A stretch of 64,000 nt of DNA from Mariniblastus sp. (GTDB taxonomy: Bacteria > Planctomycetota > Planctomycetia > Pirellulales > Pirellulaceae), in NCBI GenBank assembly GCA_029247405.1, contig JAQWLH010000026.1, positions 1-64,000 of the forward strand. Direction: 5' to 3'. Shown one piece after another: positions 1 to 64,000 of the stretch. Both the position numbers and the translations under genes were made by a program. Under the pieces are notes generated by a model, which worked only from the letters and a program-made list of their open reading frames with translations, had not been told where the DNA came from and ran no database searches. The stretch's first letter is position 1. Every line of letters starts with the position of its first letter.

Positions 1-266
1 GTACGCTCCTTATAAAGTCGCACCGCATCGAGTTTACAACCCGATTGCAAGAGGTCGAGAACTTGATCAACTAAGGCTTGCTCAAGCTCTTCGGCAGAAC
101 CTGATGGGCGTGGTTCGGCGTTTGAAAGGTTCTCTACAAACTGCTTGGCTTCCAGCAAAGAACTGCCAGTCAAATCCATGTAGAGCTTACACGCGTCGAG
201 CTTGTGACCGTCACCTAAACACTTTTGGACCCTGCTGATCTGGGCGTCTGTTAACTGCGGCTTCAT
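1..266 (-). CDS. Ribosomal L7/L12 C-terminal-domain-like protein, partial
   Basis: The frame opens at an ATG (bases 264-266) behind a GGGAG ribosome-binding site and runs off the window, so its C-terminus is missing. The first ~88 residues hold two copies of a motif like the C-terminal domain of ribosomal protein bL12: G-x-K-L-D-A-x-K/R-L-Y. The first copy continues with TGSSLLEAKQFVENL, which resembles the bL12 pattern TGLGLKEAK-x-x-V. Stand-alone proteins with this fold occur in many bacteria and their role is unknown. It lacks the bL12 N-terminal dimerisation domain, so it is not the ribosomal protein itself. Family call is moderately sure, function unknown. Confidence 0.6.
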   Translation of the reverse strand, partial: MKPQLTDAQISRVQKCLGDGHKLDACKLYMDLTGSSLLEAKQFVENLSNAEPRPSGSAEELEQALVDQVLDLLQSGCKLDAVRLYKER

Positions 267-589
267 GGCTAAGTCTCCCGAGTCAAAATGCAAAACACCA
301 ACTAATACGGGTCAATTTGAACCAATCCCCAACGTCCGATAATGTTTCTTATGTTCGGTTAGGTCTCTCGGAACCCCCGTGTTTTTCAACTTTTTTCAAA
401 CTGACGTCGTTCTGCAGCCGCTGCTTTACCAAACATTAGAAACAGGCAAGCAACAAAGCCCTGCTTCCAACCCAACTTGGCTTACTCAGTCGAACCAAAA
501 GATCTCTTCAGATGCTGATCACAATTGGGCGAGCATCAAAAAATGGCTTGATTCGCTACCGGGTTAACCCAGTCGTCATCATTGACTTG
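267..589. other. Intergenic region, no supported gene
   Basis: About 320 bases between the starts of the L7/L12-like gene (leftward) and the end of the CvpA-like gene. A short open frame at 379-567 has no recognisable protein character and no ribosome-binding site. The promoter of the leftward gene should lie in the first ~100 bases, but no clear -35/-10 pair stands out. Confidence 0.5.
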
Positions 590-1510
590 TTACCGGTTCT
601 GACCACCTTGAATAGCCCGTTGGGCGGCTTGGCCAGCGACTTCACCAAGTTTCTGCCTTGCCGTTTCAAAGATTTCGCGCGAAGCGGCATCCAGTGGACT
701 TTCGTTTGGATTCAAAACTGGACGATTCGGATCATACACGGTACCCGCTTGGGTGCCCGCAGGAGCTGCTGAGTTGGATCCTGGCCACGCTGTGCCAGTC
801 TGTTTCTGCCCAAACCAAGGGTTTGACTTGTTACTATTATTGGGGGCGGGTGTACTTGGTGCTTGCCACTGCCAGTTGCTTGGATAACCAGCCTGTGGAA
901 GCTGGTTGGGATTCTGATTGACTCCATCGCTTGAATACCCAGTGGTTCCTGGAATCTGAGCGGCACCAGGATAATCGCCCACGGGTCTATCTAATCCGTG
1001 TCCCAATTGATTTTCCAACTCCTCAACATGAGGAGTGATGAATCTAGCAAATTCCTGAGGAACGACGGCATGAACTTTGTCGATGCCATTAATCACATAG
1101 GGGCCGAGTTTGGAATGGTGAATCGCATCATGAGCACGCTCGCCCAATAACGACACAGCAAACATCGTGATCACCATGCATAGCAGGCAGCCCTTAACAG
1201 CCCCGAGAAGTGCGCCGGCTTGTCGATCAAACCCTCTAAGTTCCATTTTCTTGATGGATCCTTTAACTCGGCCATAGATCATCCAGATCACAATCGAAGT
1301 TCCAAGAAACAGAATCAACATCGCACCGATATTGTTCCAGGGCGCTTCAGCTTGAATGAACTGCGAAACAGGATCACGAAACTTCATCGCCACCACATAG
1401 CTGACAATGATGGCTGCAACGGATGCGATTTGCCAAGCAAGTCCCTTCCAAAATCCAAACCAAATCGCGCCCCCAAGTACGATCAACATGCAAACGTCGT
1501 AAAAGGACAT
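590..1510 (-). CDS. CvpA family membrane protein with low-complexity tail
   Basis: The N-terminal ~165 residues have the CvpA (colicin V production) layout: four hydrophobic segments starting at YDVCMLIVLGGAIWFGFWKG, with the typical short G-F-W-K-G-L turn. CvpA proteins are inner-membrane proteins linked to envelope stress and toxin export; the molecular role is unclear. After the last helix comes a region rich in Asn, Pro, Gln, Gly and Ser (about residues 185-280), then a short helical end with repeated Ala/Gln. An in-frame ATG lies four codons upstream at 1522, but GGAG sits 7 bases before the ATG at 1510, so the second start was chosen. The long disordered tail is unusual for the family. 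Confidence 0.75.
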   Translation of the reverse strand: MSFYDVCMLIVLGGAIWFGFWKGLAWQIASVAAIIVSYVVAMKFRDPVSQFIQAEAPWNNIGAMLILFLGTSIVIWMIYGRVKGSIKKMELRGFDRQAGALLGAVKGCLLCMVITMFAVSLLGERAHDAIHHSKLGPYVINGIDKVHAVVPQEFARFITPHVEELENQLGHGLDRPVGDYPGAAQIPGTTGYSSDGVNQNPNQLPQAGYPSNWQWQAPSTPAPNNSNKSNPWFGQKQTGTAWPGSNSAAPAGTQAGTVYDPNRPVLNPNESPLDAASREIFETARQKLGEVAGQAAQRAIQGGQNR

Positions 1511-1943
1511 GAGTGGCTCCATTTAATCTAGAAAAGGCTCAGGTTTAGCGTTCTTGAGTTCCACGAGGCAGGACCTGAATCAAGGAATTTGTTCGTGACT
1601 CAATTACACCGATTTGACACGGGTGAAACTAAGCCCGCCATGGACACACCAATCACGCGCGGGAATTATTGAGGAATCGGCCGTTGAGCTCAAGGTTGAA
1701 GTCAACAAACTGCCTCGCAAATTTCAGTTTTATGGGAAACCACTTTTTCAAAGAGGAGGGCGGATCCTTTTTGTTAACCGCCCCGCCACTTGGATTTTGG
1801 CGAGAACCAATGCTAGCTACTTGCCTACCCTGCCCTGCACCACTTTGAAAACTTCTGTTCATTCAACGCCAGAATTTCTGTCTAATCTAAAACTTGCCTA
1901 ATCACAAACCTGCCCCCCGAAAACGGAATTTCGAAAGCAGTTC
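1511..1943. other. Intergenic region between divergent genes
   Basis: About 430 bases separate the leftward CvpA-like gene from the rightward YdjM-like gene. Overlapping open frames on both strands (1614-1901 plus, 1653-1862 minus) share no protein-like motif and lack ribosome-binding sites. It should hold the two promoters; none could be assigned with confidence. Confidence 0.5.
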
Positions 1944-2687
1944 ATGGCGGACTTCAAAACTCATATTACCACTAGCACAGTTCTGGGCGTTGCGTACGGT
2001 GCCGTCGGTCATTTTGTCTTCCATGTCCCACCAGCCCACGCATTGATTGCCGGCAGCCTCTGCAGTGTGGCGGGAATGTTGCCGGACTTGGATAGTAAAT
2101 CAGGCAAACCGCAGCGGGAGATGCTTTCATTCGTGTCTGTCATTGCCCCAATGTTGATGATGCCCAGGTTTGATGCGTTGGGGATGTCAACTGAGCACAA
2201 GGTATTCGCTGCCGGGGTGATGTATGTGATCATTCGATTTGGAATTGGTGGACTATTCCGAAGCTACACCAAACACCGAGGGATGTGGCATAGTATTCCC
2301 GCCGCATTAATTGCCGGACTCGTCACGTTTCTTGTTTGTCTTTCGACTGATTTCGAAATCAGAATATTCAAAGCTTGGGCGGTGGTTCTGGGCTTCGTTT
2401 CACATTTATTGCTTGATGAAATATATGCGGTCAACTGGGAAGGTCACCTCCCGTCGACCAAAAAGAGCTTTGGAACTGCCATGAAGTTTTTCGGCAAAAG
2501 CAGATTTGCGAACGTCTTCACGTACGTCAAGTTGATTCTGTTAGTCACACTCGTAGCTGGTGATGACTATGCCATGGGTTGCATCTGCGAACCTGAACTC
2601 ACTCCACCCGAGACCGCCATGGATTGGTTCCAAAGCATGTTCCACCACGCCCATGATCATGACGGCAGCGGGACCCTTCACCGGTAA
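1944..2687 (+). CDS. YdjM/DUF457-type membrane-bound metal-dependent hydrolase
   Basis: A 247-residue protein with several membrane segments and the polar motifs of the YdjM (LexA-regulated, membrane-bound hydrolase) family: an early His (MADFKTHI), G-M-L-P-D-L-D-S near residue 48, HRGMWHS near residue 111, and HLLLDE near residue 151. These His/Asp clusters are thought to bind metal in this family; the substrate is unknown. The C-terminus is His/Asp-rich (HHAHDHDGSG), which could also bind metal. It is a single gene, convergent with dtd. Confidence 0.8.
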   Translation: MADFKTHITTSTVLGVAYGAVGHFVFHVPPAHALIAGSLCSVAGMLPDLDSKSGKPQREMLSFVSVIAPMLMMPRFDALGMSTEHKVFAAGVMYVIIRFGIGGLFRSYTKHRGMWHSIPAALIAGLVTFLVCLSTDFEIRIFKAWAVVLGFVSHLLLDEIYAVNWEGHLPSTKKSFGTAMKFFGKSRFANVFTYVKLILLVTLVAGDDYAMGCICEPELTPPETAMDWFQSMFHHAHDHDGSGTLHR

Positions 2688-2841
2688 CGAGCCCTCGTTC
2701 CAAGCCCCCTCCATTAAACAACTCGGAGCCAAGAAAACAGCGGGGCTCCTCGCTGAGGCAAACTTGTTGGACGATCTCGTTCCACCCAATGAACCAGCAC
2801 CACGCCAAACGATGTCTTCCAAGAGCAGCGAAATGGGCTCG

Positions 2842-3291
2842 TTAAAAACGCTTGCGACTATCAATTAAAATGGTCACTGGGCCTTCGTTAACCAACGCAA
2901 CCTGCATCTCTGCCTGAAATATGCCAGTTTGGACATCGATCCCTAATTCGCGTCCTGAGTTGATAAACTCCTCGTACATTCGATTGGCGATTTCAGGCGA
3001 AGCCGCTTCAACAAAGCTTGGTCGTCTACCACGTCTAACATCGCCGAGCAACGTAAACTGGCTGACGACGAGCATTTGACCTCCAACGTCCAACAGCGAC
3101 AAATTCATTTTGCCTTGCTCATCCTCAAAGATTCGCAAACCGGTTGTTTTTTCAATCGTGTATCGCAAGTCTTTTTCTGTATCGCCTTTTTCAACTCCCA
3201 AAAGAACCAACAACCCGGTTGCGATCGCACCGGTGGTTTGTTGATCGACAACGACGCTGGATTTTGAGACACGTTGAATAAGTGCTCGCAT
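2842..3291 (-). CDS. dtd: D-aminoacyl-tRNA deacylase
   Basis: This 149-residue protein matches DTD over its full length. DTD removes D-amino acids (and glycine from mischarged tRNA-Ala) from tRNAs in the cytoplasm. The start [13 protein letters not shown], the S-Q-F-T-L active-site motif (about residues 77-81) and NEGPVTI close to the C-terminus (canonical N-x-G-P-V-T) are present. The length is normal for the family. The gene lies just downstream of the unknown gene ending at 3309 and may be co-transcribed with it; the gap is 17 bases. Confidence 0.95.
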
Positions 3292-3308
3292 AATGTGATT
3301 CCACAGAT

Positions 3309-4460
3309 CTAACGGTCCATCGTTGAGGCTTCAAACTCTGCTTGCTTGGTTTCTCGGTATGAGTCAATTCGATCGATGTGCTCGCTGGTTTTGTCCGTCG
3401 AAGCTACGTTTGTCGAATCGACGACGAAAAACCCTTCGGCGAGATTGTCAAGGAATTGCAGGTCAGAAAAACTCATCTCAAAGGTTGGCTTGACCTGAAC
3501 TTGCTCCTTGGTTTGCTCAAACCGAAGATACGAAACCTGCGTCGGAATGTATCTTTGGTTTCCGATGGGCTTAAAAACCAACTCAACGGCGTGAGGTAAT
3601 TGTCTCGGGACTCGATCCCAGCGAATCGGATTGCCCAAATCAAGATTATTGTCAGCGTTGGCGACGATGGTTCGCAGTGCGATCTCGTTCCACCCTCCAC
3701 GAACTAGAATCAAATCACCAGAGAGAGTCTCGGGGGCACCGAAATTGAATGCAGACGCGAGGTGCTGCAATAGGCTTGCCAATCCGCCCGTCGCCACCCA
3801 TCCCGTCGGCGTGATCGTTGAGCCTTTTTCACCCGCTGCTTGCTGAACGCGTTCCAAGTCAACAAACTCAAACGATTGCTCGGCGGATTGCCCCGAACCA
3901 GCTGAGTGCACCGTATAAAGGAACCGTCCGTCACAAACTTGGAGCAAACCAGGTTGCTGCGATACCGAATCAAAGCTCAATTCAATTCTGGTTTTGTGGG
4001 TCCCCTGCCCCATCTGAAAATATCTGCCCGACGCTTCGATCTGCTGACCAAACAGCAGGGCATTCAACTGTATTTTCAGGCCCAATGGCTCAGACTTGGC
4101 AAGCTGGTTGGCGGCGGTCTCCAAAAGCTGCATCGACTGGGGATGCGACAGTTTAGATAAGCGATCAAATTCGATAGGCCGGGTGGTGAGCTCCGATTTT
4201 TGTTCTGATGCGCTATTTGGCTTCGAAACGCTATCAGTTTTTTCGGTCACACCCGAAACGATATCGCTTTGGAAGCTAGCATCAATAACCTTTGGATCGA
4301 TTTTTGCGTCTGGTTGATCGACGGCCGCTTGGCCTTCGATTTTTGTCAAAACATCGAGTTTTTCGCCAGTTTCACTTTGAAAGTTGCTCAGGAGACTAGG
4401 TCCCCATAGCAAGCAACCAATTGCAAGCAGCATAGTGGCGAAAGTTAATTCCTGCTTCAT
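3309..4460 (-). CDS. Unknown membrane-anchored or secreted protein
   Basis: A 383-residue protein with one N-terminal hydrophobic segment (about residues 7-26, no obvious cleavage site), so anchored or exported. Residues ~35-95 are polar and likely disordered. From about residue 105 there is a beta-rich region with phrases such as [20 protein letters not shown] and [12 protein letters not shown], reminiscent of LolA-like lipoprotein-binding folds; this is only a suggestion. It is followed by dtd on the same strand. I do not recognise the family. Confidence 0.65.
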
Positions 4461-4668
4461 GAATCGGATATGTGGATTTTTCCAAAGAATGGTGTTCTAT
4501 GGCGCCGAACTAAAGAAACGTAACTGGGCCCGTGCGAGGACGCGTCTCGATTGGGTGACGCATTTTAGGAATCGCGACTTGGGCGGTCTATGTCAGTTTG
4601 CAAATTGCAAGTGACAAACCACTACCAGTTATCACGTTGATTTTGATTACAGAACATTTTTAGAAGCA

Positions 4669-4699
4669 CGTGCCAGTTCGGCTCGCGCGAGTTGGCACG
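4669..4699. repeat. Inverted repeat upstream of the envelope cluster
   Basis: Arms CGTGCCA (4669-4675) and TGGCACG (4693-4699) pair perfectly around a core that can itself pair (CTC/GAG, 4682-4691). It lies 60 bases before the ATG of the first gene of the envelope cluster and between divergent genes, so it may be an operator or a 5'-leader hairpin. There is no T-run, so it is not an intrinsic terminator. Confidence 0.4.
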
Positions 4700-4758
4700 C
4701 TCAGCACCAGTGCAACAGCACAATTGCTTTGCAAAAAAGACCTTTAGGGGGGAATCTG

Positions 4759-5883
4759 ATGTACGCACGTTTTCTAACGGGCATCACCATGCTGGCATTA
4801 GCCATGCTTACAACCACTGCGTTCGCGCAGTTTCCTGGTGCTGCACGTCGTTCAGGCATTCCAGTTGGCCACAATTTGCCGCCAGCTCAAATGTTAATGG
4901 AACCTGGCCCGGGAGTCGGTGGTCCGGGCCCAGGAGTATTGAACCGATCTGCGATGGAAGCAGCAGGCGGGGCAGCCGCAGCCTACGGGCCATTTGGCGC
5001 TGTCGCGACCCAAAGCGTTCAGGTATTGTTTGACAAACCAGAATTAATGCAAGTTTCATGGGACGTTAGTGGCGTTGGTCGTTACGACTCGAGCCCCTTG
5101 ATCGTCCCTGGGCGTCAGAACTTTGCACAAGGTGGTATTTTTCGTTTGAAAATTACCGCCCTGGAAGGCCGCCCTGGAATGGAACTTTATCCAACTTTGG
5201 AAATTGGTCGTTCAACCTCGCGTACTGCCGCCTATCTGGCACACGCAGCCATTCCAATTCAGTTTTCACAAGAAGACTTTGATCAAGTTGCAGCTGCCAA
5301 CTTTGTCACAAAAGTCATCTACGTTCCCGATCCTGAGTTTCAAGAGTTGGCTCTGGCCGGCGTTGACACTTTGGTCAGCACACGTTTGGATCCAGGTGTC
5401 GATCCGATCACCGAAGCCGATCGTCGCGGATCAATCCTGGCGATCATTCGGCTTGGTAACAAAGACCTCGAGGTCCCCGGCGTCGATCCTGCTCAAGCCG
5501 CTGGCTTGATGGGCGGAGTTGGTATCGGTGGTGGAACCAGCGATTATATCTCCGGTGTCACAGGTCCAAACTACGGGATGCCCATCACAGGCACCAACAT
5601 TGGCTTGCCTGGCCCTCCACACATTCCACTTGGTGGGCCTGCTGGATTGCGTAAGTACGACATCCACAACCACACGGCAATGCAGATCCCGGGTCCGACA
5701 CCCAAGGTCAATGTTCATGTTCGACAGAAACCGGGCTTGAGCTATCCACGTCCTGCTGATCGCGTTCTTATTCAAGAGAACACAATTAGCCCTCCACACT
5801 ACAACAGTCAGCCACCCGCTGACATGGTTCGTGGAGTGTTGCCTGAGAACTGTCCTCCAGGAAACCGCTTCAACCTCCGTTAA
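4759..5883 (+). CDS. Secreted planctomycete protein, first of a paralogous pair
   Basis: The ATG at 4759 was chosen over an upstream in-frame start because a G-rich ribosome-binding site (GGGGGGA) precedes it and it begins a clean signal peptide ending in TTTAFA. The exported protein is ~374 residues. A Gly/Pro/Ala-rich stretch (about 20-70) is followed by a domain around residues 120-235 that recurs in the next gene: both have G-x-x-x-x-E-L-Y-P-T/S-L/V-E, then a hydrophobic strand, Q-x-D-x-x-x-x, V-T-K-V-I-Y-x-x-x-P-E, and a closing A-I-I/L-R-L/I-G. The C-terminus is Gly/Pro-rich. The function is unknown; a cell-envelope role is inferred from export and the neighbouring DUF11 gene. Confidence 0.75.
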
Positions 5884-5904
5884 TTCGGACGAGTGAAAAA
5901 GAAA

Positions 5905-5941
5905 GAGCCGCGTTGGCAATTGCTTTCGCGGCTCATTTTTT
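5905..5941 (+). terminator. Rho-independent terminator
   Basis: Perfect 8-bp stem GAGCCGCG (5905-5912) / CGCGGCTC (5927-5934), a 14-base loop, then a T-run at 5936-5941. It lies 21 bases after the stop of the first envelope gene and likely ends or attenuates its transcript before the second gene. Confidence 0.85.
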
Positions 5942-6005
5942 CATTTCAAATTACCTTGGGGAGTTATCTCCCATACCAGACTGAAAATTCAATGCGGGTT
6001 GTATC

Positions 6006-6869
6006 ATGATGATCGCCTCCAAACCAAGTCCTTCAAAGCAACTCTTCAAGAGTGCTCTGATCCATGTCGGCGGAACCTTGACGGTGATCGCTGCCGTGCT
6101 TTTGACGTCAATTCCAGCGGAACTTTCTGCTCAATCGTCGGGAATGCGATCTCCCAGTCACCCTCACTATTTGGTTCGAGGTGACATGGCTCCGGGGGTT
6201 GCTGCGGACATGGCACGAATGACCGATCAAAGACTAAACGGGCACGTTCAGCCAGTGCGGATGGTAGGTCCAATCGGATCTCGCCTTCAGGTGCGTTCTC
6301 AACAAGGATACACCGCCACTCATTCGTCACGCGTTTCTGTCGGTCTCAAAGTGGGCCCGGTCTACCGATTCAAAGTCACGAACATCCCACGTCACACGGG
6401 CAAGGAACTTTATCCTTCTGTGGAAGTCCTGAACAAGCTAAGTCCGCCCAAAGGTCTTGAGAATGAATTTCCAATTCAAGTCGTCATGACGCAAGATGAT
6501 CTCGAAGAGGCGCTTCAGGGCCGACTCGTTACCAAGGTGATTTACCTTGAGAATCCGGAAATCTCACTGCCTCACCGCCACCAAGAAGACAAGCAGCCAT
6601 TTTTTGATATTGGCGGGGGCCAGGATCCACTTCGGGCAGCGGAGAAAATGGGTCGCCCAATGGCAATCCTTCGAATTGGCTCGCGAATCCCGATGGCCAG
6701 TGACCGGGGTCAGGAATTTGAATTCCACGCCCCTGCTCCATCACTGTTACCTGACCCGCAAACCATGCGTGCTCAGGAGAACGTGGATGACATCCCGAAT
6801 CGAGTTCCTCAAGCGAATACCCCATCGGTTCCCGAAAAGATCGCTCCGATTCCAAACGGACAAAGGTAG
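6006..6869 (+). CDS. Secreted planctomycete protein, second of a paralogous pair
   Basis: A 287-residue protein with an N-terminal signal-peptide-like segment (about residues 17-40, ending ELSAQSSG). Residues ~115-225 repeat the domain of the preceding gene, including GKELYPSVEV, the acidic Q-D-D-L-E-E, VTKVIYLENPE and AILRIGSR. The rest is Pro/Gln-rich and probably disordered. A terminator separates it from its paralog, while only 9 bases separate it from the DUF11 gene, so it is probably co-transcribed with the latter. The duplicated domain suggests a common binding or structural role; I do not recognise a named family. Confidence 0.7.
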   Translation: MMIASKPSPSKQLFKSALIHVGGTLTVIAAVLLTSIPAELSAQSSGMRSPSHPHYLVRGDMAPGVAADMARMTDQRLNGHVQPVRMVGPIGSRLQVRSQQGYTATHSSRVSVGLKVGPVYRFKVTNIPRHTGKELYPSVEVLNKLSPPKGLENEFPIQVVMTQDDLEEALQGRLVTKVIYLENPEISLPHRHQEDKQPFFDIGGGQDPLRAAEKMGRPMAILRIGSRIPMASDRGQEFEFHAPAPSLLPDPQTMRAQENVDDIPNRVPQANTPSVPEKIAPIPNGQR

Positions 6870-6878
6870 AACGGACGC

Positions 6879-8075
6879 ATGAATAGTTTATTTCAACGAC
6901 GATTTGGAATTGCGACAAACTTCTCTAAGTCTGTCGCCGGTGCATTGATTGCCTGCGGCTTTGTTCTGTCGGGCCATTCAATGGCACAGGAAATTTTGCG
7001 AGAAACCGGGCCTGCCGAGTTCGTGCCCCGCGTCCAAACCCAACTCCCTTTGGCTCGCAAGATGCCAACCCAATCCCTGAGTGATCGAAAACGCGATTCA
7101 GCACGGGACCAAGCTCCGGCCTCAAATATGAGTCGCCCCGGCTATAACGACTGGAACACAGAAGCTGGGCGTGATGAGTATGTTTACGACGGTAGCGACC
7201 GGGGTGTCAAAGTACAAGTCGATCGCTCTTTCAATGTCTCCGGACTACAAACTGAAGATACTGTTGGGCATTTTGACACGCTCGATGGACGCCGTATCGT
7301 TTCACCGAGCAATCGAGTAGCGATTTATGCTCCACGATTTGCTGCCGTTCGTCGAGTCGATGGAGTTTTCAACGCCAATCTCAATTTACCGATCAGGGCC
7401 TTGAATAAGAAATTGCCGATTGCGAGTGCTCAGGGGCAAGATGAATCTTCAACAACCAAGCAACACTTGGCTGTCACTCGATACTCTGGATCGAAACGCG
7501 CCAGTGGATTTATTGATCAAACTCGTGGCATCGTTCAAGCCAATACAACACACTTGTTTGGTTTCCGAAACAACTTCAAGCCATACGAAAACCTGTCGTT
7601 GATTCGACTTGGTAAATATTCCAGCGGCGAAACGGCACGCTTGAGCCTGGGCCTACAGTCGGCACAAGTTTGGGAAGAGGATTTGGGGCTTCAAGTAACC
7701 GTTAACAAGGCAACTCCGGTCATAACTCGGGACGTCAAAACAGCTCAAGAACTGCTGCATATCAAATCAGACGACGGAACAGCAATCTTAAACGTTACCA
7801 AAGTTGCTTCCAAAATTGCAGCCAGAACGGGTGATACCGTCGAATTCACGATTCGATACGACAACCTAAGCAATAAGAAGATCGGCAACGTGACAATTAT
7901 TGACAATTTGACTCGGCGATTGGAATACATTCCCGATTCCGCGGAGAGTTCACTCAAGGCGAAATTTATCAACCAACGCAATGAAGCTGATTCTTTGATG
8001 CTTCGTTGGGAAATCACCAATCCCGTTGAGCCTCATGAGGGCGGGGTGATTCGTTTCAAGTGCCGCGTGCGTTAA
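6879..8075 (+). CDS. Secreted DUF11-domain protein
   Basis: A 398-residue protein with a signal peptide (residues ~17-36, ending GHSMAQ). The last ~90 residues form a DUF11 (conserved repeat domain) unit: VTKVASKIAARTGDTVEFTI, then Y-D-N-L-S-N and VTIIDNLTRRLEYIPDS, ending in a V-x-P-x-E-x-G-x-I-x-F pattern. DUF11 units are Ig-like beta modules common in bacterial surface proteins. The middle contains a region with VAIYAPRFAAVRRVDG. Only one DUF11 copy is present, at the extreme C-terminus. It follows the paralogous gene by 9 bases. Confidence 0.8.
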   Translation: MNSLFQRRFGIATNFSKSVAGALIACGFVLSGHSMAQEILRETGPAEFVPRVQTQLPLARKMPTQSLSDRKRDSARDQAPASNMSRPGYNDWNTEAGRDEYVYDGSDRGVKVQVDRSFNVSGLQTEDTVGHFDTLDGRRIVSPSNRVAIYAPRFAAVRRVDGVFNANLNLPIRALNKKLPIASAQGQDESSTTKQHLAVTRYSGSKRASGFIDQTRGIVQANTTHLFGFRNNFKPYENLSLIRLGKYSSGETARLSLGLQSAQVWEEDLGLQVTVNKATPVITRDVKTAQELLHIKSDDGTAILNVTKVASKIAARTGDTVEFTIRYDNLSNKKIGNVTIIDNLTRRLEYIPDSAESSLKAKFINQRNEADSLMLRWEITNPVEPHEGGVIRFKCRVR

Positions 8076-8119
8076 CTTGCTGAGACCGAGGTTCCGCCGC
8101 AACGAATGAACCGGCCTCC

Positions 8120-8157
8120 ATGGCGAATGAAACGTTTTCATCTGAAGCTTTCGCCAT
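8120..8157. terminator. Two-part stem-loop between convergent genes
   Basis: Outer arms ATGGCGAA (8120-8127) and TTCGCCAT (8150-8157) are perfectly complementary, and an inner hairpin TGAAA/TTTCA (8128-8132/8136-8140) sits inside. It lies between the convergent DUF11 gene and the gene ending at 8179, the expected place for a bidirectional terminator, but neither side has a T-run. Confidence 0.35.
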
Positions 8158-8178
8158 CACCCGCGGCGGCCAACCGCA

Positions 8179-8571
8179 CTAGCCCGAGTCCGCTGGCTTT
8201 TCGGCGGGTTTGTTACGCAATTCGATCAGTGCCCCGATTTGACCGACCGCAATTTTTAACGACTGTGCGGCCATCTGAAAATTGGTATGCGAGGAAATCT
8301 CTGGTTGGATTTCTTGGAAGAGCTCACTCGCTTCTCTGAGTTTTCGCAATTTCTTTTTGGCTTGCTTCAGATATTTCGCATCATCACCGCCCCGAAGTGG
8401 TCCCCCCAGAGCCAGCATGTAATCATAAAGTGTCCGTTGAACATCACGCAGTTCATCGTCTTCCTCAGCTTCCTCACAGTGTTTGAGGAAAGCCCGGACC
8501 ATCCATACATGGCTCAACCATTCGTCGATCCGCTCGACAAATTCAGCATCTGTTTGGGGAGAATCATTCAC
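8179..8571 (-). CDS. Small all-helical hypothetical protein
   Basis: A 130-residue, strongly charged protein predicted to be almost all helix, with an acidic patch (EEAEEDDELRD) and a Lys-rich coiled-coil-like stretch (YLKQAKKKLRKLREASELF). No signal peptide, membrane segment or known motif. It begins 21 bases after the stop of the DMT-like transporter on the same strand, so the two are likely co-transcribed. Family unknown. Confidence 0.65.
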   Translation of the reverse strand: MNDSPQTDAEFVERIDEWLSHVWMVRAFLKHCEEAEEDDELRDVQRTLYDYMLALGGPLRGGDDAKYLKQAKKKLRKLREASELFQEIQPEISSHTNFQMAAQSLKIAVGQIGALIELRNKPAEKPADSG

Positions 8572-8592
8572 AATTAGCCTGCCTTGATCAAA

Positions 8593-9738
8593 CTAAGTGA
8601 TAGCCGGTTCGTTGGCGGGCTTGGGTTTTTTACCCCTCGGTGCAAAAATCAAAACCATGGCGGCTCCAACAATGACCATTGTCAGGCTAACAATGAAGTA
8701 GCTGTTAATTTGCCCGAGCAAATTTTTAGTAATCGTCTCGGTCAAAGTATTAATGACAGGAGCAAAACCAAAAATCAACGGCATGACAAAAACTGGTTTT
8801 CCACCAAAGTTGAAGGCGTAGATAATTCCCAGAGATCCCAAGGCGCCGGCGGCCCCAGCAACCAACGACCAGGCAACTCCGCTGGTGTTACTCCAGCCTC
8901 CCGGCTCCGGGAACGTGTCTGCTGCCAATAAGAACCAAGGCGCCAAGACAGCAACCAGAAAATAAGCCAACCCAACACAAAGCAGCGGCCGCAATCGGCT
9001 ATTGTTCATTCGAACCTGACCGCGATGAAGCAGTGGCCCGTAAGACCCCCAACATACCACGGTGATCCCGATACAGATGGTCACTGCCATGGCATTAAAA
9101 GGTGTCTTTTTTGCTGGCGGCGTATTGGCTGAAGCACCATTCTCACTTGGAGAATCTGAAGTTTCTACCTCGCGACTGTCGGCCTGAGCGTCTTCCTGAA
9201 ATGAAACCAACTTGTAGTTTGTCTTCATCACTGCAGCCTGCTCAGTTTTCACCGGCGGTTTTTTTGAATTTGCGGGCTGGAACAACAAGACCCCGGCCGC
9301 CCCGAGCGCGACAATCACAATTCCAGCATAGAACTTTGCGGAAGCCTGTTTAAAGGTGCCAGACATAACCATGGTTACAAAAGTGTTTACGATCGGCGCG
9401 AGCCCGAAGACCAACGGCATCACATAAACAGGTTTACCCTGAAATTTAAAAGCGAGTACGATTCCTAGCGCTCCAATTGCAGTAATAATCCCAGCAGCAA
9501 ACGACCAAGCGAAGCCCATCATCGACCAGTTACCCGACTCGCCCTTTGTCTTCAGAACAACCAACGGGTACAAAACGGCGATAACGAAATAGGCAATCCC
9601 GACACACATGAACGGACGTAGTGACGCCTTACCGACGCCGCCTGCCATTTGTTCTTGGCCTACGTGAAGCACGGGACCGTAAATCCCCCAACAGATAAAT
9701 GTCATCGCGACGAAAATTAGAAAGCTAAAACTTTTCAT
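8593..9738 (-). CDS. Internally duplicated DMT/EamA-like transporter
   Basis: A 381-residue integral membrane protein made of two very similar halves (about 1-150 and 215-370) joined by a polar linker of ~60 residues. Both halves share C-W-G-x-Y-G-P-x-L-H-x-G-Q, then L-R-P-x-x-C-V-G-x-A-Y-F, W-S-x-x-A-G, G-A-L-G-I-x-x-A-F-x-F-x-G-K-P-V-x-V-M-P-L and P-x-x-N-T. Each half has about five hydrophobic segments, giving the ten-helix layout of drug/metabolite transporters. The near-identity of the halves points to a recent or strongly constrained duplication. Substrate unknown. Confidence 0.75.
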   Translation of the reverse strand: MKSFSFLIFVAMTFICWGIYGPVLHVGQEQMAGGVGKASLRPFMCVGIAYFVIAVLYPLVVLKTKGESGNWSMMGFAWSFAAGIITAIGALGIVLAFKFQGKPVYVMPLVFGLAPIVNTFVTMVMSGTFKQASAKFYAGIVIVALGAAGVLLFQPANSKKPPVKTEQAAVMKTNYKLVSFQEDAQADSREVETSDSPSENGASANTPPAKKTPFNAMAVTICIGITVVCWGSYGPLLHRGQVRMNNSRLRPLLCVGLAYFLVAVLAPWFLLAADTFPEPGGWSNTSGVAWSLVAGAAGALGSLGIIYAFNFGGKPVFVMPLIFGFAPVINTLTETITKNLLGQINSYFIVSLTMVIVGAAMVLIFAPRGKKPKPANEPAIT

Positions 9739-9901
9739 ATTGGGCTTTGTGGGTTGCTGATTTATTGAGTCCTCCAGTCTATCCGAAGGCTCTCATTTTT
9801 ACACTGACACTAACGCTTTCAATGCATCTTAATCATGGGATAAATCACAGCTAGGTTAACTACACGAATTGGTTTTTGTTTTCGTGCAAGAAAGTCGAGT
9901 T

Positions 9902-10594
9902 TCAAGTTCCCCTTTTATTCCCGTACCATTGGATATGCATCCGTGGGCAGAACGAAAACCCATATTTTTGGCAAACCGGTTCCAACCACTGCCGACGGGA
10001 TTCCAACTCGTCGAGGGTCACACCTTGCGGCATCAGGAGCACCCGCGATTTGTCGTTTGGATTGACGAGTTTGAGATACTCTAAAATTTCATCAAGATCA
10101 CTCGGGATATCGATCACAAATTTGAGCTGGTATCCATAAGTTTCCATGAGGTGCAAGACAACGTCGGGGCGATTCCGCGTCGCGCGGTGTCTTTTTACCC
10201 ACTCCCCTGCCCTGCTTTCCTGAGGATCAGAGTTGGAAAATTTAGGGCTGATTGACATCAAGTCGCAATCGAGACTTTGAAAAATCGTACCGGCAGTTTC
10301 AATCGTAATGTGGAATCCCGCACACTTAATTTCGCTACAAAGTTGGTTAATCTCCCGTGGAAGCATCGGTTCGCCACCGGTGATAACGACGTGGCGGGCA
10401 TCTGCTTTAACGTCGTTTATACGAGAAACAATTTCCTCGACGGTAAACGGTTCCCCCTCTGGCTGCCATGATGCAAACGGGGTATCGCAGAATCCGCAGC
10501 GTAAATTGCAACCACTAGTACGTACGAAAACGCTGGGAGTTCCCGTCAAAATGCCTTCGCCCTGACGCGATTGATATATTTCGGAAATCAGCAT
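9902..10594 (-). CDS. queE: 7-carboxy-7-deazaguanine synthase (radical SAM)
   Basis: QueE converts carboxy-tetrahydropterin to 7-carboxy-7-deazaguanine in queuosine/7-deazaguanine biosynthesis. The 230-residue protein begins with the family's short N-terminus (EIYQSRQGEG) and has the radical-SAM cluster motif C29-x3-C33-x2-C36 (CNLRCGFC), followed by VVITGGEPML and, later, SISPKFSNS (the S-P-K motif). The nearby divergent queF encodes a later step. No queD or queC is present in the window. Confidence 0.93.
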   Translation of the reverse strand: MLISEIYQSRQGEGILTGTPSVFVRTSGCNLRCGFCDTPFASWQPEGEPFTVEEIVSRINDVKADARHVVITGGEPMLPREINQLCSEIKCAGFHITIETAGTIFQSLDCDLMSISPKFSNSDPQESRAGEWVKRHRATRNRPDVVLHLMETYGYQLKFVIDIPSDLDEILEYLKLVNPNDKSRVLLMPQGVTLDELESRRQWLEPVCQKYGFSFCPRMHIQWYGNKRGT

Positions 10595-10713
10595 GCCCGC
10601 TGTTCTGACGGCTGGGATTGATTATCTTGACGTCTTCGTTGGGCGTACTTTTTGCAAGCCAGTTCCAAGACACCGTCCAATAACAAATCATTTAGAAAAG
10701 CAAGATTGTACCG

Positions 10714-11073
10714 ATGAGCAAAAACTTTCGCGATATGCTGGAAACATTTGACAACGAGTTTCCGGAACGAGATTACACGATCGAGATCACTTGTCCTGAA
10801 TTCACGTCTGTTTGCCCCAAAACAGGCCAACCAGATTTTGGCGTTCTCTTGTTTGAGTATGTTCCCGATAAGGTCTGCGTGGAACTCAAAAGCCTAAAAA
10901 TGTATCTACAGCAGTACCGTAGCGAGGGGATTTTTTATGAAAAAGTGACCAATGAGATTCTGGATGACTTCGTCGCCGTTTCTCAACCACGTCGTGCTAC
11001 CTTGACGGCCCGATTTACACCTCGCGGCGGAATCTCTTCAGTCATTACAGTTGAGCACATCGCTCAGTCGTGA
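10714..11073 (+). CDS. queF: NADPH-dependent 7-cyano-7-deazaguanine reductase
   Basis: QueF reduces preQ0 to preQ1 with NADPH. This is the short, single-domain (unimodular) type of 119 residues. It carries the catalytic Cys in [13 protein letters not shown] (about residue 34) and the NADPH-binding [13 protein letters not shown] segment, followed by HIA near the C-terminus. It is transcribed away from queE, with 119 bases between the two starts, so the pair probably shares a control region; no preQ1 riboswitch was recognised there. Confidence 0.95.
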
Positions 11074-11132
11074 GTTACCCGATAAACTTTCCTGAGGCAC
11101 TAGCTTCATTCAGATAACGAGAGACATTTACG

Positions 11133-12140
11133 ATGAGCCAATCTTCTATTTTGCTTTCTGGTTTTGCTGACGAAGCAGCTAACCAGAAAACGCTCGACCA
11201 ACAATTTTCCGCATTTGCGGCTTTGGGCCTGCGTTATTTTTCGATTCGCTTCGTGGATGCTGGCAATGGTGTCAAAAACGTCATGGCGTTAGAAAAAGAC
11301 GAACTGGTCACGGTCAAAAACAAGATTGATGAGTACGGCTTATCGGTTTCGTCACTTGGCTCACCTATTGGAAAAGTCAAACTTTGCGATATCGATGACG
11401 GTACTTCAACACCTTATCGCCCCTTTGACCAATACCTCCTCGAAGAGGTGCCCCGGGCTTGCGAATTGGCCAACGAACTTGAAAGCAAGCTCATTCGAGG
11501 GTTTTCTTTTTACCACCCCAAAGGCTCTTCGCTGGATGAACATTTCAGCCAGGCAGTTGACCAAGTCGGAATGATTGCCGATGTTTGCAATCAGCATGGC
11601 CTGACTTACGGCCTCGAGGTCGAAGCGAATCTGGTCGGGCAAAACGGAGAGTTGCTTGCCAACATGCATCGACAGATAAATAACGATGCACTCGTCCTGA
11701 TTTTCGACGGCGGTAACCTTGTGACGATGGGCTACTCCCCAGATGAGGTTTACGACCAATACGAATTGATGAAGCCTGGACTTGGCTGGCTGCATATCAA
11801 GGATTTTCTAAATCCTGAATCTGGCAAAGTGGATCATGTCGACGAAGAAGCACTTAAGCATTTTGTACCAGCAGACATCGGAGACTCAGGACACGAGAAA
11901 ATCTTCAATGACCTCGTCGGTTTTTTACCTGAGCTCGAAACAAGAATGAAGTCCCGAGGGGCTCCTGGGGTGTTTCTTGATCTTGAACCTCATGTCAAAG
12001 GAGGCGGTCAATTTGGCGGCTTTAGCGGACCCGATGGTTTTGGCGTCGCGCTCCGAGCCTTGTGCCGAGTTTGTGACCATGCTGGTGTTGGATACCAACT
12101 GCGAACTTTTGATGACATTCAGAACGACAGAGGATTCTGA
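11133..12140 (+). CDS. Sugar phosphate isomerase/epimerase-like TIM barrel protein
   Basis: A 335-residue cytoplasmic protein of the xylose-isomerase-like TIM-barrel superfamily (AP endonuclease 2 family). Typical strand-end acidic residues are visible: YGLEVEAN, LIFDGGN, WLHIKDF and FLDLEPHV, which would supply metal ligands. These enzymes isomerise or epimerise sugars and related polyols, but the substrate cannot be read from sequence. It begins 59 bases after queF on the same strand, which may be chance. Confidence 0.8.
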   Translation: MSQSSILLSGFADEAANQKTLDQQFSAFAALGLRYFSIRFVDAGNGVKNVMALEKDELVTVKNKIDEYGLSVSSLGSPIGKVKLCDIDDGTSTPYRPFDQYLLEEVPRACELANELESKLIRGFSFYHPKGSSLDEHFSQAVDQVGMIADVCNQHGLTYGLEVEANLVGQNGELLANMHRQINNDALVLIFDGGNLVTMGYSPDEVYDQYELMKPGLGWLHIKDFLNPESGKVDHVDEEALKHFVPADIGDSGHEKIFNDLVGFLPELETRMKSRGAPGVFLDLEPHVKGGGQFGGFSGPDGFGVALRALCRVCDHAGVGYQLRTFDDIQNDRGF

Positions 12141-12219
12141 TCCAGACCAACTCACTGGGCCCGTTTGTGAGTCACGTTCAATCTTGCTGAAACTGACGAC
12201 AAGAGCATACTCGAGTGAG

Positions 12220-14067
12220 TTATTCGGATTTTTGGTTCGCTTCAGTTTCTGAAGGCGCTACCGGTGGTTTTTGTCCGATTGCTTCGTTCATTGCTTTCAC
12301 CAACTCCAACTCAGCGAGCTCTTCATTTTGCTTTAGCCCGGAGTAATATCGAACTCCGAAATATCCTGAGATGCCCAGGCAAATCATGCCAAGCACACAG
12401 GGCAAGTCAAAAACCTTCACAGTTGCAAACACAAAATAGTAGGCAGCCATGAGCATGCCAAGAAGCGTGATTGCAAGCTGTATAATCCCCAACTGCTTAC
12501 GAGACTGCGTTTCACTGACTTTGATATTGAGACGCGAAGTTGAATTGGCCAACTCACGCATCTTGCCGAGTGACTCAATTCGTTCAGCCTTTCGCAGGGG
12601 TACAAATTCTTCAGGCTTGAGCGGTTTGCCTGAAGGCACAAATTTCGGTTCAACCTTCGCTTTGACAACCTTGACTGGCTCTGAACTACCACCTGACTCT
12701 TCCTCAGACTTTGCTGCGGTTGTTGGCTTGCTCCCGCGTATTCGAAAAAACAACTGGGAAATGTAATCGTCCATTTCCTCATCAGGGCTCACGTCAGGAG
12801 TGGGTGACGGCGATTTCGGAATCGGCTCGACTGACTCTCCCTCCTCGATTGTTTCAGGCAATCCATTCCACTGCCCCTCTGACTCCATTCGGGAAAGAAC
12901 ATCAGCGAGACTTTGATCGTTCTTGGGGGGTGACACTGGATCACTTTGAGTTGCCGTAACTTCACCTTCGGCTTTGTCCTCTGAAGCGTTTTGGTTCAGG
13001 GTTTCGGCCTCCTGCTCTCGCTTGACTTCTGCCAAAAGCTGCGAGGCGAGCGGACCCAACTCTGGAGCCGAATCGCTCGATTGTTTTGATGCGAACGGAG
13101 CAACTTCCTCATCCTGGCTGTGAGTCAAGTTTTGGGATGTTGCCGGAAGTTGCTCGTTCGCATTTTGGTTTTGCAAGTCGCCAAGCGGTCCTTCGACTTG
13201 AGAAGAACCCTGTACCTCTCTTTGAGTTTCAGCCTGCTTTTCCAACTCGGAATTAAACATAATGATTTGTTCGTCTGAATCATCCCTATCGGAGTGATAC
13301 TCAACGATGCCAGTGCTAGTTCCTGGACTGTCCGAATCAGGCTCGCTGATGTCGTCATCAGCAGCAGGCTTGCATAGATGCGCAAACCCTTCATCGCTGG
13401 TTGGATTCAGTTTGTCATCAACGCTCAAATTGACTAACTGAGACATGTGCTCGGTCAACTGGCTAATGCGGTCGTCTAGTTGGTCAAACCGCGAAATGGT
13501 CTCGTCATTCCTTGAACTGAGCTCGCTTAATTCAGCTTCGATAAGGTCGAGGCGAGCGTCTTTTTGGCTGCTTAATTCTTCGCAAACAGGCTGACCTACG
13601 ACGGGCCCGTCACTGAGTGCAGGCAAGTCTACTATCGAACTTACAGAGCATTCCTCTGCTTGTTGCCCTCGCCCTTCAGCTTGCTCAACAACGGCGATTT
13701 CGTTCATCCTGGCGGCTTCAACTTGTTCGGCTTCGAACTCATCTTCTTCGCCACCCGCGACAACCGTCCCGAGTTGGGCAATCTGAACAGTGAGCGAATT
13801 AGGGAATTTAATCTGGTCGCCTTGCTCCAACCAGTGAATCGCCGAAGGCACGCCATTAAAAAGCACGCCGTCACTAAAACTGCGAACAACGACCCCCTTG
13901 GATCCACGAAAGATGACGCACAACGGATTACCTGAAATTCGCTCGTCGCATTGTTCGAGGCCAAGAAAGCATTTTTTAGTTACAACGGGAATCACTTCTC
14001 CGTCTCGCGGGCCACCAGCTAACCTAAGCACCAAGTCGTTTTGCGTGAAGTTAATAGTCGTATTCAT
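12220..14067 (-). CDS. FHA-like membrane protein with coiled coil
   Basis: A 615-residue protein. The N-terminal ~105 residues look like a divergent FHA domain (LRLAGGPRDGEVIPV, later VRSFSDGVLFNGVPSAIHW and GDQIKFPNSLTVQI), although the usual G-R and N-G-T signatures are blurred. A heptad-patterned segment follows (about residues 170-215, with DQLDDRISQLTEHMSQL), then ~250 acidic, low-complexity residues, a Pro/Lys-rich part, and two adjacent C-terminal membrane helices (about residues 520-580). FHA domains bind phospho-threonine, so a role in kinase signalling at the membrane is possible but inferred. Confidence 0.6.
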   Translation of the reverse strand: MNTTINFTQNDLVLRLAGGPRDGEVIPVVTKKCFLGLEQCDERISGNPLCVIFRGSKGVVVRSFSDGVLFNGVPSAIHWLEQGDQIKFPNSLTVQIAQLGTVVAGGEEDEFEAEQVEAARMNEIAVVEQAEGRGQQAEECSVSSIVDLPALSDGPVVGQPVCEELSSQKDARLDLIEAELSELSSRNDETISRFDQLDDRISQLTEHMSQLVNLSVDDKLNPTSDEGFAHLCKPAADDDISEPDSDSPGTSTGIVEYHSDRDDSDEQIIMFNSELEKQAETQREVQGSSQVEGPLGDLQNQNANEQLPATSQNLTHSQDEEVAPFASKQSSDSAPELGPLASQLLAEVKREQEAETLNQNASEDKAEGEVTATQSDPVSPPKNDQSLADVLSRMESEGQWNGLPETIEEGESVEPIPKSPSPTPDVSPDEEMDDYISQLFFRIRGSKPTTAAKSEEESGGSSEPVKVVKAKVEPKFVPSGKPLKPEEFVPLRKAERIESLGKMRELANSTSRLNIKVSETQSRKQLGIIQLAITLLGMLMAAYYFVFATVKVFDLPCVLGMICLGISGYFGVRYYSGLKQNEELAELELVKAMNEAIGQKPPVAPSETEANQKSE

Positions 14068-14583
14068 GTTCGTTCAGATTTTGGCTCTCAGTAGGAACGT
14101 CGCGGTAGAACTTTCGCGGACGCATCAAATGCAATTTCTGATCGGAGATTGCACAAGAACATGTAGCTTTCACCAAACAAGTGGTCAAACAGGAGCATCA
14201 AATTTGCAGAAATTTGCCACGTCCCTCCTGCTGAATGCCGCAGAACCGACACAACCTGTCATTGAGCGACGAATGTTCTTTTGAACCCGTCATGCAGATA
14301 GAAAAAATCACAATTTCGAATTGGCATTCCCCACCTTCGAATCCAAGTGTCGCTCACGCAAATAAAAATGCAGCCGCGAGCATTGGGCCGAAATGATTCT
14401 TTTTTACAACACCCACGATGCAAATTTTCTTTCCAAAAAATATGTTTGAAAAACAAACGTCAATTAAACGCGTACTATAGTTCTCAGTGCTCGAGAGCAT
14501 CGGCTTGCGAGTTCCCCCCTGTTTATTACTTCACCTCTATTGCGTTGCGATTCAACATCCCACCAAAAAAGACTGGTTTAACC
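14068..14583. other. Long AT-rich divergent intergenic region
   Basis: About 515 bases between the divergent FHA-like gene and the DksA/TraR-like gene. Open frames here lack start signals and protein character. The ~150 bases before the zinc-finger gene are notably AT-rich with several A- and T-runs, consistent with a promoter, but spacing of candidate -35/-10 boxes is poor and none is claimed. Confidence 0.5.
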
Positions 14584-15018
14584 ATGACACGCAAAAGTTC
14601 ACTCAACGAGATGCGAGCAATTTTAAATGAACGTCGAGACGCACTCCGTCAGGCGATTTCTGGAGACCATAGCTTGCTCAAAAAATTGAGCCAACAATCT
14701 GGCGGAGATGTCGTTGACTTTGCAAGCGACAGCGCGATGGGAGAAATCAGTTCTCAACTTGCTGAAGTAGAAACTCGTGAATTAAAGAAAATTGAATTAG
14801 CCATCGAAAAGATGAACGCCGGTACTTACGGCAAATGCGATGGCTGCAAAAACAATATCCCGCTGAATCGTTTGAAGGCCCTTCCCAATGCAGCTTATTG
14901 CATCAAGTGCAAATTAGCTGCGGAGAGTGCTGGAGTCGATCCCGGTGAAGTCGTCGATTGGTCGGTCATTCTCGAGGGTGACGTTCCGTCAAATAATCTG
15001 GGCTACAACTTTTCCTAA
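14584..15018 (+). CDS. DksA/TraR family zinc-finger protein
   Basis: A 144-residue protein starting MTRKSSLNEM; the frame extends upstream, but that part has no family similarity. It has the DksA layout: a helical N-terminus (ILNERRDALRQAI), an acidic segment (D-F-A-S-D-S-A-M-G-E), a helix L-x-K-I-E-L-A-I-E-K-M, then G-T-Y-G-K-C and the C-x2-C-x17-C-x2-C zinc finger (CDGCKNN ... YCIKCK). DksA-type proteins enter the RNA polymerase secondary channel and modulate initiation, often with ppGpp. Whether this is DksA itself or a TraR-like relative is open. Confidence 0.88.
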   Translation: MTRKSSLNEMRAILNERRDALRQAISGDHSLLKKLSQQSGGDVVDFASDSAMGEISSQLAEVETRELKKIELAIEKMNAGTYGKCDGCKNNIPLNRLKALPNAAYCIKCKLAAESAGVDPGEVVDWSVILEGDVPSNNLGYNFS

Positions 15019-15125
15019 TCGGCACAGCCGGACGGGAATTACCCAAACCAAGGACCGCCCCAACCGAATTGCTCGTAATCCAATCCGCGATTCGATAACC
15101 TCAAACGAAACACCTGCCACCAAAC

Positions 15126-16370
15126 ATGAATATCTCACAATCCCATACCGATGCTCAATCGCCACCAATCGAAACCAATTTGGTCTCGTTTGGGTCTCGG
15201 ACATTGCTCAAGAAAGTATGTTTTACTTTGGCAATGGGAATTGTGTTTTCTAGCGTTCCATCTTCAACACTAGCTCAAACTGCAACAACTACTTCAGCGA
15301 CCACCATCGTCAGCCCAAAATCACCGGCCAATTTACGCGATGCGATGTACCAACGACTTGCCGAAGAAGAGGTTGCTTTGACACGGCAATTTTCGCTCTT
15401 AAAAAAACTTGTCAAAACGGTCGGCCCCAGTGTTGCCCACATCGAAGCGAAGAAAAGACAACACACCAGTGCCGCCAGTTCCGACACCAAACGAACGCGT
15501 CGCCCGGTGGTTGTTGAAGAAGCTGGCTCAGGTATCGTCATCAAATACCGCGGGGCGATGTACGTTATCACTAACTACCATGTCATCGAAAGTTCCGAGA
15601 TCCGCGATGTTCGCGTCGAAGTGGATGGAAAAATCTACTCGCCGAACCGCTTAATCCACGACCGCGAAACTGACCTATCGGTTATCGGGCTGAGCCAAAC
15701 CAATTTGATTCCCAGCCGCCTTGGTGATAGTGATCTAGTCGAGATCGGCGAATTTGTTGTTGCCGTCGGCAGCCCTTTTGGATTAAGCCACTCGGTTAGT
15801 TATGGAATCATCAGCGCCATGAATCGACATGACCTCGACCTTGGGCCACAAGGCGTTCGGTATCAGAACTTCATGCAAACCGATGCCGCAATTAACCCAG
15901 GCAACAGCGGAGGTCCACTGATTAACTTGCGTGGGGAAATCATCGGCATCAACACCGCGATTGCCAGCAACAGTGGTGGCAACGACGGCATTGGATTTAC
16001 GATCCCGATCAACATGGCGATGCGAATCGTCTCCGACCTAATCGACTTTGGGAAAGTCCAACGCGGATTCCTGGGTGTTTCACTCGATGCAAATTTCAGT
16101 TATGAAAAAGCGGCTCAACTTGGCCTGGATGTTGGATACGGCGCTTACGTTTCAGCGATCACCTCGAACTCACCTGCCGCCGAATCGGACTTGCGAGTTG
16201 GCGATGTCATCTTGGAATTCGATGGTCAACGCGTCAACAACGACTCGCAACTGGTGACCAAAGTGAGTTTGACCAAACTCAATGCTCGCGTTCCCATTAA
16301 AATTTTCCGGCGGGGCGAGGTCAAATCGGTATCGGTTCAAGTCAGAAATCGAAATCGGTTCGAAAAGTAG
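15126..16370 (+). CDS. HtrA/DegP-like serine protease with one PDZ domain
   Basis: A 414-residue exported trypsin-like protease. After a signal-peptide-like region (residues ~29-50) and a helical stretch comes the protease domain with all three catalytic residues: H152 (ITNYHV), D183 (RETDLSV) and S261 (NPGNSGGPL). A single PDZ domain occupies about residues 310-405 (GFLGVSLDA, AYVSAITSNSPAAESDLRVG, GDVILEFDGQRV). Such periplasmic proteases degrade misfolded proteins during envelope stress. The Lys/Arg-rich part at 108-128 before the protease domain is not typical. Confidence 0.93.
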   Translation: MNISQSHTDAQSPPIETNLVSFGSRTLLKKVCFTLAMGIVFSSVPSSTLAQTATTTSATTIVSPKSPANLRDAMYQRLAEEEVALTRQFSLLKKLVKTVGPSVAHIEAKKRQHTSAASSDTKRTRRPVVVEEAGSGIVIKYRGAMYVITNYHVIESSEIRDVRVEVDGKIYSPNRLIHDRETDLSVIGLSQTNLIPSRLGDSDLVEIGEFVVAVGSPFGLSHSVSYGIISAMNRHDLDLGPQGVRYQNFMQTDAAINPGNSGGPLINLRGEIIGINTAIASNSGGNDGIGFTIPINMAMRIVSDLIDFGKVQRGFLGVSLDANFSYEKAAQLGLDVGYGAYVSAITSNSPAAESDLRVGDVILEFDGQRVNNDSQLVTKVSLTKLNARVPIKIFRRGEVKSVSVQVRNRNRFEK

Positions 16371-16401
16371 TCTCGCAAAGCACGCGCTCGACTCGCTCAA
16401 G

Positions 16402-17340
16402 CTACGATGCGTGCCCCGAAGTCATCAACTGGTCAATAATGTATTGCTTGACCTCATTGGCTCGAACCTCAGTTGCAACGTTGACGTTGGGTCGTAATTC
16501 AGGTTGGGACCGGCGATCGGCAATCAGCAACCCTCGCGTCAATTCTCCACCGGTTTCAACATCACAGCCAATTTGATGAAACTTAAACAACTCAGGCTCT
16601 AGTAGAGCCAAAGCTCCAACTGCATCGTTGAGAGTAATGGTCTCCTGGCCAAGTTGCTGTCGATAGGACCTGAACGTGTGCGGCAGGATCTGCCTCAGAA
16701 AATACCCGGCTCGGGTTTCACTGGCGGGCAATTCATCCATGATATCCAAACCAAAGGTCACTTGCTGAGTTACATCAAGCGGAATCAAGGTCTTGGTGGT
16801 TCGTGATCTGAGAACCTCTTGAGCACTGACGGGGTCAAAGTAAAAATTAAATTCCGCACAGGGAGTGATATTCCCACCGGACAAACATCCGCCCATGATC
16901 ACAACCTGATCGACGAGAGAAGGCAGCATCGGTTCCCGCCGAAAGGCCAACGCAACATTGGTTAGGGGTCCCAGACAGAGGATGGTGACATCATCCGGGT
17001 TGGCTCGAACTAAATCGATAATGATTTTATCGGCTGTCAAAGCGCGTTGCCGGTGGGATGATTCAAATCCAGCATTGCCTAATCCATCTTCTCCAAAGAG
17101 ATAGCGAGTATCCACCGCTGGTGCGCCTTCGGTCGATTGGGCCATCCCAAGCCGGGGATATCGGTCGGGATCAAGCTCTGAAACAATCGCTTGAAGATTG
17201 TCATTGGCCTGCTCAGCGGTGACACAACCCTCAGTCGCCGTCACAGCAAGAACTTCCAATCGTGGATCAAACAAGGTCATGCAAAGCGCGACGGCATCGT
17301 CAATTCCCATATCACAGTCGATTATGACTTTTCGAGGCAT
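16402..17340 (-). CDS. Nucleoside hydrolase (inosine-uridine preferring family)
   Basis: A 312-residue enzyme of the IUNH family, which splits the N-glycosidic bond of ribonucleosides with a calcium ion. The signature D-C-D-M-G-I-D-D-A (D-x-D-x-x-x-D-D) lies at residues 8-16. Other family markers are LGPLTNVALAF, MGGCLSGGN and the Asp in a T-L-N-D-A-V-G segment towards the C-terminus. A GGAG ribosome-binding site precedes the ATG. The gene is convergent with the HtrA gene and divergent from trpD. Confidence 0.9.
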   Translation of the reverse strand: MPRKVIIDCDMGIDDAVALCMTLFDPRLEVLAVTATEGCVTAEQANDNLQAIVSELDPDRYPRLGMAQSTEGAPAVDTRYLFGEDGLGNAGFESSHRQRALTADKIIIDLVRANPDDVTILCLGPLTNVALAFRREPMLPSLVDQVVIMGGCLSGGNITPCAEFNFYFDPVSAQEVLRSRTTKTLIPLDVTQQVTFGLDIMDELPASETRAGYFLRQILPHTFRSYRQQLGQETITLNDAVGALALLEPELFKFHQIGCDVETGGELTRGLLIADRRSQPELRPNVNVATEVRANEVKQYIIDQLMTSGHAS

Positions 17341-17574
17341 CTACGCTCCAGAAGGCAATAAAGGGAAGATAAACTGACCCGCTGAAATGCCTTCCAGACA
17401 GGCTCGGGCAGGATTTTAGGTGTCAGCCGTCCCACAAACAAGAGAAAAATCTCCAGTCTGCATGCGTCATGCGTTGGCTGCTGTTAAAATTTGTGAATGG
17501 ATTGGCCAATTCGTTAAGGTAAATGCATCGTTAACAACTACCATGAAATAAAACTTTCATAAAGGATCAGTACA

Positions 17575-18588
17575 TTGATTGTGGAGTCGACCGAGCTTGT
17601 GAAGAGCGGGCAGTCGTTGAACCGAGAACAAATGACTCAAGTCGTCGATGCGATTATGCGTGGCGATTGCTCGAACAAACAAATTGAAGCCCTTCTGGTT
17701 GCGCTTCATGAAAAAGGGGAGACCGTCGAAGAATTGGCGGGCGCCGCAAGCGCGATGCGGATGCATATGAATCCGATCAAAACTCGCCGCGAAAATGTTG
17801 TTGACACTTGCGGCACCGGAGGCGGTAACTCCGGGACTTTCAACATTAGCACCGCTGCGGCCATCGTAGCAGCAGCGGCGGGTGCTTCTGTTGCCAAACA
17901 TGGTAATCGAAAATCGACCAGCAAAACCGGCTCAGCCGATGTATTGACGGTTTTGGGAGTCAACATCGAGTGCCCCGCTCAGGTCGTCGAGAAATGCCTC
18001 GACCAACTTGGCCTGTGCTTTTGCTTTGCCCCGCTGTTTCATCCGTCGGTGAAGCATGTAATGAGCGTGAGAAAAAAGCTCCCCCACCCAACGATTTTTA
18101 ATTTGCTCGGCCCACTCTGCAACCCAGCCAATGCCCCCTTTCAGGTGTTGGGAGCCGGTCGGTCCGAAACACGGATCAAGATTGCTCAGGCTCTCTCCCT
18201 CCTTGGAACCAAGCGGTCGATTGTGGTTCACTCACGTGACGGCTTAGGCGAAATCTCAATTTCCGACATTACAGATGTTTCAGAAATCCAAGGGAAGTAT
18301 GTCACCGAAGGAACGCTAGCTCCTGAGGATTTTGGAATGAGCCATGGCAGTCTTAGCATGCTTAAGGTGTGCGACCCGAAAGAAAGCGCCGAAAAAATTC
18401 AGCGAGTACTCGCGGGACACACCGGACCAGCCCGCGACGTCGTCGTTGCCAATGCCTCGGCAGCGCTGTGGGTGTCGGGGCTTTGCGATGGGCTTGAAAG
18501 TGGAGCCGAGCGTTGCGCCAAGGCGATCGACAACGGGCAAGCTTCCGAAATGCTCAAAGATTTAGTTGAGCTGACCAACAAAGGCTGA
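17575..18588 (+). CDS. trpD: Anthranilate phosphoribosyltransferase
   Basis: TrpD joins anthranilate and PRPP in the second step of tryptophan synthesis. The 337-residue protein has the diagnostic DTCGTGGGNSGTFNIST loop (about residues 79-95), KHGNRKSTSKTGSADVL, and VMSVRKKLPHPTIFNLLGPL. The start is a TTG at 17575 with AAAGGA upstream; a 6-bp hairpin ATGAAA/TTTCAT (17543-17560) sits just before that site and could affect translation. The gene stands alone, away from other trp genes. Its stop codon lies inside a 14-bp tandem repeat. Confidence 0.95.
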   Translation: MIVESTELVKSGQSLNREQMTQVVDAIMRGDCSNKQIEALLVALHEKGETVEELAGAASAMRMHMNPIKTRRENVVDTCGTGGGNSGTFNISTAAAIVAAAAGASVAKHGNRKSTSKTGSADVLTVLGVNIECPAQVVEKCLDQLGLCFCFAPLFHPSVKHVMSVRKKLPHPTIFNLLGPLCNPANAPFQVLGAGRSETRIKIAQALSLLGTKRSIVVHSRDGLGEISISDITDVSEIQGKYVTEGTLAPEDFGMSHGSLSMLKVCDPKESAEKIQRVLAGHTGPARDVVVANASAALWVSGLCDGLESGAERCAKAIDNGQASEMLKDLVELTNKG

Positions 18589-18610
18589 CCAACAAAGGCT
18601 GACCAAAGGA
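18571..18610 (+). repeat. 14-bp tandem repeat across the trpD stop codon
   Basis: CTGACCAACAAAGG occurs at 18571-18584 and 18585-18598, followed by a partial third copy to 18610. The first copy encodes the last TrpD residues (LTNKG) and the second starts with the TGA stop. This looks like replication slippage; it leaves the frame intact. Confidence 0.9.
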
Positions 18611-19005
18611 AATCTTTGCTTGCACTGACCCAACCAAAGGCTCATTGGATTCGCTTGCGAAGACCACTGAGAATTGAGTGGGTTGCTTGACTCGAGCGTC
18701 CCTTTATTTAACCGCCGTCAAATCCCTTTGACGAGAAGTGTTTCTTTGTCAGCCTCCCTGTTGAGGCCTGATCCCTCACGGTCCGAGATTTCGTTTTTTA
18801 GCCCAAGCCAATCGTTCAAAGGGGCTCTCGAAGTTTCAAATTAGTAAAAAACCGGAATTCGGGGCAATAATGGCTAAAAACATGGGTCATAATCAATGAT
18901 TAGACCTTTCGACTGGTGGATTAGACTGGTACCTTTATGCCTTCCAATTTAGTCCAAATCGCGATCAATTCGCGTGAACTTTAGCGTTCGTTTCGAGGTA
19001 ACAAA
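18611..19005. other. Intergenic region without a supported gene
   Basis: About 395 bases between the trpD repeat and a small basic protein gene. No open frame of note. A small hairpin (CGCGA/TCGCG around 18960-18975) lies about 30-45 bases before the small gene and would be in its leader. No convincing RNA or promoter was assigned. Confidence 0.5.
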
Positions 19006-19107
19006 ATGGCCAAGCCAAGTCACAAAGTAAAAAAAGCAAATCACGGAAAACGACCTGCCAACAATCGCGGTCGCAAAGCCAAGAACAAGAAGATCAAAAC
19101 TCCGTAA
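19006..19107 (+). CDS. 33-residue highly basic protein
   Basis: The ATG at 19006 follows a GAGG ribosome-binding site. The predicted protein starts MAKPSHKVKKANHGKRPAN and has about fifteen Lys/Arg in 33 residues, with no acidic residue and no hydrophobic core. The composition resembles small ribosomal proteins such as bTHX or a nucleic-acid-binding peptide. An intrinsic terminator (19213-19235) follows, so it is probably an independent single-gene transcript. Ribosome association is inferred only from composition. Confidence 0.7.
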   Translation: MAKPSHKVKKANHGKRPANNRGRKAKNKKIKTP

Positions 19108-19212
19108 AGATGCTCTTGAGGTGCTTCGATTCACTCACCTGTGACCAGAAATTAGTTTCCGATAGCAGCTGAGATTTGAGCCTTCACTGAGCACCTAATT
19201 GAACCAACACCC

Positions 19213-19235
19213 AAACGGCTTATGCCGTTTTTTTT
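19213..19235 (+). terminator. Rho-independent terminator
   Basis: Perfect 7-bp stem AAACGGC (19213-19219) / GCCGTTT (19224-19230) with loop TTAT and a run of T to 19235. It ends the transcript of the 33-residue basic protein and lies about 30 bases before the trmB start. Confidence 0.9.
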
Positions 19236-19267
19236 ATTGCCAATTATTGTCTGATTCTGGATATCTA

Positions 19268-19915
19268 ATGGGCCGCAGATCGCTTCCCAAACTTGACGCC
19301 GCGATTGATTTCAGCAACCACATCACCGAGGTTGATGACCTTCAGGCTCCGTTTTGCCCGCAATCACTTTTCGCCCAGAGTGCAGATCTGGAGATCGAAA
19401 TCGGTAGTGGCAAGGGGCTGTTTGTCTTGAATGAATCAGGCAAGATCCCTGAGCGGAATTTTATTGGCAACGAGATTGCTCATAAGTACTGCAGGTTTGC
19501 GGCCTACCGCTTGGCAAAAGCTGAACGCACCAACGCCCACATGCTTCGCGGGGATGGCTTAAAGTTTTTTCGAGAGTTGTTGCCGGATCATTGTGCCGTT
19601 GCGGTTCACGTCTATTTCCCCGACCCGTGGTGGAAGGAGCGACACCGCCGGCGCCGAGTGATGCAACCTGGATTTATTCAGGACCTTGAGCGAGTGCTGG
19701 TCCCTGGTGGAATCTTCCACTTCTGGACCGACGTTGAGCAGTATTTTGAAGAAACGTGTGAGCTGATGAAGGAGCATTCGGACCTTGAAGGTCCGTTCGC
19801 TGTTAAACCATCTCCAGCGGAACACGACATGGACTACCGAACTCATTTTGAGCGTCGGATGCGAAAGAACGACCACGATGTTTTTCGCGCTCAATTCAAA
19901 AAACTAATCGCCTAA
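19268..19915 (+). CDS. trmB: tRNA (guanine-N7)-methyltransferase
   Basis: TrmB methylates G46 of tRNAs using SAM. The start at 19268 (MGRRSLPKLD) was chosen because the upstream in-frame extension overlaps the terminator of the previous gene and has no family similarity. Motifs: the SAM-binding EIGSGKGLFVLNES, IGNEIAHKY, the hallmark HVYFPDPWWKERHRRRRV, and TDYRTHFERR-type C-terminus (MDYRTHFERRM). The length of 215 residues is normal. Confidence 0.95.
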   Translation: MGRRSLPKLDAAIDFSNHITEVDDLQAPFCPQSLFAQSADLEIEIGSGKGLFVLNESGKIPERNFIGNEIAHKYCRFAAYRLAKAERTNAHMLRGDGLKFFRELLPDHCAVAVHVYFPDPWWKERHRRRRVMQPGFIQDLERVLVPGGIFHFWTDVEQYFEETCELMKEHSDLEGPFAVKPSPAEHDMDYRTHFERRMRKNDHDVFRAQFKKLIA

Positions 19916-20116
19916 TCTAGGCGGCACGTGTTTGAGACTCGGATCAAAACCTCCGAACTTGGCGGACCATCGCAAGCAGTCAGGAACCCGAGACTCTCTT
20001 TTGTTTTGCCGAAACACGCCTAATTGGGGCAAGTCTCGCGCTGAATTTTGTTGTATATCGTTCAATGATGACTTAGGTTATGGATTTACGGTCCCAGCAC
20101 GACTACAGAGAAATCC

Positions 20117-21613
20117 ATGCGACTCACATCTCAACTAATCCTCTTTGCGATTTGTTTCATTTATCTTGGAGAAGTCTCACAAGCCCAATCAAAATTGGCG
20201 GGTCAAAAGCCCAACATCATTTTAGTGATGACAGACGATCAGGGGATGGGCGATCTTTCTTGCATGGGGAACAAACTTCTCCGCACACCCAATCTCGACC
20301 AGTTGTATCAACAATCAACTCGCTTGACCGACTTTCACGTCAGTCCAACCTGTGCGCCCACCCGATCGGCAATCTTCAGTGGCCGTCATGAGTTTAGGAA
20401 TGGCGTAACCCACACAATCAAAGAACGGGAGCGGATGGCTCTCAGCACGACCACATTTCCTGAGTTACTTCGTACCGTGGGTTACGAAACTGGAATTTTT
20501 GGAAAGTGGCATTTGGGAGACGAGGAAGCCTATCAACCGGGCAGTCGGGGTTTCAGTGAGGTCTTCATTCACGGGGCCGGAGGAATCGGTCAAGCTTACG
20601 AAGGAAGTTGTGCCGACTACCCTCCCAACCGAAAAAAACAGGGTAGATACTTTGACAATGTGATTCGCCATAACAATACGCTAGTCCAAACAAAAGGGTT
20701 TTGCACTGACGTCTTTTTCGCGGCGGCGCTTGACTGGAGCAAAAAACAACACGATACCGGCAAGCCATTCTTTACGTACATTACGACGAACGCACCGCAT
20801 GGCCCGATGATCGCGCCCGACAAATATAAAAAGCGGTTCAAGGATCTTGGCTGGGACTCAAACCTACAAGGCCGTTACGGCATGATCGAGAACATTGACG
20901 ACAACATGGGAATGCTGATGAAAAAAATGGATCAGTGGAACCTATGGGAAGACACCCTGCTGATTTTCATGACTGACAACGGTCAGGCTGGCAGTTCCGC
21001 AAAATTGAACGGCAAAAGAACACCCGTATTCACGGCGGGATTCAAATCCGGCAAAGGCTCGCCCTACGAGGGGGGCACTCACGTTCCTGCATTCTGGTGC
21101 TGGAAAAACAAACTGGGTGAGGGCGTTGACATCTCTGGCTTGACGGCCCATATCGACCTGTACAAAACCTTTTGCGATTTGGCGGGGGTGACGATTCCCA
21201 AGTCGGTTCAAAGCATCGACGGACGTTCGATGCTTCCGTTACTTGAGAACCCTCAAGCGAACTGGGCTGATCGTGCCCTATTTGTTCACCAAGGACGTTG
21301 GGCCAAAGGAACTGATCCTAACTTGGCAAAATTCAATAACTGCGCGGTCCGAACCACTCGCTGGCGATTTGTTAAGAATAAAGAACTTTACGACATTTCA
21401 GTTGACCCGTATGAAAAAAACAACGTGATTGACGACCACGCGAGCGTCGTCGAGGATTTACGGCAAAAATATGATCAATGGTGGTCTGAAACTCTTCCCC
21501 TGATGGTCAATGAGGATGCCCCCTATGCGAAGGAACACCCGTCGGATGTGCGATACGAAAAACAGTTAAAAGAAAAAGGAATTCCCGACTGGAATCCCCC
21601 TTCACTGGATTGA
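20117..21613 (+). CDS. Secreted sulfatase (formylglycine type)
   Basis: A 498-residue sulfatase with a signal peptide (ending SQAQ). N-terminal metal-binding motif NIILVMTDDQG, the formylglycine site C79-A-P-T-R-S, GKWHLG and NAPHGP are all present, as is FMTDNGQ. The Cys is converted to formylglycine by a maturation enzyme not in this window. It hydrolyses a sulfate ester, presumably of an algal or animal glycan; specificity cannot be read from sequence. It is convergent with a second sulfatase. Confidence 0.95.
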   Translation: MRLTSQLILFAICFIYLGEVSQAQSKLAGQKPNIILVMTDDQGMGDLSCMGNKLLRTPNLDQLYQQSTRLTDFHVSPTCAPTRSAIFSGRHEFRNGVTHTIKERERMALSTTTFPELLRTVGYETGIFGKWHLGDEEAYQPGSRGFSEVFIHGAGGIGQAYEGSCADYPPNRKKQGRYFDNVIRHNNTLVQTKGFCTDVFFAAALDWSKKQHDTGKPFFTYITTNAPHGPMIAPDKYKKRFKDLGWDSNLQGRYGMIENIDDNMGMLMKKMDQWNLWEDTLLIFMTDNGQAGSSAKLNGKRTPVFTAGFKSGKGSPYEGGTHVPAFWCWKNKLGEGVDISGLTAHIDLYKTFCDLAGVTIPKSVQSIDGRSMLPLLENPQANWADRALFVHQGRWAKGTDPNLAKFNNCAVRTTRWRFVKNKELYDISVDPYEKNNVIDDHASVVEDLRQKYDQWWSETLPLMVNEDAPYAKEHPSDVRYEKQLKEKGIPDWNPPSLD

Positions 21614-21616
21614 GGC

Positions 21617-21931
21617 TTAAACAGAAACTGTCCAATCCACCCGAGACTTCGCTCGTTGCAAGCCACCTGAGTCGGCATGTAAATTGACAATCTCAAATTT
21701 GCCATTGGCCGCTTCGATGCCCAGATTCAAAATGACGAGCGACTCGCCTTGAGACAGCGTGCCGTTGAAAAGCACCTAATGGGGAGAAGTCGAAGCATCA
21801 ATTTCCGTCACGTGAAAAACTCGTTTTGATCTACGCTCAATACGACCCGTACGAAGAGTTACTTTGCCGCTGCAACATTGACCCGTTAACACTCCATTCG
21901 ATTTAAATTCCAACCTCAACGCTGTTGAACA
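21617..21931 (-). pseudogene. Decayed in-frame tail after the sulfatase stop codon
   Basis: Directly behind the TAA of the minus-strand sulfatase (21932-21934) the same reading frame stays open for about 105 codons apart from a single TAG at 21776-21778, ending at a TAA at 21617. The part after the TAG reads like protein (LFNGTLSQGESLVILNLGIE, then AANGKFEIVNLHADSGG), with G/C-rich third positions like its neighbours. It has no start signal of its own. The simplest reading is a C-terminal region cut off by nonsense mutations, or a fragment of another gene. Whether it was ever part of the sulfatase is not shown. Confidence 0.45.
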
Positions 21932-23536
21932 TTACCAATGTTCGTTGCGGACTTTCATGAGTTGCGGATAACCTTCGTCACGATCTCCGTATTGTGCTTT
22001 GAGCTCTAACAATCGCTTTTTCAAACGGCTGACTTCGTCTGCGTAACGCGGTTGATCGTAAACGTTATTTATTTCTTGAGGATCTTTTTCAAGATCGTAG
22101 AGTTCCCAACCCGCTGGTGATGCCCCAAATTCACCTTTGCCCAATTGCGCGTCGAGGGGCAATCCATAAAAAAAAGCCAGCTTGAATCGACCGTCTCGGA
22201 TGCCGTAATGACCCGGGATGTGGTGATGCGCCATGTGCATCCAGTACCGATAATAGACCGCATCCCGCCACTGAGCGGGGATTTTTCCAGACAGGATTTC
22301 GCGAAGACTTTGTCCTTGCATTCGTGCGATCTCGGGGGCATTCTCGACACCTGCAAAATCAAGAAATGTTTGGGCGAAATCGAGATTGGAACAAAGCTGC
22401 GAGTCATTTACTACTCCAGCAGGTACTGCCCCGGGCAACCGAACCAAGAAAGGCATTTGCAAGCATTCTTCGTAAATCCAGCGTTTGTCGAAGTAATCAT
22501 GCTCTCCTAAAAACATACCTTGATCAGCCGTATAGATGACCATTGTGTTTTCTGCCAAACCAGATTCGTCTAAATAATCCAGCACGCGTCCGACACTTTC
22601 GTCAACCGCTTTCACGCACCCCAAATAGTCGTGCAAGTATTTTTGATAGGCGGCCTTGCCCTGTTGCTCGAAATTCATGCCGGTCATATCAACTGAACCT
22701 GCCGGCCAGTTTGCTTTTTGAACATCGTCAACCATCGTTCGCCGACCTGACAGACGCCCCGTGATCGAAGTCCCCATATTTCGAGTCGCGACTGAGCGAT
22801 GCGAAAAGTCTTCCCAAAGTGTATCGGGCTCTGGAATCTCAATGTCGGCGAGATATTTCTTATGACGTGGCGCGGGCTCCCATTTACCATGCGGCGCCTT
22901 ATGATGCAGCATCAAGAAAAAAGGCTTACTCGAAGCGTTAGGTTGAGATTTCAATTCCTCGCGATCTCGCAGCCAATCCAACGCAAAGTCAGTCACCAAA
23001 TCAGTGTAATATCCCTCAGTTCGCTTCATCTTTTTATTAGTACGGTGCGAGTATTTTGTGCCATCCGTCGAAGAGATAAAAAACGGATTGTAATACTGCC
23101 CCTGCCCTGGCCCGACCTTCCAGTAGTCAAACCCCCACGGTTCTGACCGCAAATGCCATTTCCCAATCAAGGCAGTTTCATATCCATTTCGCCGCAAAAC
23201 TTCTGCAACATTGGGCGTGGTGGAACTGGCAGGAGGGAACGCATCGATAAGCGTTTTGACCGTATTGAGATGGGAATGCTGGCCCGAAAGAATGACGGCG
23301 CGACTGGGCGTGCAAATTGAATTCGTGACGAAGCACTTATTCAGTCGCATTCCATCTCGGGCAATCCGATCAATGTTCGGTGTCGGCGCCACTTCCGCAA
23401 GTCGACCACCGTACGCACTAATCGCATTGACGGCATGATCGTCTGACATGATAAACAAAATGTTGGGTCGTTTTTCCTCTGCGACACAAGCCTGAATCCA
23501 ACCCAACAGGACCAGTAATGTAATCGTAATTTTCAT
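21932..23536 (-). CDS. Secreted sulfatase (formylglycine type)
   Basis: A 534-residue sulfatase with signal peptide (ending ACVAE). It carries NILFIMSDDHAVNAISAYGG at the N-terminus, the formylglycine site C75-T-P-S-R-A, GKWHLRSEPWG, HKAPHGKWEP and IYTADQGMFLGEHDYFDKR, a pattern typical of planctomycete sulfatases similar to iduronate/N-acetylglucosamine sulfatases. The substrate is unknown. The protein appears complete despite the in-frame coding-like tail after its stop. Confidence 0.95.
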   Translation of the reverse strand: MKITITLLVLLGWIQACVAEEKRPNILFIMSDDHAVNAISAYGGRLAEVAPTPNIDRIARDGMRLNKCFVTNSICTPSRAVILSGQHSHLNTVKTLIDAFPPASSTTPNVAEVLRRNGYETALIGKWHLRSEPWGFDYWKVGPGQGQYYNPFFISSTDGTKYSHRTNKKMKRTEGYYTDLVTDFALDWLRDREELKSQPNASSKPFFLMLHHKAPHGKWEPAPRHKKYLADIEIPEPDTLWEDFSHRSVATRNMGTSITGRLSGRRTMVDDVQKANWPAGSVDMTGMNFEQQGKAAYQKYLHDYLGCVKAVDESVGRVLDYLDESGLAENTMVIYTADQGMFLGEHDYFDKRWIYEECLQMPFLVRLPGAVPAGVVNDSQLCSNLDFAQTFLDFAGVENAPEIARMQGQSLREILSGKIPAQWRDAVYYRYWMHMAHHHIPGHYGIRDGRFKLAFFYGLPLDAQLGKGEFGASPAGWELYDLEKDPQEINNVYDQPRYADEVSRLKKRLLELKAQYGDRDEGYPQLMKVRNEHW

Positions 23537-23717
23537 CGCACCAATCCTGTAAAAATCAAACTGAACTCGCTTTCCATCATCATGATTATTTCATTCCAGA
23601 GCAGATTGTTTCTTGCCACCTGAAGATCCAACCAATGAAACTCTACTGACAGATGTTGACCATTTCTCTCTGGCATTGTTACTTGAGCTCAGCAAATTGC
23701 CAGACTTGGCAATGGCT

Positions 23718-24626
23718 TCATTTTTTCCACCGATCTAAAAGACCCTCATACGCATCGATTCGTCGGTCCCGAAAAAATGGCCAGTGGGTGCGAGCTGTTT
23801 CAACGAGGCTTAAGTCAATCTCACTGAAGATTGTTTCCGGCCTATCAACCGCGGCAACCTGCATCAAATTGCCATACGGGTCGCAGGTGAAAGAAGACCC
23901 CCAAAATTCAATGCTGTCTTCTAATCCCACCCGGTTGGGTGCTATCAGAAAGACGCCATTGGCGATTGCGTGGGATCGCATCATGATTTGCCACGCCTTC
24001 AATTGACTTTCGCCAAACTCCAACTTTTCTTCTGCCTGCCAACCAATTGCGGTTGGATAAATAAGAATCTCCGCCCCCGCCAAAGCCGTTAATCTTGCGG
24101 CCTCAGGAAACCACTGATCCCAACAAATACAAACACCAAGGTTTCCCAGCGAAGTGTCAAAATTTTTAAACCCCAAGTCACCGGGGGAGAAATAAAATTT
24201 TTCGTAAAAGCACGGATCGTCGGGAATGTGCATCTTTCGATAGAGGCCAAGGATTGAACCATCCGACTCAATCACAACCGCTGAGTTATGAAACAATCCC
24301 GGAGCCCGTCTCTCGAACACCCCTGCCACAATGACAATCGAATGCCTTTTGGCAACTTCGCCAAGTGCGATGGTTGTGGGACCCGGAATCGTCTCGGCCA
24401 ATCCGAATTGATTGTGGTCTTCTGTTTGACAAAAGTACCGGCTTCTGAATAGCTCCTGCAGACAGATCAGATTTGCCCCTTTTTCTGCAGCAAGCTGAAT
24501 TTGCTCGATCGTCTTGTCGAGATTTGCTTGGACATCATGGGAGCAATCTAGCTGGATCACTGCGGCCCTTATTGGAGCCTTCTGAGATGGGCCCGAGGGG
24601 GTGGTTGTAGATTGTGGTTCATTCAT
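23718..24626 (-). CDS. aguB: N-carbamoylputrescine amidase
   Basis: A carbon-nitrogen hydrolase of 302 residues with the nitrilase triad: E58 (LICLQELF), K131 (LYRKMHIPDDP) and C168 (VCICWDQWFPEAAR). The context of these motifs, especially YRKMHIPDDP followed by YEKFYFSPGDLGF, is characteristic of AguB, which turns N-carbamoylputrescine into putrescine. Its usual partner agmatine deiminase is not in the window. It links to the deoxyhypusine synthase-like enzyme at 39-40 kb, which would also act on polyamines. Confidence 0.9.
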   Translation of the reverse strand: MNEPQSTTTPSGPSQKAPIRAAVIQLDCSHDVQANLDKTIEQIQLAAEKGANLICLQELFRSRYFCQTEDHNQFGLAETIPGPTTIALGEVAKRHSIVIVAGVFERRAPGLFHNSAVVIESDGSILGLYRKMHIPDDPCFYEKFYFSPGDLGFKNFDTSLGNLGVCICWDQWFPEAARLTALAGAEILIYPTAIGWQAEEKLEFGESQLKAWQIMMRSHAIANGVFLIAPNRVGLEDSIEFWGSSFTCDPYGNLMQVAAVDRPETIFSEIDLSLVETARTHWPFFRDRRIDAYEGLLDRWKK

Positions 24627-24936
24627 TTTGATGGATTTCCAAACGTGAACTTTTTCATCGCAGATCCGGACTGCGCCCGCCGAAACGATGCACGATTTTT
24701 CACGTGTACCTATTTCTGTCGTTAAATTCTACAAAATCGTTTCAAAAGTACTTGGCGAAGTCACGTTTTCGGTTTTCATTGGATAAGCTCAATCGGTATT
24801 CCGATGAACTTAAATGTCCAACCAGCAACCGTTAAAACAGGCGGCTTAGGATCGAAAAATGCACACCAAGTCATTGTTAGGCGCGTGATTCGAACCAACC
24901 ACTAGACGGCAATTTAATCAATGTTAGTCTTACATC
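24627..24936. other. Divergent intergenic region between aguB and bioD
   Basis: About 310 bases. A small hairpin ATCGG/CCGAT sits near 24790-24805. No BirA-type operator or riboswitch was recognised upstream of bioD, and no open frame is supported. Confidence 0.5.
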
Positions 24937-25674
24937 ATGTTAAATAAACCACCCCACGGCCTGTTTATCACGGGCACCGACACTGAAGTCGGAAAAACGT
25001 ACGTTGCAACGTTAATTGTCAAAGAATTGGTCGCGGCCGGTCATCGCGTCGGCGTTTACAAACCGGTCGCCAGTGATTGTGTATCGGATGGCCGCCAACT
25101 CGTGTCCGAAGACGCGGTCGCACTCTGGGAAGCTGCCGGTCGACCCTTGAGTTTGGATTTCGTCTGCCCCAATCGCTATCAAGCACCACTCGCGCCCCAT
25201 CTCTCAGCGCGACATGCCGGGCGCGAGCTTGACACCGAAAGTATGCGAAAAGGTTTGGAAATCTGGACCGACGAATGCGACATTGTTGTGGTTGAAGGCG
25301 CCGGTGGATTGATGTCACCCATTAGCGATGACGAATATTTTGCGGACCTTGCTTACGATTTTGGATACCCCTCGGTGGTTGTCACTCCAAATGTTATTGG
25401 CGCAATCAATCAATGTTTAAGCGCTTTGATCACCGCAACCTGTTTTCGCGATGGGATCCCGTTAGCGGGATCGGTTCTCAATGACGCCCGTAGTTTCGAC
25501 GGCGACATCAGCATGGAATCAAACCGCGAGCAAATTGCCAGTCGCGCAATGGCCCCGGTAATATCACGGTTGCGCTACGAAGGCGAAAAGTTCGATGACG
25601 ATATCGACTGGATGGAGATCGCAAAAAATCCAGTCACTCAAGAAGCCAGAGAGGTGGATATTGCGGCGAACTGA
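24937..25674 (+). CDS. bioD: Dethiobiotin synthetase
   Basis: BioD forms the ureido ring of dethiobiotin from DAPA, CO2 and ATP. The 245-residue protein has the P-loop GTDTEVGKT (residues 13-21), the Y-K-P-V-A segment, and VVVEGAGGLMSPI, all diagnostic for the family. It is a lone gene; no other bio gene is in the window. The C-terminal 25 residues (after the region ISRLRYEGEKF) are a little longer than usual. Confidence 0.93.
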   Translation: MLNKPPHGLFITGTDTEVGKTYVATLIVKELVAAGHRVGVYKPVASDCVSDGRQLVSEDAVALWEAAGRPLSLDFVCPNRYQAPLAPHLSARHAGRELDTESMRKGLEIWTDECDIVVVEGAGGLMSPISDDEYFADLAYDFGYPSVVVTPNVIGAINQCLSALITATCFRDGIPLAGSVLNDARSFDGDISMESNREQIASRAMAPVISRLRYEGEKFDDDIDWMEIAKNPVTQEAREVDIAAN

Positions 25675-25901
25675 AACAACGCAAGTCAATTCAGCTTAGG
25701 TGAGATTGGAACGAGGCAAAAGGATCTCTTGGCCACCCATTTAGCTTCTTAAATTAGGTTCGGAATTTCCGATTTGAACTCGCTCGTGAACTCCCGTACG
25801 AGTTTTCTTGAATCCAGCAAAGAATCGCCGCCTTGAGTTGCGAACCAAATTCATCATTCAGTTCGTCTATCAGAAAAACTTTGTTTGGATTTTCCCAATC
25901 G

Positions 25902-27032
25902 TTAGCGTGAATAGCGTGGCAGCATTTTCACTTCTGGCATAAGCGGTTGTAACTCAGCATCCGGTACATAAATCGGTTCAAGATGTCCCGCGGACTTAAC
26001 CGAGCTGGATTGAATCCTATCAATTCGATTGGCCATCTCAGCAAGTTCACGTTTTAGACGCGTTACTTCGTTGTCGATTGGCTCTGCAGGCAAACCATAC
26101 CAAGCCCTGGTTTTGATTGGGTCAGGAACTCTTGCCATCGCCGCTACCATATTTCTCTCCCAAGTCGAAACAGCACGGTGAAGCGAATTACTACTGGCCG
26201 CGATCAGCTTAAGCTGCTGAAAATTTCGATTTTGGTTGTGGTAAATTGGACGCATCCACGTCTCAAGCCTATCCAGCGTTTCAGTATAGGTGTTGGCCCG
26301 AACAAGTTTTAATTCCAGTTCCTGGACTGACTTGGCGTGTTGTAATTTGAGGTCCAAAATTTTCGCATCGGCACTTTCGAGAGCTTTCTGAGCAACCAAT
26401 TTCATGGCAGATTCAATGGCTTTTTGTTTGTCTTCAACACTTGAATTACTATTTTCAAGGGATGCGGCCAGCAGTTGGGCAATTTGTTGACAGTATACGT
26501 CGGCATCATTTTGGGCTGGATTCATATCAGTGGCCGGCGGGCTACAGTCAACGCACCCGACACACTCCATGCACGGCAAGGACTCCGATAGCACCTTCGA
26601 CTCCCGCTCAACAATGGTTATATCGCAGCCGCCACCACAGTTTTTCAGATCACAAGGGCAAGTCATTAGCGCCGCCCACTCGTCAGCATCTTCACATGCT
26701 TTTTCAAGTTCCGATTCTGAGGCAGTCATTTTGAGACTGCAACAACATTTAGCATCACAGGTGCCGTCACAGGGCACGATAAAATCATTCACCTGCCCGA
26801 TTTGTCTCAGGTCGATTTTGATTTGCTTTTTAAGAATCACATCGTCAAGAAGCGAGAGAAACAACGGCGCTTCCTGATCGGAATTCGTCGTCGAAAGTGG
26901 CATCGGAGGTGCTGGAATCATCGGCAGAGGTGGCGTTGTCTGAGCGATAGCAGAGGCGGCAAAACCGAATGAAAGTACGATCGAACCAGCAATAATCCCT
27001 CTACACATTCGTGACGCTGACTTCCGCGACAT
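25902..27032 (-). CDS. Cys-rich secreted protein with coiled coil
   Basis: The ATG at 27032 was chosen over a longer frame because AAAGGAG lies 6 bases upstream and a clean signal peptide follows (ending SAIAQT). The 376-residue protein has a middle section with about twenty Cys (for example CDGTCDAKCCC, CPCDLKNCGGGC, CMECVGCVDC), then a long helical, coiled-coil-like region (about residues 200-260, KAIESAMKLVAQKALESADA) and a final heptad segment (RLKRELAEMANRIDRI). Disulfide-linked structure outside the cytoplasm is likely. I do not recognise a named family. Confidence 0.7.
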   Translation of the reverse strand: MSRKSASRMCRGIIAGSIVLSFGFAASAIAQTTPPLPMIPAPPMPLSTTNSDQEAPLFLSLLDDVILKKQIKIDLRQIGQVNDFIVPCDGTCDAKCCCSLKMTASESELEKACEDADEWAALMTCPCDLKNCGGGCDITIVERESKVLSESLPCMECVGCVDCSPPATDMNPAQNDADVYCQQIAQLLAASLENSNSSVEDKQKAIESAMKLVAQKALESADAKILDLKLQHAKSVQELELKLVRANTYTETLDRLETWMRPIYHNQNRNFQQLKLIAASSNSLHRAVSTWERNMVAAMARVPDPIKTRAWYGLPAEPIDNEVTRLKRELAEMANRIDRIQSSSVKSAGHLEPIYVPDAELQPLMPEVKMLPRYSR

Positions 27033-27235
27033 GACTAACTCCTTTAGTTCACTTTTTTTGACAGGCCCTCTTGGCGTATTTGTGATAATCAACCGGCAAT
27101 TTTCCGACAATACGAATCCTTACAGGTTGTTGGGGACATTCGCACGAAGTGCTATCATCAAGGTCGTAAAAAATCATTCACCTGGCCCCGCTGCTCGCTA
27201 GCGGACTCAAACTTCACTCGCGAAAAAGCGACACA

Positions 27236-27511
27236 ATGACACAAGAACTCAATTTTAATTTAGCCGAGATGATCCGATGTCCGGTAACTAAATCCGATTT
27301 AACAAAAGCAATGCCGGAACTCTTGGCGACAGTCAATGAGGCAATCGCTCAAGGTCTGGTCGTCAATCAAGTTGGGCAACTAGTCGAGGTTAAGGTCGAG
27401 AGTGGCTATGTGAATGAAGACGCTTCGCTATTGCTTCCCATCCGCGGTGGCATCGTCATCCTGATCTCTGACGAGGCAATTCCGCTCGATCAGTTGACGC
27501 TGCAAAACTAG
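27236..27511 (+). CDS. Trm112-like small protein
   Basis: A 91-residue protein resembling the Trm112/UPF0434 family: a C-P-V-T-K-S-D-L start of the zinc-ribbon-like domain and the closing LLPIRGGIVILISDEAIPL. In eukaryotes Trm112 activates methyltransferases; bacterial relatives are small partner or stability proteins of unclear role. The usual second Cys of the CP-x-C pair is missing, so zinc binding is doubtful. It is followed 29 bases later by a HIT-family gene. Confidence 0.75.
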   Translation: MTQELNFNLAEMIRCPVTKSDLTKAMPELLATVNEAIAQGLVVNQVGQLVEVKVESGYVNEDASLLLPIRGGIVILISDEAIPLDQLTLQN

Positions 27512-27540
27512 TTTTCATTGATTTCGATTGGGGCCCAAAC

Positions 27541-27891
27541 ATGAGCGACGAGAAAACAATTTTCAAAAAGATCATCGACCGAGAAATACCCGCTAACATC
27601 ATTTTCGAAGACGATCACTGCATCGCCTTCTATGATGTTTCGCCACAGGCTCCGGTCCACGTTCTATTGATTCCCAAAGAAGAAATCGAAAACGTGGCAG
27701 CATTACAATTAGAAAACAAGGAGCTTGCCGGCCATCTGTTACTGACAGCTGGTAAAGTCGCAAGAGAACTTGGAATAGATCAAGCGGGCTATCGAGTGGT
27801 TGCCAACTGTGGAGCCGATGGCGGCCAATCGGTTGACCATTTACATTTGCACATTCTAGCCGGGCGGCAGCTCAAATGGCCGCCGGGTTAA
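27541..27891 (+). CDS. HIT family (Hint-type) nucleotide hydrolase
   Basis: A 116-residue Hint-like protein with the start IFKKIIDREIPANIIFEDD, PVHVLLIPK, and the histidine triad HLHLHIL near residue 101. Hint proteins hydrolyse purine nucleoside phosphoramidates such as AMP-lysine. Length and both ends match the family (C-terminus RQLKWPPG). Probably co-transcribed with the Trm112-like gene. Confidence 0.95.
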   Translation: MSDEKTIFKKIIDREIPANIIFEDDHCIAFYDVSPQAPVHVLLIPKEEIENVAALQLENKELAGHLLLTAGKVARELGIDQAGYRVVANCGADGGQSVDHLHLHILAGRQLKWPPG

Positions 27892-27953
27892 CCAGCGGCA
27901 TTTAGAGACAAGGCAGCGTGAATCAAATCCAAGAAAGGTAAACTGGAAAACGC

Positions 27954-28562
27954 CTAGCGACGCATTCTGTCGATTCGCTGATTCATCATTGTTGAAGATC
28001 GCGTCATCGGATCGACAGTGGGAATACGTCCGGCGACTCGAGTTGAGCTTGTAATTGAGCTGCGTGCATCACAGGTTGCACATCCAGTCTCGACGTGACT
28101 GCTGATATCTTCTTCGCCGAGATACTCTTCGCCAAAATATTCTTCGCTGCCCCCACCATCGCAAGAAAAGTCTCCACAGCCGCAGGGTGATGACGATTCA
28201 GCACCTGTACAGAACCTTCCCCCGTAAAGATTTCCGAGGATCGTACCGGGTGTCCAGCAGAACGGACGACACGGAGTCGCTCCCCCCACCCATTGATCAC
28301 CACAACATGGATCGGCTGCATCAGGAGGCGTACTCATCCACTCACCGACATAGGCCTCACCACATCCGCTTCCACAAACGAGTGAGCGTCGGAGATTACG
28401 CATATTTTGGATCGGAGTCCCAAGCATGACTCCTCCCTGCCCTACCCCAGCACAGTCGCTGCAGCCCATTGGGACACGACAGCCAACGCCAATCGGGCCG
28501 CAACAACCAACAGAAAAAAGACTGATTGCAGCACATGAAATTAACAAAGCAAAACGCGTCAT
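27954..28562 (-). CDS. Cys-rich lipoprotein-like exported protein
   Basis: About 202 residues. The N-terminus MTRFALLISCAAISLFSVGC is a lipoprotein-type signal (lipobox F-S-V-G-C), so the mature chain would start at a lipidated Cys. The protein then has about twenty further Cys in pairs and clusters (CSDC, CGSGCG, CCGD, CGCGDFSC), Gly-rich stretches, and an acidic repeat E-E-Y-F-G-E-E-Y-L-G-E-E. The start at 28562 uses an ATG; the frame is open one codon further to a TTG. No family recognised. It is the second Cys-rich exported protein within 3 kb. Confidence 0.7.
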   Translation of the reverse strand: MTRFALLISCAAISLFSVGCCGPIGVGCRVPMGCSDCAGVGQGGVMLGTPIQNMRNLRRSLVCGSGCGEAYVGEWMSTPPDAADPCCGDQWVGGATPCRPFCWTPGTILGNLYGGRFCTGAESSSPCGCGDFSCDGGGSEEYFGEEYLGEEDISSHVETGCATCDARSSITSSTRVAGRIPTVDPMTRSSTMMNQRIDRMRR

Positions 28563-28766
28563 CAAATCGCCCCCTAGCGAAAACTTATCCGTCGCAGATG
28601 TACGTTGAAAAGTTATCGGCTAGAAAGCCTTGGTTAATCCAAAAATTCCGTACAATTAAAAGAGTTTACCCGGTTTGACTTTTAACTCATGCTGTCGCCG
28701 GTTCGCTTTGCGAGCATTTCGGGCGAAGCAACCTGCTGTCACTTTAAGCCATCGAAAGACCATCCC

Positions 28767-29225
28767 ATGCACTCTCCACCAAGCTTGCTGCCCGCCCTCT
28801 CTTTGAGCAGGATTTGCTTTATTTTTGCCATCGGGATTTTCGCTTGCACTTTAGCGGGTTGCGGAAATGCAAATCGTTTGAAAATTGTCGGTAATTGGGG
28901 AATCACTCAAGCCGACGAGGTAATGGACCGGATTGAGGCCTCAGAAACCACGTCAGACGAATCTCAGGAATCGAGGATGCTGTTAACATTCCATCGAAAC
29001 GGGCGACTTGAGACCAAAACAAAGATGGGATCAGTGGATCAAAAAAAGCAGGGAGCTTGGAAGATGGTTTCTTTTGACCCGGCCAAAAATTCCATGGTTA
29101 TTTCCTGCGAAATAAACACGCAAACCTCGGAGCACACGATCTCTTTTGTCGATGAAAATACTATTGAGCTAGTTCCGCCCAACATGGCGGGTGTGACAAT
29201 GAAATTAAAATTCAAACGGCAATAA
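28767..29225 (+). CDS. Small lipoprotein, lipocalin-like pattern
   Basis: A 152-residue protein starting MHSPPSLLPALSL, with a lipobox TLAGC about residue 31. Mature part: ~120 residues with the order I-V-G-N-W, F-H-R-N-G-R-L-E-T, G-A-W-K and a closing strand MKLKFKR, an up-and-down beta pattern. It resembles the next gene, whose product also begins with a G-V-W strand and has D-G-T-V and G-Q-W-K. Function unknown; both are probably periplasmic lipoproteins. Confidence 0.7.
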   Translation: MHSPPSLLPALSLSRICFIFAIGIFACTLAGCGNANRLKIVGNWGITQADEVMDRIEASETTSDESQESRMLLTFHRNGRLETKTKMGSVDQKKQGAWKMVSFDPAKNSMVISCEINTQTSEHTISFVDENTIELVPPNMAGVTMKLKFKRQ

Positions 29226-29253
29226 GTCGTGCGATGGCGAGAGGGAATTTGCT

Positions 29254-29901
29254 GTGATCAACCTAAATACTGTAAAAAAACGTGTCGCCTCCAAACTGAT
29301 CATTGCACTTAGCTGCAGTTTCTTACTCTGTGTTTCCGGCTGCAGCAAACCGACCAGCAGTGAACCTAAATCATCATCCGCCCCGGACGCGACAAAGCCG
29401 CAACTCCAAGATCAGGTTGCCAGCATTTCACCGCAATTGTTAACGGGTGTCTGGTTAGGTCAAGCGAGCCTTGATGTCGAGAAACTCGAACGGAAGATTG
29501 AAAACCTTCCTCCGCAGCAGCAACAAGTCGTTGCCGCCAAAGCCAATAGTTTCCTTTCGACGGTCATGGCGATGGATTTCCGCAGCGACGGTACTGTTGA
29601 AAACGAAATTGAAATCATTTCCATTGACGGTCAATCACTGCGAGACGGATCAGTGGGCCAGTGGAAAGTTCTGGATTCAACGGCGGAAGGTTTGATGGTT
29701 GAAACTGAGGAGCAACTCGACAATGGCACAGTGGCCAAGGACAAGATGTTTTACCGATTTTTTGATAATGGGAACCAGGTGGCCATCGCCGCTCGGGTGA
29801 GTGAAGATTTAGCAGGTTGCGACACCGTGATCGTATTTGAAAGGCGGACGCCTACTCCTACCAATGTCGCCGCTGGCGATGCAAAAACTCAAACAAAATA
29901 G
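29254..29901 (+). CDS. Lipoprotein, probable distant paralog of the preceding gene
   Basis: A 215-residue protein starting with GTG at 29254; lipobox V-S-G-C at about residues 27-30. After a Ser/Pro-rich linker the domain has LLTGVWLGQA, F-R-S-D-G-T-V-E-N, G-Q-W-K-V and a final strand VIVFERR, the same order as in the preceding lipoprotein. The gap to that gene is 28 bases, so they are probably one transcript. Confidence 0.7.
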   Translation: MINLNTVKKRVASKLIIALSCSFLLCVSGCSKPTSSEPKSSSAPDATKPQLQDQVASISPQLLTGVWLGQASLDVEKLERKIENLPPQQQQVVAAKANSFLSTVMAMDFRSDGTVENEIEIISIDGQSLRDGSVGQWKVLDSTAEGLMVETEEQLDNGTVAKDKMFYRFFDNGNQVAIAARVSEDLAGCDTVIVFERRTPTPTNVAAGDAKTQTK

Positions 29902-29987
29902 AGTTCTAGCTGCAATTTTGCGACTGGTCCATTTTGCTCGATTGACTTGGGTGCTTAGAATACGGGTTTCTCGTATTTGGATTTTGT

Positions 29988-30485
29988 ATGTTGCAGGAAC
30001 CCATCCCACCGGGCACGATGCTGCGGAGCTTCTTGACTGTGAGTTCAAGTCTGGTCCTGACGGTGGTTTCATCCATTGTTGCCACCTTCGGATTGGGGCT
30101 AACTTGTTTCCCTCAATTCAAAAAGTATTACGATGCCGGGGATGAAGCGCTTCAGGCGGTCATGTCCAACAATCCCAGTGATGCAATCCCACCCTTGATG
30201 TTTTGGTCTGCGGTGCTGCTGACCGCAGTTGCCTGTTTGGCGATCGGCTATTACATCATCAAGACTGCGCCCTTTTCGCATTTTGCTCACGCTATTTTTG
30301 TCGCCGTTTTACTGTTCATCTACTATTTGCAAACAGCGATTGCCGATCCGCCAGCCAAAAAAACGATGACGCTGGTCTACATGATCGTCTTCCCCATGGC
30401 AATTTTGATTGGCGCTCAATGGACCATCAATCGAATGGTGCGCAAACACGAATCCGAACAAGCAAGAATGCTCGACGAAGGTTGA
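29988..30485 (+). CDS. Small four-helix membrane protein
   Basis: A 165-residue protein with about four hydrophobic segments (residues ~14-38, 68-88, 95-114, 121-143) and a basic/acidic C-terminal tail. No known motif. It ends 7 bases before the TrkH gene starts, so the two are probably co-transcribed and the protein could be an accessory subunit; this is inference from position. Confidence 0.65.
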   Translation: MLQEPIPPGTMLRSFLTVSSSLVLTVVSSIVATFGLGLTCFPQFKKYYDAGDEALQAVMSNNPSDAIPPLMFWSAVLLTAVACLAIGYYIIKTAPFSHFAHAIFVAVLLFIYYLQTAIADPPAKKTMTLVYMIVFPMAILIGAQWTINRMVRKHESEQARMLDEG

Positions 30486-30492
30486 CCACTCC

Positions 30493-32379
30493 ATGAATTT
30501 TCGGTTGCTTTCAAAATTACTTGGCATCCTCGCGATGCTTATCGGCGGCTTTATGCTGTTTAGCCTGATCTGGGCTGATCCGAACTTTGGTATCCGTACT
30601 GACCCGGTTGTTCAAGTCGATCGCCCTGAAACAGATGGTGTCTGGGGGCTCATTTACAGCGCGGTGATCTGCTGGGCCTGCGGTGGATTGATGCTGTGGT
30701 TTGGACGGCCATCTGACACAAAGATCTATCGTAAAGAAGCAATGGCGGTTGTAGGTTTGAGCTGGGTGCTTGCTACATTTTTGGGTGCCCTGCCCTACAT
30801 GCTCAGTGGAACGTGTCGTGGCCCCTCTGTGCGTGTCTTTGCATCAGAAAATGCCGTCTTGGTCGCCGCATCGCGATTGCAGCCATGGAAAAGCTGGGAT
30901 GTGATTGACGCCAATGGTGAACACGCTGTTGATGAAAAAGAACTCAGTGTCCTCAAGGCAATTTCTGAATCAACTGCCCGTGGATTAACCAAACGCCAGC
31001 TATCGATCGAAACGGAACTAGCTGACGCGGCCGAAGTTTTTGATGCACTTAATAAGGTTGCCCCATGGGATAAATGGTTAGCGGCACCTGGTGAAGATTT
31101 AGACGCCCCCGCAGATCGGTCTTCAAACTACCGACTCGAGTGGGTTCGCATGGGCGTAGTTGATTCAATGTTCGAATCACAATCCGGTTTCAGTACGACG
31201 GGGGCAACGGTACTTTGTGATCTCGAAGACCCACATCTTGTCCCACACTGTATTCTGTTCTGGAGATCGAGCACACATTTTCTGGGTGGGTTGGGAATCA
31301 TCGTTCTGTTTGTGGTTTTGCTGGGACAAGGCTCTGCAGGAAAGGCACTCATGAGAGCGGAAATGCCGGGACCCACTCAAGATACTGTCAAAGCAAGGAT
31401 GCAACACTCCGCTTGGCTATTTGCTGCAATGTACGTTGGATTAAATCTGGTTTTGGCCCTGATTCTCAAATCGCTGGGCATGTCCGTTTTCGATTCAATT
31501 TGTCACGCGTTTGCCACCATGGCGACGGGTGGATTCAGCACCTACAACGCCAGTCTGGGCCACTTCGTACAAGCGGGCGCGAATGGCCAGGTGATTGAAT
31601 ATGTCGTGATCGTCTTCATGATTCTCGCAGGTGCCAATTTCACGTTGTTATTCCTGGTCCTTGCCGGAAACCCGATTCAACTCATTCGGGACATCGAATT
31701 CAGAACCTATATTTGCATTATCACGTTAGTGACTGCCGCGATTATTGTCTTTGGTGTTCTGGGACATGATCAGGATTTTTCCACGGCGGAAAAAGGGTTT
31801 CGCAATGGCCTGTTTCAAGTCGTGTCAATCATCACGACCACGGGATATGGTACGGCCGATTTTGACCAGTGGAATCAATTTAGCCGCGCTCTTTTACTCT
31901 TACTGATGTTCGTCGGCGGTTGTGCGGGCAGCACGGGGGGGGGAATGAAAGTGATCCGACACATCCTGTTCTTCAAAATTCTTTCGATCGAAATCAACAA
32001 CGCTTACCAACCCAAAGAGGTCCGACTTTTGAAGATTGGCGGCAAAACGACCGAAGACCAGACACTACGACACTCGATTCTAGTTTATTTTTGTTTAATC
32101 AGCTTGCTGTTTGTCTTTGGTTTCTTTGTTGTCATGATGGTTGAGCCCGATACGACATGGGGAGTCGACCCCACCAATAAACTGATCGATTCGGCCAGTG
32201 CTGTCGCCGCGACTCTAAATAATATCGGGCCAGGACTGGGTGTTGTGGGAGCCACGGAAAACTATTCGAATTTTAGCTTTATCTCAAAATCACTTTTTAT
32301 CTGGCTCATGATGCTGGGCCGACTAGAAGTCTTTCCCATCTTGGTTTTGTTCGTCAGCCGGTTCTGGCGCGACCAATAG
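30493..32379 (+). CDS. trkH: TrkH-family potassium transporter with large insertion
   Basis: A 628-residue TrkH/KtrB-type cation transporter. The start at 30493 was chosen because the upstream in-frame part overlaps the preceding gene. Four filter loops are visible: FSTTGATV (233-240), MATGGFSTYNAS, TTTGYGTADFDQW and NNIGPGLGVVG. Between L-P-Y-M-L-S-G (residues 100-106) and the first filter lies about 110 mostly hydrophilic residues (107-218) that family members normally lack. A TrkA-type regulatory partner is not seen nearby. Confidence 0.9.
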   Translation: MNFRLLSKLLGILAMLIGGFMLFSLIWADPNFGIRTDPVVQVDRPETDGVWGLIYSAVICWACGGLMLWFGRPSDTKIYRKEAMAVVGLSWVLATFLGALPYMLSGTCRGPSVRVFASENAVLVAASRLQPWKSWDVIDANGEHAVDEKELSVLKAISESTARGLTKRQLSIETELADAAEVFDALNKVAPWDKWLAAPGEDLDAPADRSSNYRLEWVRMGVVDSMFESQSGFSTTGATVLCDLEDPHLVPHCILFWRSSTHFLGGLGIIVLFVVLLGQGSAGKALMRAEMPGPTQDTVKARMQHSAWLFAAMYVGLNLVLALILKSLGMSVFDSICHAFATMATGGFSTYNASLGHFVQAGANGQVIEYVVIVFMILAGANFTLLFLVLAGNPIQLIRDIEFRTYICIITLVTAAIIVFGVLGHDQDFSTAEKGFRNGLFQVVSIITTTGYGTADFDQWNQFSRALLLLLMFVGGCAGSTGGGMKVIRHILFFKILSIEINNAYQPKEVRLLKIGGKTTEDQTLRHSILVYFCLISLLFVFGFFVVMMVEPDTTWGVDPTNKLIDSASAVAATLNNIGPGLGVVGATENYSNFSFISKSLFIWLMMLGRLEVFPILVLFVSRFWRDQ

Positions 32380-32595
32380 ATGCGATCAAACATTTTGGAA
32401 TAGTTACCTTAACACCAACGGAATGAACCACCTAAAAAACGAAACGACTTGCCGCTTGCTCGACAAATCATGTGTTTCATGTGCTCACTTTGGCAGATCC
32501 AAAGGTAACCGCCACCTGAATGTTGTAAGATTTAGACCAAGCACCCTCTCGCTGCATCAACAAATAAGCGACACCCCCAATTCCTCCAACCATCA

Positions 32596-33105
32596 TTGAG
32601 TCATTTGAGTAGCCAATCCCACACGAATACTCCTACTGCCCCCTTGGCTGAATCGGTCCAGATTGTTTTGGATCCGAAATACGTCCGGAGTGAGACCGCG
32701 GTTCATTTTATCTTCCTGATCATGGCAGCAATCGTCTTGCTGCTTTCTTTCTTAATGCGTAGCGAAGGCGAAACGTCCGTTTTTCTTCCCGGCTTTAGCA
32801 CTGCCATGCCCGAAACATGTTCGGCGCGTCGGCTGCTCGGGATCGATTGCCCCGGCTGTGGAATGACTCGTGCATTCATCTCCATCAGCGCTGGGCAATT
32901 TGCAAGGGCATGGCATTTCAACCCAGTAAGTTTTGCCTTTTACCTCTTCGTGGTTGCACAAATCCCGTGGCACTTGATTCAGATTTCCCGTCTGCGAAAA
33001 CAACGCTATCCAATCACGACCGCATGGGCTTATCTTGCCCCAATCCTTATGGTCGTTATCCTCACGGCACATTGGATTTGGAAACTTCTAACCCAGATAG
33101 GTTAG
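32596..33105 (+). CDS. DUF2752 membrane protein
   Basis: A 169-residue protein. The family signature C-x-G-x-D-C-P-G-C-G-M-T-R-A-F appears as LLGIDCPGCGMTRAF around residues 86-100, preceded by a hydrophobic segment (FIFLIMAAIVLLLSFLM) and followed by two more. DUF2752 proteins are small membrane proteins of unknown function. The start is a TTG at 32596; a later ATG is possible but would lose part of the N-terminus. The downstream hydrolase gene starts 38 bases later. Confidence 0.8.
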   Translation: MSHLSSQSHTNTPTAPLAESVQIVLDPKYVRSETAVHFIFLIMAAIVLLLSFLMRSEGETSVFLPGFSTAMPETCSARRLLGIDCPGCGMTRAFISISAGQFARAWHFNPVSFAFYLFVVAQIPWHLIQISRLRKQRYPITTAWAYLAPILMVVILTAHWIWKLLTQIG

Positions 33106-33143
33106 TATTCGACATTGAAAAGCTGCTCATTGCGACTGATATC

Positions 33144-33977
33144 ATGAATCCAAAGAAAATTGACATCGGAGGATCACATCTTGATGTCATCGACGTCGGC
33201 GAGGGGCCGACGATCTTGTTTGTCCATGGCTTTCCTCTCGATCATCGGATGTGGAAGTTTCAGATTGAACATTTGGCGGAGAAGTTTCGGCTCATTTGTC
33301 CTGACTTGCCTGGCTTTGGCAAGAGTCCGGCCTCACACAATCGACCAACCATGCGAGGATTTGCCGAGGACCTCGCGGCGCTATTGAATGCATTGAATAT
33401 CGAGCAACCAGTTTGCTACTGCGGTCTTTCAATGGGCGGATACATTGGCTGGCAGTTCCAAAAGTACTTTCCAGATCGTGTTTCGCGTTTAATCGCCTGC
33501 GACACACGCGCTGCCAGTGATACCGAGCAAGTCCGGCGAGCACGAAAGATTGCCGCCCAAACGGTAATGACGACGGGCGCTGCCCCCGTTGCAGAGAGCA
33601 TGATTGAAAAACTTTTCTATCACCGAAACGTCAAACACAACAAAAAAATGGTCACGGAGGTGCGCGAGGTTATTTCCAGCACTCAACCAAGTTCGATTGC
33701 TTCCGGCCAACTGGCGATGTCCGAGAGGCCCGACCAGACAGAACGACTGAGTCAGATCAACATTCCGACTTTGTTCGTCGTCGGTGAGTTCGACAAAATT
33801 ACCACGCCGCAAGAAGTGCAAGAGGACTCCAGCTTGGTTCCTAATTCAAGCCTGCTGATAATCCCCGATGCGGGACACTTACCGCCCTTGGAAAATCATA
33901 TTGAGTTCAATCGTGGTTTGCTTGAGTTCTTGAACCCTTCAATGCATTTGCCTTTGCCGCCGGAAAACGCCACCTAA
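33144..33977 (+). CDS. Alpha/beta hydrolase
   Basis: A 277-residue alpha/beta hydrolase starting MNPKKIDIGG; the longer open frame upstream lies inside the DUF2752 gene and was excluded. Motifs: VHGFPLDHRMW (oxyanion), PDLPGFGKS, the nucleophile elbow G-L-S-M-G-G near residue 97, VVGEFDKIT for the acid and DAGHLPPLE for the catalytic His. These are esterase/lipase or C-C hydrolase-like enzymes; the substrate is unknown. Confidence 0.88.
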   Translation: MNPKKIDIGGSHLDVIDVGEGPTILFVHGFPLDHRMWKFQIEHLAEKFRLICPDLPGFGKSPASHNRPTMRGFAEDLAALLNALNIEQPVCYCGLSMGGYIGWQFQKYFPDRVSRLIACDTRAASDTEQVRRARKIAAQTVMTTGAAPVAESMIEKLFYHRNVKHNKKMVTEVREVISSTQPSSIASGQLAMSERPDQTERLSQINIPTLFVVGEFDKITTPQEVQEDSSLVPNSSLLIIPDAGHLPPLENHIEFNRGLLEFLNPSMHLPLPPENAT

Positions 33978-34024
33978 GATCAAGCGAGAAAAACTGAAAC
34001 TTTGGCAAACCTCAGGCGGTTGAA

Positions 34025-34234
34025 TCACTTGTACCAACCAAAAGTAGCTTGTTGATTGAAACAACTTGATTCGGTCGCGATGACGGGTGAACGAGACTGT
34101 TGTTCGCGACGCTTTAACAATTCGGCTTGAAGTTCGTACTGACGCATGAGCCGAGGAATCAAGTCGCCGATACTTTGTAAACCTGTTCGTTGTTTGGCGG
34201 CGGAAAGTTGTGTTGTGTTGAGTGGCTTAATCAT
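34025..34234 (-). CDS. Small hypothetical protein
   Basis: A 69-residue protein beginning MIKPLNTTQLSAAKQRTGLQ, with a central helix (IGDLIPRLMRQYELQAELLKR). AAAGGA lies 8 bases before the ATG. No known motif. It is convergent with the alpha/beta hydrolase, whose stop is 47 bases away. The ribosome-binding site and helical content support it, but it could be spurious. Confidence 0.5.
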   Translation of the reverse strand: MIKPLNTTQLSAAKQRTGLQSIGDLIPRLMRQYELQAELLKRREQQSRSPVIATESSCFNQQATFGWYK

Positions 34235-34523
34235 TTCAAAATCCTTTATGTCAAAGTGACTTGGTCTGAAATAACTATTGGTAGGATGCGTGACACATTT
34301 GGTCCCTCAATAAATTTTTCTTGCGAAATAATTTTTTGGGGCAAAACATCGGTCGCGGCAGCCCTCACCAAGCTGGATTTTTTAAAAAACAAATGGACAT
34401 TCTTGCCGAGAAGGCAGTTTTGTGACCAAGTGTGTCACAACCAAGACACGATGAAATAGATGCTGAATTCAGAAAATTAATTTTGACGTGACAGACGATA
34501 ATTAGACCAATCAGTTTCTGAGT

Positions 34524-34706
34524 GGATCGCCATGTCGTCGCCCGGTTAAAAAACAGTGAGCGGTGTTCCAAATGGGTCGAGCAAACATTCCCACCTGTCA
34601 CCCTCGAAGGACACAGGCAATTTGCAACGGCATGGGTTGGCACCCGTTCAAGGGAGACTAAGCCACACCCGAGCCCTTAGAAAATTCGCACGTAAATTGG
34701 CGAGCC
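34524..34706 (+). ncRNA. ssrS: Candidate 6S RNA
   Basis: This stretch, in a 730-base region without a convincing gene, folds like 6S RNA, the RNA polymerase-binding regulator. A closing stem GGATCGCCA (34524-34532) / TGGCGAGCC (34698-34706) pairs at 8 of 9 positions. Inside is a large asymmetric bubble (25 bases on the 5' side, 48 on the 3' side; the 3' side can form AAGGG/CCCTT). A rod follows: GAGC (34558-34561)/GTTC, GGTG/CACC and CCAA/TTGG (34562-34571 with 34637-34644), GCAAA/TTTGC (34581-34585/34621-34625), and tip CCTGT/ACAGG (34594-34598/34613-34617). The 3' bubble has GTTCAAGGG, as in E. coli 6S RNA. Strand is inferred from that motif. A weak hairpin plus T-run lies near 34760-34778. 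Confidence 0.55.
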
Positions 34707-34968
34707 AAGAGCGTCACGGAGACCTGCCCATCAAAGCTGAGCGTAAAATTGAAAGACTCGCCCTTCGGCTGGTTTTTTGGCTTTCCCTGGCCAAAATGCG
34801 AATTTCGATCTCCAAGACATGAAATTCTACGACGAGACATCTACCATGCACCACGCCGACGACAAAATTGGACAAGCGCAGGAAATTCTCGCCAAGCTTA
34901 ACATTGACGCGATTTTTCAGCAGACCTAAAATCTTCTTCGCAAGGCTGATTTCGCTGACCCAAAATGA

Positions 34969-35988
34969 ATGACCGAATCATCTCCAATTTCTTCGACCGG
35001 TTTATCGTCAGCCACGCAGCCTAGCGCTGCGCCTCACTTTGATCACCGGTCATCTGGTTTAGGCCCCCAAGGTCGCGTCCCGGCTTGGCTGCTTTCACTA
35101 TTGTTACACAGCTTTATTTTCGCGGGACTGCTTCTTGGACTTTCGCAGTTTCAGAATGGAGCGAGTGACGTTGAAAATCGCTCAGGTGGAATCGTTTTGG
35201 TCAACTCCACATCGGAGGCAACGGAGTATTTGAGCGAAGGGGATGTGGAACAGGCAAGCGAACAATCGAGGACTGCTGATAGCCCTCCCCCAACTGCGCT
35301 CAACAATGAACTACCACCTGACTTACCAGGAATGGAGACCACTGAAACGATGCGATCTGGGGCGGGTGATCGTCTCGTTGACTCGTTAGTTGGTGCAGAT
35401 TCTCTCATCGACTTACCCCAGTCGAAATTGAACATCGGTGGTCAGGTAACGACTGAAGTATTTGGCATCAAAGGCACTGGTTCGCGTTTTGTTTACGTCA
35501 TTGACCGCTCCAAAAGCATGGCAGGGTACGGTGGTCGACCGATAATTGCGGCCCGCCAACAAATGCGGGAAAGCATCGACTCACTTAAAAAGCACAATCA
35601 GTTCCAAATTATTTTTTATAATGAAGGCGTGCGAATCTTTAATCCAGATGGTCGACCGACCATGTACGAAGCAACCGACAAAACAAAGGAACAGGCCAAA
35701 GAGTTTATTCAGCGAACCAACCCTACTGGAGGAACTGACCATGTTTTTGCCCTTAAGCGGGCTTTTCAGTTGCATCCAGATGTGATCTTTTTCCTGACCG
35801 ATGCTGAAGGTGGGTTCACTCAACGCGAACTACGGATGCTCGGCGACCTGAATCACTCTTCGGCGGTGATAAACGCAATTCAATTTGGGATACGCCCGGG
35901 CACCACACCATCACTGGCAGCAGTCGCGAGAAACAGCGGCGGACAGTACATTTTTAAGAATATTCAAACGCTTCAGATCAACCAGTAA
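34969..35988 (+). CDS. VWA-domain protein with TonB-like membrane anchor
   Basis: A 339-residue protein: a cytoplasmic N-terminus, one membrane helix (about residues 39-60), a Ser/Pro/acidic linker (70-155) and a C-terminal von Willebrand A domain (about 170-335). The metal site motif D179-R-S181-K-S183, T-G-G-T-D and FFLTDAEGG are intact. The helix LLSLLLHSFIFAGLLLG has the S-x3-H spacing (S43, H47) of the TonB anchor, which contacts ExbB. An ExbB-like gene lies two genes downstream in the same operon, with only a 12-base gap to the next gene. The role is unknown; coupling to the proton channel is inferred. Confidence 0.8.
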   Translation: MTESSPISSTGLSSATQPSAAPHFDHRSSGLGPQGRVPAWLLSLLLHSFIFAGLLLGLSQFQNGASDVENRSGGIVLVNSTSEATEYLSEGDVEQASEQSRTADSPPPTALNNELPPDLPGMETTETMRSGAGDRLVDSLVGADSLIDLPQSKLNIGGQVTTEVFGIKGTGSRFVYVIDRSKSMAGYGGRPIIAARQQMRESIDSLKKHNQFQIIFYNEGVRIFNPDGRPTMYEATDKTKEQAKEFIQRTNPTGGTDHVFALKRAFQLHPDVIFFLTDAEGGFTQRELRMLGDLNHSSAVINAIQFGIRPGTTPSLAAVARNSGGQYIFKNIQTLQINQ

Positions 35989-36000
35989 GCTAACGACGTA

Positions 36001-37002
36001 ATGATTTCCAATTACATCAACTTTTGCAAAATCTTCATCGCATTCCTGCTCCTGCTTTTTTTAGTGGACGTAGCGCAAGGGATGCAGGACTCCGAAGACA
36101 TCGTCATCACGCAAAAACGTGGTTCAGACAAAACTTCAAAGCGTCGTGGCAAAATCGTCGATTGGAAGGGTCAGTCACTGACCATTCATTCAACTGGCCG
36201 GGATCGGGAAATAAACAATGACGAAATCATTGAGGTTCAAACCCCTTGGAGCCAAGCCTATCTTGATGGCCTTGCGGCTTTGAAAAAAGGGCAAACTCGA
36301 ATCGCGATCGGACAGCTCGAGGCAGCACTTGGGGTTGAAACACGCCCTTGGGCCAAGCGAATCATTCGAGCTCACTTGATCGATTCCTATCAGACGATCG
36401 AGCAGCACAGTGATGCGGTCAAACAGTTCGTTCAAATTCTTGCAGAGGATCCTAACACTCGATTTCTTCATTTAGCTCCTCTCCCCTGGACCGGTTCAGG
36501 AAACACGCTGGTCGAACAAGCGGAAAAATGGCTTGAAATCAAAGAGCCGTCGGTACAACTGATTGCTGCGAGCTGGCTCGTCGCCGGTCCCAAACGTGAC
36601 CAAGCGATTAAACTACTCGATGAACTGAGTCGAGACATTGACGCTCGAATTCGATTTCAGGCGATCGCTCAACTGTGGCGAACTCGAACCAATGTCAATG
36701 CAAAACAGACAGAAGTTTGGGCCGGCTTGATCCAAAAAATGCCGCGTGCGTTACGAGCAGGCCCCCTTTATGTGCTGGCAAATGCTCAGTCACAGTGCCA
36801 ACAAATTGACCAAGCGATCATTGGTCTGATGCGAATACCGATCCTTTACCCTGAACAACGCTCACTTTCGGCAGCGGCGTTGTATCGATCTGCAGGTTTG
36901 TTGCACAATAAGGGCCAGACGAAGCAAGCCAATTCGTTATTGAACGAGTTGATCAGTAAATATCCCGATTCGTTTTGGGCTCAACAGGCAAATCAAAAAT
37001 AA
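36001..37002 (+). CDS. Secreted repeat-like (TPR) protein
   Basis: A 333-residue protein with an N-terminal signal peptide (residues ~8-27, ending VAQG). Residues ~40-75 look like a small beta domain (GKIVDWKGQSLTIHS). The rest is helical, with helix-turn-helix phrases typical of tetratricopeptide repeats (YLDGLAALKKGQTRIAIGQL, LIDSYQTIEQHSDAVKQF, YRSAGLLHNKGQTKQANSLL). It sits between the VWA gene (12 bases) and the ExbB-like gene (16 bases), so the three are one operon. It probably binds a partner protein in the periplasm. Confidence 0.7.
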   Translation: MISNYINFCKIFIAFLLLLFLVDVAQGMQDSEDIVITQKRGSDKTSKRRGKIVDWKGQSLTIHSTGRDREINNDEIIEVQTPWSQAYLDGLAALKKGQTRIAIGQLEAALGVETRPWAKRIIRAHLIDSYQTIEQHSDAVKQFVQILAEDPNTRFLHLAPLPWTGSGNTLVEQAEKWLEIKEPSVQLIAASWLVAGPKRDQAIKLLDELSRDIDARIRFQAIAQLWRTRTNVNAKQTEVWAGLIQKMPRALRAGPLYVLANAQSQCQQIDQAIIGLMRIPILYPEQRSLSAAALYRSAGLLHNKGQTKQANSLLNELISKYPDSFWAQQANQK

Positions 37003-37018
37003 CTCAACCTGGCCACCA

Positions 37019-37831
37019 ATGGCCGCGGGAAATAGCATGACACGAGGTCCAATCAACAAGCTCAATCAATCCTGGCGGCGAATCATTTGCCGTTCTCTTT
37101 GGATGCTACCGCTGATCGCTTGGCTGACGCTTGTTTCGAGCCAGTGTTTTGCCCAGCCGGGAGCCCCTGAGTCAGGGGGCGAAGATGTTGCTCCAAGTGG
37201 TTTCCTCGCGATTCTGTTTTCCGGTGGCATCGTTGGCGCGATCATGATTCTGATCTTGCTTTTACTCTCGTTGACAGCGGCCTATTTAATTTTTGACCAC
37301 CTGATGACAATCCGTCGCAAGGACTTGATGCCGGATGGGCTGAGCGACCAAGTTCGCCAATGCTTGATGTCGGGCGATCTTAAGGCAGCACAAGAAGCCT
37401 GCCAGTCGCGACCAAGTTTTCTATCATTCGTTTTATTACACGGAATTTCTGAATTGGACTTCGGCTGGAACGCCGTTGAAAAGGCTGTTGAAGATGCATT
37501 GGCTGAGCAATCGGCTCGACTGTTTCGGAAAATCGAGTACTTATCGGTGATCGGAAATATCGCCCCGATGGTTGGGTTGTTAGGAACCGTGATCGGAATG
37601 ATTATTGCATTCCAAAATGTCGCATCGACGCAGGGAACGGCCAGTGCACCACAACTCGCTGAAGGAATCTATCAGGCTCTGGTCACGACCGTGGGAGGTT
37701 TGATTGTCGCGATTCCAGCGATCGGCGCCTTCGCTATCTTTCGAAACCGAATTGATCAGTTTGTAGCCGAAGCCGCCTACATGGCTCAGCATGTCTTCAC
37801 GCCACTTCGTCGAAAGAACAAGGCGAAATAA
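37019..37831 (+). CDS. ExbB/TolQ/MotA-family proton channel
   Basis: A 270-residue membrane protein with an N-terminal export signal (ending QCFAQ), a helix near residues 62-92, a cytoplasmic stretch (QEACQSRPSFLSF), then two helices of the MotA/TolQ/ExbB domain: IEYLSVIGNIAPMVGLLGTV and LAEGIYQALVTTVGGLIVAI. These proteins form a proton-driven stator with ExbD/TolR. No ExbD-like gene is adjacent; the next gene is on the other strand. ATGs at 37019 and 37037 are both possible; the second has GGGAAA upstream. Confidence 0.9.
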   Translation: MAAGNSMTRGPINKLNQSWRRIICRSLWMLPLIAWLTLVSSQCFAQPGAPESGGEDVAPSGFLAILFSGGIVGAIMILILLLLSLTAAYLIFDHLMTIRRKDLMPDGLSDQVRQCLMSGDLKAAQEACQSRPSFLSFVLLHGISELDFGWNAVEKAVEDALAEQSARLFRKIEYLSVIGNIAPMVGLLGTVIGMIIAFQNVASTQGTASAPQLAEGIYQALVTTVGGLIVAIPAIGAFAIFRNRIDQFVAEAAYMAQHVFTPLRRKNKAK

Positions 37832-37997
37832 CAAGGCGTCCCGATTTCGTTCGCCCTTTGCTTGCCGACTCACAGCCCAAAGCAGTGCTATCTTCGCGAC
37901 AGGTCGAGCCTGAAAAAGTGAATACGAAAACCTCACCGCACCAGAGCATTTCGCCAACTGACACAATGACTCGATGTGAGCGCCTGCCTGCCCGGGC

Positions 37998-38867
37998 CTA
38001 CAACGATATATTTCGCTTAACTTGCGTGTAAGGAGGAGGCGGAGATGGGGTGGGTTTCGAGAGCGATTTGTTATCGAATTCGAACAAGTGATCGACAAGC
38101 ATCTGAGTATCGGTTTGCGATTTCTCCAGCCAAACCGAACGAACTGATTTGGGTAAGCCGTAAGAGTCAAAGCGATCCGCGGGAAAACAGCTCAAAATTC
38201 CGGCGGCGATCTCCCGATTGATCTCTGGGTTGGCCGAGTAGTCAATTTTGTCTCGGAGCATGTCGGCCGCAAAAGATAACATGAGAACTTTTTGACGAGT
38301 CACGAATTCTTGGCCGGCCGTTTCCTGATTTTCATTGATAAAATCCCTCACACGATTTCGATCAAAAGCAAACAAAGCTGCCTGCTCGCTACTGGGAAGT
38401 TGCCCTAGGAATAAATCCGTCCACCGTTCCATTCGCCTTCGGCTCGAATTAAGCTGGTCAAACATCTTCTCATTCGTTGATCGACCATGAAGCATAACTC
38501 GGATAGCGCGGTTTTTAGCTTCGATATGGCTAATATGAACTGAGTGAGCCAATCCATGCATTTCATCACTGTTGTGATACCAATCATGAGTTGTCACGGT
38601 CGCCGCCCAGACTCTCGTCAGCATCTCGGAAAACAGAATTTCTTGTATCAGGATTGCCATCGCCGGCCATGGATCATGATTCTTGATGGGTGAGTTAAAA
38701 TCTTGCTCAAACATTTTGAGAGCTGTAATCCAGCGATTGATTCGAATCTTCGACGCTGTCCAATAGTTGGTGGCAACCATCATCGGTTGTTCGTTTTCTC
38801 CGTAGATTAGTGTGCCAGCATTGATGGCAACCCAACTACCGAGTTCTGCGAGTTGATTGGCGTGCAT
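37998..38867 (-). CDS. Hypothetical protein, mostly helical
   Basis: A 289-residue protein without signal peptide or membrane segment. It is rich in helix, His and Trp (LTRVWAATVTTHDWYHNSDE, GLAHSVHISHIEAKNRAIR) and ends in a Pro-rich tail (SKPTPSPPPPYTQ). The frame is long and has balanced protein character throughout, so it is a real gene, but I recognise no family. It faces the ExbB operon tail to tail. Confidence 0.65.
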   Translation of the reverse strand: MHANQLAELGSWVAINAGTLIYGENEQPMMVATNYWTASKIRINRWITALKMFEQDFNSPIKNHDPWPAMAILIQEILFSEMLTRVWAATVTTHDWYHNSDEMHGLAHSVHISHIEAKNRAIRVMLHGRSTNEKMFDQLNSSRRRMERWTDLFLGQLPSSEQAALFAFDRNRVRDFINENQETAGQEFVTRQKVLMLSFAADMLRDKIDYSANPEINREIAAGILSCFPADRFDSYGLPKSVRSVWLEKSQTDTQMLVDHLFEFDNKSLSKPTPSPPPPYTQVKRNISL

Positions 38868-39061
38868 GTCGTATCCGAAATTTAAGTTGATTTATAGGTC
38901 GGCAAGCATTTCAAAAAATGGCCCGAGCAAGCGAAAACAAGTGCCGATCGACAAACATCGAACGATGCTCACCAGCCCTGTTTCGTCGAACCCCTGAGGT
39001 GCTCGTGATCTATGAATAGGCAAACACGATGCCATCAGCCTCTGAGGTTCCAAGTTGTTGA

Positions 39062-39075
39062 AAAACCCGGGTTTT
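39062..39075. promoter_or_regulatory. Perfect 14-bp palindrome upstream of the DHS-like gene
   Basis: AAAACCC (39062-39068) directly abuts its complement GGGTTTT (39069-39075), with no loop. It lies 89 bases before the start of the deoxyhypusine synthase-like gene and suggests a dimeric regulator site. Confidence 0.4.
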
Positions 39076-39094
39076 AGTAAAATTCGGCGAAATA

Positions 39095-39120
39095 TACATG
39101 TTGCATTTTGGCAACGTGTA
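39095..39120. promoter_or_regulatory. 10-bp inverted repeat upstream of the DHS-like gene
   Basis: Arms TACATGTTGC (39095-39104) and GCAACGTGTA (39111-39120) match at 9 of 10 positions (the odd one is a T-G pair) around the loop ATTTTG. It ends 44 bases before the chosen ATG. It could be an operator or an RNA hairpin in the leader; there is no T-run for termination. Confidence 0.5.
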
Positions 39121-39163
39121 GGTTCGCCACACCTTCATGTTCCTTTTTTGCAACAATTTATCA

Positions 39164-40135
39164 ATGACTGATTCACCCATTTCCGACTTTCTGGAAACGC
39201 AATTTTTGCATTTCAACGCGAGAGAAACTCTCGACGCAGCCAAAAGCTACAGAAAACACTTGTCCGATGGCGGCAAGATGCTGATCAGCCTTGGTGGGGC
39301 AATGAGCACCGGCGAACTTGGAATTTCTTTAGCAAGAATGATTCGCGAAGACAAAGTCCACGCTATTTCGTGTACCGGGGCGAATCTTGAAGAAGACGTC
39401 TTTAACCTAGTCGCGCACGACGATTACCGCATCGTTCCCAACTATCGTGACTTATCGCCCGAAGCAGAAACCGAATTGCTAAATCAGGGCTTGAACCGAG
39501 TGACCGACACCTGCATTCCCGAATCGGTGATGCGGCATATCGAAGACAACTTTATGAATGTTTGCGCTAAACTTGCAGACGCAGGCGATTCTTTGTTTCC
39601 GTTTGAAATATTCTACAAACTCTTTGAAACGAAAGTACTCGAACCGCATTTTCAAATCCCCCGCGAGCACTCGTGGTTACTGGCGGCTTACGAAAAAGGA
39701 ATTCCTGTCTACTCACCCGGATGGGAAGACTCAACACTCGGCAATATTTTTGCGGCTCGCGTCATGGAGCAACGAATCAGTTCCCACCATGCGATTCGCA
39801 CTGGCACCGAGCAAATGGAGCATCTAGTCAATTGGTACTTAAAAAGCGAAGCCAATTCATCGATTGGATTTTTCCAAATTGCGGGGGGCATCGCAGGAGA
39901 CTTCGCAATTTGCGCTGTCCCCACGATCATTCAGGACCTACAAAAAAACATCGGGCTCTGGGGCTACTTCGCCCAAATCTCGGATTCCACGACCTCGTAT
40001 GGTTCTTATTCCGGTGCAGTACCCAATGAGAAAATCACTTGGTGTAAGCTAGAGGCCAGCACACCAAAATTCATGATTAATTCTGATGCTTCAATCGTGG
40101 CCCCATTAATTTTTGCTTATGTCCTTGGAGACTAG
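39164..40135 (+). CDS. Deoxyhypusine synthase-like protein
   Basis: A 323-residue member of the DHS family. Conserved parts include LISLGGAMSTGELG (NAD-binding), SCTGANLEED, the P-V-Y-S-P-G region, AGGIAGDFAI and SYSGAVPNEKITWCKL, where K295 matches the catalytic Lys of DHS (W-G-K in the human enzyme). Bacteria have no eIF5A, so such proteins are thought to transfer the aminobutyl group of spermidine to a small amine, as homospermidine synthase-like enzymes do. This fits aguB elsewhere in the window. The ATG at 39164 was chosen by family start; an upstream in-frame ATG at 39137 is possible. Confidence 0.85.
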   Translation: MTDSPISDFLETQFLHFNARETLDAAKSYRKHLSDGGKMLISLGGAMSTGELGISLARMIREDKVHAISCTGANLEEDVFNLVAHDDYRIVPNYRDLSPEAETELLNQGLNRVTDTCIPESVMRHIEDNFMNVCAKLADAGDSLFPFEIFYKLFETKVLEPHFQIPREHSWLLAAYEKGIPVYSPGWEDSTLGNIFAARVMEQRISSHHAIRTGTEQMEHLVNWYLKSEANSSIGFFQIAGGIAGDFAICAVPTIIQDLQKNIGLWGYFAQISDSTTSYGSYSGAVPNEKITWCKLEASTPKFMINSDASIVAPLIFAYVLGD

Positions 40136-40411
40136 GACTCGCAAGCCTTGTGGAGCATTCCTCTGTGAATCAGCCCTTATCGTTTTGAAGAGACCACCTT
40201 CACAAGACACCAGTTTGTTACGAATTATCTTCAAGCCAATGTGAACTCATTGCCCTCACCACTTCATTGACCAATCGTCAACTATTTCTCCCGCAGGCAA
40301 ATGATCGAAGATGAACACGACGGAATCAGTTGTCAAAACCTGAGCCACTCGTCGACAACGTGTACACAAATCGGAATAGTTCTCGCGGTCGTCAGCAGAC
40401 AGTTGCGAGCG

Positions 40412-43400
40412 CTACAGCAGATCATCCAACGTTCTCCAGTCAATGTCTTTACGTGTCTGGATTCGTTTGACCAATTCAATGGCATCTGGACGAGTTTCGA
40501 GCAAACGGAAGGCAACATTGGCAAATGAAACGTCCTCAGCTTCGAAACACAACACAAAGTTGCCTGATGTTCCACTGATGGGACAGCCTTGAATATTGAA
40601 TTGTTTTTCGAGCAAATCGGGGATGATCGAATCACTCGATAATGCAGGTAGTCCAACCATCAATCGAGAGTTCCCACCGCAGGTACTTAATCTTGGCCGA
40701 GCTTCGCTAATTTTCTGGTTGATCCATTTGACGAGTCGTTCCGGTCCCACGTTGTTTTTGACAATGATGTTTTCCAATGAGACTTTCTTGAAAGCATCGC
40801 TGAGAACTTTTTGAATCGAATGACGAATTTCTTTCGCCAGTGGCTCATTCCAGATCGTTGGTTCTCGAAGCATCGTCAAAAACCCACCACGTTCCTTAGC
40901 AATCGATTCAAATACTTGAACCTCGCTTTTCGCAATGTGATCCACCAAATTCTCGGCGATACTTTCGCGCAGCAACGCTTCAAACTCAGGAAGTTCGTTG
41001 GTCCCTTCGATTTCGTCCGCTGCATCAAACTCTCGACTAACGACATTAATTTGGCTCTCGAAACGCTTAATAAGATCACCGACATTCCCCAGTGATTTAT
41101 TGATTTCGCGATAATAGACTCTCGCAAAACGCAGGCTAAATTCACTCACTCGCATTTGGCAATATTCGTCAACTAGAGCAATGGGAATCTCACGTGCTGC
41201 GTCCGAATCCTGACCGGCCGCGCTCATTGCACGAATTTGCTGATTTAATTTTTCAACTAACTGACTGGTTTTCCAGCCCAATTGTTGGGTCAAAGATGCG
41301 ATCTGCCTTAGTCCCTGGTCAGCAGCAAGTTTCGCGTCACGAAGTTTCAACTCACTTCCATCGATCAATTCCTGAATCACCTGTGACAATCGCCCCCCGG
41401 TCACAATTCCATGTTCGGAGATCATTTCCTCCATCAACAAACAGACTTCCGGATCGCTGTGCCCAGCGTCCCGCCTGAACGGGGGGCAACCCAAAGCTCC
41501 ATCAAGATAGGCCACTAAATTCAACACACCGGAGGCTGAGATTCCACGGGCCCCCGCAACAATCGGTTCGAAGGTGCCATCGAGTGCGCGCAACGACCAG
41601 TTGTCAATCGACTCGATGACTTTGTCCTGCGTTAAACCAAGATGAGCAAAACAATTCCCAGTAAACGATTGGAAATTTAATTTTTCGCTGGAATCACGCT
41701 GAGTCCATCGGCGCAGCAATCCTTGGCCTACCTGATTGATTAAGGCCGGATCGGCCGTCTGATTGCTGAGGCTTACGCCAAATGTGCGGAGAGCAAGATG
41801 TTCAAACTCTGACTCCAAATCGCGACACTTATCAAAAAACTCTGAACATTTTGAAGTCGTTGAGAGGTAGAGATACTCAGAAATCCCAGCTAATTTGTCG
41901 TCAAAGTCTGATTGACTTTGGTCGTCGCCCAGATCGTTAAAATAAGTGAAATCAAAGGGTGGCTCGTCATCAAACTCGGGAAGTCCGATGGTGTTGTCAC
42001 CGGGAAAACCACACTCAACAAAGTGCCGCATCTCTGTGAAGAAAGCGAGGGCATTAGCCGCTGACAGCCCCCGATCTCGCTCGTGTTGGCTGGTCGAATG
42101 CATTAATATTCCGATGACATCGTCGGTCTCCATTCCATTTTCATGCATCAACAGTTTCACTGTGTAGGCCAGATCAATTGCCATTCCACTTCCGACTCCT
42201 CCACTGATGGAAGTCAATACAAAAACGCGTGGCTGCAACTTGCCCGGACTTAGGTCAAACAGATCGGCGGTCTTCGCAAGATTCTCTTCCTTGACGATCT
42301 GAGTAAGCCCTGACTGAAGCCGTTCACAGATGGATTCGAAGTGATCTGCAAATGCCAAACGACCCAGTGGACGTAGGCCTTCTGTTTGAAGTGATCTGGG
42401 AACATTATAAATCCACCGTCGACTGAGCCAGTTCAGGTAAGATGCGGATTGAACACGATAACCTTCGGCTTTTCGAAGTGGTGTTTCCAGAAGTTCATCC
42501 GAGAGCAGAGATCCCTCTGAGTGATTCATCCGCAGCCGAGCCATCGCCTGCCGATCCGCATCGACGCAGAGCATTTTGATCGCTGGAGCGTTTTCCATAG
42601 GCCCGTGACGCAATGTCCACTGGCTCTTAAGCTTTTCAACGACTCGATTGGCAGTTGAGCCGATACCGATAATTAAAGTGGGGCGCAGACTGTCCCGACT
42701 CCCTTCACACTTAGGCGGGGCGAGGGTTTTAAGTTTGGAAGCCTGAAACGGCAAACCATCACCTGAGATAATCGCAGTGACCTCACGCTGTTCAGTAAAA
42801 TCGATAGTGTTTATATCGGATCCTGTGTTGGTACGCATGATCGTTGAGCGTCGAATGGCCTTTCGGGCCGAACGCTTTTTATTCCCCAGTTCTTTTGCCA
42901 TGTCTCGGCACGATTTGTATCGAGCAGCCGGGTCTTTTGACAAAGCTTTGGCAATGATCGGTTGGTCACTTTTAGGGAGCGGTCTCAGATTCGGTTTCCC
43001 ATGCATATGCTGAGCCGTCAATTGTGCTGGTGTCGAACCCGGAAATGGTCGAACACCGGTCAGCATTTCCTGGTAGACAATGGCTAGAGAATACTGATCG
43101 CTGTTCATGCCGGGGCGACCATCGAACAATTCAGGGGCGGCGTAAGCCGGAGTCATACCTGACATCAATGATTGCGAAGCATTCTGCAAGTCTTTGATCA
43201 AACCAAAATCTGCGACTTTGACATGACCGCTTACCATCAGCAGGTTTTCTGGTTTAACATCGAGATGTTGAAGCTTGTGTTGATCGCTCATGTAGTCGAG
43301 TGCATCTGCTGCAGAGCGAATGTATCGCACCAATTCATCACGAGGAACTCCCACTTCGCCGGTGGCCGCATATTCATTGAAGAGATTAGCTAAGCTGTTA

Positions 43401-43678
43401 TCAGCCAATTCAGTTACTACAACCAACTGGCCTTCATGGATTTCGATTCGCTCAAGCGAAAGCAGGAATGGATGCCGAAGTCCCTTGACTCGGTCAAGCG
43501 CCTTCAATTCTGTCTGCGCCCGCTTTTCGTCATGAAAACCGTAAACAATCTTGACGGCCTTCATGAGCCCCCCCGGCGCAACGGCAGACCAGACCTCGCC
43601 AAACCCACCAGAACCGATACGTTCTTTGAGGGTATAACCGAGAATATTTCTTTCCGCTTCGAGGGGGTTTGATAACAA
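40412..43678 (-). CDS. Ser/Thr protein kinase fused to a tubulin/FtsZ-like domain
   Basis: A 1088-residue protein. Residues ~10-270 are a complete Hanks-type kinase: GSGGFGEVW (22-30), K43 (AVKIV), catalytic HLD-V-K-P-E-N (138-145), DFG (157-159) and A-P-E-L (181-184). A linker follows. From residue ~333 a second, nucleotide-binding region starts with PTLIIGIGSTANRVVEKL, then has I-S-G-G-V-G-S-G-M (491-499), like the GGGTGTG tubulin loop of FtsZ/tubulin, followed by helices and strands; this matches the tubulin-like (Tubulin_2) pattern. The C-terminal ~450 residues are helical and unassigned. The AAA+ gene lies upstream on the same strand (236 bases). Kinase call certain; tubulin-like call fairly sure. 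Confidence 0.85.
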   Translation of the reverse strand: MLSNPLEAERNILGYTLKERIGSGGFGEVWSAVAPGGLMKAVKIVYGFHDEKRAQTELKALDRVKGLRHPFLLSLERIEIHEGQLVVVTELADNSLANLFNEYAATGEVGVPRDELVRYIRSAADALDYMSDQHKLQHLDVKPENLLMVSGHVKVADFGLIKDLQNASQSLMSGMTPAYAAPELFDGRPGMNSDQYSLAIVYQEMLTGVRPFPGSTPAQLTAQHMHGKPNLRPLPKSDQPIIAKALSKDPAARYKSCRDMAKELGNKKRSARKAIRRSTIMRTNTGSDINTIDFTEQREVTAIISGDGLPFQASKLKTLAPPKCEGSRDSLRPTLIIGIGSTANRVVEKLKSQWTLRHGPMENAPAIKMLCVDADRQAMARLRMNHSEGSLLSDELLETPLRKAEGYRVQSASYLNWLSRRWIYNVPRSLQTEGLRPLGRLAFADHFESICERLQSGLTQIVKEENLAKTADLFDLSPGKLQPRVFVLTSISGGVGSGMAIDLAYTVKLLMHENGMETDDVIGILMHSTSQHERDRGLSAANALAFFTEMRHFVECGFPGDNTIGLPEFDDEPPFDFTYFNDLGDDQSQSDFDDKLAGISEYLYLSTTSKCSEFFDKCRDLESEFEHLALRTFGVSLSNQTADPALINQVGQGLLRRWTQRDSSEKLNFQSFTGNCFAHLGLTQDKVIESIDNWSLRALDGTFEPIVAGARGISASGVLNLVAYLDGALGCPPFRRDAGHSDPEVCLLMEEMISEHGIVTGGRLSQVIQELIDGSELKLRDAKLAADQGLRQIASLTQQLGWKTSQLVEKLNQQIRAMSAAGQDSDAAREIPIALVDEYCQMRVSEFSLRFARVYYREINKSLGNVGDLIKRFESQINVVSREFDAADEIEGTNELPEFEALLRESIAENLVDHIAKSEVQVFESIAKERGGFLTMLREPTIWNEPLAKEIRHSIQKVLSDAFKKVSLENIIVKNNVGPERLVKWINQKISEARPRLSTCGGNSRLMVGLPALSSDSIIPDLLEKQFNIQGCPISGTSGNFVLCFEAEDVSFANVAFRLLETRPDAIELVKRIQTRKDIDWRTLDDLL

Positions 43679-43914
43679 TTTGATGCCTTTTCTTGCCTAA
43701 CAGATCTTCATTTCCAGTGCTTAGCCAGGAAAATCCGCTGAAATTTAGCTTTCAGATAGCCGGACGAGAAGATTTGTGGCGAATTGGAGAGATTTCAACG
43801 GGCAGGGAATCGCCCGTTAGCCCGCAAAGTCAGAAAAAGCGAAGGTATCTGTCCCAATCGTCCCGTATGCTGCCGACGCACACAAACAACCGAATCACCT
43901 TCCAATTTTGATGG

Positions 43915-45252
43915 TTACTTGGAGCCAACATCGTTGAGAACGACGGTAAAGTAACTTTCGACGACTCGATCGAAATATTCGGGGCGAAGTTCGACCAGGA
44001 GTTCATTGTACTCACAGAAACTTCGAATTTGACTGAGCAAGTCTCGCGGATGACATCGCCGAAGACGGCGGCCACAATTTAAGAAATGGTTGTTTAACAG
44101 ATAATCGACAATCTCCGGCCGATATTCACAACCAAATTTCTCGCAGTAGATCTGAAACAGAACGTGAAATTCTTTGGGACTAGGATCCGCAATCTCGATC
44201 TTGTAGGGGATCCTTCTTAAAAATGCTTCATCGACCAAATCGGACGGTTCAAGGTTGGTTGAAAAAATAATCAACTGCTCAAACGGAACCTGAATCTTTT
44301 TTCCGGACGCAAGGGTGAGAAAATCAACTCGATTTTCCAAAGGAACAATCCAACGATTCAACAACTCCTGCGGCTCAATACGCTGACGGCCAAAATCATC
44401 AACCAGCAGACAGCCGCAGTTACTTTTCATTTGTAATGATGCTTCACCAACGTTTGAAATTGGGTCTTGCCAAATTTCAAGAGCGTCCATCGTCAGCTCA
44501 CCACCAACAATTACAGTTGGCCGTCGAATCTTTACCCAGCGTTTATCATAAGCCGCCTCATGAATCAAACTGTCAGAATCATCTTGCGTCTGATGATGGT
44601 AGGCTGCATCAAAAAACTTGATAATCTGTCCATCTTCGAAAATCGCATGGGGTACCCAAATCTCTTGCCCAAAACACTTGGTGATTCGCTGAGCAAGTGT
44701 CGTTTTACCGTTTCCCGGTTTACCATAAAGAAACAAGCCAGCCCCAGAGTTAATTGCCGGACCCAAGCTTTCAAAAAGTGACTCGTTGATCGAGATATCT
44801 CGAAATGCATTTCGGAGCTGGTCTCTCTTGGGGGATTCGGCTCGAATCGTTTGAGCTTCAGCACTGAGCACATAATCCATCAGCGGCACTGGTGCTGGAC
44901 CGACATAGGAACAGGTTTGTCGAGCGAGCGAGGCACGCTCACCTCCGTGCTCGGTTAGTGCATAGTTGTAATCGTTAAGCGGTGCTGCACCGCTGTGCAT
45001 GATCAATTGCCGAGAACGCAGTTTTTGATAGAGCTCTTCGAGCGCCTTAAACGGAATACACAAATCGTTGGCGAGCTGACGACCACTGGTCGCGCCAACT
45101 GCAGCAAGCCGTTTAATGATCAACGACTCGACCAGATTGTTGGGGATTCCCGTTTCGTGCAGCGTCGCTGGCTCGGACGGACGAAATGACTCGTCAGCCA
45201 TGATCGTCGCCAAGAGGCTACTGGAAAAACTAGGTGGGGTGGTGATGGACAT
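43915..45252 (-). CDS. AAA+ ATPase with winged-helix-like N-terminus
   Basis: A 445-residue protein. Residues ~35-110 look like a winged-helix domain (NNLVESLIIKRLAAVGATSG, RQLANDLCIPFKALEELYQK, LRSRQLIMH, YALTEHG). From residue ~140 comes an AAA+ ATPase: Walker A GKPGNGKTT (177-185), Walker B CLLVDDFGRQ, sensor 1 LIIFSTNLEP and an Arg finger pair (LRRIPYKIEI). Between domains lies CSYVGPAPVPLMDYV. The function of this domain combination is unknown to me; the kinase-tubulin gene downstream suggests a joint process. It is divergent from the FHA-EAL gene (about 300 bases). Confidence 0.85.
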   Translation of the reverse strand: MSITTPPSFSSSLLATIMADESFRPSEPATLHETGIPNNLVESLIIKRLAAVGATSGRQLANDLCIPFKALEELYQKLRSRQLIMHSGAAPLNDYNYALTEHGGERASLARQTCSYVGPAPVPLMDYVLSAEAQTIRAESPKRDQLRNAFRDISINESLFESLGPAINSGAGLFLYGKPGNGKTTLAQRITKCFGQEIWVPHAIFEDGQIIKFFDAAYHHQTQDDSDSLIHEAAYDKRWVKIRRPTVIVGGELTMDALEIWQDPISNVGEASLQMKSNCGCLLVDDFGRQRIEPQELLNRWIVPLENRVDFLTLASGKKIQVPFEQLIIFSTNLEPSDLVDEAFLRRIPYKIEIADPSPKEFHVLFQIYCEKFGCEYRPEIVDYLLNNHFLNCGRRLRRCHPRDLLSQIRSFCEYNELLVELRPEYFDRVVESYFTVVLNDVGSK

Positions 45253-45551
45253 CGTGAAGCTTTGTTATTTCAAAGTTGATTTCCGAAGCTTATTTATCTT
45301 AATCGGCTTGTTTTCACCTCCCAATCCAATTTTGACCGTCATTCAGTAATTGATTCACCCCACTTGCTTGAACAATCCAAAGAGTCTGTTCAAACCAAAT
45401 GATCGTTACAAAGAGTTTGGTTAAATTTTGGATTTACCTGCCGTCAGTCTTATTGGAAAGCTACAAATCCCCAGCGAGTAACTTCGCTTATCTCCCGAGA
45501 TGGAAAACCACGGCTAACTCTTGTCAATAGTTATTGCAACTAATCCAAATA

Positions 45552-46706
45552 ATGAGTGACACAACTCCACCACCGATTTCTGCATTGAACTCAACCAGCA
45601 ATCAGTGGTACTTAACCGGTCAGATTGATGAAAATCAAACAAATCGAGAATTTCCGGTACATAATTTTCCGTTCACGATCGGTCGAAGAAGCAACTCATC
45701 ACTCCCCTTACCAGCTGCTTGCATCTCGAAAGATCATGCTGTCATCGAGATGACAATCGATGGCTTAGTCTTGAGGGAACGGGGCAGTACAAACGGTACA
45801 TTCGTCAATGGCGTCAAAGTGACCCGGGACGTGGTCATTCAAGAAAATGACCTCATCCACTTCGCCGCACTCGTTTTCCGCGTCGGCATGAAACGAGAGT
45901 TTCAGGAGATCCAGCATCACACCATCCAAGAAGACGTCTGCGATCGGGCGTTGGCGATGATTCAATTTGAGCGATTAATTTCCGATGGCGGTTTGTACCC
46001 ACACTTTCAGCCATTGGTCAATTTGGACGACCAATCGCGAATTGGTTACGAGGTCTTGGGGCGGAGCCGATTATTTGGCCTTCAAACTCCGTGCGAGATG
46101 TTCAATGCTGCTTCCCAACTTGGGATGGAAGCCCAATTGAGTGAAGCGTTTCGTCATCGGGGCATCGAAATCGGGACAGCGTTTGGAAGCCAAGCCAACC
46201 TTTTTGTTAATACTCATCCCAAAGAGCTCAACCGGCCTGAGTTCTACAGCTCCCTCCGTGCCGTGCGAGAGGCAGCTCCTGATCAGGCGATCACCCTTGA
46301 AATTCACGAGGGGGCCTCGACGAACATGACGATGATGCGAGAACTTCGTGCCGTGCTGGACGACCTCGACATGCAACTTGCGTTTGACGATTTTGGAGTG
46401 GGGCGAGCCCGCTTGGTCGAACTAGGCGAGGTCCGACCGGACTTTCTGAAGTTTGACATGAAACTCACCAAAAATATCGAGCACGCACCAGCCAAACGGC
46501 AGGAGTTGGTGGCTCTGTTCGCCAATCTGGTGAACAATTTAGGCATCAAAACGTTGGCGGAAGGCGTTGAAACACGAGAATGTCACGAGATTTTGGTTCA
46601 AATGGGATTTCAGCTGGGCCAGGGGTTCTATTACGGCCGTCCGAGTCCGATTTCGAAATATACCGTCGATGAATTGAACGGATCAGCTCAACAAAACCCG
46701 AATTGA
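45552..46706 (+). CDS. FHA-EAL domain protein (putative c-di-GMP phosphodiesterase)
   Basis: A 384-residue protein starting MSDTTPPPIS (an upstream in-frame TTG at 45534 was rejected). The N-terminal FHA domain has TIGRRSNS, S-K-D-H and RGSTNGTFVNG, the phospho-threonine-binding pattern. The C-terminal EAL domain carries the metal and catalytic residues: E of YEVLGR (near residue 167), N of FVNTHP, E of LEIHEGA, the D pair of AFDDFGVGRA, K of FLKFDM and E of LAEGVET. So it is probably an active c-di-GMP phosphodiesterase placed by FHA binding to a phosphoprotein. No membrane segment. The divergent kinase-containing operon could provide the phospho-partner, which is inference. Confidence 0.88.
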   Translation: MSDTTPPPISALNSTSNQWYLTGQIDENQTNREFPVHNFPFTIGRRSNSSLPLPAACISKDHAVIEMTIDGLVLRERGSTNGTFVNGVKVTRDVVIQENDLIHFAALVFRVGMKREFQEIQHHTIQEDVCDRALAMIQFERLISDGGLYPHFQPLVNLDDQSRIGYEVLGRSRLFGLQTPCEMFNAASQLGMEAQLSEAFRHRGIEIGTAFGSQANLFVNTHPKELNRPEFYSSLRAVREAAPDQAITLEIHEGASTNMTMMRELRAVLDDLDMQLAFDDFGVGRARLVELGEVRPDFLKFDMKLTKNIEHAPAKRQELVALFANLVNNLGIKTLAEGVETRECHEILVQMGFQLGQGFYYGRPSPISKYTVDELNGSAQQNPN

Positions 46707-46713
46707 CGCCACA

Positions 46714-46742
46714 ATTGGAAGGCTTATCCCTTGCCAATTTGG
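46714..46742 (+). terminator. Possible terminator after the FHA-EAL gene
   Basis: ATTGGAAGG (46714-46722) can pair with CCTTGCCAAT (46729-46738) with one bulged base, followed by TTTGGG. The short T-run makes it weak. Confidence 0.35.
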
Positions 46743-46803
46743 GTCCCAGCAGGGGCCAGGGGACTTGAAACACAAAACCATCCTCTATTTTGCCGAATAT
46801 GCC

Positions 46804-46832
46804 TTACCGTTGCCGGTAACTTTTGTTATATT
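46804..46832 (+). promoter_or_regulatory. Candidate promoter of rpmG
   Basis: A -10 box TATATT (46827-46832) preceded by TTACCG (46804-46809) at an ideal 17-base spacing. The -10 matches five of six consensus bases, the -35 only about three. It lies about 45 bases before the rpmG start. Confidence 0.45.
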
Positions 46833-46877
46833 CCTCGATTCGAAAACGAACCAAAATAGGGCCCTTGAGGTTTCCCG

Positions 46878-47057
46878 ATGGCAAAGAAAAAATCTGGCGG
46901 AAAAAAGAAGAAACTTGAAGTGATTCACCTCGTTTGCGAAGAAACAGGTGATTACAACTACACGCTTCGGCGGAAAAGTGGTGGTGAAAAACTCAAACTA
47001 AAAAAGTATTCACCTCGGCTGCGAAAGCACACAATTCACAACGAGAAGAAAAAATAG
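46878..47057 (+). CDS. rpmG: Ribosomal protein bL33
   Basis: A 59-residue protein beginning MAKKKSGGKKKKLEVIHLVC. The C-terminal half YTLRRKSGGEKLKLKKYSPR is followed by LRKHTIHNEKKK, matching bL33 (K-K-Y-x-P-R-x-R-K-H). The two zinc-binding Cys pairs are not kept (only one Cys), so it is the zinc-independent form. A GAGG ribosome-binding site precedes the ATG, and a strong terminator follows, so it is a single-gene transcript. Confidence 0.92.
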   Translation: MAKKKSGGKKKKLEVIHLVCEETGDYNYTLRRKSGGEKLKLKKYSPRLRKHTIHNEKKK

Positions 47058-47080
47058 TCTTCGGCTGAAAATCACAAAGA

Positions 47081-47108
47081 AAGCTGGGCTTTTTAGCCCG
47101 GCTTTTTT
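47081..47108 (+). terminator. Rho-independent terminator of rpmG
   Basis: Arms AAGCTGGGCT (47081-47090) and AGCCCGGCTT (47095-47104) form a 10-bp stem with one G-T pair and loop TTTT, then continue into a T-run to 47108. Confidence 0.9.
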
Positions 47109-47285
47109 AATGCGCTCAATTGAGGCACTGAACGAGAATCCAACCATCGCTCAAATGGCCGCTGCTCTAATTGACCCGACTGAGGTTTAGCATTCTCGGG
47201 TCGCTCGAAGAGGCCCCGCTCGTTGCTTGTGACGGCTATCTGATTTTCATACGATGCAGGTTTATATCTGGCTAAAGGAAGTGAC

Positions 47286-49226
47286 ATGGGATTGAGATGG
47301 ACCCTGCGAGCTCACGACGCTCGATTGGTACAGGAAATCGAAAGACTGTCAAAGGTATCGCCCGTTGTCGCCCAAATTCTTGCTTTACGTGGAATCACCC
47401 AACCTGATCAGATCACTAATTTTTTCGATCTAAAGATGACGACGGGATTGCGGCCTCCTGAAGAACTTCCCGGATTGCCCGCTGCCGTCGCGAAGATCTA
47501 TTCTGCCATCACCGACCGAAAAAAGATTTTTATCTATGGCGACTATGACGCCGACGGCATGACCTCGACAGCGATTTTGTTTCGTTGCATTAAACTCATC
47601 GGGGGTGATGTTTCTTACTTCGTACCCAACCGACTGGACGATGGATACGGGCTGAGTATCGAAGCCCTCGAGAAACTACACCACCGCGGTGCGCAGATGA
47701 TCATCACCGTTGACTGTGGGATCGCCAGTATCGACGAAGTTGAATTTGCAAAACAAAAAGAGATGCAGATCATCATAACTGATCACCACCACCCTGGCCC
47801 TGTGCTTCCCAAGGCTGACGGGATCGTCCACCCTGCCCTCCCCGGTTACGGCTATCCTTTTACTGGACTCTGTGGAGCCGGCGTGGCATTCAAAGTCGCG
47901 TGGGCACTATGCCAAGCAGATCACGGATCTCCCAAGCTTCCTGAAAAGTATCGAAACTTTTTGTTTGCTGCAGTTTCGCTAGCGGCGATCGGAACCGTTT
48001 GCGATGTCGTACCCCTGCTAGATGAGAACCGTGTAATCGTTCATCACGGTCTTAACTGCATGCGGCAATTCGCCAACCCCGGCCTCAAACACCTTCTCGC
48101 GCTAGCCAAGGTAATCGATAAGCCCAAATTAGGGAGTGAAGATATTGGCTTTTCCGTCGGTCCACGACTCAACGCGGCGGGGCGACTCGGTCAAGCACAA
48201 CTTGGCGTAGAACTTTTGATATGTGAATCGGAAGATCGAGCACAAGCGCTGGCAACCTACATTGATCAACTAAATCAACAACGTGATACTCTCGATCGAA
48301 GGATCTTGCGGGCTGCCAAAAAGCTTATTAAAGATAACCACCAGCCCGAAAACGAAGCCGCCTTAGTTTTAACCGAGCCCGACTGGCATCTTGGAGTCAT
48401 TGGAATCGCAGCGGGACGCATCGCAGGACTATATCATCGACCCACCATCATGATTTCGACCGATCCGTTGGGCAATCGCCCAGGGGTTGGTTCATGTCGA
48501 ACATCGTGTGGCGTCGATCTCTACCAAGCACTCTCCGGTTGTCAGGAACATCTGATTAAATTTGGGGGTCACCAAGCTGCCGCTGGTTTATCCATCGACC
48601 CAAGCAAGATCGATGCTTTCCGAGAGGATTTTTGTGAACAAGTCATTTCTCAGGTTAGTGTGAACGACCTTGTGCCCGACCTCGACATTGATGCCGAAGC
48701 GATGATCGGCAACTTGACCATGAGCATGATGAACGACTTGGAAAAACTGGCACCCTTTGGTCAGAGCAATCCACGTCCAGTTCTTTGTGCCACGGGAGTT
48801 CGACTTGCCGCTCCCCCAAAAACCATGGGTAAAGAAGGCCGGCATCTATCCCTCCAACTTGAACAGTTCGATTCAAAAATACGTGCCGTTGCATTTGGAA
48901 AGGGAGAATGGGCTGAGGACCTTAGTCAAGTCGGCCAAGCGTTTGATTTTGCATTTCGACCGGTCGTCAATGATTTCCGTGGTCGGCGGAGCGTGGAGGT
49001 TCAGTTGATTGATTTCCGGCCCCATCAACCTGCGAGCACGCAGGCGGCTTTAAATTCGGCGCCTTCATCACTGCCTCCCAATTCCCTTCACCCTCCCCAT
49101 TTTGATTCGATCGAAAACCAGGAACAGGCAATCCAAGCCGCCCAGTATTGGGATGAGAATGGCGACACCTCAAAGGCCCAACAACTTCGCGACTGGAACT
49201 GGCCCGGAAAGGCGCCGAGGGCATGA
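47286..49226 (+). CDS. recJ: Single-stranded-DNA-specific exonuclease RecJ
   Basis: RecJ degrades single-stranded DNA 5'-to-3' in recombination and repair. The 646-residue protein has the DHH motifs IYGDYDADGMTST (83-95), TVDCGIASID, ITDHHHPGP and VGPRLNAAGRLG, then the DHHA1 domain (VGSCRTSCGVDLYQAL, KFGGHQAAAGLSI). The C-terminal ~60 residues after the OB-fold region are Pro/Ser-rich and not part of the usual family. AAGGAAG precedes the ATG. The stop overlaps the ung start by 4 bases. Confidence 0.95.
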   Translation: MGLRWTLRAHDARLVQEIERLSKVSPVVAQILALRGITQPDQITNFFDLKMTTGLRPPEELPGLPAAVAKIYSAITDRKKIFIYGDYDADGMTSTAILFRCIKLIGGDVSYFVPNRLDDGYGLSIEALEKLHHRGAQMIITVDCGIASIDEVEFAKQKEMQIIITDHHHPGPVLPKADGIVHPALPGYGYPFTGLCGAGVAFKVAWALCQADHGSPKLPEKYRNFLFAAVSLAAIGTVCDVVPLLDENRVIVHHGLNCMRQFANPGLKHLLALAKVIDKPKLGSEDIGFSVGPRLNAAGRLGQAQLGVELLICESEDRAQALATYIDQLNQQRDTLDRRILRAAKKLIKDNHQPENEAALVLTEPDWHLGVIGIAAGRIAGLYHRPTIMISTDPLGNRPGVGSCRTSCGVDLYQALSGCQEHLIKFGGHQAAAGLSIDPSKIDAFREDFCEQVISQVSVNDLVPDLDIDAEAMIGNLTMSMMNDLEKLAPFGQSNPRPVLCATGVRLAAPPKTMGKEGRHLSLQLEQFDSKIRAVAFGKGEWAEDLSQVGQAFDFAFRPVVNDFRGRRSVEVQLIDFRPHQPASTQAALNSAPSSLPPNSLHPPHFDSIENQEQAIQAAQYWDENGDTSKAQQLRDWNWPGKAPRA

Positions 49227-49906
49227 ACCTTCCCGCACACTGGCCCGTTCAAACCGATTGGACCCCCCACCTTCAACCACATTTTAATCTGCCAGAATTT
49301 CAATCGCTGTGCGAGTTCGTGGCAACGGAACGAGCCCAGCAGACCATCTACCCCATTCCCGAAAATGTTTTCTCTGCGTTTCGACTCACCCCGCTATCAG
49401 AAACAAAAGTCGTCATTCTCGGGCAGGATCCTTACCATGGCCCCGACCAAGCACACGGATTGAGTTTTTCCGTCGAAGGCGAAATGAAACTCCCACCTTC
49501 GTTACGAAATATTTACAAGGAACTTCAATCCGATTTGGGCATTGATCAGCCGAAGCATGGAAATTTAACATCGTGGGCTCACCAGGGTGTGTTTCTATTA
49601 AACACCGTGTTAACCGTTAGACAGGGCCAAGCCAATTCGCATCGAAAGAAAGGCTGGGAACAGTTCACCAACGAAGTGATTGAACAACTAAGCAGCCAAG
49701 GCAATCGAATCGTGTTTATTCTTTGGGGCAAACCAGCGGAAAAAAAGGCCAAGCTGATCGATCAAGAACGTCATGCAATTATCAAATCAGTCCACCCTTC
49801 TCCGCTCTCGGCCTACCGCGGATTCTTCGGTAGCCAACCGTTTTCCCAAGCTAACGCAGCGCTGCGGAAATTCCAACGCCAGGAAGTCGACTGGTCCATT
49901 GCCTAA
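49223..49906 (+). CDS. ung: Uracil-DNA glycosylase
   Basis: Ung removes uracil from DNA as the first step of base-excision repair. The 227-residue protein carries the catalytic GQDPYHG (D69) and the HPSPLSAYRGFFGSQPF loop, both diagnostic for family 1 UDG. Its ATG overlaps the recJ stop in ATGA, so translation is probably coupled and both are one repair operon. Confidence 0.97.
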   Translation: MNLPAHWPVQTDWTPHLQPHFNLPEFQSLCEFVATERAQQTIYPIPENVFSAFRLTPLSETKVVILGQDPYHGPDQAHGLSFSVEGEMKLPPSLRNIYKELQSDLGIDQPKHGNLTSWAHQGVFLLNTVLTVRQGQANSHRKKGWEQFTNEVIEQLSSQGNRIVFILWGKPAEKKAKLIDQERHAIIKSVHPSPLSAYRGFFGSQPFSQANAALRKFQRQEVDWSIA

Positions 49907-50356
49907 GTCTTGAGACGGACTTGTGACGGGAAACCTCTTGGCAAATTCTCCCGATTCGGAATATCTCGGTGTTCGAGTTTGTCGAACAAGTCACAAAATC
50001 ATTGAATTTATCTGACTGATCCGTCGCCGCTCGTTAATGGCTCATGACACTCTACTGTGATCATCAGACGAAAGCAGCGAACCAGTCCAGATCAATTTTT
50101 TCAAAGTGAAGAAATTGATAATTCGGAAGAGTACAAAAGCTGGTTCAAGATCATTCCACGCCTTCGCAGGTGATTCTACAGTCAATCAGGAAATCCGATC
50201 GCGACCCAAGTCAAGCTCAATTAAACACGGGTTGTTTGAGCAAATTTTAGCGTTGGTGAGTGGGCTTAAAATCGCTACGATCACGCCTCGAATATCATTC
50301 GTCAATGACCCCAACATGTCAGCCCAACATCGCTTTGTTGATTTGGCAACACGGTT
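49907..50356. other. Intergenic region with nested inverted repeats
   Basis: About 450 bases between ung and the CPBP-like gene. At 49921-49996 an outer pair TTGTGAC/GTCACAA encloses a hairpin TGTTCGA/TCGAACA (49970-49976/49982-49988) with loop GTTTG. A frame at 50106-50372 shows no motif or ribosome-binding site. The inverted repeats could end the ung transcript or be a control site. Confidence 0.4.
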
Positions 50357-51331
50357 ATGGAAGCAAGACTGAAACAATTGAAAAAGACTCGAAACTTACG
50401 AGTTAAAAAAACGTCTCAAGTTCCGTCTTGCGTGACAATCCAATCCAATCTGTCGATTCAACTCAACACAAACTCTCCTCGACCTCGCAACTCTCTACCT
50501 GCGGACCAACCGCAAACCGGCCCCGAGAATTCCCCCCATGATACCTGTGAAGTATCCGCTGCGATTGGGGAACTTCTTAAATCAAAATCTGAAGCCCGAA
50601 AACAAAGAAAACTTGCCAGAAAACAGACCCAACCCTACCAGGTTGAATCCAGACGGCCTCTGATTTGCTTGGCTTTTGTACTGCCTTTTTTAGCTCTGTA
50701 TGAAGTGGGAACAGTATTATTTAGCACTGAAACCACTCGAAGCGGCATCGATTTGTGGTTCCACCAGGCGCTTCAGCAATTTGGTTTTGATCAATTCGCT
50801 CTATTACCGTTGTTGACCATTGGAATTTTAATCGGTTGGCATCATCGGGTAGGTGATCTCTGGAACTTGCGCCCGACGATTATGTTTGCCATGCTACTGG
50901 AGGCAGCCGGTTTGGGCCTGATCCTTTATTGCTTGGCTAATTCACTCAATTTACTATCGGGCGGAACGCCCACTCCATCAACAGCACTTGATTTGTCGAC
51001 CGCTTGGTGGGGCCATGCAGTGAGTTACGTTGGAAGTGGGATTTATGAAGAGGTGATCTTTCGAATCATGATGCTGGTCCCCATTATTTATTGGGGCGAA
51101 AAACTGCTTCATGATCGCAAACAGGCCATGATTGCCGGAGTTGTTTTGGTCAGTTTGATTTTTGCGGCCCTGCATTACAACTTTTTTAATCCTGCAGGCA
51201 ACCAATTCGAAGTGTCCAGTTTCTCATTTCGTTTTATTGCAAGTACAGTTTTTTGCTCACTATTTTTGTTTCGCGGATTTGGAATTGCAGTTGGCGCTCA
51301 TGTGGCTTACGACGTTTTAACCCAAGTTTAA
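50357..51331 (+). CDS. CPBP-family intramembrane metalloprotease-like protein
   Basis: A 324-residue protein. The first ~95 residues are polar (Arg/Lys and Pro/Ser-rich), followed by several membrane segments. Family motifs are present: Y-E-E-V-I-F-R (motif 1, E-E-x3-R), AALHYNFF (motif 2, a His in place of F-x3-H) and AHVAYDV (motif 3, H-x3-D-like). These Abi/CPBP proteins resemble CAAX prenyl proteases; many bacterial ones have no proven substrate. The start is uncertain because the N-terminal extension is unusual. Confidence 0.75.
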   Translation: MEARLKQLKKTRNLRVKKTSQVPSCVTIQSNLSIQLNTNSPRPRNSLPADQPQTGPENSPHDTCEVSAAIGELLKSKSEARKQRKLARKQTQPYQVESRRPLICLAFVLPFLALYEVGTVLFSTETTRSGIDLWFHQALQQFGFDQFALLPLLTIGILIGWHHRVGDLWNLRPTIMFAMLLEAAGLGLILYCLANSLNLLSGGTPTPSTALDLSTAWWGHAVSYVGSGIYEEVIFRIMMLVPIIYWGEKLLHDRKQAMIAGVVLVSLIFAALHYNFFNPAGNQFEVSSFSFRFIASTVFCSLFLFRGFGIAVGAHVAYDVLTQV

Positions 51332-51537
51332 ATCAAGAAGTACTGGAACCATTTGAGGCACATTTTTGTTAGCGACATGAGTCAATGCTTTGTCAATCAA
51401 TAAGATGATTTTTTCTCCAAAATTTTCGTTTACCTTTTTTGTGTTTCAAGTCGAAATTTTACATTATCAAACGCGACGTTAGTTCATTGCGACTTTACAA
51501 TTGATATGGCGCTGCGACCTTTTTCAGGAATCTCTTT

Positions 51538-52083
51538 GTGTTATCTGTTCGTCCCAAAATCACTGATTTGAACTTTCATCTGTTTGAGCGGAATGTTCAT
51601 CCAGAGTTGTTTGAAATTTGCGCCGCGAGAGTAATTGAACGCGAAAATTACATTTTGAAATTGAACATCACAACAGACGGTCACGCCATCTCCTTTGTTC
51701 ATAACGACATGATTTTGACTGAGGTTTGTGCCAGTGCACATCATCCGTTGCCTGCTCAGCGAGTCGTTCTTTCACACCCTATCGACGGCGTATGCAATGA
51801 CGAAACATCTATCCACGATACGATTGGATATCGCTCAGAAGTCCAACTAGAAGGCGTCAAGCCAATGATGTTTGTGACGATTCAACAGCAACTCGACGCC
51901 AAAGTTGAGTGCGAAGGTCTCGTGCATCGTTTTCATTCCAACGGACGACTGTCGTTTGGAGCCATGAGCTACATTAACGTTCAAGCCTTTCGAAGCCACG
52001 TTAATGTTCGAACATTCCACACATTCCCTGACACCAGTGCCGTTCTAAAATCAGACACGCGGTTTTCCTTGGATTTGTTCTAG
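51538..52083 (+). CDS. DUF2617 family protein
   Basis: A 181-residue protein with the DUF2617 pattern: an N-terminal DLNFHLFERNVHPELFE strand, a central H-H-P-L-P-A-Q-R region, and the C-terminal RTFHTFPDTSAVLKSDTRF, matching the R-T-W/F-H-x-Y/F-P-x-T-x-x-V-x-x-x-T-R signature. Function unknown. The start is a GTG at 51538 with no strong ribosome-binding site. Confidence 0.75.
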   Translation: MLSVRPKITDLNFHLFERNVHPELFEICAARVIERENYILKLNITTDGHAISFVHNDMILTEVCASAHHPLPAQRVVLSHPIDGVCNDETSIHDTIGYRSEVQLEGVKPMMFVTIQQQLDAKVECEGLVHRFHSNGRLSFGAMSYINVQAFRSHVNVRTFHTFPDTSAVLKSDTRFSLDLF

Positions 52084-52208
52084 GCAAGTTGATTCGAGTT
52101 TGCTCGCAACCATCGAAACAAAGCTCACGCTAACCTCCACGTCGCGCCTTAAAAAGCCGTTCGCAACCCCGAGGATGCTAGGCACCAAACACGCGCCACA
52201 AGCTTTCG

Positions 52209-53252
52209 CTACTCGGTTTTCGCCGGTCGAGTTGGTCGTTTGGGGGGATCGTAAGTGCAGCAGTCATGGGGGCACACATCCCAGTTGGCAGGCATGTTGC
52301 CGATCGCTCGCTTTTCGGTTCCGCTGGTTCGCTCGAGGATCAACTCCCGAATCATTGAAATGAATTTGGGGTGAACCCCAACGGATTTGGCCCGCTGCAA
52401 ATTGATCCCTAGTTCATCGCAAAGCTCTCTAGCTTCGGTATCAAGATCAAATAATACTTCCATGTGATCGGAGACGAAACCAACGGGCATCATGACGATG
52501 TCTTTGACATCAGATTTCTGCTTCAGTTCCCCGATGTAGTCGCAGACATCAGGTTCTAACCAAGGTTGCAACGGGGGCCCGGATCGGCTTTGGTAGACCA
52601 GTTCCCATGGGTAATCCCCAATTTTCTCCATGATCAACCGGCAAGCCTCGTTTAGCTGAGTTGCATACTTAGACCCCTCTGCCATCGACATCGGAATGCT
52701 GTGGGCAGTAAAGACAAACCGCGTTGCGGATTGACGATCGCTTTGAACCTCATCAAACGCGGTTTGAACTCGGTCGGCGGAGGCTTCGATGTAAAGCGGA
52801 TGGTTAAACGGCATTCTCAGCTTGTGAACCTCGGGCGCTCCCTCACCAATCGCCGCTTGGGCGTCAGCGATATTTTCACGATACTGACGACAGCCTGAAT
52901 AACAACTGTAAATCGATGTAAAAAAGCCAAGTGCAGACTTTATTCCATCTTCTTGCATCTGCCGAAGCGCATCAGGCAGCATCGGATGCCAATTCCGATT
53001 GCCCCAATAAATTGGTAGATCAATTCCGTGGTCGGCTAATTCCTTTTTTAGAGCGGCAATCAGCTCGCGGTTCTGTCCATTGATCGGGCTGATACCGTCA
53101 AAATGATTGTAGTGCTCAGAAACCTCAAGCATCCTCTCGCGCGGTACATTCTTGCCGCGTAGGACGTTCTCCAAAAAGGGCATCACGTCATCTGGTCCCT
53201 CGGGGCCGCCAAAGGAAACTACCATCAAGGCGTCGTATTTTTTGTCAGACAT
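52209..53252 (-). CDS. hemH: Ferrochelatase
   Basis: A 347-residue ferrochelatase, which inserts ferrous iron into protoporphyrin IX or coproporphyrin III to make haem. Family features: ALMVVSFGGPEGPDDV at the start, the Y-W-G-N-R-N-W-H-P segment, VFTAHSIPM with the catalytic His, VYQSRSGPPLQPWLEP, and VMPVGFVSDHMEVLFDLDTE. The His residue and the E-V-L-F-D-L-D-x-E motif support activity. The C-terminus adds a short Cys-containing tail (DVCPHDCCTYDPP), possibly metal-binding. Confidence 0.93.
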   Translation of the reverse strand: MSDKKYDALMVVSFGGPEGPDDVMPFLENVLRGKNVPRERMLEVSEHYNHFDGISPINGQNRELIAALKKELADHGIDLPIYWGNRNWHPMLPDALRQMQEDGIKSALGFFTSIYSCYSGCRQYRENIADAQAAIGEGAPEVHKLRMPFNHPLYIEASADRVQTAFDEVQSDRQSATRFVFTAHSIPMSMAEGSKYATQLNEACRLIMEKIGDYPWELVYQSRSGPPLQPWLEPDVCDYIGELKQKSDVKDIVMMPVGFVSDHMEVLFDLDTEARELCDELGINLQRAKSVGVHPKFISMIRELILERTSGTEKRAIGNMPANWDVCPHDCCTYDPPKRPTRPAKTE

Positions 53253-53300
53253 GTTTTGCTTTAAGTATTAATGATGGGCAAAGTTTAAGTATTTGCGTTG

Positions 53301-53741
53301 TTAAGAACCGTTGCCGGTGAGAGCCGCAGTAACGAATTCTGGTATCAGTATCGCGAAAGGCGGCCCATTATCAGGAAAGCGGCAAAATGCGACTTTGAAG
53401 CTCCCCTCGACAAGAACATCCTGGTCGTGGTCCAAAATTTCAAATTTGTAAACGACTTGCTTACCGTCAATCTCGACTAACAACAGTCGGACAGTGACCT
53501 CCTGCTCAAACACAAGAGGCTGGTGAATTTTGAGTGAGACGTTGAGCCTTGGAAAGCCCATCGTTCCCTTCTCATCTCGCAAAATCACGCAGAGCCCACG
53601 ATTTCTGAGAAATGCGTACTCGGTTTCTTCCATCATTCGAACATAAGCCGAAAAATTGGCAAATCCGCTCGCGTCCGTATCGACAAATCGAACCTGTCGC
53701 GGATACTCGAACTGAGCGATGGTGGATGAAGCGATAGACAA
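53301..53741 (-). CDS. Hotdog-fold acyl-CoA thioesterase
   Basis: A 146-residue thioesterase of the 4-hydroxybenzoyl-CoA type. The signature VRFVDTDASGFANFSAYVR contains the catalytic Asp (D-T-D), followed by MEETEYAFLR and a strand HQPLVFEQEVTVRLLL. The open frame continues further upstream but overlaps the divergent methyltransferase; the TTG at 53741 gives a normal-length protein, so it was chosen. Start uncertain, family firm. Confidence 0.8.
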   Translation of the reverse strand: MSIASSTIAQFEYPRQVRFVDTDASGFANFSAYVRMMEETEYAFLRNRGLCVILRDEKGTMGFPRLNVSLKIHQPLVFEQEVTVRLLLVEIDGKQVVYKFEILDHDQDVLVEGSFKVAFCRFPDNGPPFAILIPEFVTAALTGNGS

Positions 53742-53802
53742 ATGCGGCGACCGACGTAAGCAGTTGAGAGATGTAGAAATTTTGCAGAAACACAGAACCT
53801 CT

Positions 53803-54594
53803 ATGAAACCGTCAGAAGACCATTGGCACAACCGGGCAGCATGGGATCAGTTGGCAAAAAAACAGGATCGTTTGGCAAAACCAGCCCGAGACATTGATTT
53901 CGTGGACCCCCTCAAGACCGTCGATGGCAAAGGCTGGCTTGGCCCTGATATCTCGGGTAAACGCGTTTTGTGCCTCGCGGCCGGAGGAGGACGACAAGGC
54001 CCAATTTATGCTGCGGCCGGAGCGATCGTGACCGTTGTCGACCTTAGCCCCGCAATGCTAGAACTCGATCGTGCTGTGTCTGCCGAACGCAACCTTCCCT
54101 TAAGGACCATCGAAGCCTCAATGGACGACCTCTCGGCTCTGACGGATCAATCTTTCGACATCGTCATCCACCCGGTCAGTACCTGCTACGTCCCCAATGT
54201 GAATCCAGTTTACCGGGAAGTTGCTCGGGTTCTCTCCACCGGTGGCCTTTACATCAGTCAACACAAACAACCCACCAGCCTGCAAACATCACTTGAAGCC
54301 AAACAAGCGGGATATCACCTCACGCAACGATACTACCAAACTGAACCGCTACCTCCCGCCAAGATTCCAAATTTGATTCGAGAGGAGGGAACACTCGAGT
54401 ACATTCATCGCTGGGAGGATTTGCTGGGAGGCATGTGCCGAGCCGGATTGTTCATTGAAGACATGACCGAACCGTTACACGCCAAACCGGAAGCCGAGTT
54501 GAATAGTTTTGCCCATCGCTGCCAGTTCGTCGCTCCGTACATCCGGATCAAAGCAAGAAAAGCCGGCGGAGTGAAACCGAGCTTGATTCTTTGA
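53803..54594 (+). CDS. SAM-dependent methyltransferase (type 11-like)
   Basis: A 263-residue protein starting MKPSEDHWHN. SAM-binding motifs: VLCLAAGGGRQGPIYAAAGA (motif I), VTVVDLSPAMLELD, and the motif IV-like FDIVIHPVSTCYV. The N-terminal HWHNRAAWDQLAKKQDRLAK is typical of a planctomycete/cyanobacterial subset of class I methyltransferases. Substrate unknown. Divergent from the thioesterase gene. Confidence 0.85.
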   Translation: MKPSEDHWHNRAAWDQLAKKQDRLAKPARDIDFVDPLKTVDGKGWLGPDISGKRVLCLAAGGGRQGPIYAAAGAIVTVVDLSPAMLELDRAVSAERNLPLRTIEASMDDLSALTDQSFDIVIHPVSTCYVPNVNPVYREVARVLSTGGLYISQHKQPTSLQTSLEAKQAGYHLTQRYYQTEPLPPAKIPNLIREEGTLEYIHRWEDLLGGMCRAGLFIEDMTEPLHAKPEAELNSFAHRCQFVAPYIRIKARKAGGVKPSLIL

Positions 54595-54665
54595 CTCAAC
54601 CCACGCCTTCGCCTTGCGGAAAAAATTACTCGTGGTATCACAAAGCATCAGACGCTTTCCCCCAC

Positions 54666-55685
54666 TTACTCTTTGATTTGTCTTTGCGAATCAAGATCCG
54701 ATGAATTGGACGACGATTCAATCCCATAAAAACGCAGAGCGTTACGATAGAACAGCTTTTCCGACATTCTAGGGCCCCGACTGTCAAAATATTCTCTCGT
54801 CAACTCGACGATCGAGGCATAATCTCCAGTGGTTCGAGTGACGGGCCAGTCGCTGCCAAAAACGATTCGGTCTTCTCCAAAGCACTCGACCGCCAGATCT
54901 AAAACCGGCCGATAAAAACCAAGATCCCGAGGCGCGGGTTGCTGCTTAGCACGACCATACAACGCCGATACCTTGCAGTAGACATTTTTAAACTTGGCGA
55001 CCGCTCGGAACTGTTTTACCCAATTCAAATTTAAGGCCTGATCGTCCAGTTTAACGTTTCCAAAATGGTCAAGGATGATCTTTAACTTGGGGACTCGCTG
55101 GGCAATGACCTTAACCTCCTCAAGCGTATAACCGCCGATAAGAAAATCGACGGTTTTGCCAGAATTGGCCGTCAGTTCCAAGTCTCGAAAAAACTCCTCG
55201 GAGAGATTTTCTTGATACTTGCCTGACAACCGATAACCAACGTACCGTTTATCTTTGCACAATTGCTTAAAAAGTGGCTTGAACTTGTCCGTTCCTATCA
55301 CCTCCGACAAATTACCCACGACACCACGATAAAGTTGCTTGTTGTGGGCTGTGATGTCCAAATTCCATTGATTGTCAGGCAAGCTCTGCCCCGCTTGAAC
55401 CACAATTACCCCGCGAACATGATTGGCTTTCGCAATGGGCTCATGCACCGCAGGCAACAGCGAGCGGTAGAGAACTTGATCGTCTTTTGAAATCCAGTAG
55501 ATCCCCTTGGGTCGCTGGAGATCCCAGAAGTGAACATGTGTGTCGACAATTTGAAGGTTTTCCTGAGCACCACCTGGAACAGGTAAGGCAAGCATGAAAG
55601 CAGCCCCAACGAGACCGAGGAGAATTTGAAGTTCGCTTCGACTCGAAGCGAACCAATGAAAGAACGATAAAAATAGGTGTTTCAT
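54666..55685 (-). CDS. Secreted amidohydrolase (amidohydro_2 family)
   Basis: A 339-residue protein with an N-terminal signal-peptide-like segment (GLVGAAFMLALPVPGGAQ). The TIM-barrel hydrolase pattern follows: VDTHVHFWDL (metal His pair), KIILDHFGN, and IVFGSDWPVTR near the end. This resembles L-fucono/rhamno-lactonases and related enzymes. Export is unusual for that group. It heads a run of minus-strand exported enzymes. Confidence 0.85.
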   Translation of the reverse strand: MKHLFLSFFHWFASSRSELQILLGLVGAAFMLALPVPGGAQENLQIVDTHVHFWDLQRPKGIYWISKDDQVLYRSLLPAVHEPIAKANHVRGVIVVQAGQSLPDNQWNLDITAHNKQLYRGVVGNLSEVIGTDKFKPLFKQLCKDKRYVGYRLSGKYQENLSEEFFRDLELTANSGKTVDFLIGGYTLEEVKVIAQRVPKLKIILDHFGNVKLDDQALNLNWVKQFRAVAKFKNVYCKVSALYGRAKQQPAPRDLGFYRPVLDLAVECFGEDRIVFGSDWPVTRTTGDYASIVELTREYFDSRGPRMSEKLFYRNALRFYGIESSSNSSDLDSQRQIKE

Positions 55686-55823
55686 TGAAGGCTCAATCAG
55701 GTCTGGGGTTGGTAATATTTTTCGTAATGTCCATGAATGCCATGCATCGTCTCAGGTTTGCTGCCAAGCACCGGTCGTCAATAACGAATCTGGCAATCCA
55801 GCGCTTCCAAGCAGTTTGCTTCG

Positions 55824-57713
55824 TTAACGCTCCATCGTTTGACTGACAACAATCGGAACGTAGCCGACTTCGAATCCTGAGGGCGGTGAGACTAAAATAG
55901 CGTGATCCAGCTTTGCCAGTCTTCCGCTGGATGGATCAGGGATATAATCCCCTGTGATAGGCCACGTTCGATGAATCTTTTCGACCTTTGCTTGCATTCG
56001 ATTTTTTTCTGCAACACTCCACTCGACAGCCACCAGCGACGGCTGATCGACGAAACGATACCAAGCATAAGTAACCACCGAACCATCCACCAAAGTCACC
56101 CGAGATGTTGCCGTTTTGGGCCCTGGTTTGGTCCAAATCTCTGACTGAGAAGAATGATAGTTCTGTTGCTTCTTGGCAGAGCGAAACTTTTGGTCAACGA
56201 GACTCAAACTCGGAGGGACTTCTTTTTCTTCGATTGCAACGCGTCGATCGCCATCCTGCTTAAAATATTGAGGGAGATATCCAGTCCCCCTCGCTTCGCT
56301 CCACTCAAGCCCAAAAACCTGCTTCCCGGGTTGCCCATAAATTTTTGTTTGGACGACACTGTCGATTCCAAGTAATTTTGTTCTCTTTGCTCCTTGATCA
56401 AAACGAATCGGCACCGCTTTCAAATTTGGTTTCCAGGACTTTTTTCGATCAACCAATCCGTTGGCACCGACCGAATTTTTCGCGTAGAACGTAACGTCCT
56501 GCATCAGTGAAGTTTCGCCATTTTGATTCACGGGAAACTGGATCTTGGGGATTTTTGAATAAGTCACACCTTTCTTGTCCGTCTCTTCAAAACAAGGGAC
56601 GGTATTCACCTCCATTGCTCCACTACCCATCGAGCCAGGTCTAGCATCGAGTCCACGTTTTTCGATAACTCGGTAGCCCTGCGATAACTGACTCCAAGTC
56701 TCCGGAATCCAAAATGCAACGGGACCTTTAAAATTCTGCGAGTTCAAAAATAGCGTCCAACTGTTATCGCCAGTCGAAGCCCCGGCTCCCTTCTTCTTGG
56801 ATGCCAAGGGCAACACCATCCATGCATTGCCCAGCAGGTTCCCGGTCTGTCCTGCTTCAAACGTCAGGCCATCCGGAGGGATCAAAAGACGGTTACTCAG
56901 CTGGGCAATTCCCATCTTTATCCCGGGCAGTGATTTCGTTTTTCCAAACCCCCAACCCGGTGAAGAAATTTCATGGTTGTAACCATTCGGGGTCCCGTTA
57001 ATTCGGTATTTGGGGCTGTGGGTTGGAAACTGCGTGGATACCCAATAGCCCAGTCCACCTTCAATCGTTTGAAATACATCGCGATAGTAGGGTCCACGCT
57101 CAGGCCAATTGTCCCGAGCCACCGTCCCCGGAGGACAGAGCGGTTTCTTAAAGTCGCGATTGTCAGGCGTAATCCAAGTCGAAGGCAAACCGATTTGAAA
57201 TTGGCTGATGGGGTCTTTCAACAGTGGCCAAACACTCACATAAAAGCTCGCCCCGTAACCGAATCCCTCGGGAGGTGCTTGAGCCCTCATGGAAATATAT
57301 CCATGGAAACCTCGCGATAGTTGAGGCAAGACCTTCACTCCCTCCTTCACATAGAGTGAGTTCTGAAACCAAAATCCGATGAGTTTGCCAGCCCGAAATT
57401 CCAACGCAAATTCGCGGTGTCCATTTTTAAGATATGGATTTGAAGGCCCAGTCTTCAGCACGCCTTTTTTTAAATCAAGAACTAGGCCCCACTTAACGCC
57501 TGCCTTGTTGACCCACTCTAATCGCTTGGCTCCATTCTTTAGCGACATCTCGATGCTGCCAACGTGCCACTTGTTTTCGACGGGCTCTCGGCGATAAGTT
57601 CCAACGAGTGCAATCTCATTCAATGCATCGACCTGCGCACAGACCGACTGCACCAAAGCGAGACAAGACACAACCGTGACAGCTAACAAAGTGACGAGCG
57701 AATTGAATTTCAT
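55824..57713 (-). CDS. Large secreted protein of unknown function
   Basis: A 629-residue protein with a clear signal peptide (residues ~6-26, ending QSVCAQ). The N-terminal ~120 residues read as a beta domain (LNEIALVGTYRREPVENKW, IGFWFQNSLYV). The rest has many Trp, Gly and Pro residues and phrases such as GFHGYISMRAQAPPEGFGYG, suggesting a beta-rich sugar- or polymer-binding fold. I do not recognise a family. It lies between an amidohydrolase and an S9 peptidase on the same strand. Confidence 0.65.
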   Translation of the reverse strand: MKFNSLVTLLAVTVVSCLALVQSVCAQVDALNEIALVGTYRREPVENKWHVGSIEMSLKNGAKRLEWVNKAGVKWGLVLDLKKGVLKTGPSNPYLKNGHREFALEFRAGKLIGFWFQNSLYVKEGVKVLPQLSRGFHGYISMRAQAPPEGFGYGASFYVSVWPLLKDPISQFQIGLPSTWITPDNRDFKKPLCPPGTVARDNWPERGPYYRDVFQTIEGGLGYWVSTQFPTHSPKYRINGTPNGYNHEISSPGWGFGKTKSLPGIKMGIAQLSNRLLIPPDGLTFEAGQTGNLLGNAWMVLPLASKKKGAGASTGDNSWTLFLNSQNFKGPVAFWIPETWSQLSQGYRVIEKRGLDARPGSMGSGAMEVNTVPCFEETDKKGVTYSKIPKIQFPVNQNGETSLMQDVTFYAKNSVGANGLVDRKKSWKPNLKAVPIRFDQGAKRTKLLGIDSVVQTKIYGQPGKQVFGLEWSEARGTGYLPQYFKQDGDRRVAIEEKEVPPSLSLVDQKFRSAKKQQNYHSSQSEIWTKPGPKTATSRVTLVDGSVVTYAWYRFVDQPSLVAVEWSVAEKNRMQAKVEKIHRTWPITGDYIPDPSSGRLAKLDHAILVSPPSGFEVGYVPIVVSQTMER

Positions 57714-57842
57714 TGACGACTTTTAAATATTAAGTTTGAAACAGGTGTTGAAACACCGATCGATTAGGACCGTTCAGCATTTCCTGCGCAAATGCGAATC
57801 TTCTCTTCACGCATTCACTTCATGAAGTTAATTAAACCGCGG

Positions 57843-59903
57843 TTATCTATTTGGCCCCGGCTGAAGGTGCTCGAGCAAATATCTTGCAATCAGCATTCTG
57901 ACGTGAACCACCGTTCCACGTCCCTCCCTCAGACCGTGATCGCGATTGGGATAGACCATGTAGTCAAACTGCTTGCCCAATTCGATCAATCGGTCAACCA
58001 ACCCCTCAATGATTTGAATGTGCGTGTTGGTCTCACCCGATCCTGTAATGATCAAAAGTTTACCTTTCAAACCGTTCGCAAAGTTGAGCGGTGCAGATTT
58101 TTTGTATCCCTCAGGATTGACAGCTCTGGTCCGCATAAAGATTTCTTGGAACCACGCATTGTAAAGATGAGGTTGCGGCTTGGGCACGACCGCAATTCCA
58201 ACGTGGTAATCATCGGGTTTACGAAACAAGGCATTTAGAGTGTTTGATCCGCCACCACTCCAACCCCAAATGCCGACACGGGAAAGATCGACATAGGATC
58301 GCATACGGCCCAATTCCTTGAGCCCAACTACTTGATCATCGGTCGAAAGCGGACCGAGACTCCCAAAAACGGACCGACGCCAAGCAGCTCCCTTGGGAGC
58401 GGGAGTCCCGCGATTATCGATCGAAACAACAAGATACCCGAGGTCAGCGATAACGCGAAGAAAATGGCTCTGCCCTGCCCCCCATTGATTCAAAACCGTT
58501 TGGGCATGAGGCTCGCCGTAAACATAAATGAAGACGGGGTATTTTTTAGTAGCGTCGAAGTCTCTCGGTTTAATCAACCAAGCATCCATACTAAGGCCTT
58601 TGCCGAGCTCCAACTGGAGGAATTCCGTTGGTCGCGAAATGACTGACTTCGCTCTTACCTGCACTTGTTCGTGCTTTTCCAGCACCTTAACAACCCGATG
58701 CCCTGAAACCTCAACCAGCTCGGTGACGGGTGGCGTGTCAAAATCTGAAAAGGTGTGAAATGCCCATTTCGCATCCGGAGAAAAGTTGTAGTCGTGGGTT
58801 CCAGCCTTGTCGCTCGGAGTGATTCGTTCCAATTGTCCGGATCCGGCTAAGGGAACACGATACAGATATTTATCGGTTGCATTGTCCGGCGAAGCGTAAA
58901 AGTAATACCAACCACCCGCCTCATCAACAATGGCGCGGTCAATGATGTCGTAGGGTCCAGGCGTTAGCAGCGATAACTCTTGACCGTTGCGTGAATACAA
59001 ATAAGCGTGTCGCCAACCATCTTTTTCACTAATGACGATGAATGCCTGCCCATTGCGAACCCACCTCAGGCCAGAGTTTTTTGCTTGGCTCGCGACCACC
59101 CAGGCAGGATTGGACTCGTCGAAAACCCTCTTCATCTTTCCGTCGGTGGATGCGAGAAAAAATTCACGCTTGTCACGAAATCGACTCAATCGCTCAACTA
59201 ACAATTCTTGTGAGTTGCCTGCCCACTCCACGAGCCCGAGATAGAACCCCTCCTCAGGCGATTCAATCGGCAACCACACTCTTTTCTTCCCCTCCACGTC
59301 CACAATCCCGACACGACTCATCGTAATCTTCTCACCGACACGAGCGAAACGTCGCTCACGAACTCCGGGATACGAAGGGTCTTGGGGCACGAGCATTGCC
59401 CGCTTTTTTACATTGCTGTTATCAGCTTCCGTGAAAACGATGTACTTTCCATTCGGGCTCCATTGGGGATTTCGATAATCAACTTCGCGATCAGGTTCGC
59501 GATCTGTCAATTGAGTCCGCTTCCCCGTAACCAAATCGAGGACAAAAAGATTGCGGTGACGATTCTCCAATTTGAGTTTGCCATCTGGCGAAACAAGACG
59601 CAGCGATCCCGAGTCTTTCTGAACCGTTGGCTTTGCGTCCGTTCGCTCTCCAGTGCGGACATCATAAAATTCAAAAATGGGTTTTCTGGTTTTTTGATCC
59701 CGTTTCTGAATCGTATATCCTGCACTATCGGCCCACCATTTCGCCGAAAACTTTCTGGCGTTGAAATCCCCCCTCTCATAGATCGCCTTCAGCCGCTTCT
59801 CTGTCGTCCCATCCAACCATGCTGTTGGTAGCGGTGATTGAGCGGCCGTACGCCCACACTGGATTGCAAAACAAAGGATAATTATCCCAACGAGGATGCG
59901 CAT
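57843..59903 (-). CDS. Secreted S9-family prolyl oligopeptidase (DPP-IV-like)
   Basis: A 686-residue serine peptidase with a signal peptide (ILCFAIQCGRTAAQ). Residues ~50-400 form the DPP-IV N-terminal beta-propeller (SPDGKLKLENRHRNLFVLDL, YRNPQWSPNGKYIVFTEADN). The catalytic domain follows, with the nucleophile motif G-W-S-G-G-G (G-W-S-Y-G-G in most relatives), an Asp segment near IITGSGETN, and NRDHGLREG for the His. It likely cleaves peptides after proline or similar residues outside the cell. Confidence 0.93.
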   Translation of the reverse strand: MRILVGIIILCFAIQCGRTAAQSPLPTAWLDGTTEKRLKAIYERGDFNARKFSAKWWADSAGYTIQKRDQKTRKPIFEFYDVRTGERTDAKPTVQKDSGSLRLVSPDGKLKLENRHRNLFVLDLVTGKRTQLTDREPDREVDYRNPQWSPNGKYIVFTEADNSNVKKRAMLVPQDPSYPGVRERRFARVGEKITMSRVGIVDVEGKKRVWLPIESPEEGFYLGLVEWAGNSQELLVERLSRFRDKREFFLASTDGKMKRVFDESNPAWVVASQAKNSGLRWVRNGQAFIVISEKDGWRHAYLYSRNGQELSLLTPGPYDIIDRAIVDEAGGWYYFYASPDNATDKYLYRVPLAGSGQLERITPSDKAGTHDYNFSPDAKWAFHTFSDFDTPPVTELVEVSGHRVVKVLEKHEQVQVRAKSVISRPTEFLQLELGKGLSMDAWLIKPRDFDATKKYPVFIYVYGEPHAQTVLNQWGAGQSHFLRVIADLGYLVVSIDNRGTPAPKGAAWRRSVFGSLGPLSTDDQVVGLKELGRMRSYVDLSRVGIWGWSGGGSNTLNALFRKPDDYHVGIAVVPKPQPHLYNAWFQEIFMRTRAVNPEGYKKSAPLNFANGLKGKLLIITGSGETNTHIQIIEGLVDRLIELGKQFDYMVYPNRDHGLREGRGTVVHVRMLIARYLLEHLQPGPNR

Positions 59904-60009
59904 TTATTTTTTTAACCTGTGCTGAAACAATTGATTTTAATTACGCTCAGCTTCCCCAAAATGGAAAGCCTTCGAGGGTGAACTACAGCATCTCCAGATC
60001 GCTGTGCCA

Positions 60010-60051
60010 TTAACTGTTTTTTCTTAACTGTTTTTTCTTAACTGTTTTTTA
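60010..60051. repeat. Three tandem copies of a 14-bp repeat
   Basis: TTAACTGTTTTTTC occurs at 60010-60023 and 60024-60037; a third copy, 60038-60051, differs only in the last base. It lies in the gap between the S9 peptidase gene and the sialate esterase gene. Confidence 0.9.
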
Positions 60052-60175
60052 AACCAAGGGTACTCAAGCCACTTTCCAGCGGATTTCAAACTCTGGCATT
60101 ATCCACCACCCTCGCGAAATCCAGCCTCTGGCTCAGCGAAACCAAACAACGAAACACGACTCACCGAGTTCATCA

Positions 60176-62071
60176 TCAGTTCTCTTGGGTAGTGCGTTCC
60201 AGGGCCGCCGCTTCAGCAATTATTCGCTCAACGTCTTGTTTCTTAAGCGCTTCAATTTGTTTTCGTCGTTGCTGACGACTGAGCTTGCCGGTGACCTTGG
60301 TTTCATGCACCCCAAGCGGAACGTTTTCCAAAGACCAATCGTCACTGCGTTGGGTGGCAAAAGGAATATCCGTCATCCGGTCGGCCTGCAAGTTGCCGAG
60401 TGGACTGCGCCCCCAGGCGTAACGATAATGCACCGGTTCGGTTACCATCGTGCTACTTAAGACAATGACTTTTTTGTCCGTTCGCGGTTGCCCCCGATCA
60501 TCTTTGCCAGTCACAAAATGCTCGGCTTTAGCTGGGTGAAATTTTCGATCATCACCTGCGACAGCGAACCCTAGAATCGGGCCTCCGTTGTCGACAGCAC
60601 TGGCGGGTTCATCAAGTCGCAACTCAATGCGACCTCCGACGACTTTCATTTCTTCAACCAACGGAGGCTTCCAACGAATCGTGCGGTCGAATCCGTACTG
60701 TGTGGATAACGCCCATCTTGCAATTCGCTCGCCGGCGGGGATTTTTAGTTGAGGGTGGTACCATCGACGACGTAAATCATACGTACTGGTAAAACCAATA
60801 TTCTTGTCTCCTGCTTTGTACAAATCGAGGAACGTTTGATATTGTGCTTCGCGAATGGCAGGCCCAGGATTAGCCATCATCTCACAGTAGTTATCAAGCG
60901 ATTGAATGGTTCCTTCAGTACAAAGTGAGAGGATGCCAAACGGCATTTTGGGATCGTTGAAAGCGGCACGCCAAGCAGTAATCATTTCTGGGAAAACATG
61001 GCGATACATGATCGTACCTTCAGTCCCATTAAAGCAGTTATTGTAACCTTGGTGAAAGATTGCACCTTTGACTTGAAGTCCAGCGAGAGGGCCAATCATA
61101 CTGGCATAGCAATTGCCGGGACGATTCTGATCCATCGCTGGACCAGGAAGAAGATCTGAAGGCTCGACTTCATTGGCGGGCATCGCGCGGCCTTCTTTCT
61201 TAAATCGAGCAACCTTCTGGCGATAGTTATTGATCCGCCGATCGAGGTCAGCCTGTGCATCCCAGCTTGAGACCTTTTGATCCCACTCCGCCAGAACAGA
61301 CTTCACTTCGGTTGAATTGATCTCTTTCAGAGTTGGGGTGGGTGTCCAAGTTTCTACCGTCGTACCGCCTCGCGAGGCATCAATCACACCAATGGGGACC
61401 TGTGTTGCCATGTGGATTCGACGAGCAAAAACGTACCCAATGGCAGACAACTCCCGTGCGATTTCAGGCGTGCAGACATCCCAGTCTCCTTTCCGATAAT
61501 GACGACCAAACCATCCGCTCCACTCGTAGAGGCGGGAAAATCCAGGTTTAGTATCCGGACCATTTTGTGCGGGAACGGTCAAGATCCTGATATTCGAAAA
61601 ATTGGCGGACACGATTTCAAGCTGGCCATTCTCAATCCTATCCAGCGGGAATTCCATGTTACTCTGCCCCCCCAGCACCCAGACATCACCAATCAGGATG
61701 TTCTCCATCACGAGCGTCTCTTTTGCCCCTTTGACGGTCAGCATTTGCGGGTCTTTGTTGGCCTCCATCGCTGGCAACGTTATTTTCCACTGCCGATCAC
61801 TTGCCGCGGTGGCGACCTGATCATGCTGACCCAGACTCACCGTGATTTCTTCCCCCTCGTCCGCCCAGCCCCAAATCAAAATTGGCTTGTCACGTTGCAA
61901 TACCATATTCGATTGAAAAACATTGCTGACACACAAGCCTTCACCAATTGCAGGAACTTCAATGACGTTTTCCTTGGGCATTTTTTTCGGACGATCTTGT
62001 GCATCCAAAACACCCTGAAAAAGTACGGCAAAAATCAGGGCCCAAGCCAATGAAAATCGGTTTCCAAGCAT
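60176..62071 (-). CDS. Secreted sialate O-acetylesterase family protein
   Basis: A 631-residue SGNH-type esterase with a signal peptide (LAWALIFAVLFQGVLDAQ). Motifs: VFQSNMVLQRDKPILIWGWA, the catalytic-Ser motif GGQSNMEFP, IGVIDASRGGTTVETWTP and FHQGYNNCFNG. Family members remove O-acetyl groups from sialic acids or other sugars. In this exported-enzyme run it may deacetylate glycans attacked together with the sulfatases. The substrate itself is inferred. Confidence 0.9.
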   Translation of the reverse strand: MLGNRFSLAWALIFAVLFQGVLDAQDRPKKMPKENVIEVPAIGEGLCVSNVFQSNMVLQRDKPILIWGWADEGEEITVSLGQHDQVATAASDRQWKITLPAMEANKDPQMLTVKGAKETLVMENILIGDVWVLGGQSNMEFPLDRIENGQLEIVSANFSNIRILTVPAQNGPDTKPGFSRLYEWSGWFGRHYRKGDWDVCTPEIARELSAIGYVFARRIHMATQVPIGVIDASRGGTTVETWTPTPTLKEINSTEVKSVLAEWDQKVSSWDAQADLDRRINNYRQKVARFKKEGRAMPANEVEPSDLLPGPAMDQNRPGNCYASMIGPLAGLQVKGAIFHQGYNNCFNGTEGTIMYRHVFPEMITAWRAAFNDPKMPFGILSLCTEGTIQSLDNYCEMMANPGPAIREAQYQTFLDLYKAGDKNIGFTSTYDLRRRWYHPQLKIPAGERIARWALSTQYGFDRTIRWKPPLVEEMKVVGGRIELRLDEPASAVDNGGPILGFAVAGDDRKFHPAKAEHFVTGKDDRGQPRTDKKVIVLSSTMVTEPVHYRYAWGRSPLGNLQADRMTDIPFATQRSDDWSLENVPLGVHETKVTGKLSRQQRRKQIEALKKQDVERIIAEAAALERTTQEN

Positions 62072-62153
62072 AGAGAGTTTTCTTTGTGTATACGCGGGTC
62101 AAGAAAATACGATGTCGCTTACAACAAACGCATCAACAGCCTCTTCAACGAAG

Positions 62154-63551
62154 CTATCCGAGAAATGCCTTAATTGGCCCCTTTTGATCGATCGTTAGAG
62201 CCACGTCAAAAGCGCCAAAATGATCAATCGGATTTCCATAGGCATTCAGGATTGTCGTGTACCAGTTGCCGAGTGTCTTGTGGCCTTCTTTGCCATAGGC
62301 GGGCAAACGAATGTATTGCCGACCAAGTTTTAGCAATGTGTTATCTCCGGCGAGAACGACAAAAGGCCATTCTGTACCACGGCTGTGATGCGTTTCGCCG
62401 TTGTCAGGAAAGTAGAACAACACGGTATTGTCAAACATCGTCCCCCCTGCCTCGGGAGTACTCTTGAGGCGAGTCACAATGTTATCAATGACCTTCATTT
62501 GCTGATGACGAATCTTCTCTCTTACCTCAACAGCGCTAAATTGAGCTACGGACTTACCGTGCCCGACGTCGTGTTGATTTACGTTTTCGCCCTCGATCCC
62601 AGGTAACCCCGAGTACAAAGTACCGAGTTCGTCCAGAGTGAATGTAACAACATTGGTCATCCCCGAGATCAAAGATGACAGCAATATCTCTGCATGGCCA
62701 GTCTGACGATCCACCGTTGAGATTTCTTCGGCCAAGTACTTGGGGTCAAGCTCTGGCTTGCATCGACGAATCACATCGGCCATTGATTCAACACGTCCAT
62801 TGCGATCGCGAATTTCCTGAAGAGCCTCGGCGTAATTACCGACTTTGGGATGCTCGACACCGCGTAATTGTCGAGCCAAATCAGCGTGTTTGTTGGCCAC
62901 AAATTCCAACATTTTGCGATCCAGTTCGTAGCTCTGCCGAGATGAATTGTCTGTTGCCACAGACTTAAACAATTCACTCAAGGCAACCTTCGGAGAGCCG
63001 AACGCATAGTTTGGCTGCTGTGGACCACGAGCAGAAAAACCTTTCTCAATTCCATTAATGTTACCCCGTGCGTTACCACCGCCACCGGGAAAACAGGCGA
63101 GTTCAATGTGCCCAAATGGTGATGGAAACAGTTTTGCTAACTCAAAATCAACTGTCGCCCATTTAATGGAACTCAGACGCTCATTGGCTTTATAGACGCC
63201 AAGCGACGAACACCACGTATGATGTCCTGTCGTGCACATTTTTCCTGACAGACCTTGCAGGATGGTGAGGTTCGCTTTGTGGTTGGCGAGTGGGCTCATC
63301 CAGCCAGGCAGATCATGGTTGTCCAGATCCACTCGAAAAGGCTCTTTCTTTCGCTCAGCCTCCTTTTGAGTGTCATCAAAGGTGGGCGGCACCAACGACC
63401 CAGGGAGCAACCCGTTTCCCTTGTGGAGAAAAATAAACCGTGTGGGAGGTTTTGTTGGGATGGGCGAGGATGCCGCCATGAGTTGCGACACCCCAGCTAT
63501 TGAGCCAACCCCCAATAGACTGCTCTTGAGAAAATTACGGCGTGAATTCAT
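62154..63551 (-). CDS. DUF1552 family exported protein
   Basis: A 465-residue protein. The ATG at 63551 (MNSRRNFLKS) was chosen over the longer frame because it starts a Tat-type signal with S-R-R-N-F-L-K followed by a hydrophobic stretch. Features: FIFLHKGNGLLPGSLVPPTF, the ILQGLSGKMCTTGHHTW region and the C-terminal FYFPDNGETHHSRG. DUF1552 proteins accompany DUF1585/1587/1588/1592/1595 proteins in planctomycetes; their role is unknown. Confidence 0.9.
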   Translation of the reverse strand: MNSRRNFLKSSLLGVGSIAGVSQLMAASSPIPTKPPTRFIFLHKGNGLLPGSLVPPTFDDTQKEAERKKEPFRVDLDNHDLPGWMSPLANHKANLTILQGLSGKMCTTGHHTWCSSLGVYKANERLSSIKWATVDFELAKLFPSPFGHIELACFPGGGGNARGNINGIEKGFSARGPQQPNYAFGSPKVALSELFKSVATDNSSRQSYELDRKMLEFVANKHADLARQLRGVEHPKVGNYAEALQEIRDRNGRVESMADVIRRCKPELDPKYLAEEISTVDRQTGHAEILLSSLISGMTNVVTFTLDELGTLYSGLPGIEGENVNQHDVGHGKSVAQFSAVEVREKIRHQQMKVIDNIVTRLKSTPEAGGTMFDNTVLFYFPDNGETHHSRGTEWPFVVLAGDNTLLKLGRQYIRLPAYGKEGHKTLGNWYTTILNAYGNPIDHFGAFDVALTIDQKGPIKAFLG

Positions 63552-63617
63552 GGTCTTTTTGTTCCGTCGTTCTAACACGTTCTAAATTAAATTGAGTCAA
63601 CAAACGCTACGAGTTTC

Positions 63618-64000
63618 TTAGGGTCTCTCCACTCCAACTTCTTTGCGATACATGAATGAATCCGATGTCAGAAGCGATTCTACAACGGCCTTGAAACTTC
63701 CACCGCTCTCCACATAGGCTTGATCGGCATCGATCATCGTTTGGGAATCGGACAGCATTTCATTTCGGCCCAAAAAGAATCGAAAGGCGTGACGGATGAT
63801 GGATTGGCGAACTTTGGGTGATTTCGACAGTCGATCAATCAGTTCAAACGCATCCCGAACCTCTCCGTCGAGAGACGCATTTTCCGTCCCACTTAAATGA
63901 CCAAGCGTGTTGACGGTTCGAGTCGAGTAAGAATCGAAGCCATTTTTCTTCTTTGACTTAGCAATTACATTCTCGGGTGACTCAAGCGGCTCATCCAAGC
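63618..64000 (-). CDS. DUF1592/1588/1585 family protein, C-terminal part
   Basis: The window ends inside this gene; only the last ~127 codons are seen. They form the DUF1585 C-terminal domain: STRTVNTLGHLSGTENASLD, FELIDRLSKSPKVRQSIIRH, FRFFLGRNEM, and VESLLTSDSFMYRKE. In complete proteins this follows DUF1587, DUF1592, DUF1588 and a cytochrome c-like (PSCyt) part. It sits directly upstream of the DUF1552 gene, the usual pair in planctomycetes. Confidence 0.88.
   Translation of the reverse strand, partial: LDEPLESPENVIAKSKKKNGFDSYSTRTVNTLGHLSGTENASLDGEVRDAFELIDRLSKSPKVRQSIIRHAFRFFLGRNEMLSDSQTMIDADQAYVESGGSFKAVVESLLTSDSFMYRKEVGVERP

Follow-up and report, generated by a model that had tools for sequence, protein, structure and literature searches.

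The fusion of a kinase to a tubulin-like domain in Planctomycetes has been known since 2010, when four members with an N-terminal kinase were described (Makarova and Koonin, 2010; PMC2875224). The same study linked the FtsZl1 family to vWA, GTPase, OmpA and separate kinase genes, and argued against a role in division for FtsZl1 in FtsZ-bearing bacteria (PMC2875224). A membrane-remodelling or conflict function has been proposed for vWA-linked tubulin systems (PMC2875224; Kaur et al., 2020, PMC7159879). A 2024 survey found the tubulin-like domain to be the commonest partner among domains exclusive to cytoplasmic Planctomycetota kinases; the part of the survey considered here counts the domain, without gene context or structure (PMC11032199).

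Here we analyse a stretch of 64,000 nucleotides from Mariniblastus sp. (contig JAQWLH010000026.1; hereafter the window) that encodes such a fusion. A first-pass annotation had read the fusion and its neighbouring AAA+ ATPase as a phosphorylation-controlled filament or a partition-like machine. We find that the kinase-tubulin protein, one AAA+ clade and an FHA-EAL protein are inherited together, and that sister lineages add a REC-GGDEF-CBS protein; the fusion was already known, and the gene set of AAA+ clade and FHA-EAL appears to be new. The kinase-tubulin protein is accompanied by an AAA+ ATPase of its own and by the FHA-EAL protein, which points to signalling, through a tubulin-based device, more than to a division ring.

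Results

The fusion gene, of FtsZl1/Tubulin_2 type, lies at 40412–43678 on the minus strand and encodes 1088 residues from a TTG start: a soluble Hanks kinase with its whole active site, a variable linker and then a full tubulin/CetZ-type fold, as computed. The Ser/Thr kinase domain (residues 15–255; 42914–43636, minus strand) matches Pfam Pkinase (PF00069) with E 2.6e-33, and its motifs are complete: catalytic K43, HxDxKxxN with D140 and N145, and D157-F158-G159. We retrieved 99 relatives, 96 of which have the kinase domain; K43, E57, D140, K142 and N145 are invariant in all 95 that align there, and D157 is aspartate in 95 and glutamate in one, so the complete kinase of the first-pass annotation is borne out. 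The linker (residues 266–332; 42683–42883, minus strand) is poorly conserved. TxxD/E sites occur in 39 of 96 linkers against 52.8 expected; they are not enriched there and give no pointer to the FHA target.

The nucleotide-binding domain of the tubulin part (residues ~333–660; 41699–42682, minus strand), delimited by Pfam, model and fold matches, is recognised as Tubulin_2 (PF13809) over residues 335–622 (E 1.5e-32; 113.7 bits against a curated cut-off of 27). A predicted model of residues 325–1088 (pLDDT 84.8, pTM 0.75) matches tubulins and FtsZ/CetZ proteins in Foldseek with probability 1.00 and a best E of 4e-5. Comparison with CetZ (3zid; VIA) gives a Z of 26.3 and an rmsd of 3.7, with 302 of 360 CetZ residues aligned to model residues 7–747 at 14% identity. 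Because 302 aligned residues exceed what the nucleotide domain alone supplies, both tubulin domains are present in the model, and the predicted fold is that of a whole tubulin/CetZ protein, including the second alpha/beta domain. This fold carries a helical insertion of ~300 residues (residues ~669–974; 40757–41674, minus strand), poorly conserved and rich in long helices, notably at model residues 420–561, before the alpha/beta end (residues ~979–1088; 40412–40744, minus strand), which is assigned by model, fold match and conservation and has a conserved tail of E1046, R1072, R1076, D1078 and W1081. The C-terminal ~450 residues, left unassigned at first pass, are divided by the model into the helical insertion and the second tubulin domain. 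When the tubulin part was searched as a profile against the PDB, most matches were to helical bundles and CetZ came only at E 0.097; it is therefore Pfam and the structure model that carry the fold assignment. PHROGs gave the tubulin part no match and the ATPase weak ones.

The N-terminal strand noticed at first pass, PTLIIGIGSTANRVV, proves to be the T1 loop of the nucleotide domain (GIGSTANRV), with G340 conserved among the 99 relatives, and D373/D375 lie in the strand/loop that in FtsZ bears NTD. The T4 loop TSISGGVGSGM (residues 489–499; 42182–42214, minus strand) contains I-S-G-G-V-G-S-G-M at 491–499 and fits GG.G[ST]G; its G493, G494, G496 and G498 are kept in 94–99 of the 99 relatives. 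The tubulin/FtsZ fold and the GTPase loop of the first-pass annotation are thus both recovered. Between residues 631 and 1046 these relatives share no conserved acidic residue that could be the T7 acid, so GTP hydrolysis by the tubulin part, and with it dynamic filaments, may be absent, as judged from the alignment.

Upstream of the fusion gene and on the same strand lies the AAA+ ATPase gene (43915–45252, minus strand; 445 residues), whose clade is restricted to Tubulin_2 genomes. A scan for promoters and terminators between the two genes gave no more matches than shuffled sequence. Although the protein scores slightly under the Pfam AAA cut-offs, every Foldseek match to its model is AAA+ (E 1.1e-12). 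Its core and lid (residues 157–434; 43951–44784, minus strand), defined by invariant columns and fold matches, contain Walker A GKPGNGKT, Walker B LLVDDF, sensor-1 N333 and arginines 346–347 and 403, with G180-N181-G182-K183, D285-D286, N333, R346-R347 and R403 invariant. The N-terminal domain (residues 38–99; 44956–45141, minus strand) is modelled as a helix at 38–52, a strand, helices at 57–64 and 68–80 and a hairpin at 84–99, in agreement with the winged-helix-like N-terminus first proposed. In a tree the protein forms its own clade (support 99/95), apart from its paralogues. One paralogue adjoins a MoxR-DUF58-vWA operon and others an ABC transporter or unrelated genes; with no common theme among these neighbours, the paralogues were dropped as a clue to function. 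The best sequence match is spastin (E 2.5e-4), confined to the region around the P-loop. A spastin/katanin-like identity, suggested by that match, may hold but is not borne out by the other searches: the profile search favours VCP-like proteins and the structure search favours 8p49 and Lon.

A conserved third partner, overlooked at first pass, is encoded at 45534–46706 on the plus strand, divergently from the AAA+ gene in the window, and thus shares no operon with the kinase gene. This FHA-EAL protein is 390 residues long, although its start may be the ATG at 45552. The FHA domain (Pfam; residues 48–110; 45675–45863, plus strand) has the phosphothreonine-binding residues R51, S65, H68 and N87 (GR, SxxH, NG), invariant in all aligned partners. 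The EAL domain (Pfam; residues 145–370; 45966–46643, plus strand) keeps all eight catalytic residues, ENEDDKEQ: E173, N226, E256, D285, D286, K306, E343 and Q363. The site is intact in 47 FHA-EAL sequences, none of which comes with REC-GGDEF-CBS, and degenerate in 20 from sister lineages, 13 of which do.

Kinase-tubulin neighbourhoods recur far above chance. We drew an order-wide set of 198 genomes, mostly at least 90% complete (87 with Tubulin_2 and 111 without), which replaced a first phylum-wide draw too thin near the window's order. An AAA+ match above 506 bits is found in 76 genomes of the order, all 76 of which have Tubulin_2, and in none of the 111 without it. The AAA+ gene lies within 10 kb of the tubulin gene and on the same strand in 65 of the 87 Tubulin_2 genomes; in the other 22 it was not found within that distance and is mostly present elsewhere. 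In 80 loci retrieved via tubulin motifs alone, the AAA+ gene is within four ORFs of the tubulin gene in 51, FHA-EAL in 60 and REC-GGDEF-CBS in 12. The four-gene set with REC-GGDEF-CBS recurs elsewhere in the family and also in a second order of the same class (L206–L208, L211). In the cultivated Lacipirellula limnantheis I41 (locus L198) the AAA+, kinase-tubulin and FHA-EAL genes are direct neighbours and share a strand. Three outcomes had been named beforehand as fatal to the first-pass reading, namely no tubulin fold, no GTPase loop and no recurring neighbourhood with the ATPase; none of them was found.

The same neighbourhoods bear on whether the fusion belongs to an FtsZl1-type membrane-remodelling or conflict machine of the kind proposed for vWA-linked tubulin systems (PMC2875224; PMC7159879). 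The tubulin family is common to both, FtsZl1 genes of other phyla often neighbour kinase genes (PMC2875224), and GTPase-tubulin conflict systems are on record (PMC7159879). However, Pfam identified no vWA, GTPase or OmpA gene beside the kinase-tubulin gene in the window, where the neighbours are the AAA+ and FHA-EAL genes and deoxyhypusine-synthase-like, TPR and ExbB-like genes; within the phylum, vWA-PKD proteins instead adjoin Tubulin_2 genes that lack a kinase domain. Further, the fusion occurs mostly once per genome in a stable gene set in which we saw no effector-like variable gene, and PADLOC returned generic kinase domains and weak IetA-type ATPases, on which grounds an anti-phage system was set aside. 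We therefore consider such a machine unlikely.

A kinase-controlled ring or filament that substitutes for FtsZ in the division of FtsZ-less bacteria is a good deal less likely still. The FtsZ absence expected at first pass holds, with FtsZ/tubulin (PF00091) in none of 40 relatives against 13 of 14 control genomes, and most genomes with the kinase fusion have no other protein of the tubulin superfamily. But the gene is missing from the 111 of 198 order genomes without Tubulin_2, which leaves a link to division unsupported, and 9 of the 40 close relatives lack both it and FtsZ. Further, its conserved partners are signalling proteins and none is a division protein. FtsZ replacement is not supported.

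About as improbable is plasmid-style partition, in which, as in TubZRC, the winged helix of the AAA+ protein would bind DNA and the tubulin filament would move it: the modelled winged-helix-type N-terminus and tubulin fold would suit such a role, but the gene is chromosomal and usually single-copy, the context is chromosome-like with RecJ-like and uracil-DNA-glycosylase-like neighbours, and the sole upstream repeat family, with no convincing iteron or centromere array, comprises three overlapping degenerate copies at 45369–45425 that are unseen in the relative L126. In TubZ systems TubR is small and separate, and TubZRC also has tubC iterons; neither feature was found at the kinase-tubulin locus, where no small TubR-like gene lies between the conserved genes. 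We know of no TubZ system with a kinase, AAA+ or FHA-EAL protein, which also counts against partition, and this part of the first-pass proposal is not supported.

Discussion

That the kinase, the tubulin part and FHA-EAL form a single functional unit is likely. We lean slightly towards reading the locus as a signalling module on a tubulin-fold scaffold, with a Ser/Thr-kinase switch, AAA+ remodelling and an FHA-EAL readout to c-di-GMP. The tubulin part probably oligomerises in a nucleotide-dependent manner: nucleotide binding would cause the tubulin domains to self-associate into a filament or smaller oligomer, and assembly could bring kinase domains close enough for trans autophosphorylation. 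We think it reasonably likely that a phosphosite made by the kinase of the fusion is read by the FHA domain; the bound phosphothreonine would recruit the EAL domain to the assembly. In the window's intact-EAL lineage this would lead to local c-di-GMP breakdown, and in the dead-EAL lineages the EAL and REC-GGDEF-CBS proteins might act as receptors for c-di-GMP or the phospho-signal. The AAA+ ATPase, whose winged helix would serve for recognition, could then dismantle or remodel the assembly and reset the switch; its proposed role as a loader found no support, and we give disassembly rather than loading an even chance. As output one might expect a trait under c-di-GMP control, for example attachment or a change of cell type. 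The most specific version, in which a tubulin-fold polymer is the kinase-activating scaffold, the dedicated AAA+ protein dismantles it and FHA-EAL passes the phospho-signal to c-di-GMP, is tentative and rather doubtful.

With these results, the domain fusion left an orphan in 2010 becomes part of a gene module that is defined and can be tested. The signalling-module reading predicts that bacteria without FtsZ have a tubulin relative connected to Ser/Thr phosphorylation and c-di-GMP, not to division; the model predicts that FtsZl1 proteins retain the tubulin fold in full, with a large insertion in it, a feature invisible to the 2010 sequence analysis. If the tubulin part is indeed the substrate of the AAA+ protein, bacteria would have an analogue, though no more than that, of the ATPases that act as remodellers of tubulin polymers; were the scaffold polymer real, it would be a bacterial cytoskeleton for second-messenger control in FtsZ-less cells.

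Set against described systems, the locus resembles the vWA-linked tubulin/GTPase systems of Kaur et al. (2020; PMC7159879) in combining a tubulin with a helical extension in a multi-gene, NTP-dependent arrangement. Unlike them, it has no identified vWA, GAP1-type GTPase, HSP70 or variable effector, and it is accompanied by FHA-EAL and by an AAA+ ATPase from a different family. The predicted fold resembles that of CetZ, a superfamily member of solved structure; by contrast, the fusion adds the long helical insertion and a kinase, and sequence identity is low, with no conserved candidate for the T7 acid found. The layout is shared with FtsZl1 (PMC2875224): the same nucleotide domain, including its T1 and GG.GSG T4 loops, a long region of helices and a C-terminal part. 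For FtsZl1 a second tubulin domain was beyond the reach of the 2010 methods, and unlike the FtsZl1 proteins described then, the kinase-fused type is associated with an AAA+ clade, FHA-EAL and REC-GGDEF-CBS.

Results

ORF calling confirmed both genes of the first-pass annotation: the kinase-tubulin gene (40412-43678, minus strand; 1088 aa) and, upstream, an AAA+ ATPase gene (43915-45252, minus strand; 445 aa). Within the 1088-residue protein, Pfam matches Pkinase at residues 15-255 (E 2.6e-33) and Tubulin_2 (PF13809) at residues 335-622, the latter at 113.7 bits against a cut-off of 27; in the window's own genome this is the sole Tubulin_2 gene. The kinase and loop residues named earlier were all recovered, and an alignment of 99 relatives shows them to be conserved: K43, D140 and N145 never vary in the 95 sequences covering those positions, and the T4 loop glycines are kept in 94-99. 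A deoxyhypusine-synthase-like gene (39137-40135, plus strand; PF01916, E 3.6e-39) adjoins the kinase-tubulin gene; its adjacency and that of a 289-aa ORF (37998-38867) are kept within the genus, not across the order.

Structure prediction of residues 325-1088, built from 19 relatives, gave a model (mean pLDDT 84.8, pTM 0.75) with the tubulin/FtsZ fold that had been proposed. Foldseek matched it to tubulins, FtsZ and CetZ (best E 4e-5, probability 1.00), and VIA-align superposed it on CetZ 3zid with Z 26.3 and rmsd 3.7, aligning 302 of 360 CetZ residues across model residues 7-747. Because this alignment is too long for the nucleotide domain alone, the last ~110 residues very likely form the second alpha/beta domain of the tubulin fold; in the model, a helical insertion of ~300 residues very likely precedes it. 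The C-terminal ~450 residues, previously left unassigned, are thereby given a predicted structure, which bears on the 2010 description of the FtsZl1 C-terminal part as having no detectable similarity to other C-terminal domains (Makarova & Koonin 2010, PMC2875224). GTP hydrolysis is uncertain, because an alignment of 99 relatives contains no conserved acidic residue between 631 and 1046, and a T7 catalytic acid could not be located there.

As expected for planctomycetes, the FtsZ profile PF00091 was matched in none of 40 relatives (controls were positive in 13 of 14 genomes). The kinase-tubulin protein is itself absent from 9 of the same 40 relatives and, order-wide, from more than half of the genomes, and is therefore excluded as a general FtsZ replacement. 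One contig labelled Candidatus Nealsonbacteria (L189) holds a planctomycete-type kinase-tubulin gene and is probably misbinned.

We then called and clustered ORFs around the kinase-tubulin gene in relatives. The AAA+ gene recurs beside it, as does an FHA-EAL gene (45534-46706, plus strand; 390 aa) absent from the first-pass annotation; in other families a REC-GGDEF-CBS gene joins them. Tubulin motifs alone were used to retrieve 80 loci. Within four ORFs of the tubulin gene, 51 of these have AAA, 60 FHA-EAL and 12 REC-GGDEF-CBS; 70 have at least one of the three, and some of the remainder are truncated by contig ends. The gap between AAA and kinase genes is at most 461 bases in 46 of 51 loci with a same-strand upstream AAA gene. 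All four genes sit together in four loci (L206-L208 and L211), of which three belong to the same family and the fourth to a different order of the class. In the window, the interval from the AAA gene to the FHA-EAL gene contains three overlapping degenerate 26-base direct repeats (45369-45425), possibly due to chance; none of this type was seen in relative L126.

The proposed pairing with the AAA+ gene also recurs across the order. In a set of 198 of its genomes, almost all with completeness of 90% or more, Tubulin_2 is present in 87; in 65 of these an AAA match lies no more than 10 kb away and, without exception, on the same strand. Above 506 bits, a threshold chosen post hoc from the data, AAA matches occur in 76 genomes, all with Tubulin_2, and in none of the 111 without it (Fisher value 2.6e-43, ignoring kinship between genomes). 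As an independent check, a tree places the tubulin-linked AAA genes in one clade (99/95), separate from 14 sampled paralogues and including three genes on other contigs. Three inspected genomes with Tubulin_2 and without this AAA (G348, G433, G443) had no kinase-fused copy at that place.

In the AAA+ protein, Walker A, Walker B (DD), sensor-1 N333 and arginines 346-347 and 403 are invariant in 37 sequences. Its predicted fold is that of AAA+ proteins, with a match to 8p49, an uncharacterised Pyrococcus protein (Foldseek E 1.1e-12; VIA Z 17.9); no placement in a known AAA+ clade was reached. The predicted model agrees with the suggested winged-helix-like N-terminus: its residues 38-99 form a helix, a short strand, two helices and a hairpin. 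Two more AAA+ paralogues are frequent in these genomes, without common gene context. Additional paralogues of the same family occur at L105, L107 and L114-L117; one adjoins a MoxR-DUF58-vWA operon, and that of L107, the one scanned, matched no Pfam family.

The phosphothreonine-binding R, S, H and N of the FHA domain are invariant where aligned (65-66 of 67 FHA-EAL proteins). Forty-seven sequences retain at least 7 of the 8 EAL-site residues, counted here as complete, and none of them has REC-GGDEF-CBS in its locus; in another 20 the site is degenerate, and 13 of these do have it. The degenerate type requires only two changes on the kinase-tubulin tree, so the pattern probably reflects one or two historical events rather than many. 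The GGDEF motif of REC-GGDEF-CBS proteins is degenerate, with the sole exception of one tandem copy (GGEEF). That copy and a degenerate one (L087:12850-16197) adjoin a degenerate FHA-EAL gene and the kinase-tubulin gene; the two may be an enzyme/receptor pair. We read these patterns as phospho-reading under constant selection, with c-di-GMP chemistry in shifting use.

Discussion

Computation establishes the architecture, conservation and linkage of this module; we infer that it assembles, that phosphorylation takes place, which way the AAA+ ATPase acts and that the output runs through c-di-GMP. Most likely, a nucleotide-dependent tubulin-fold scaffold would gather kinase domains, which would write phosphothreonine to be read by FHA-EAL, and the AAA+ ATPase would reset the scaffold. 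The invariant FHA site and conserved adjacency support a physical kinase-to-FHA chain; the kinase-tubulin linker has no recognisable FHA target motif, which counts against its simple version.

The fusion itself was described in 2010 (PMC2875224) and mentioned again in a 2023 publication, and a survey of the phylum's kinases from 2024 counted the tubulin-like domain (PMC11032199). In the literature searched, which left most subscription journals outside, we found no paper on the AAA+/FHA-EAL association.

Where the neighbourhood of a kinase-less Tubulin_2 gene was examined (L210, L212, L218, L220), a vWA-PKD protein is encoded next to it. Genome G505 has both AAA-linked and vWA-linked copies: of its three Tubulin_2 genes (L220, L221, C1:9591931), one adjoins a member of the AAA+ clade and two lie elsewhere, at least one of them kinase-less and beside a vWA-PKD gene. 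In context, the kinase-less Tubulin_2 genes examined in this phylum resemble the FtsZl1 of 2010, for which a vWA gene context was described (PMC2875224), whereas the partners of kinase-fused Tubulin_2 are AAA+, FHA-EAL and sometimes REC-GGDEF-CBS.
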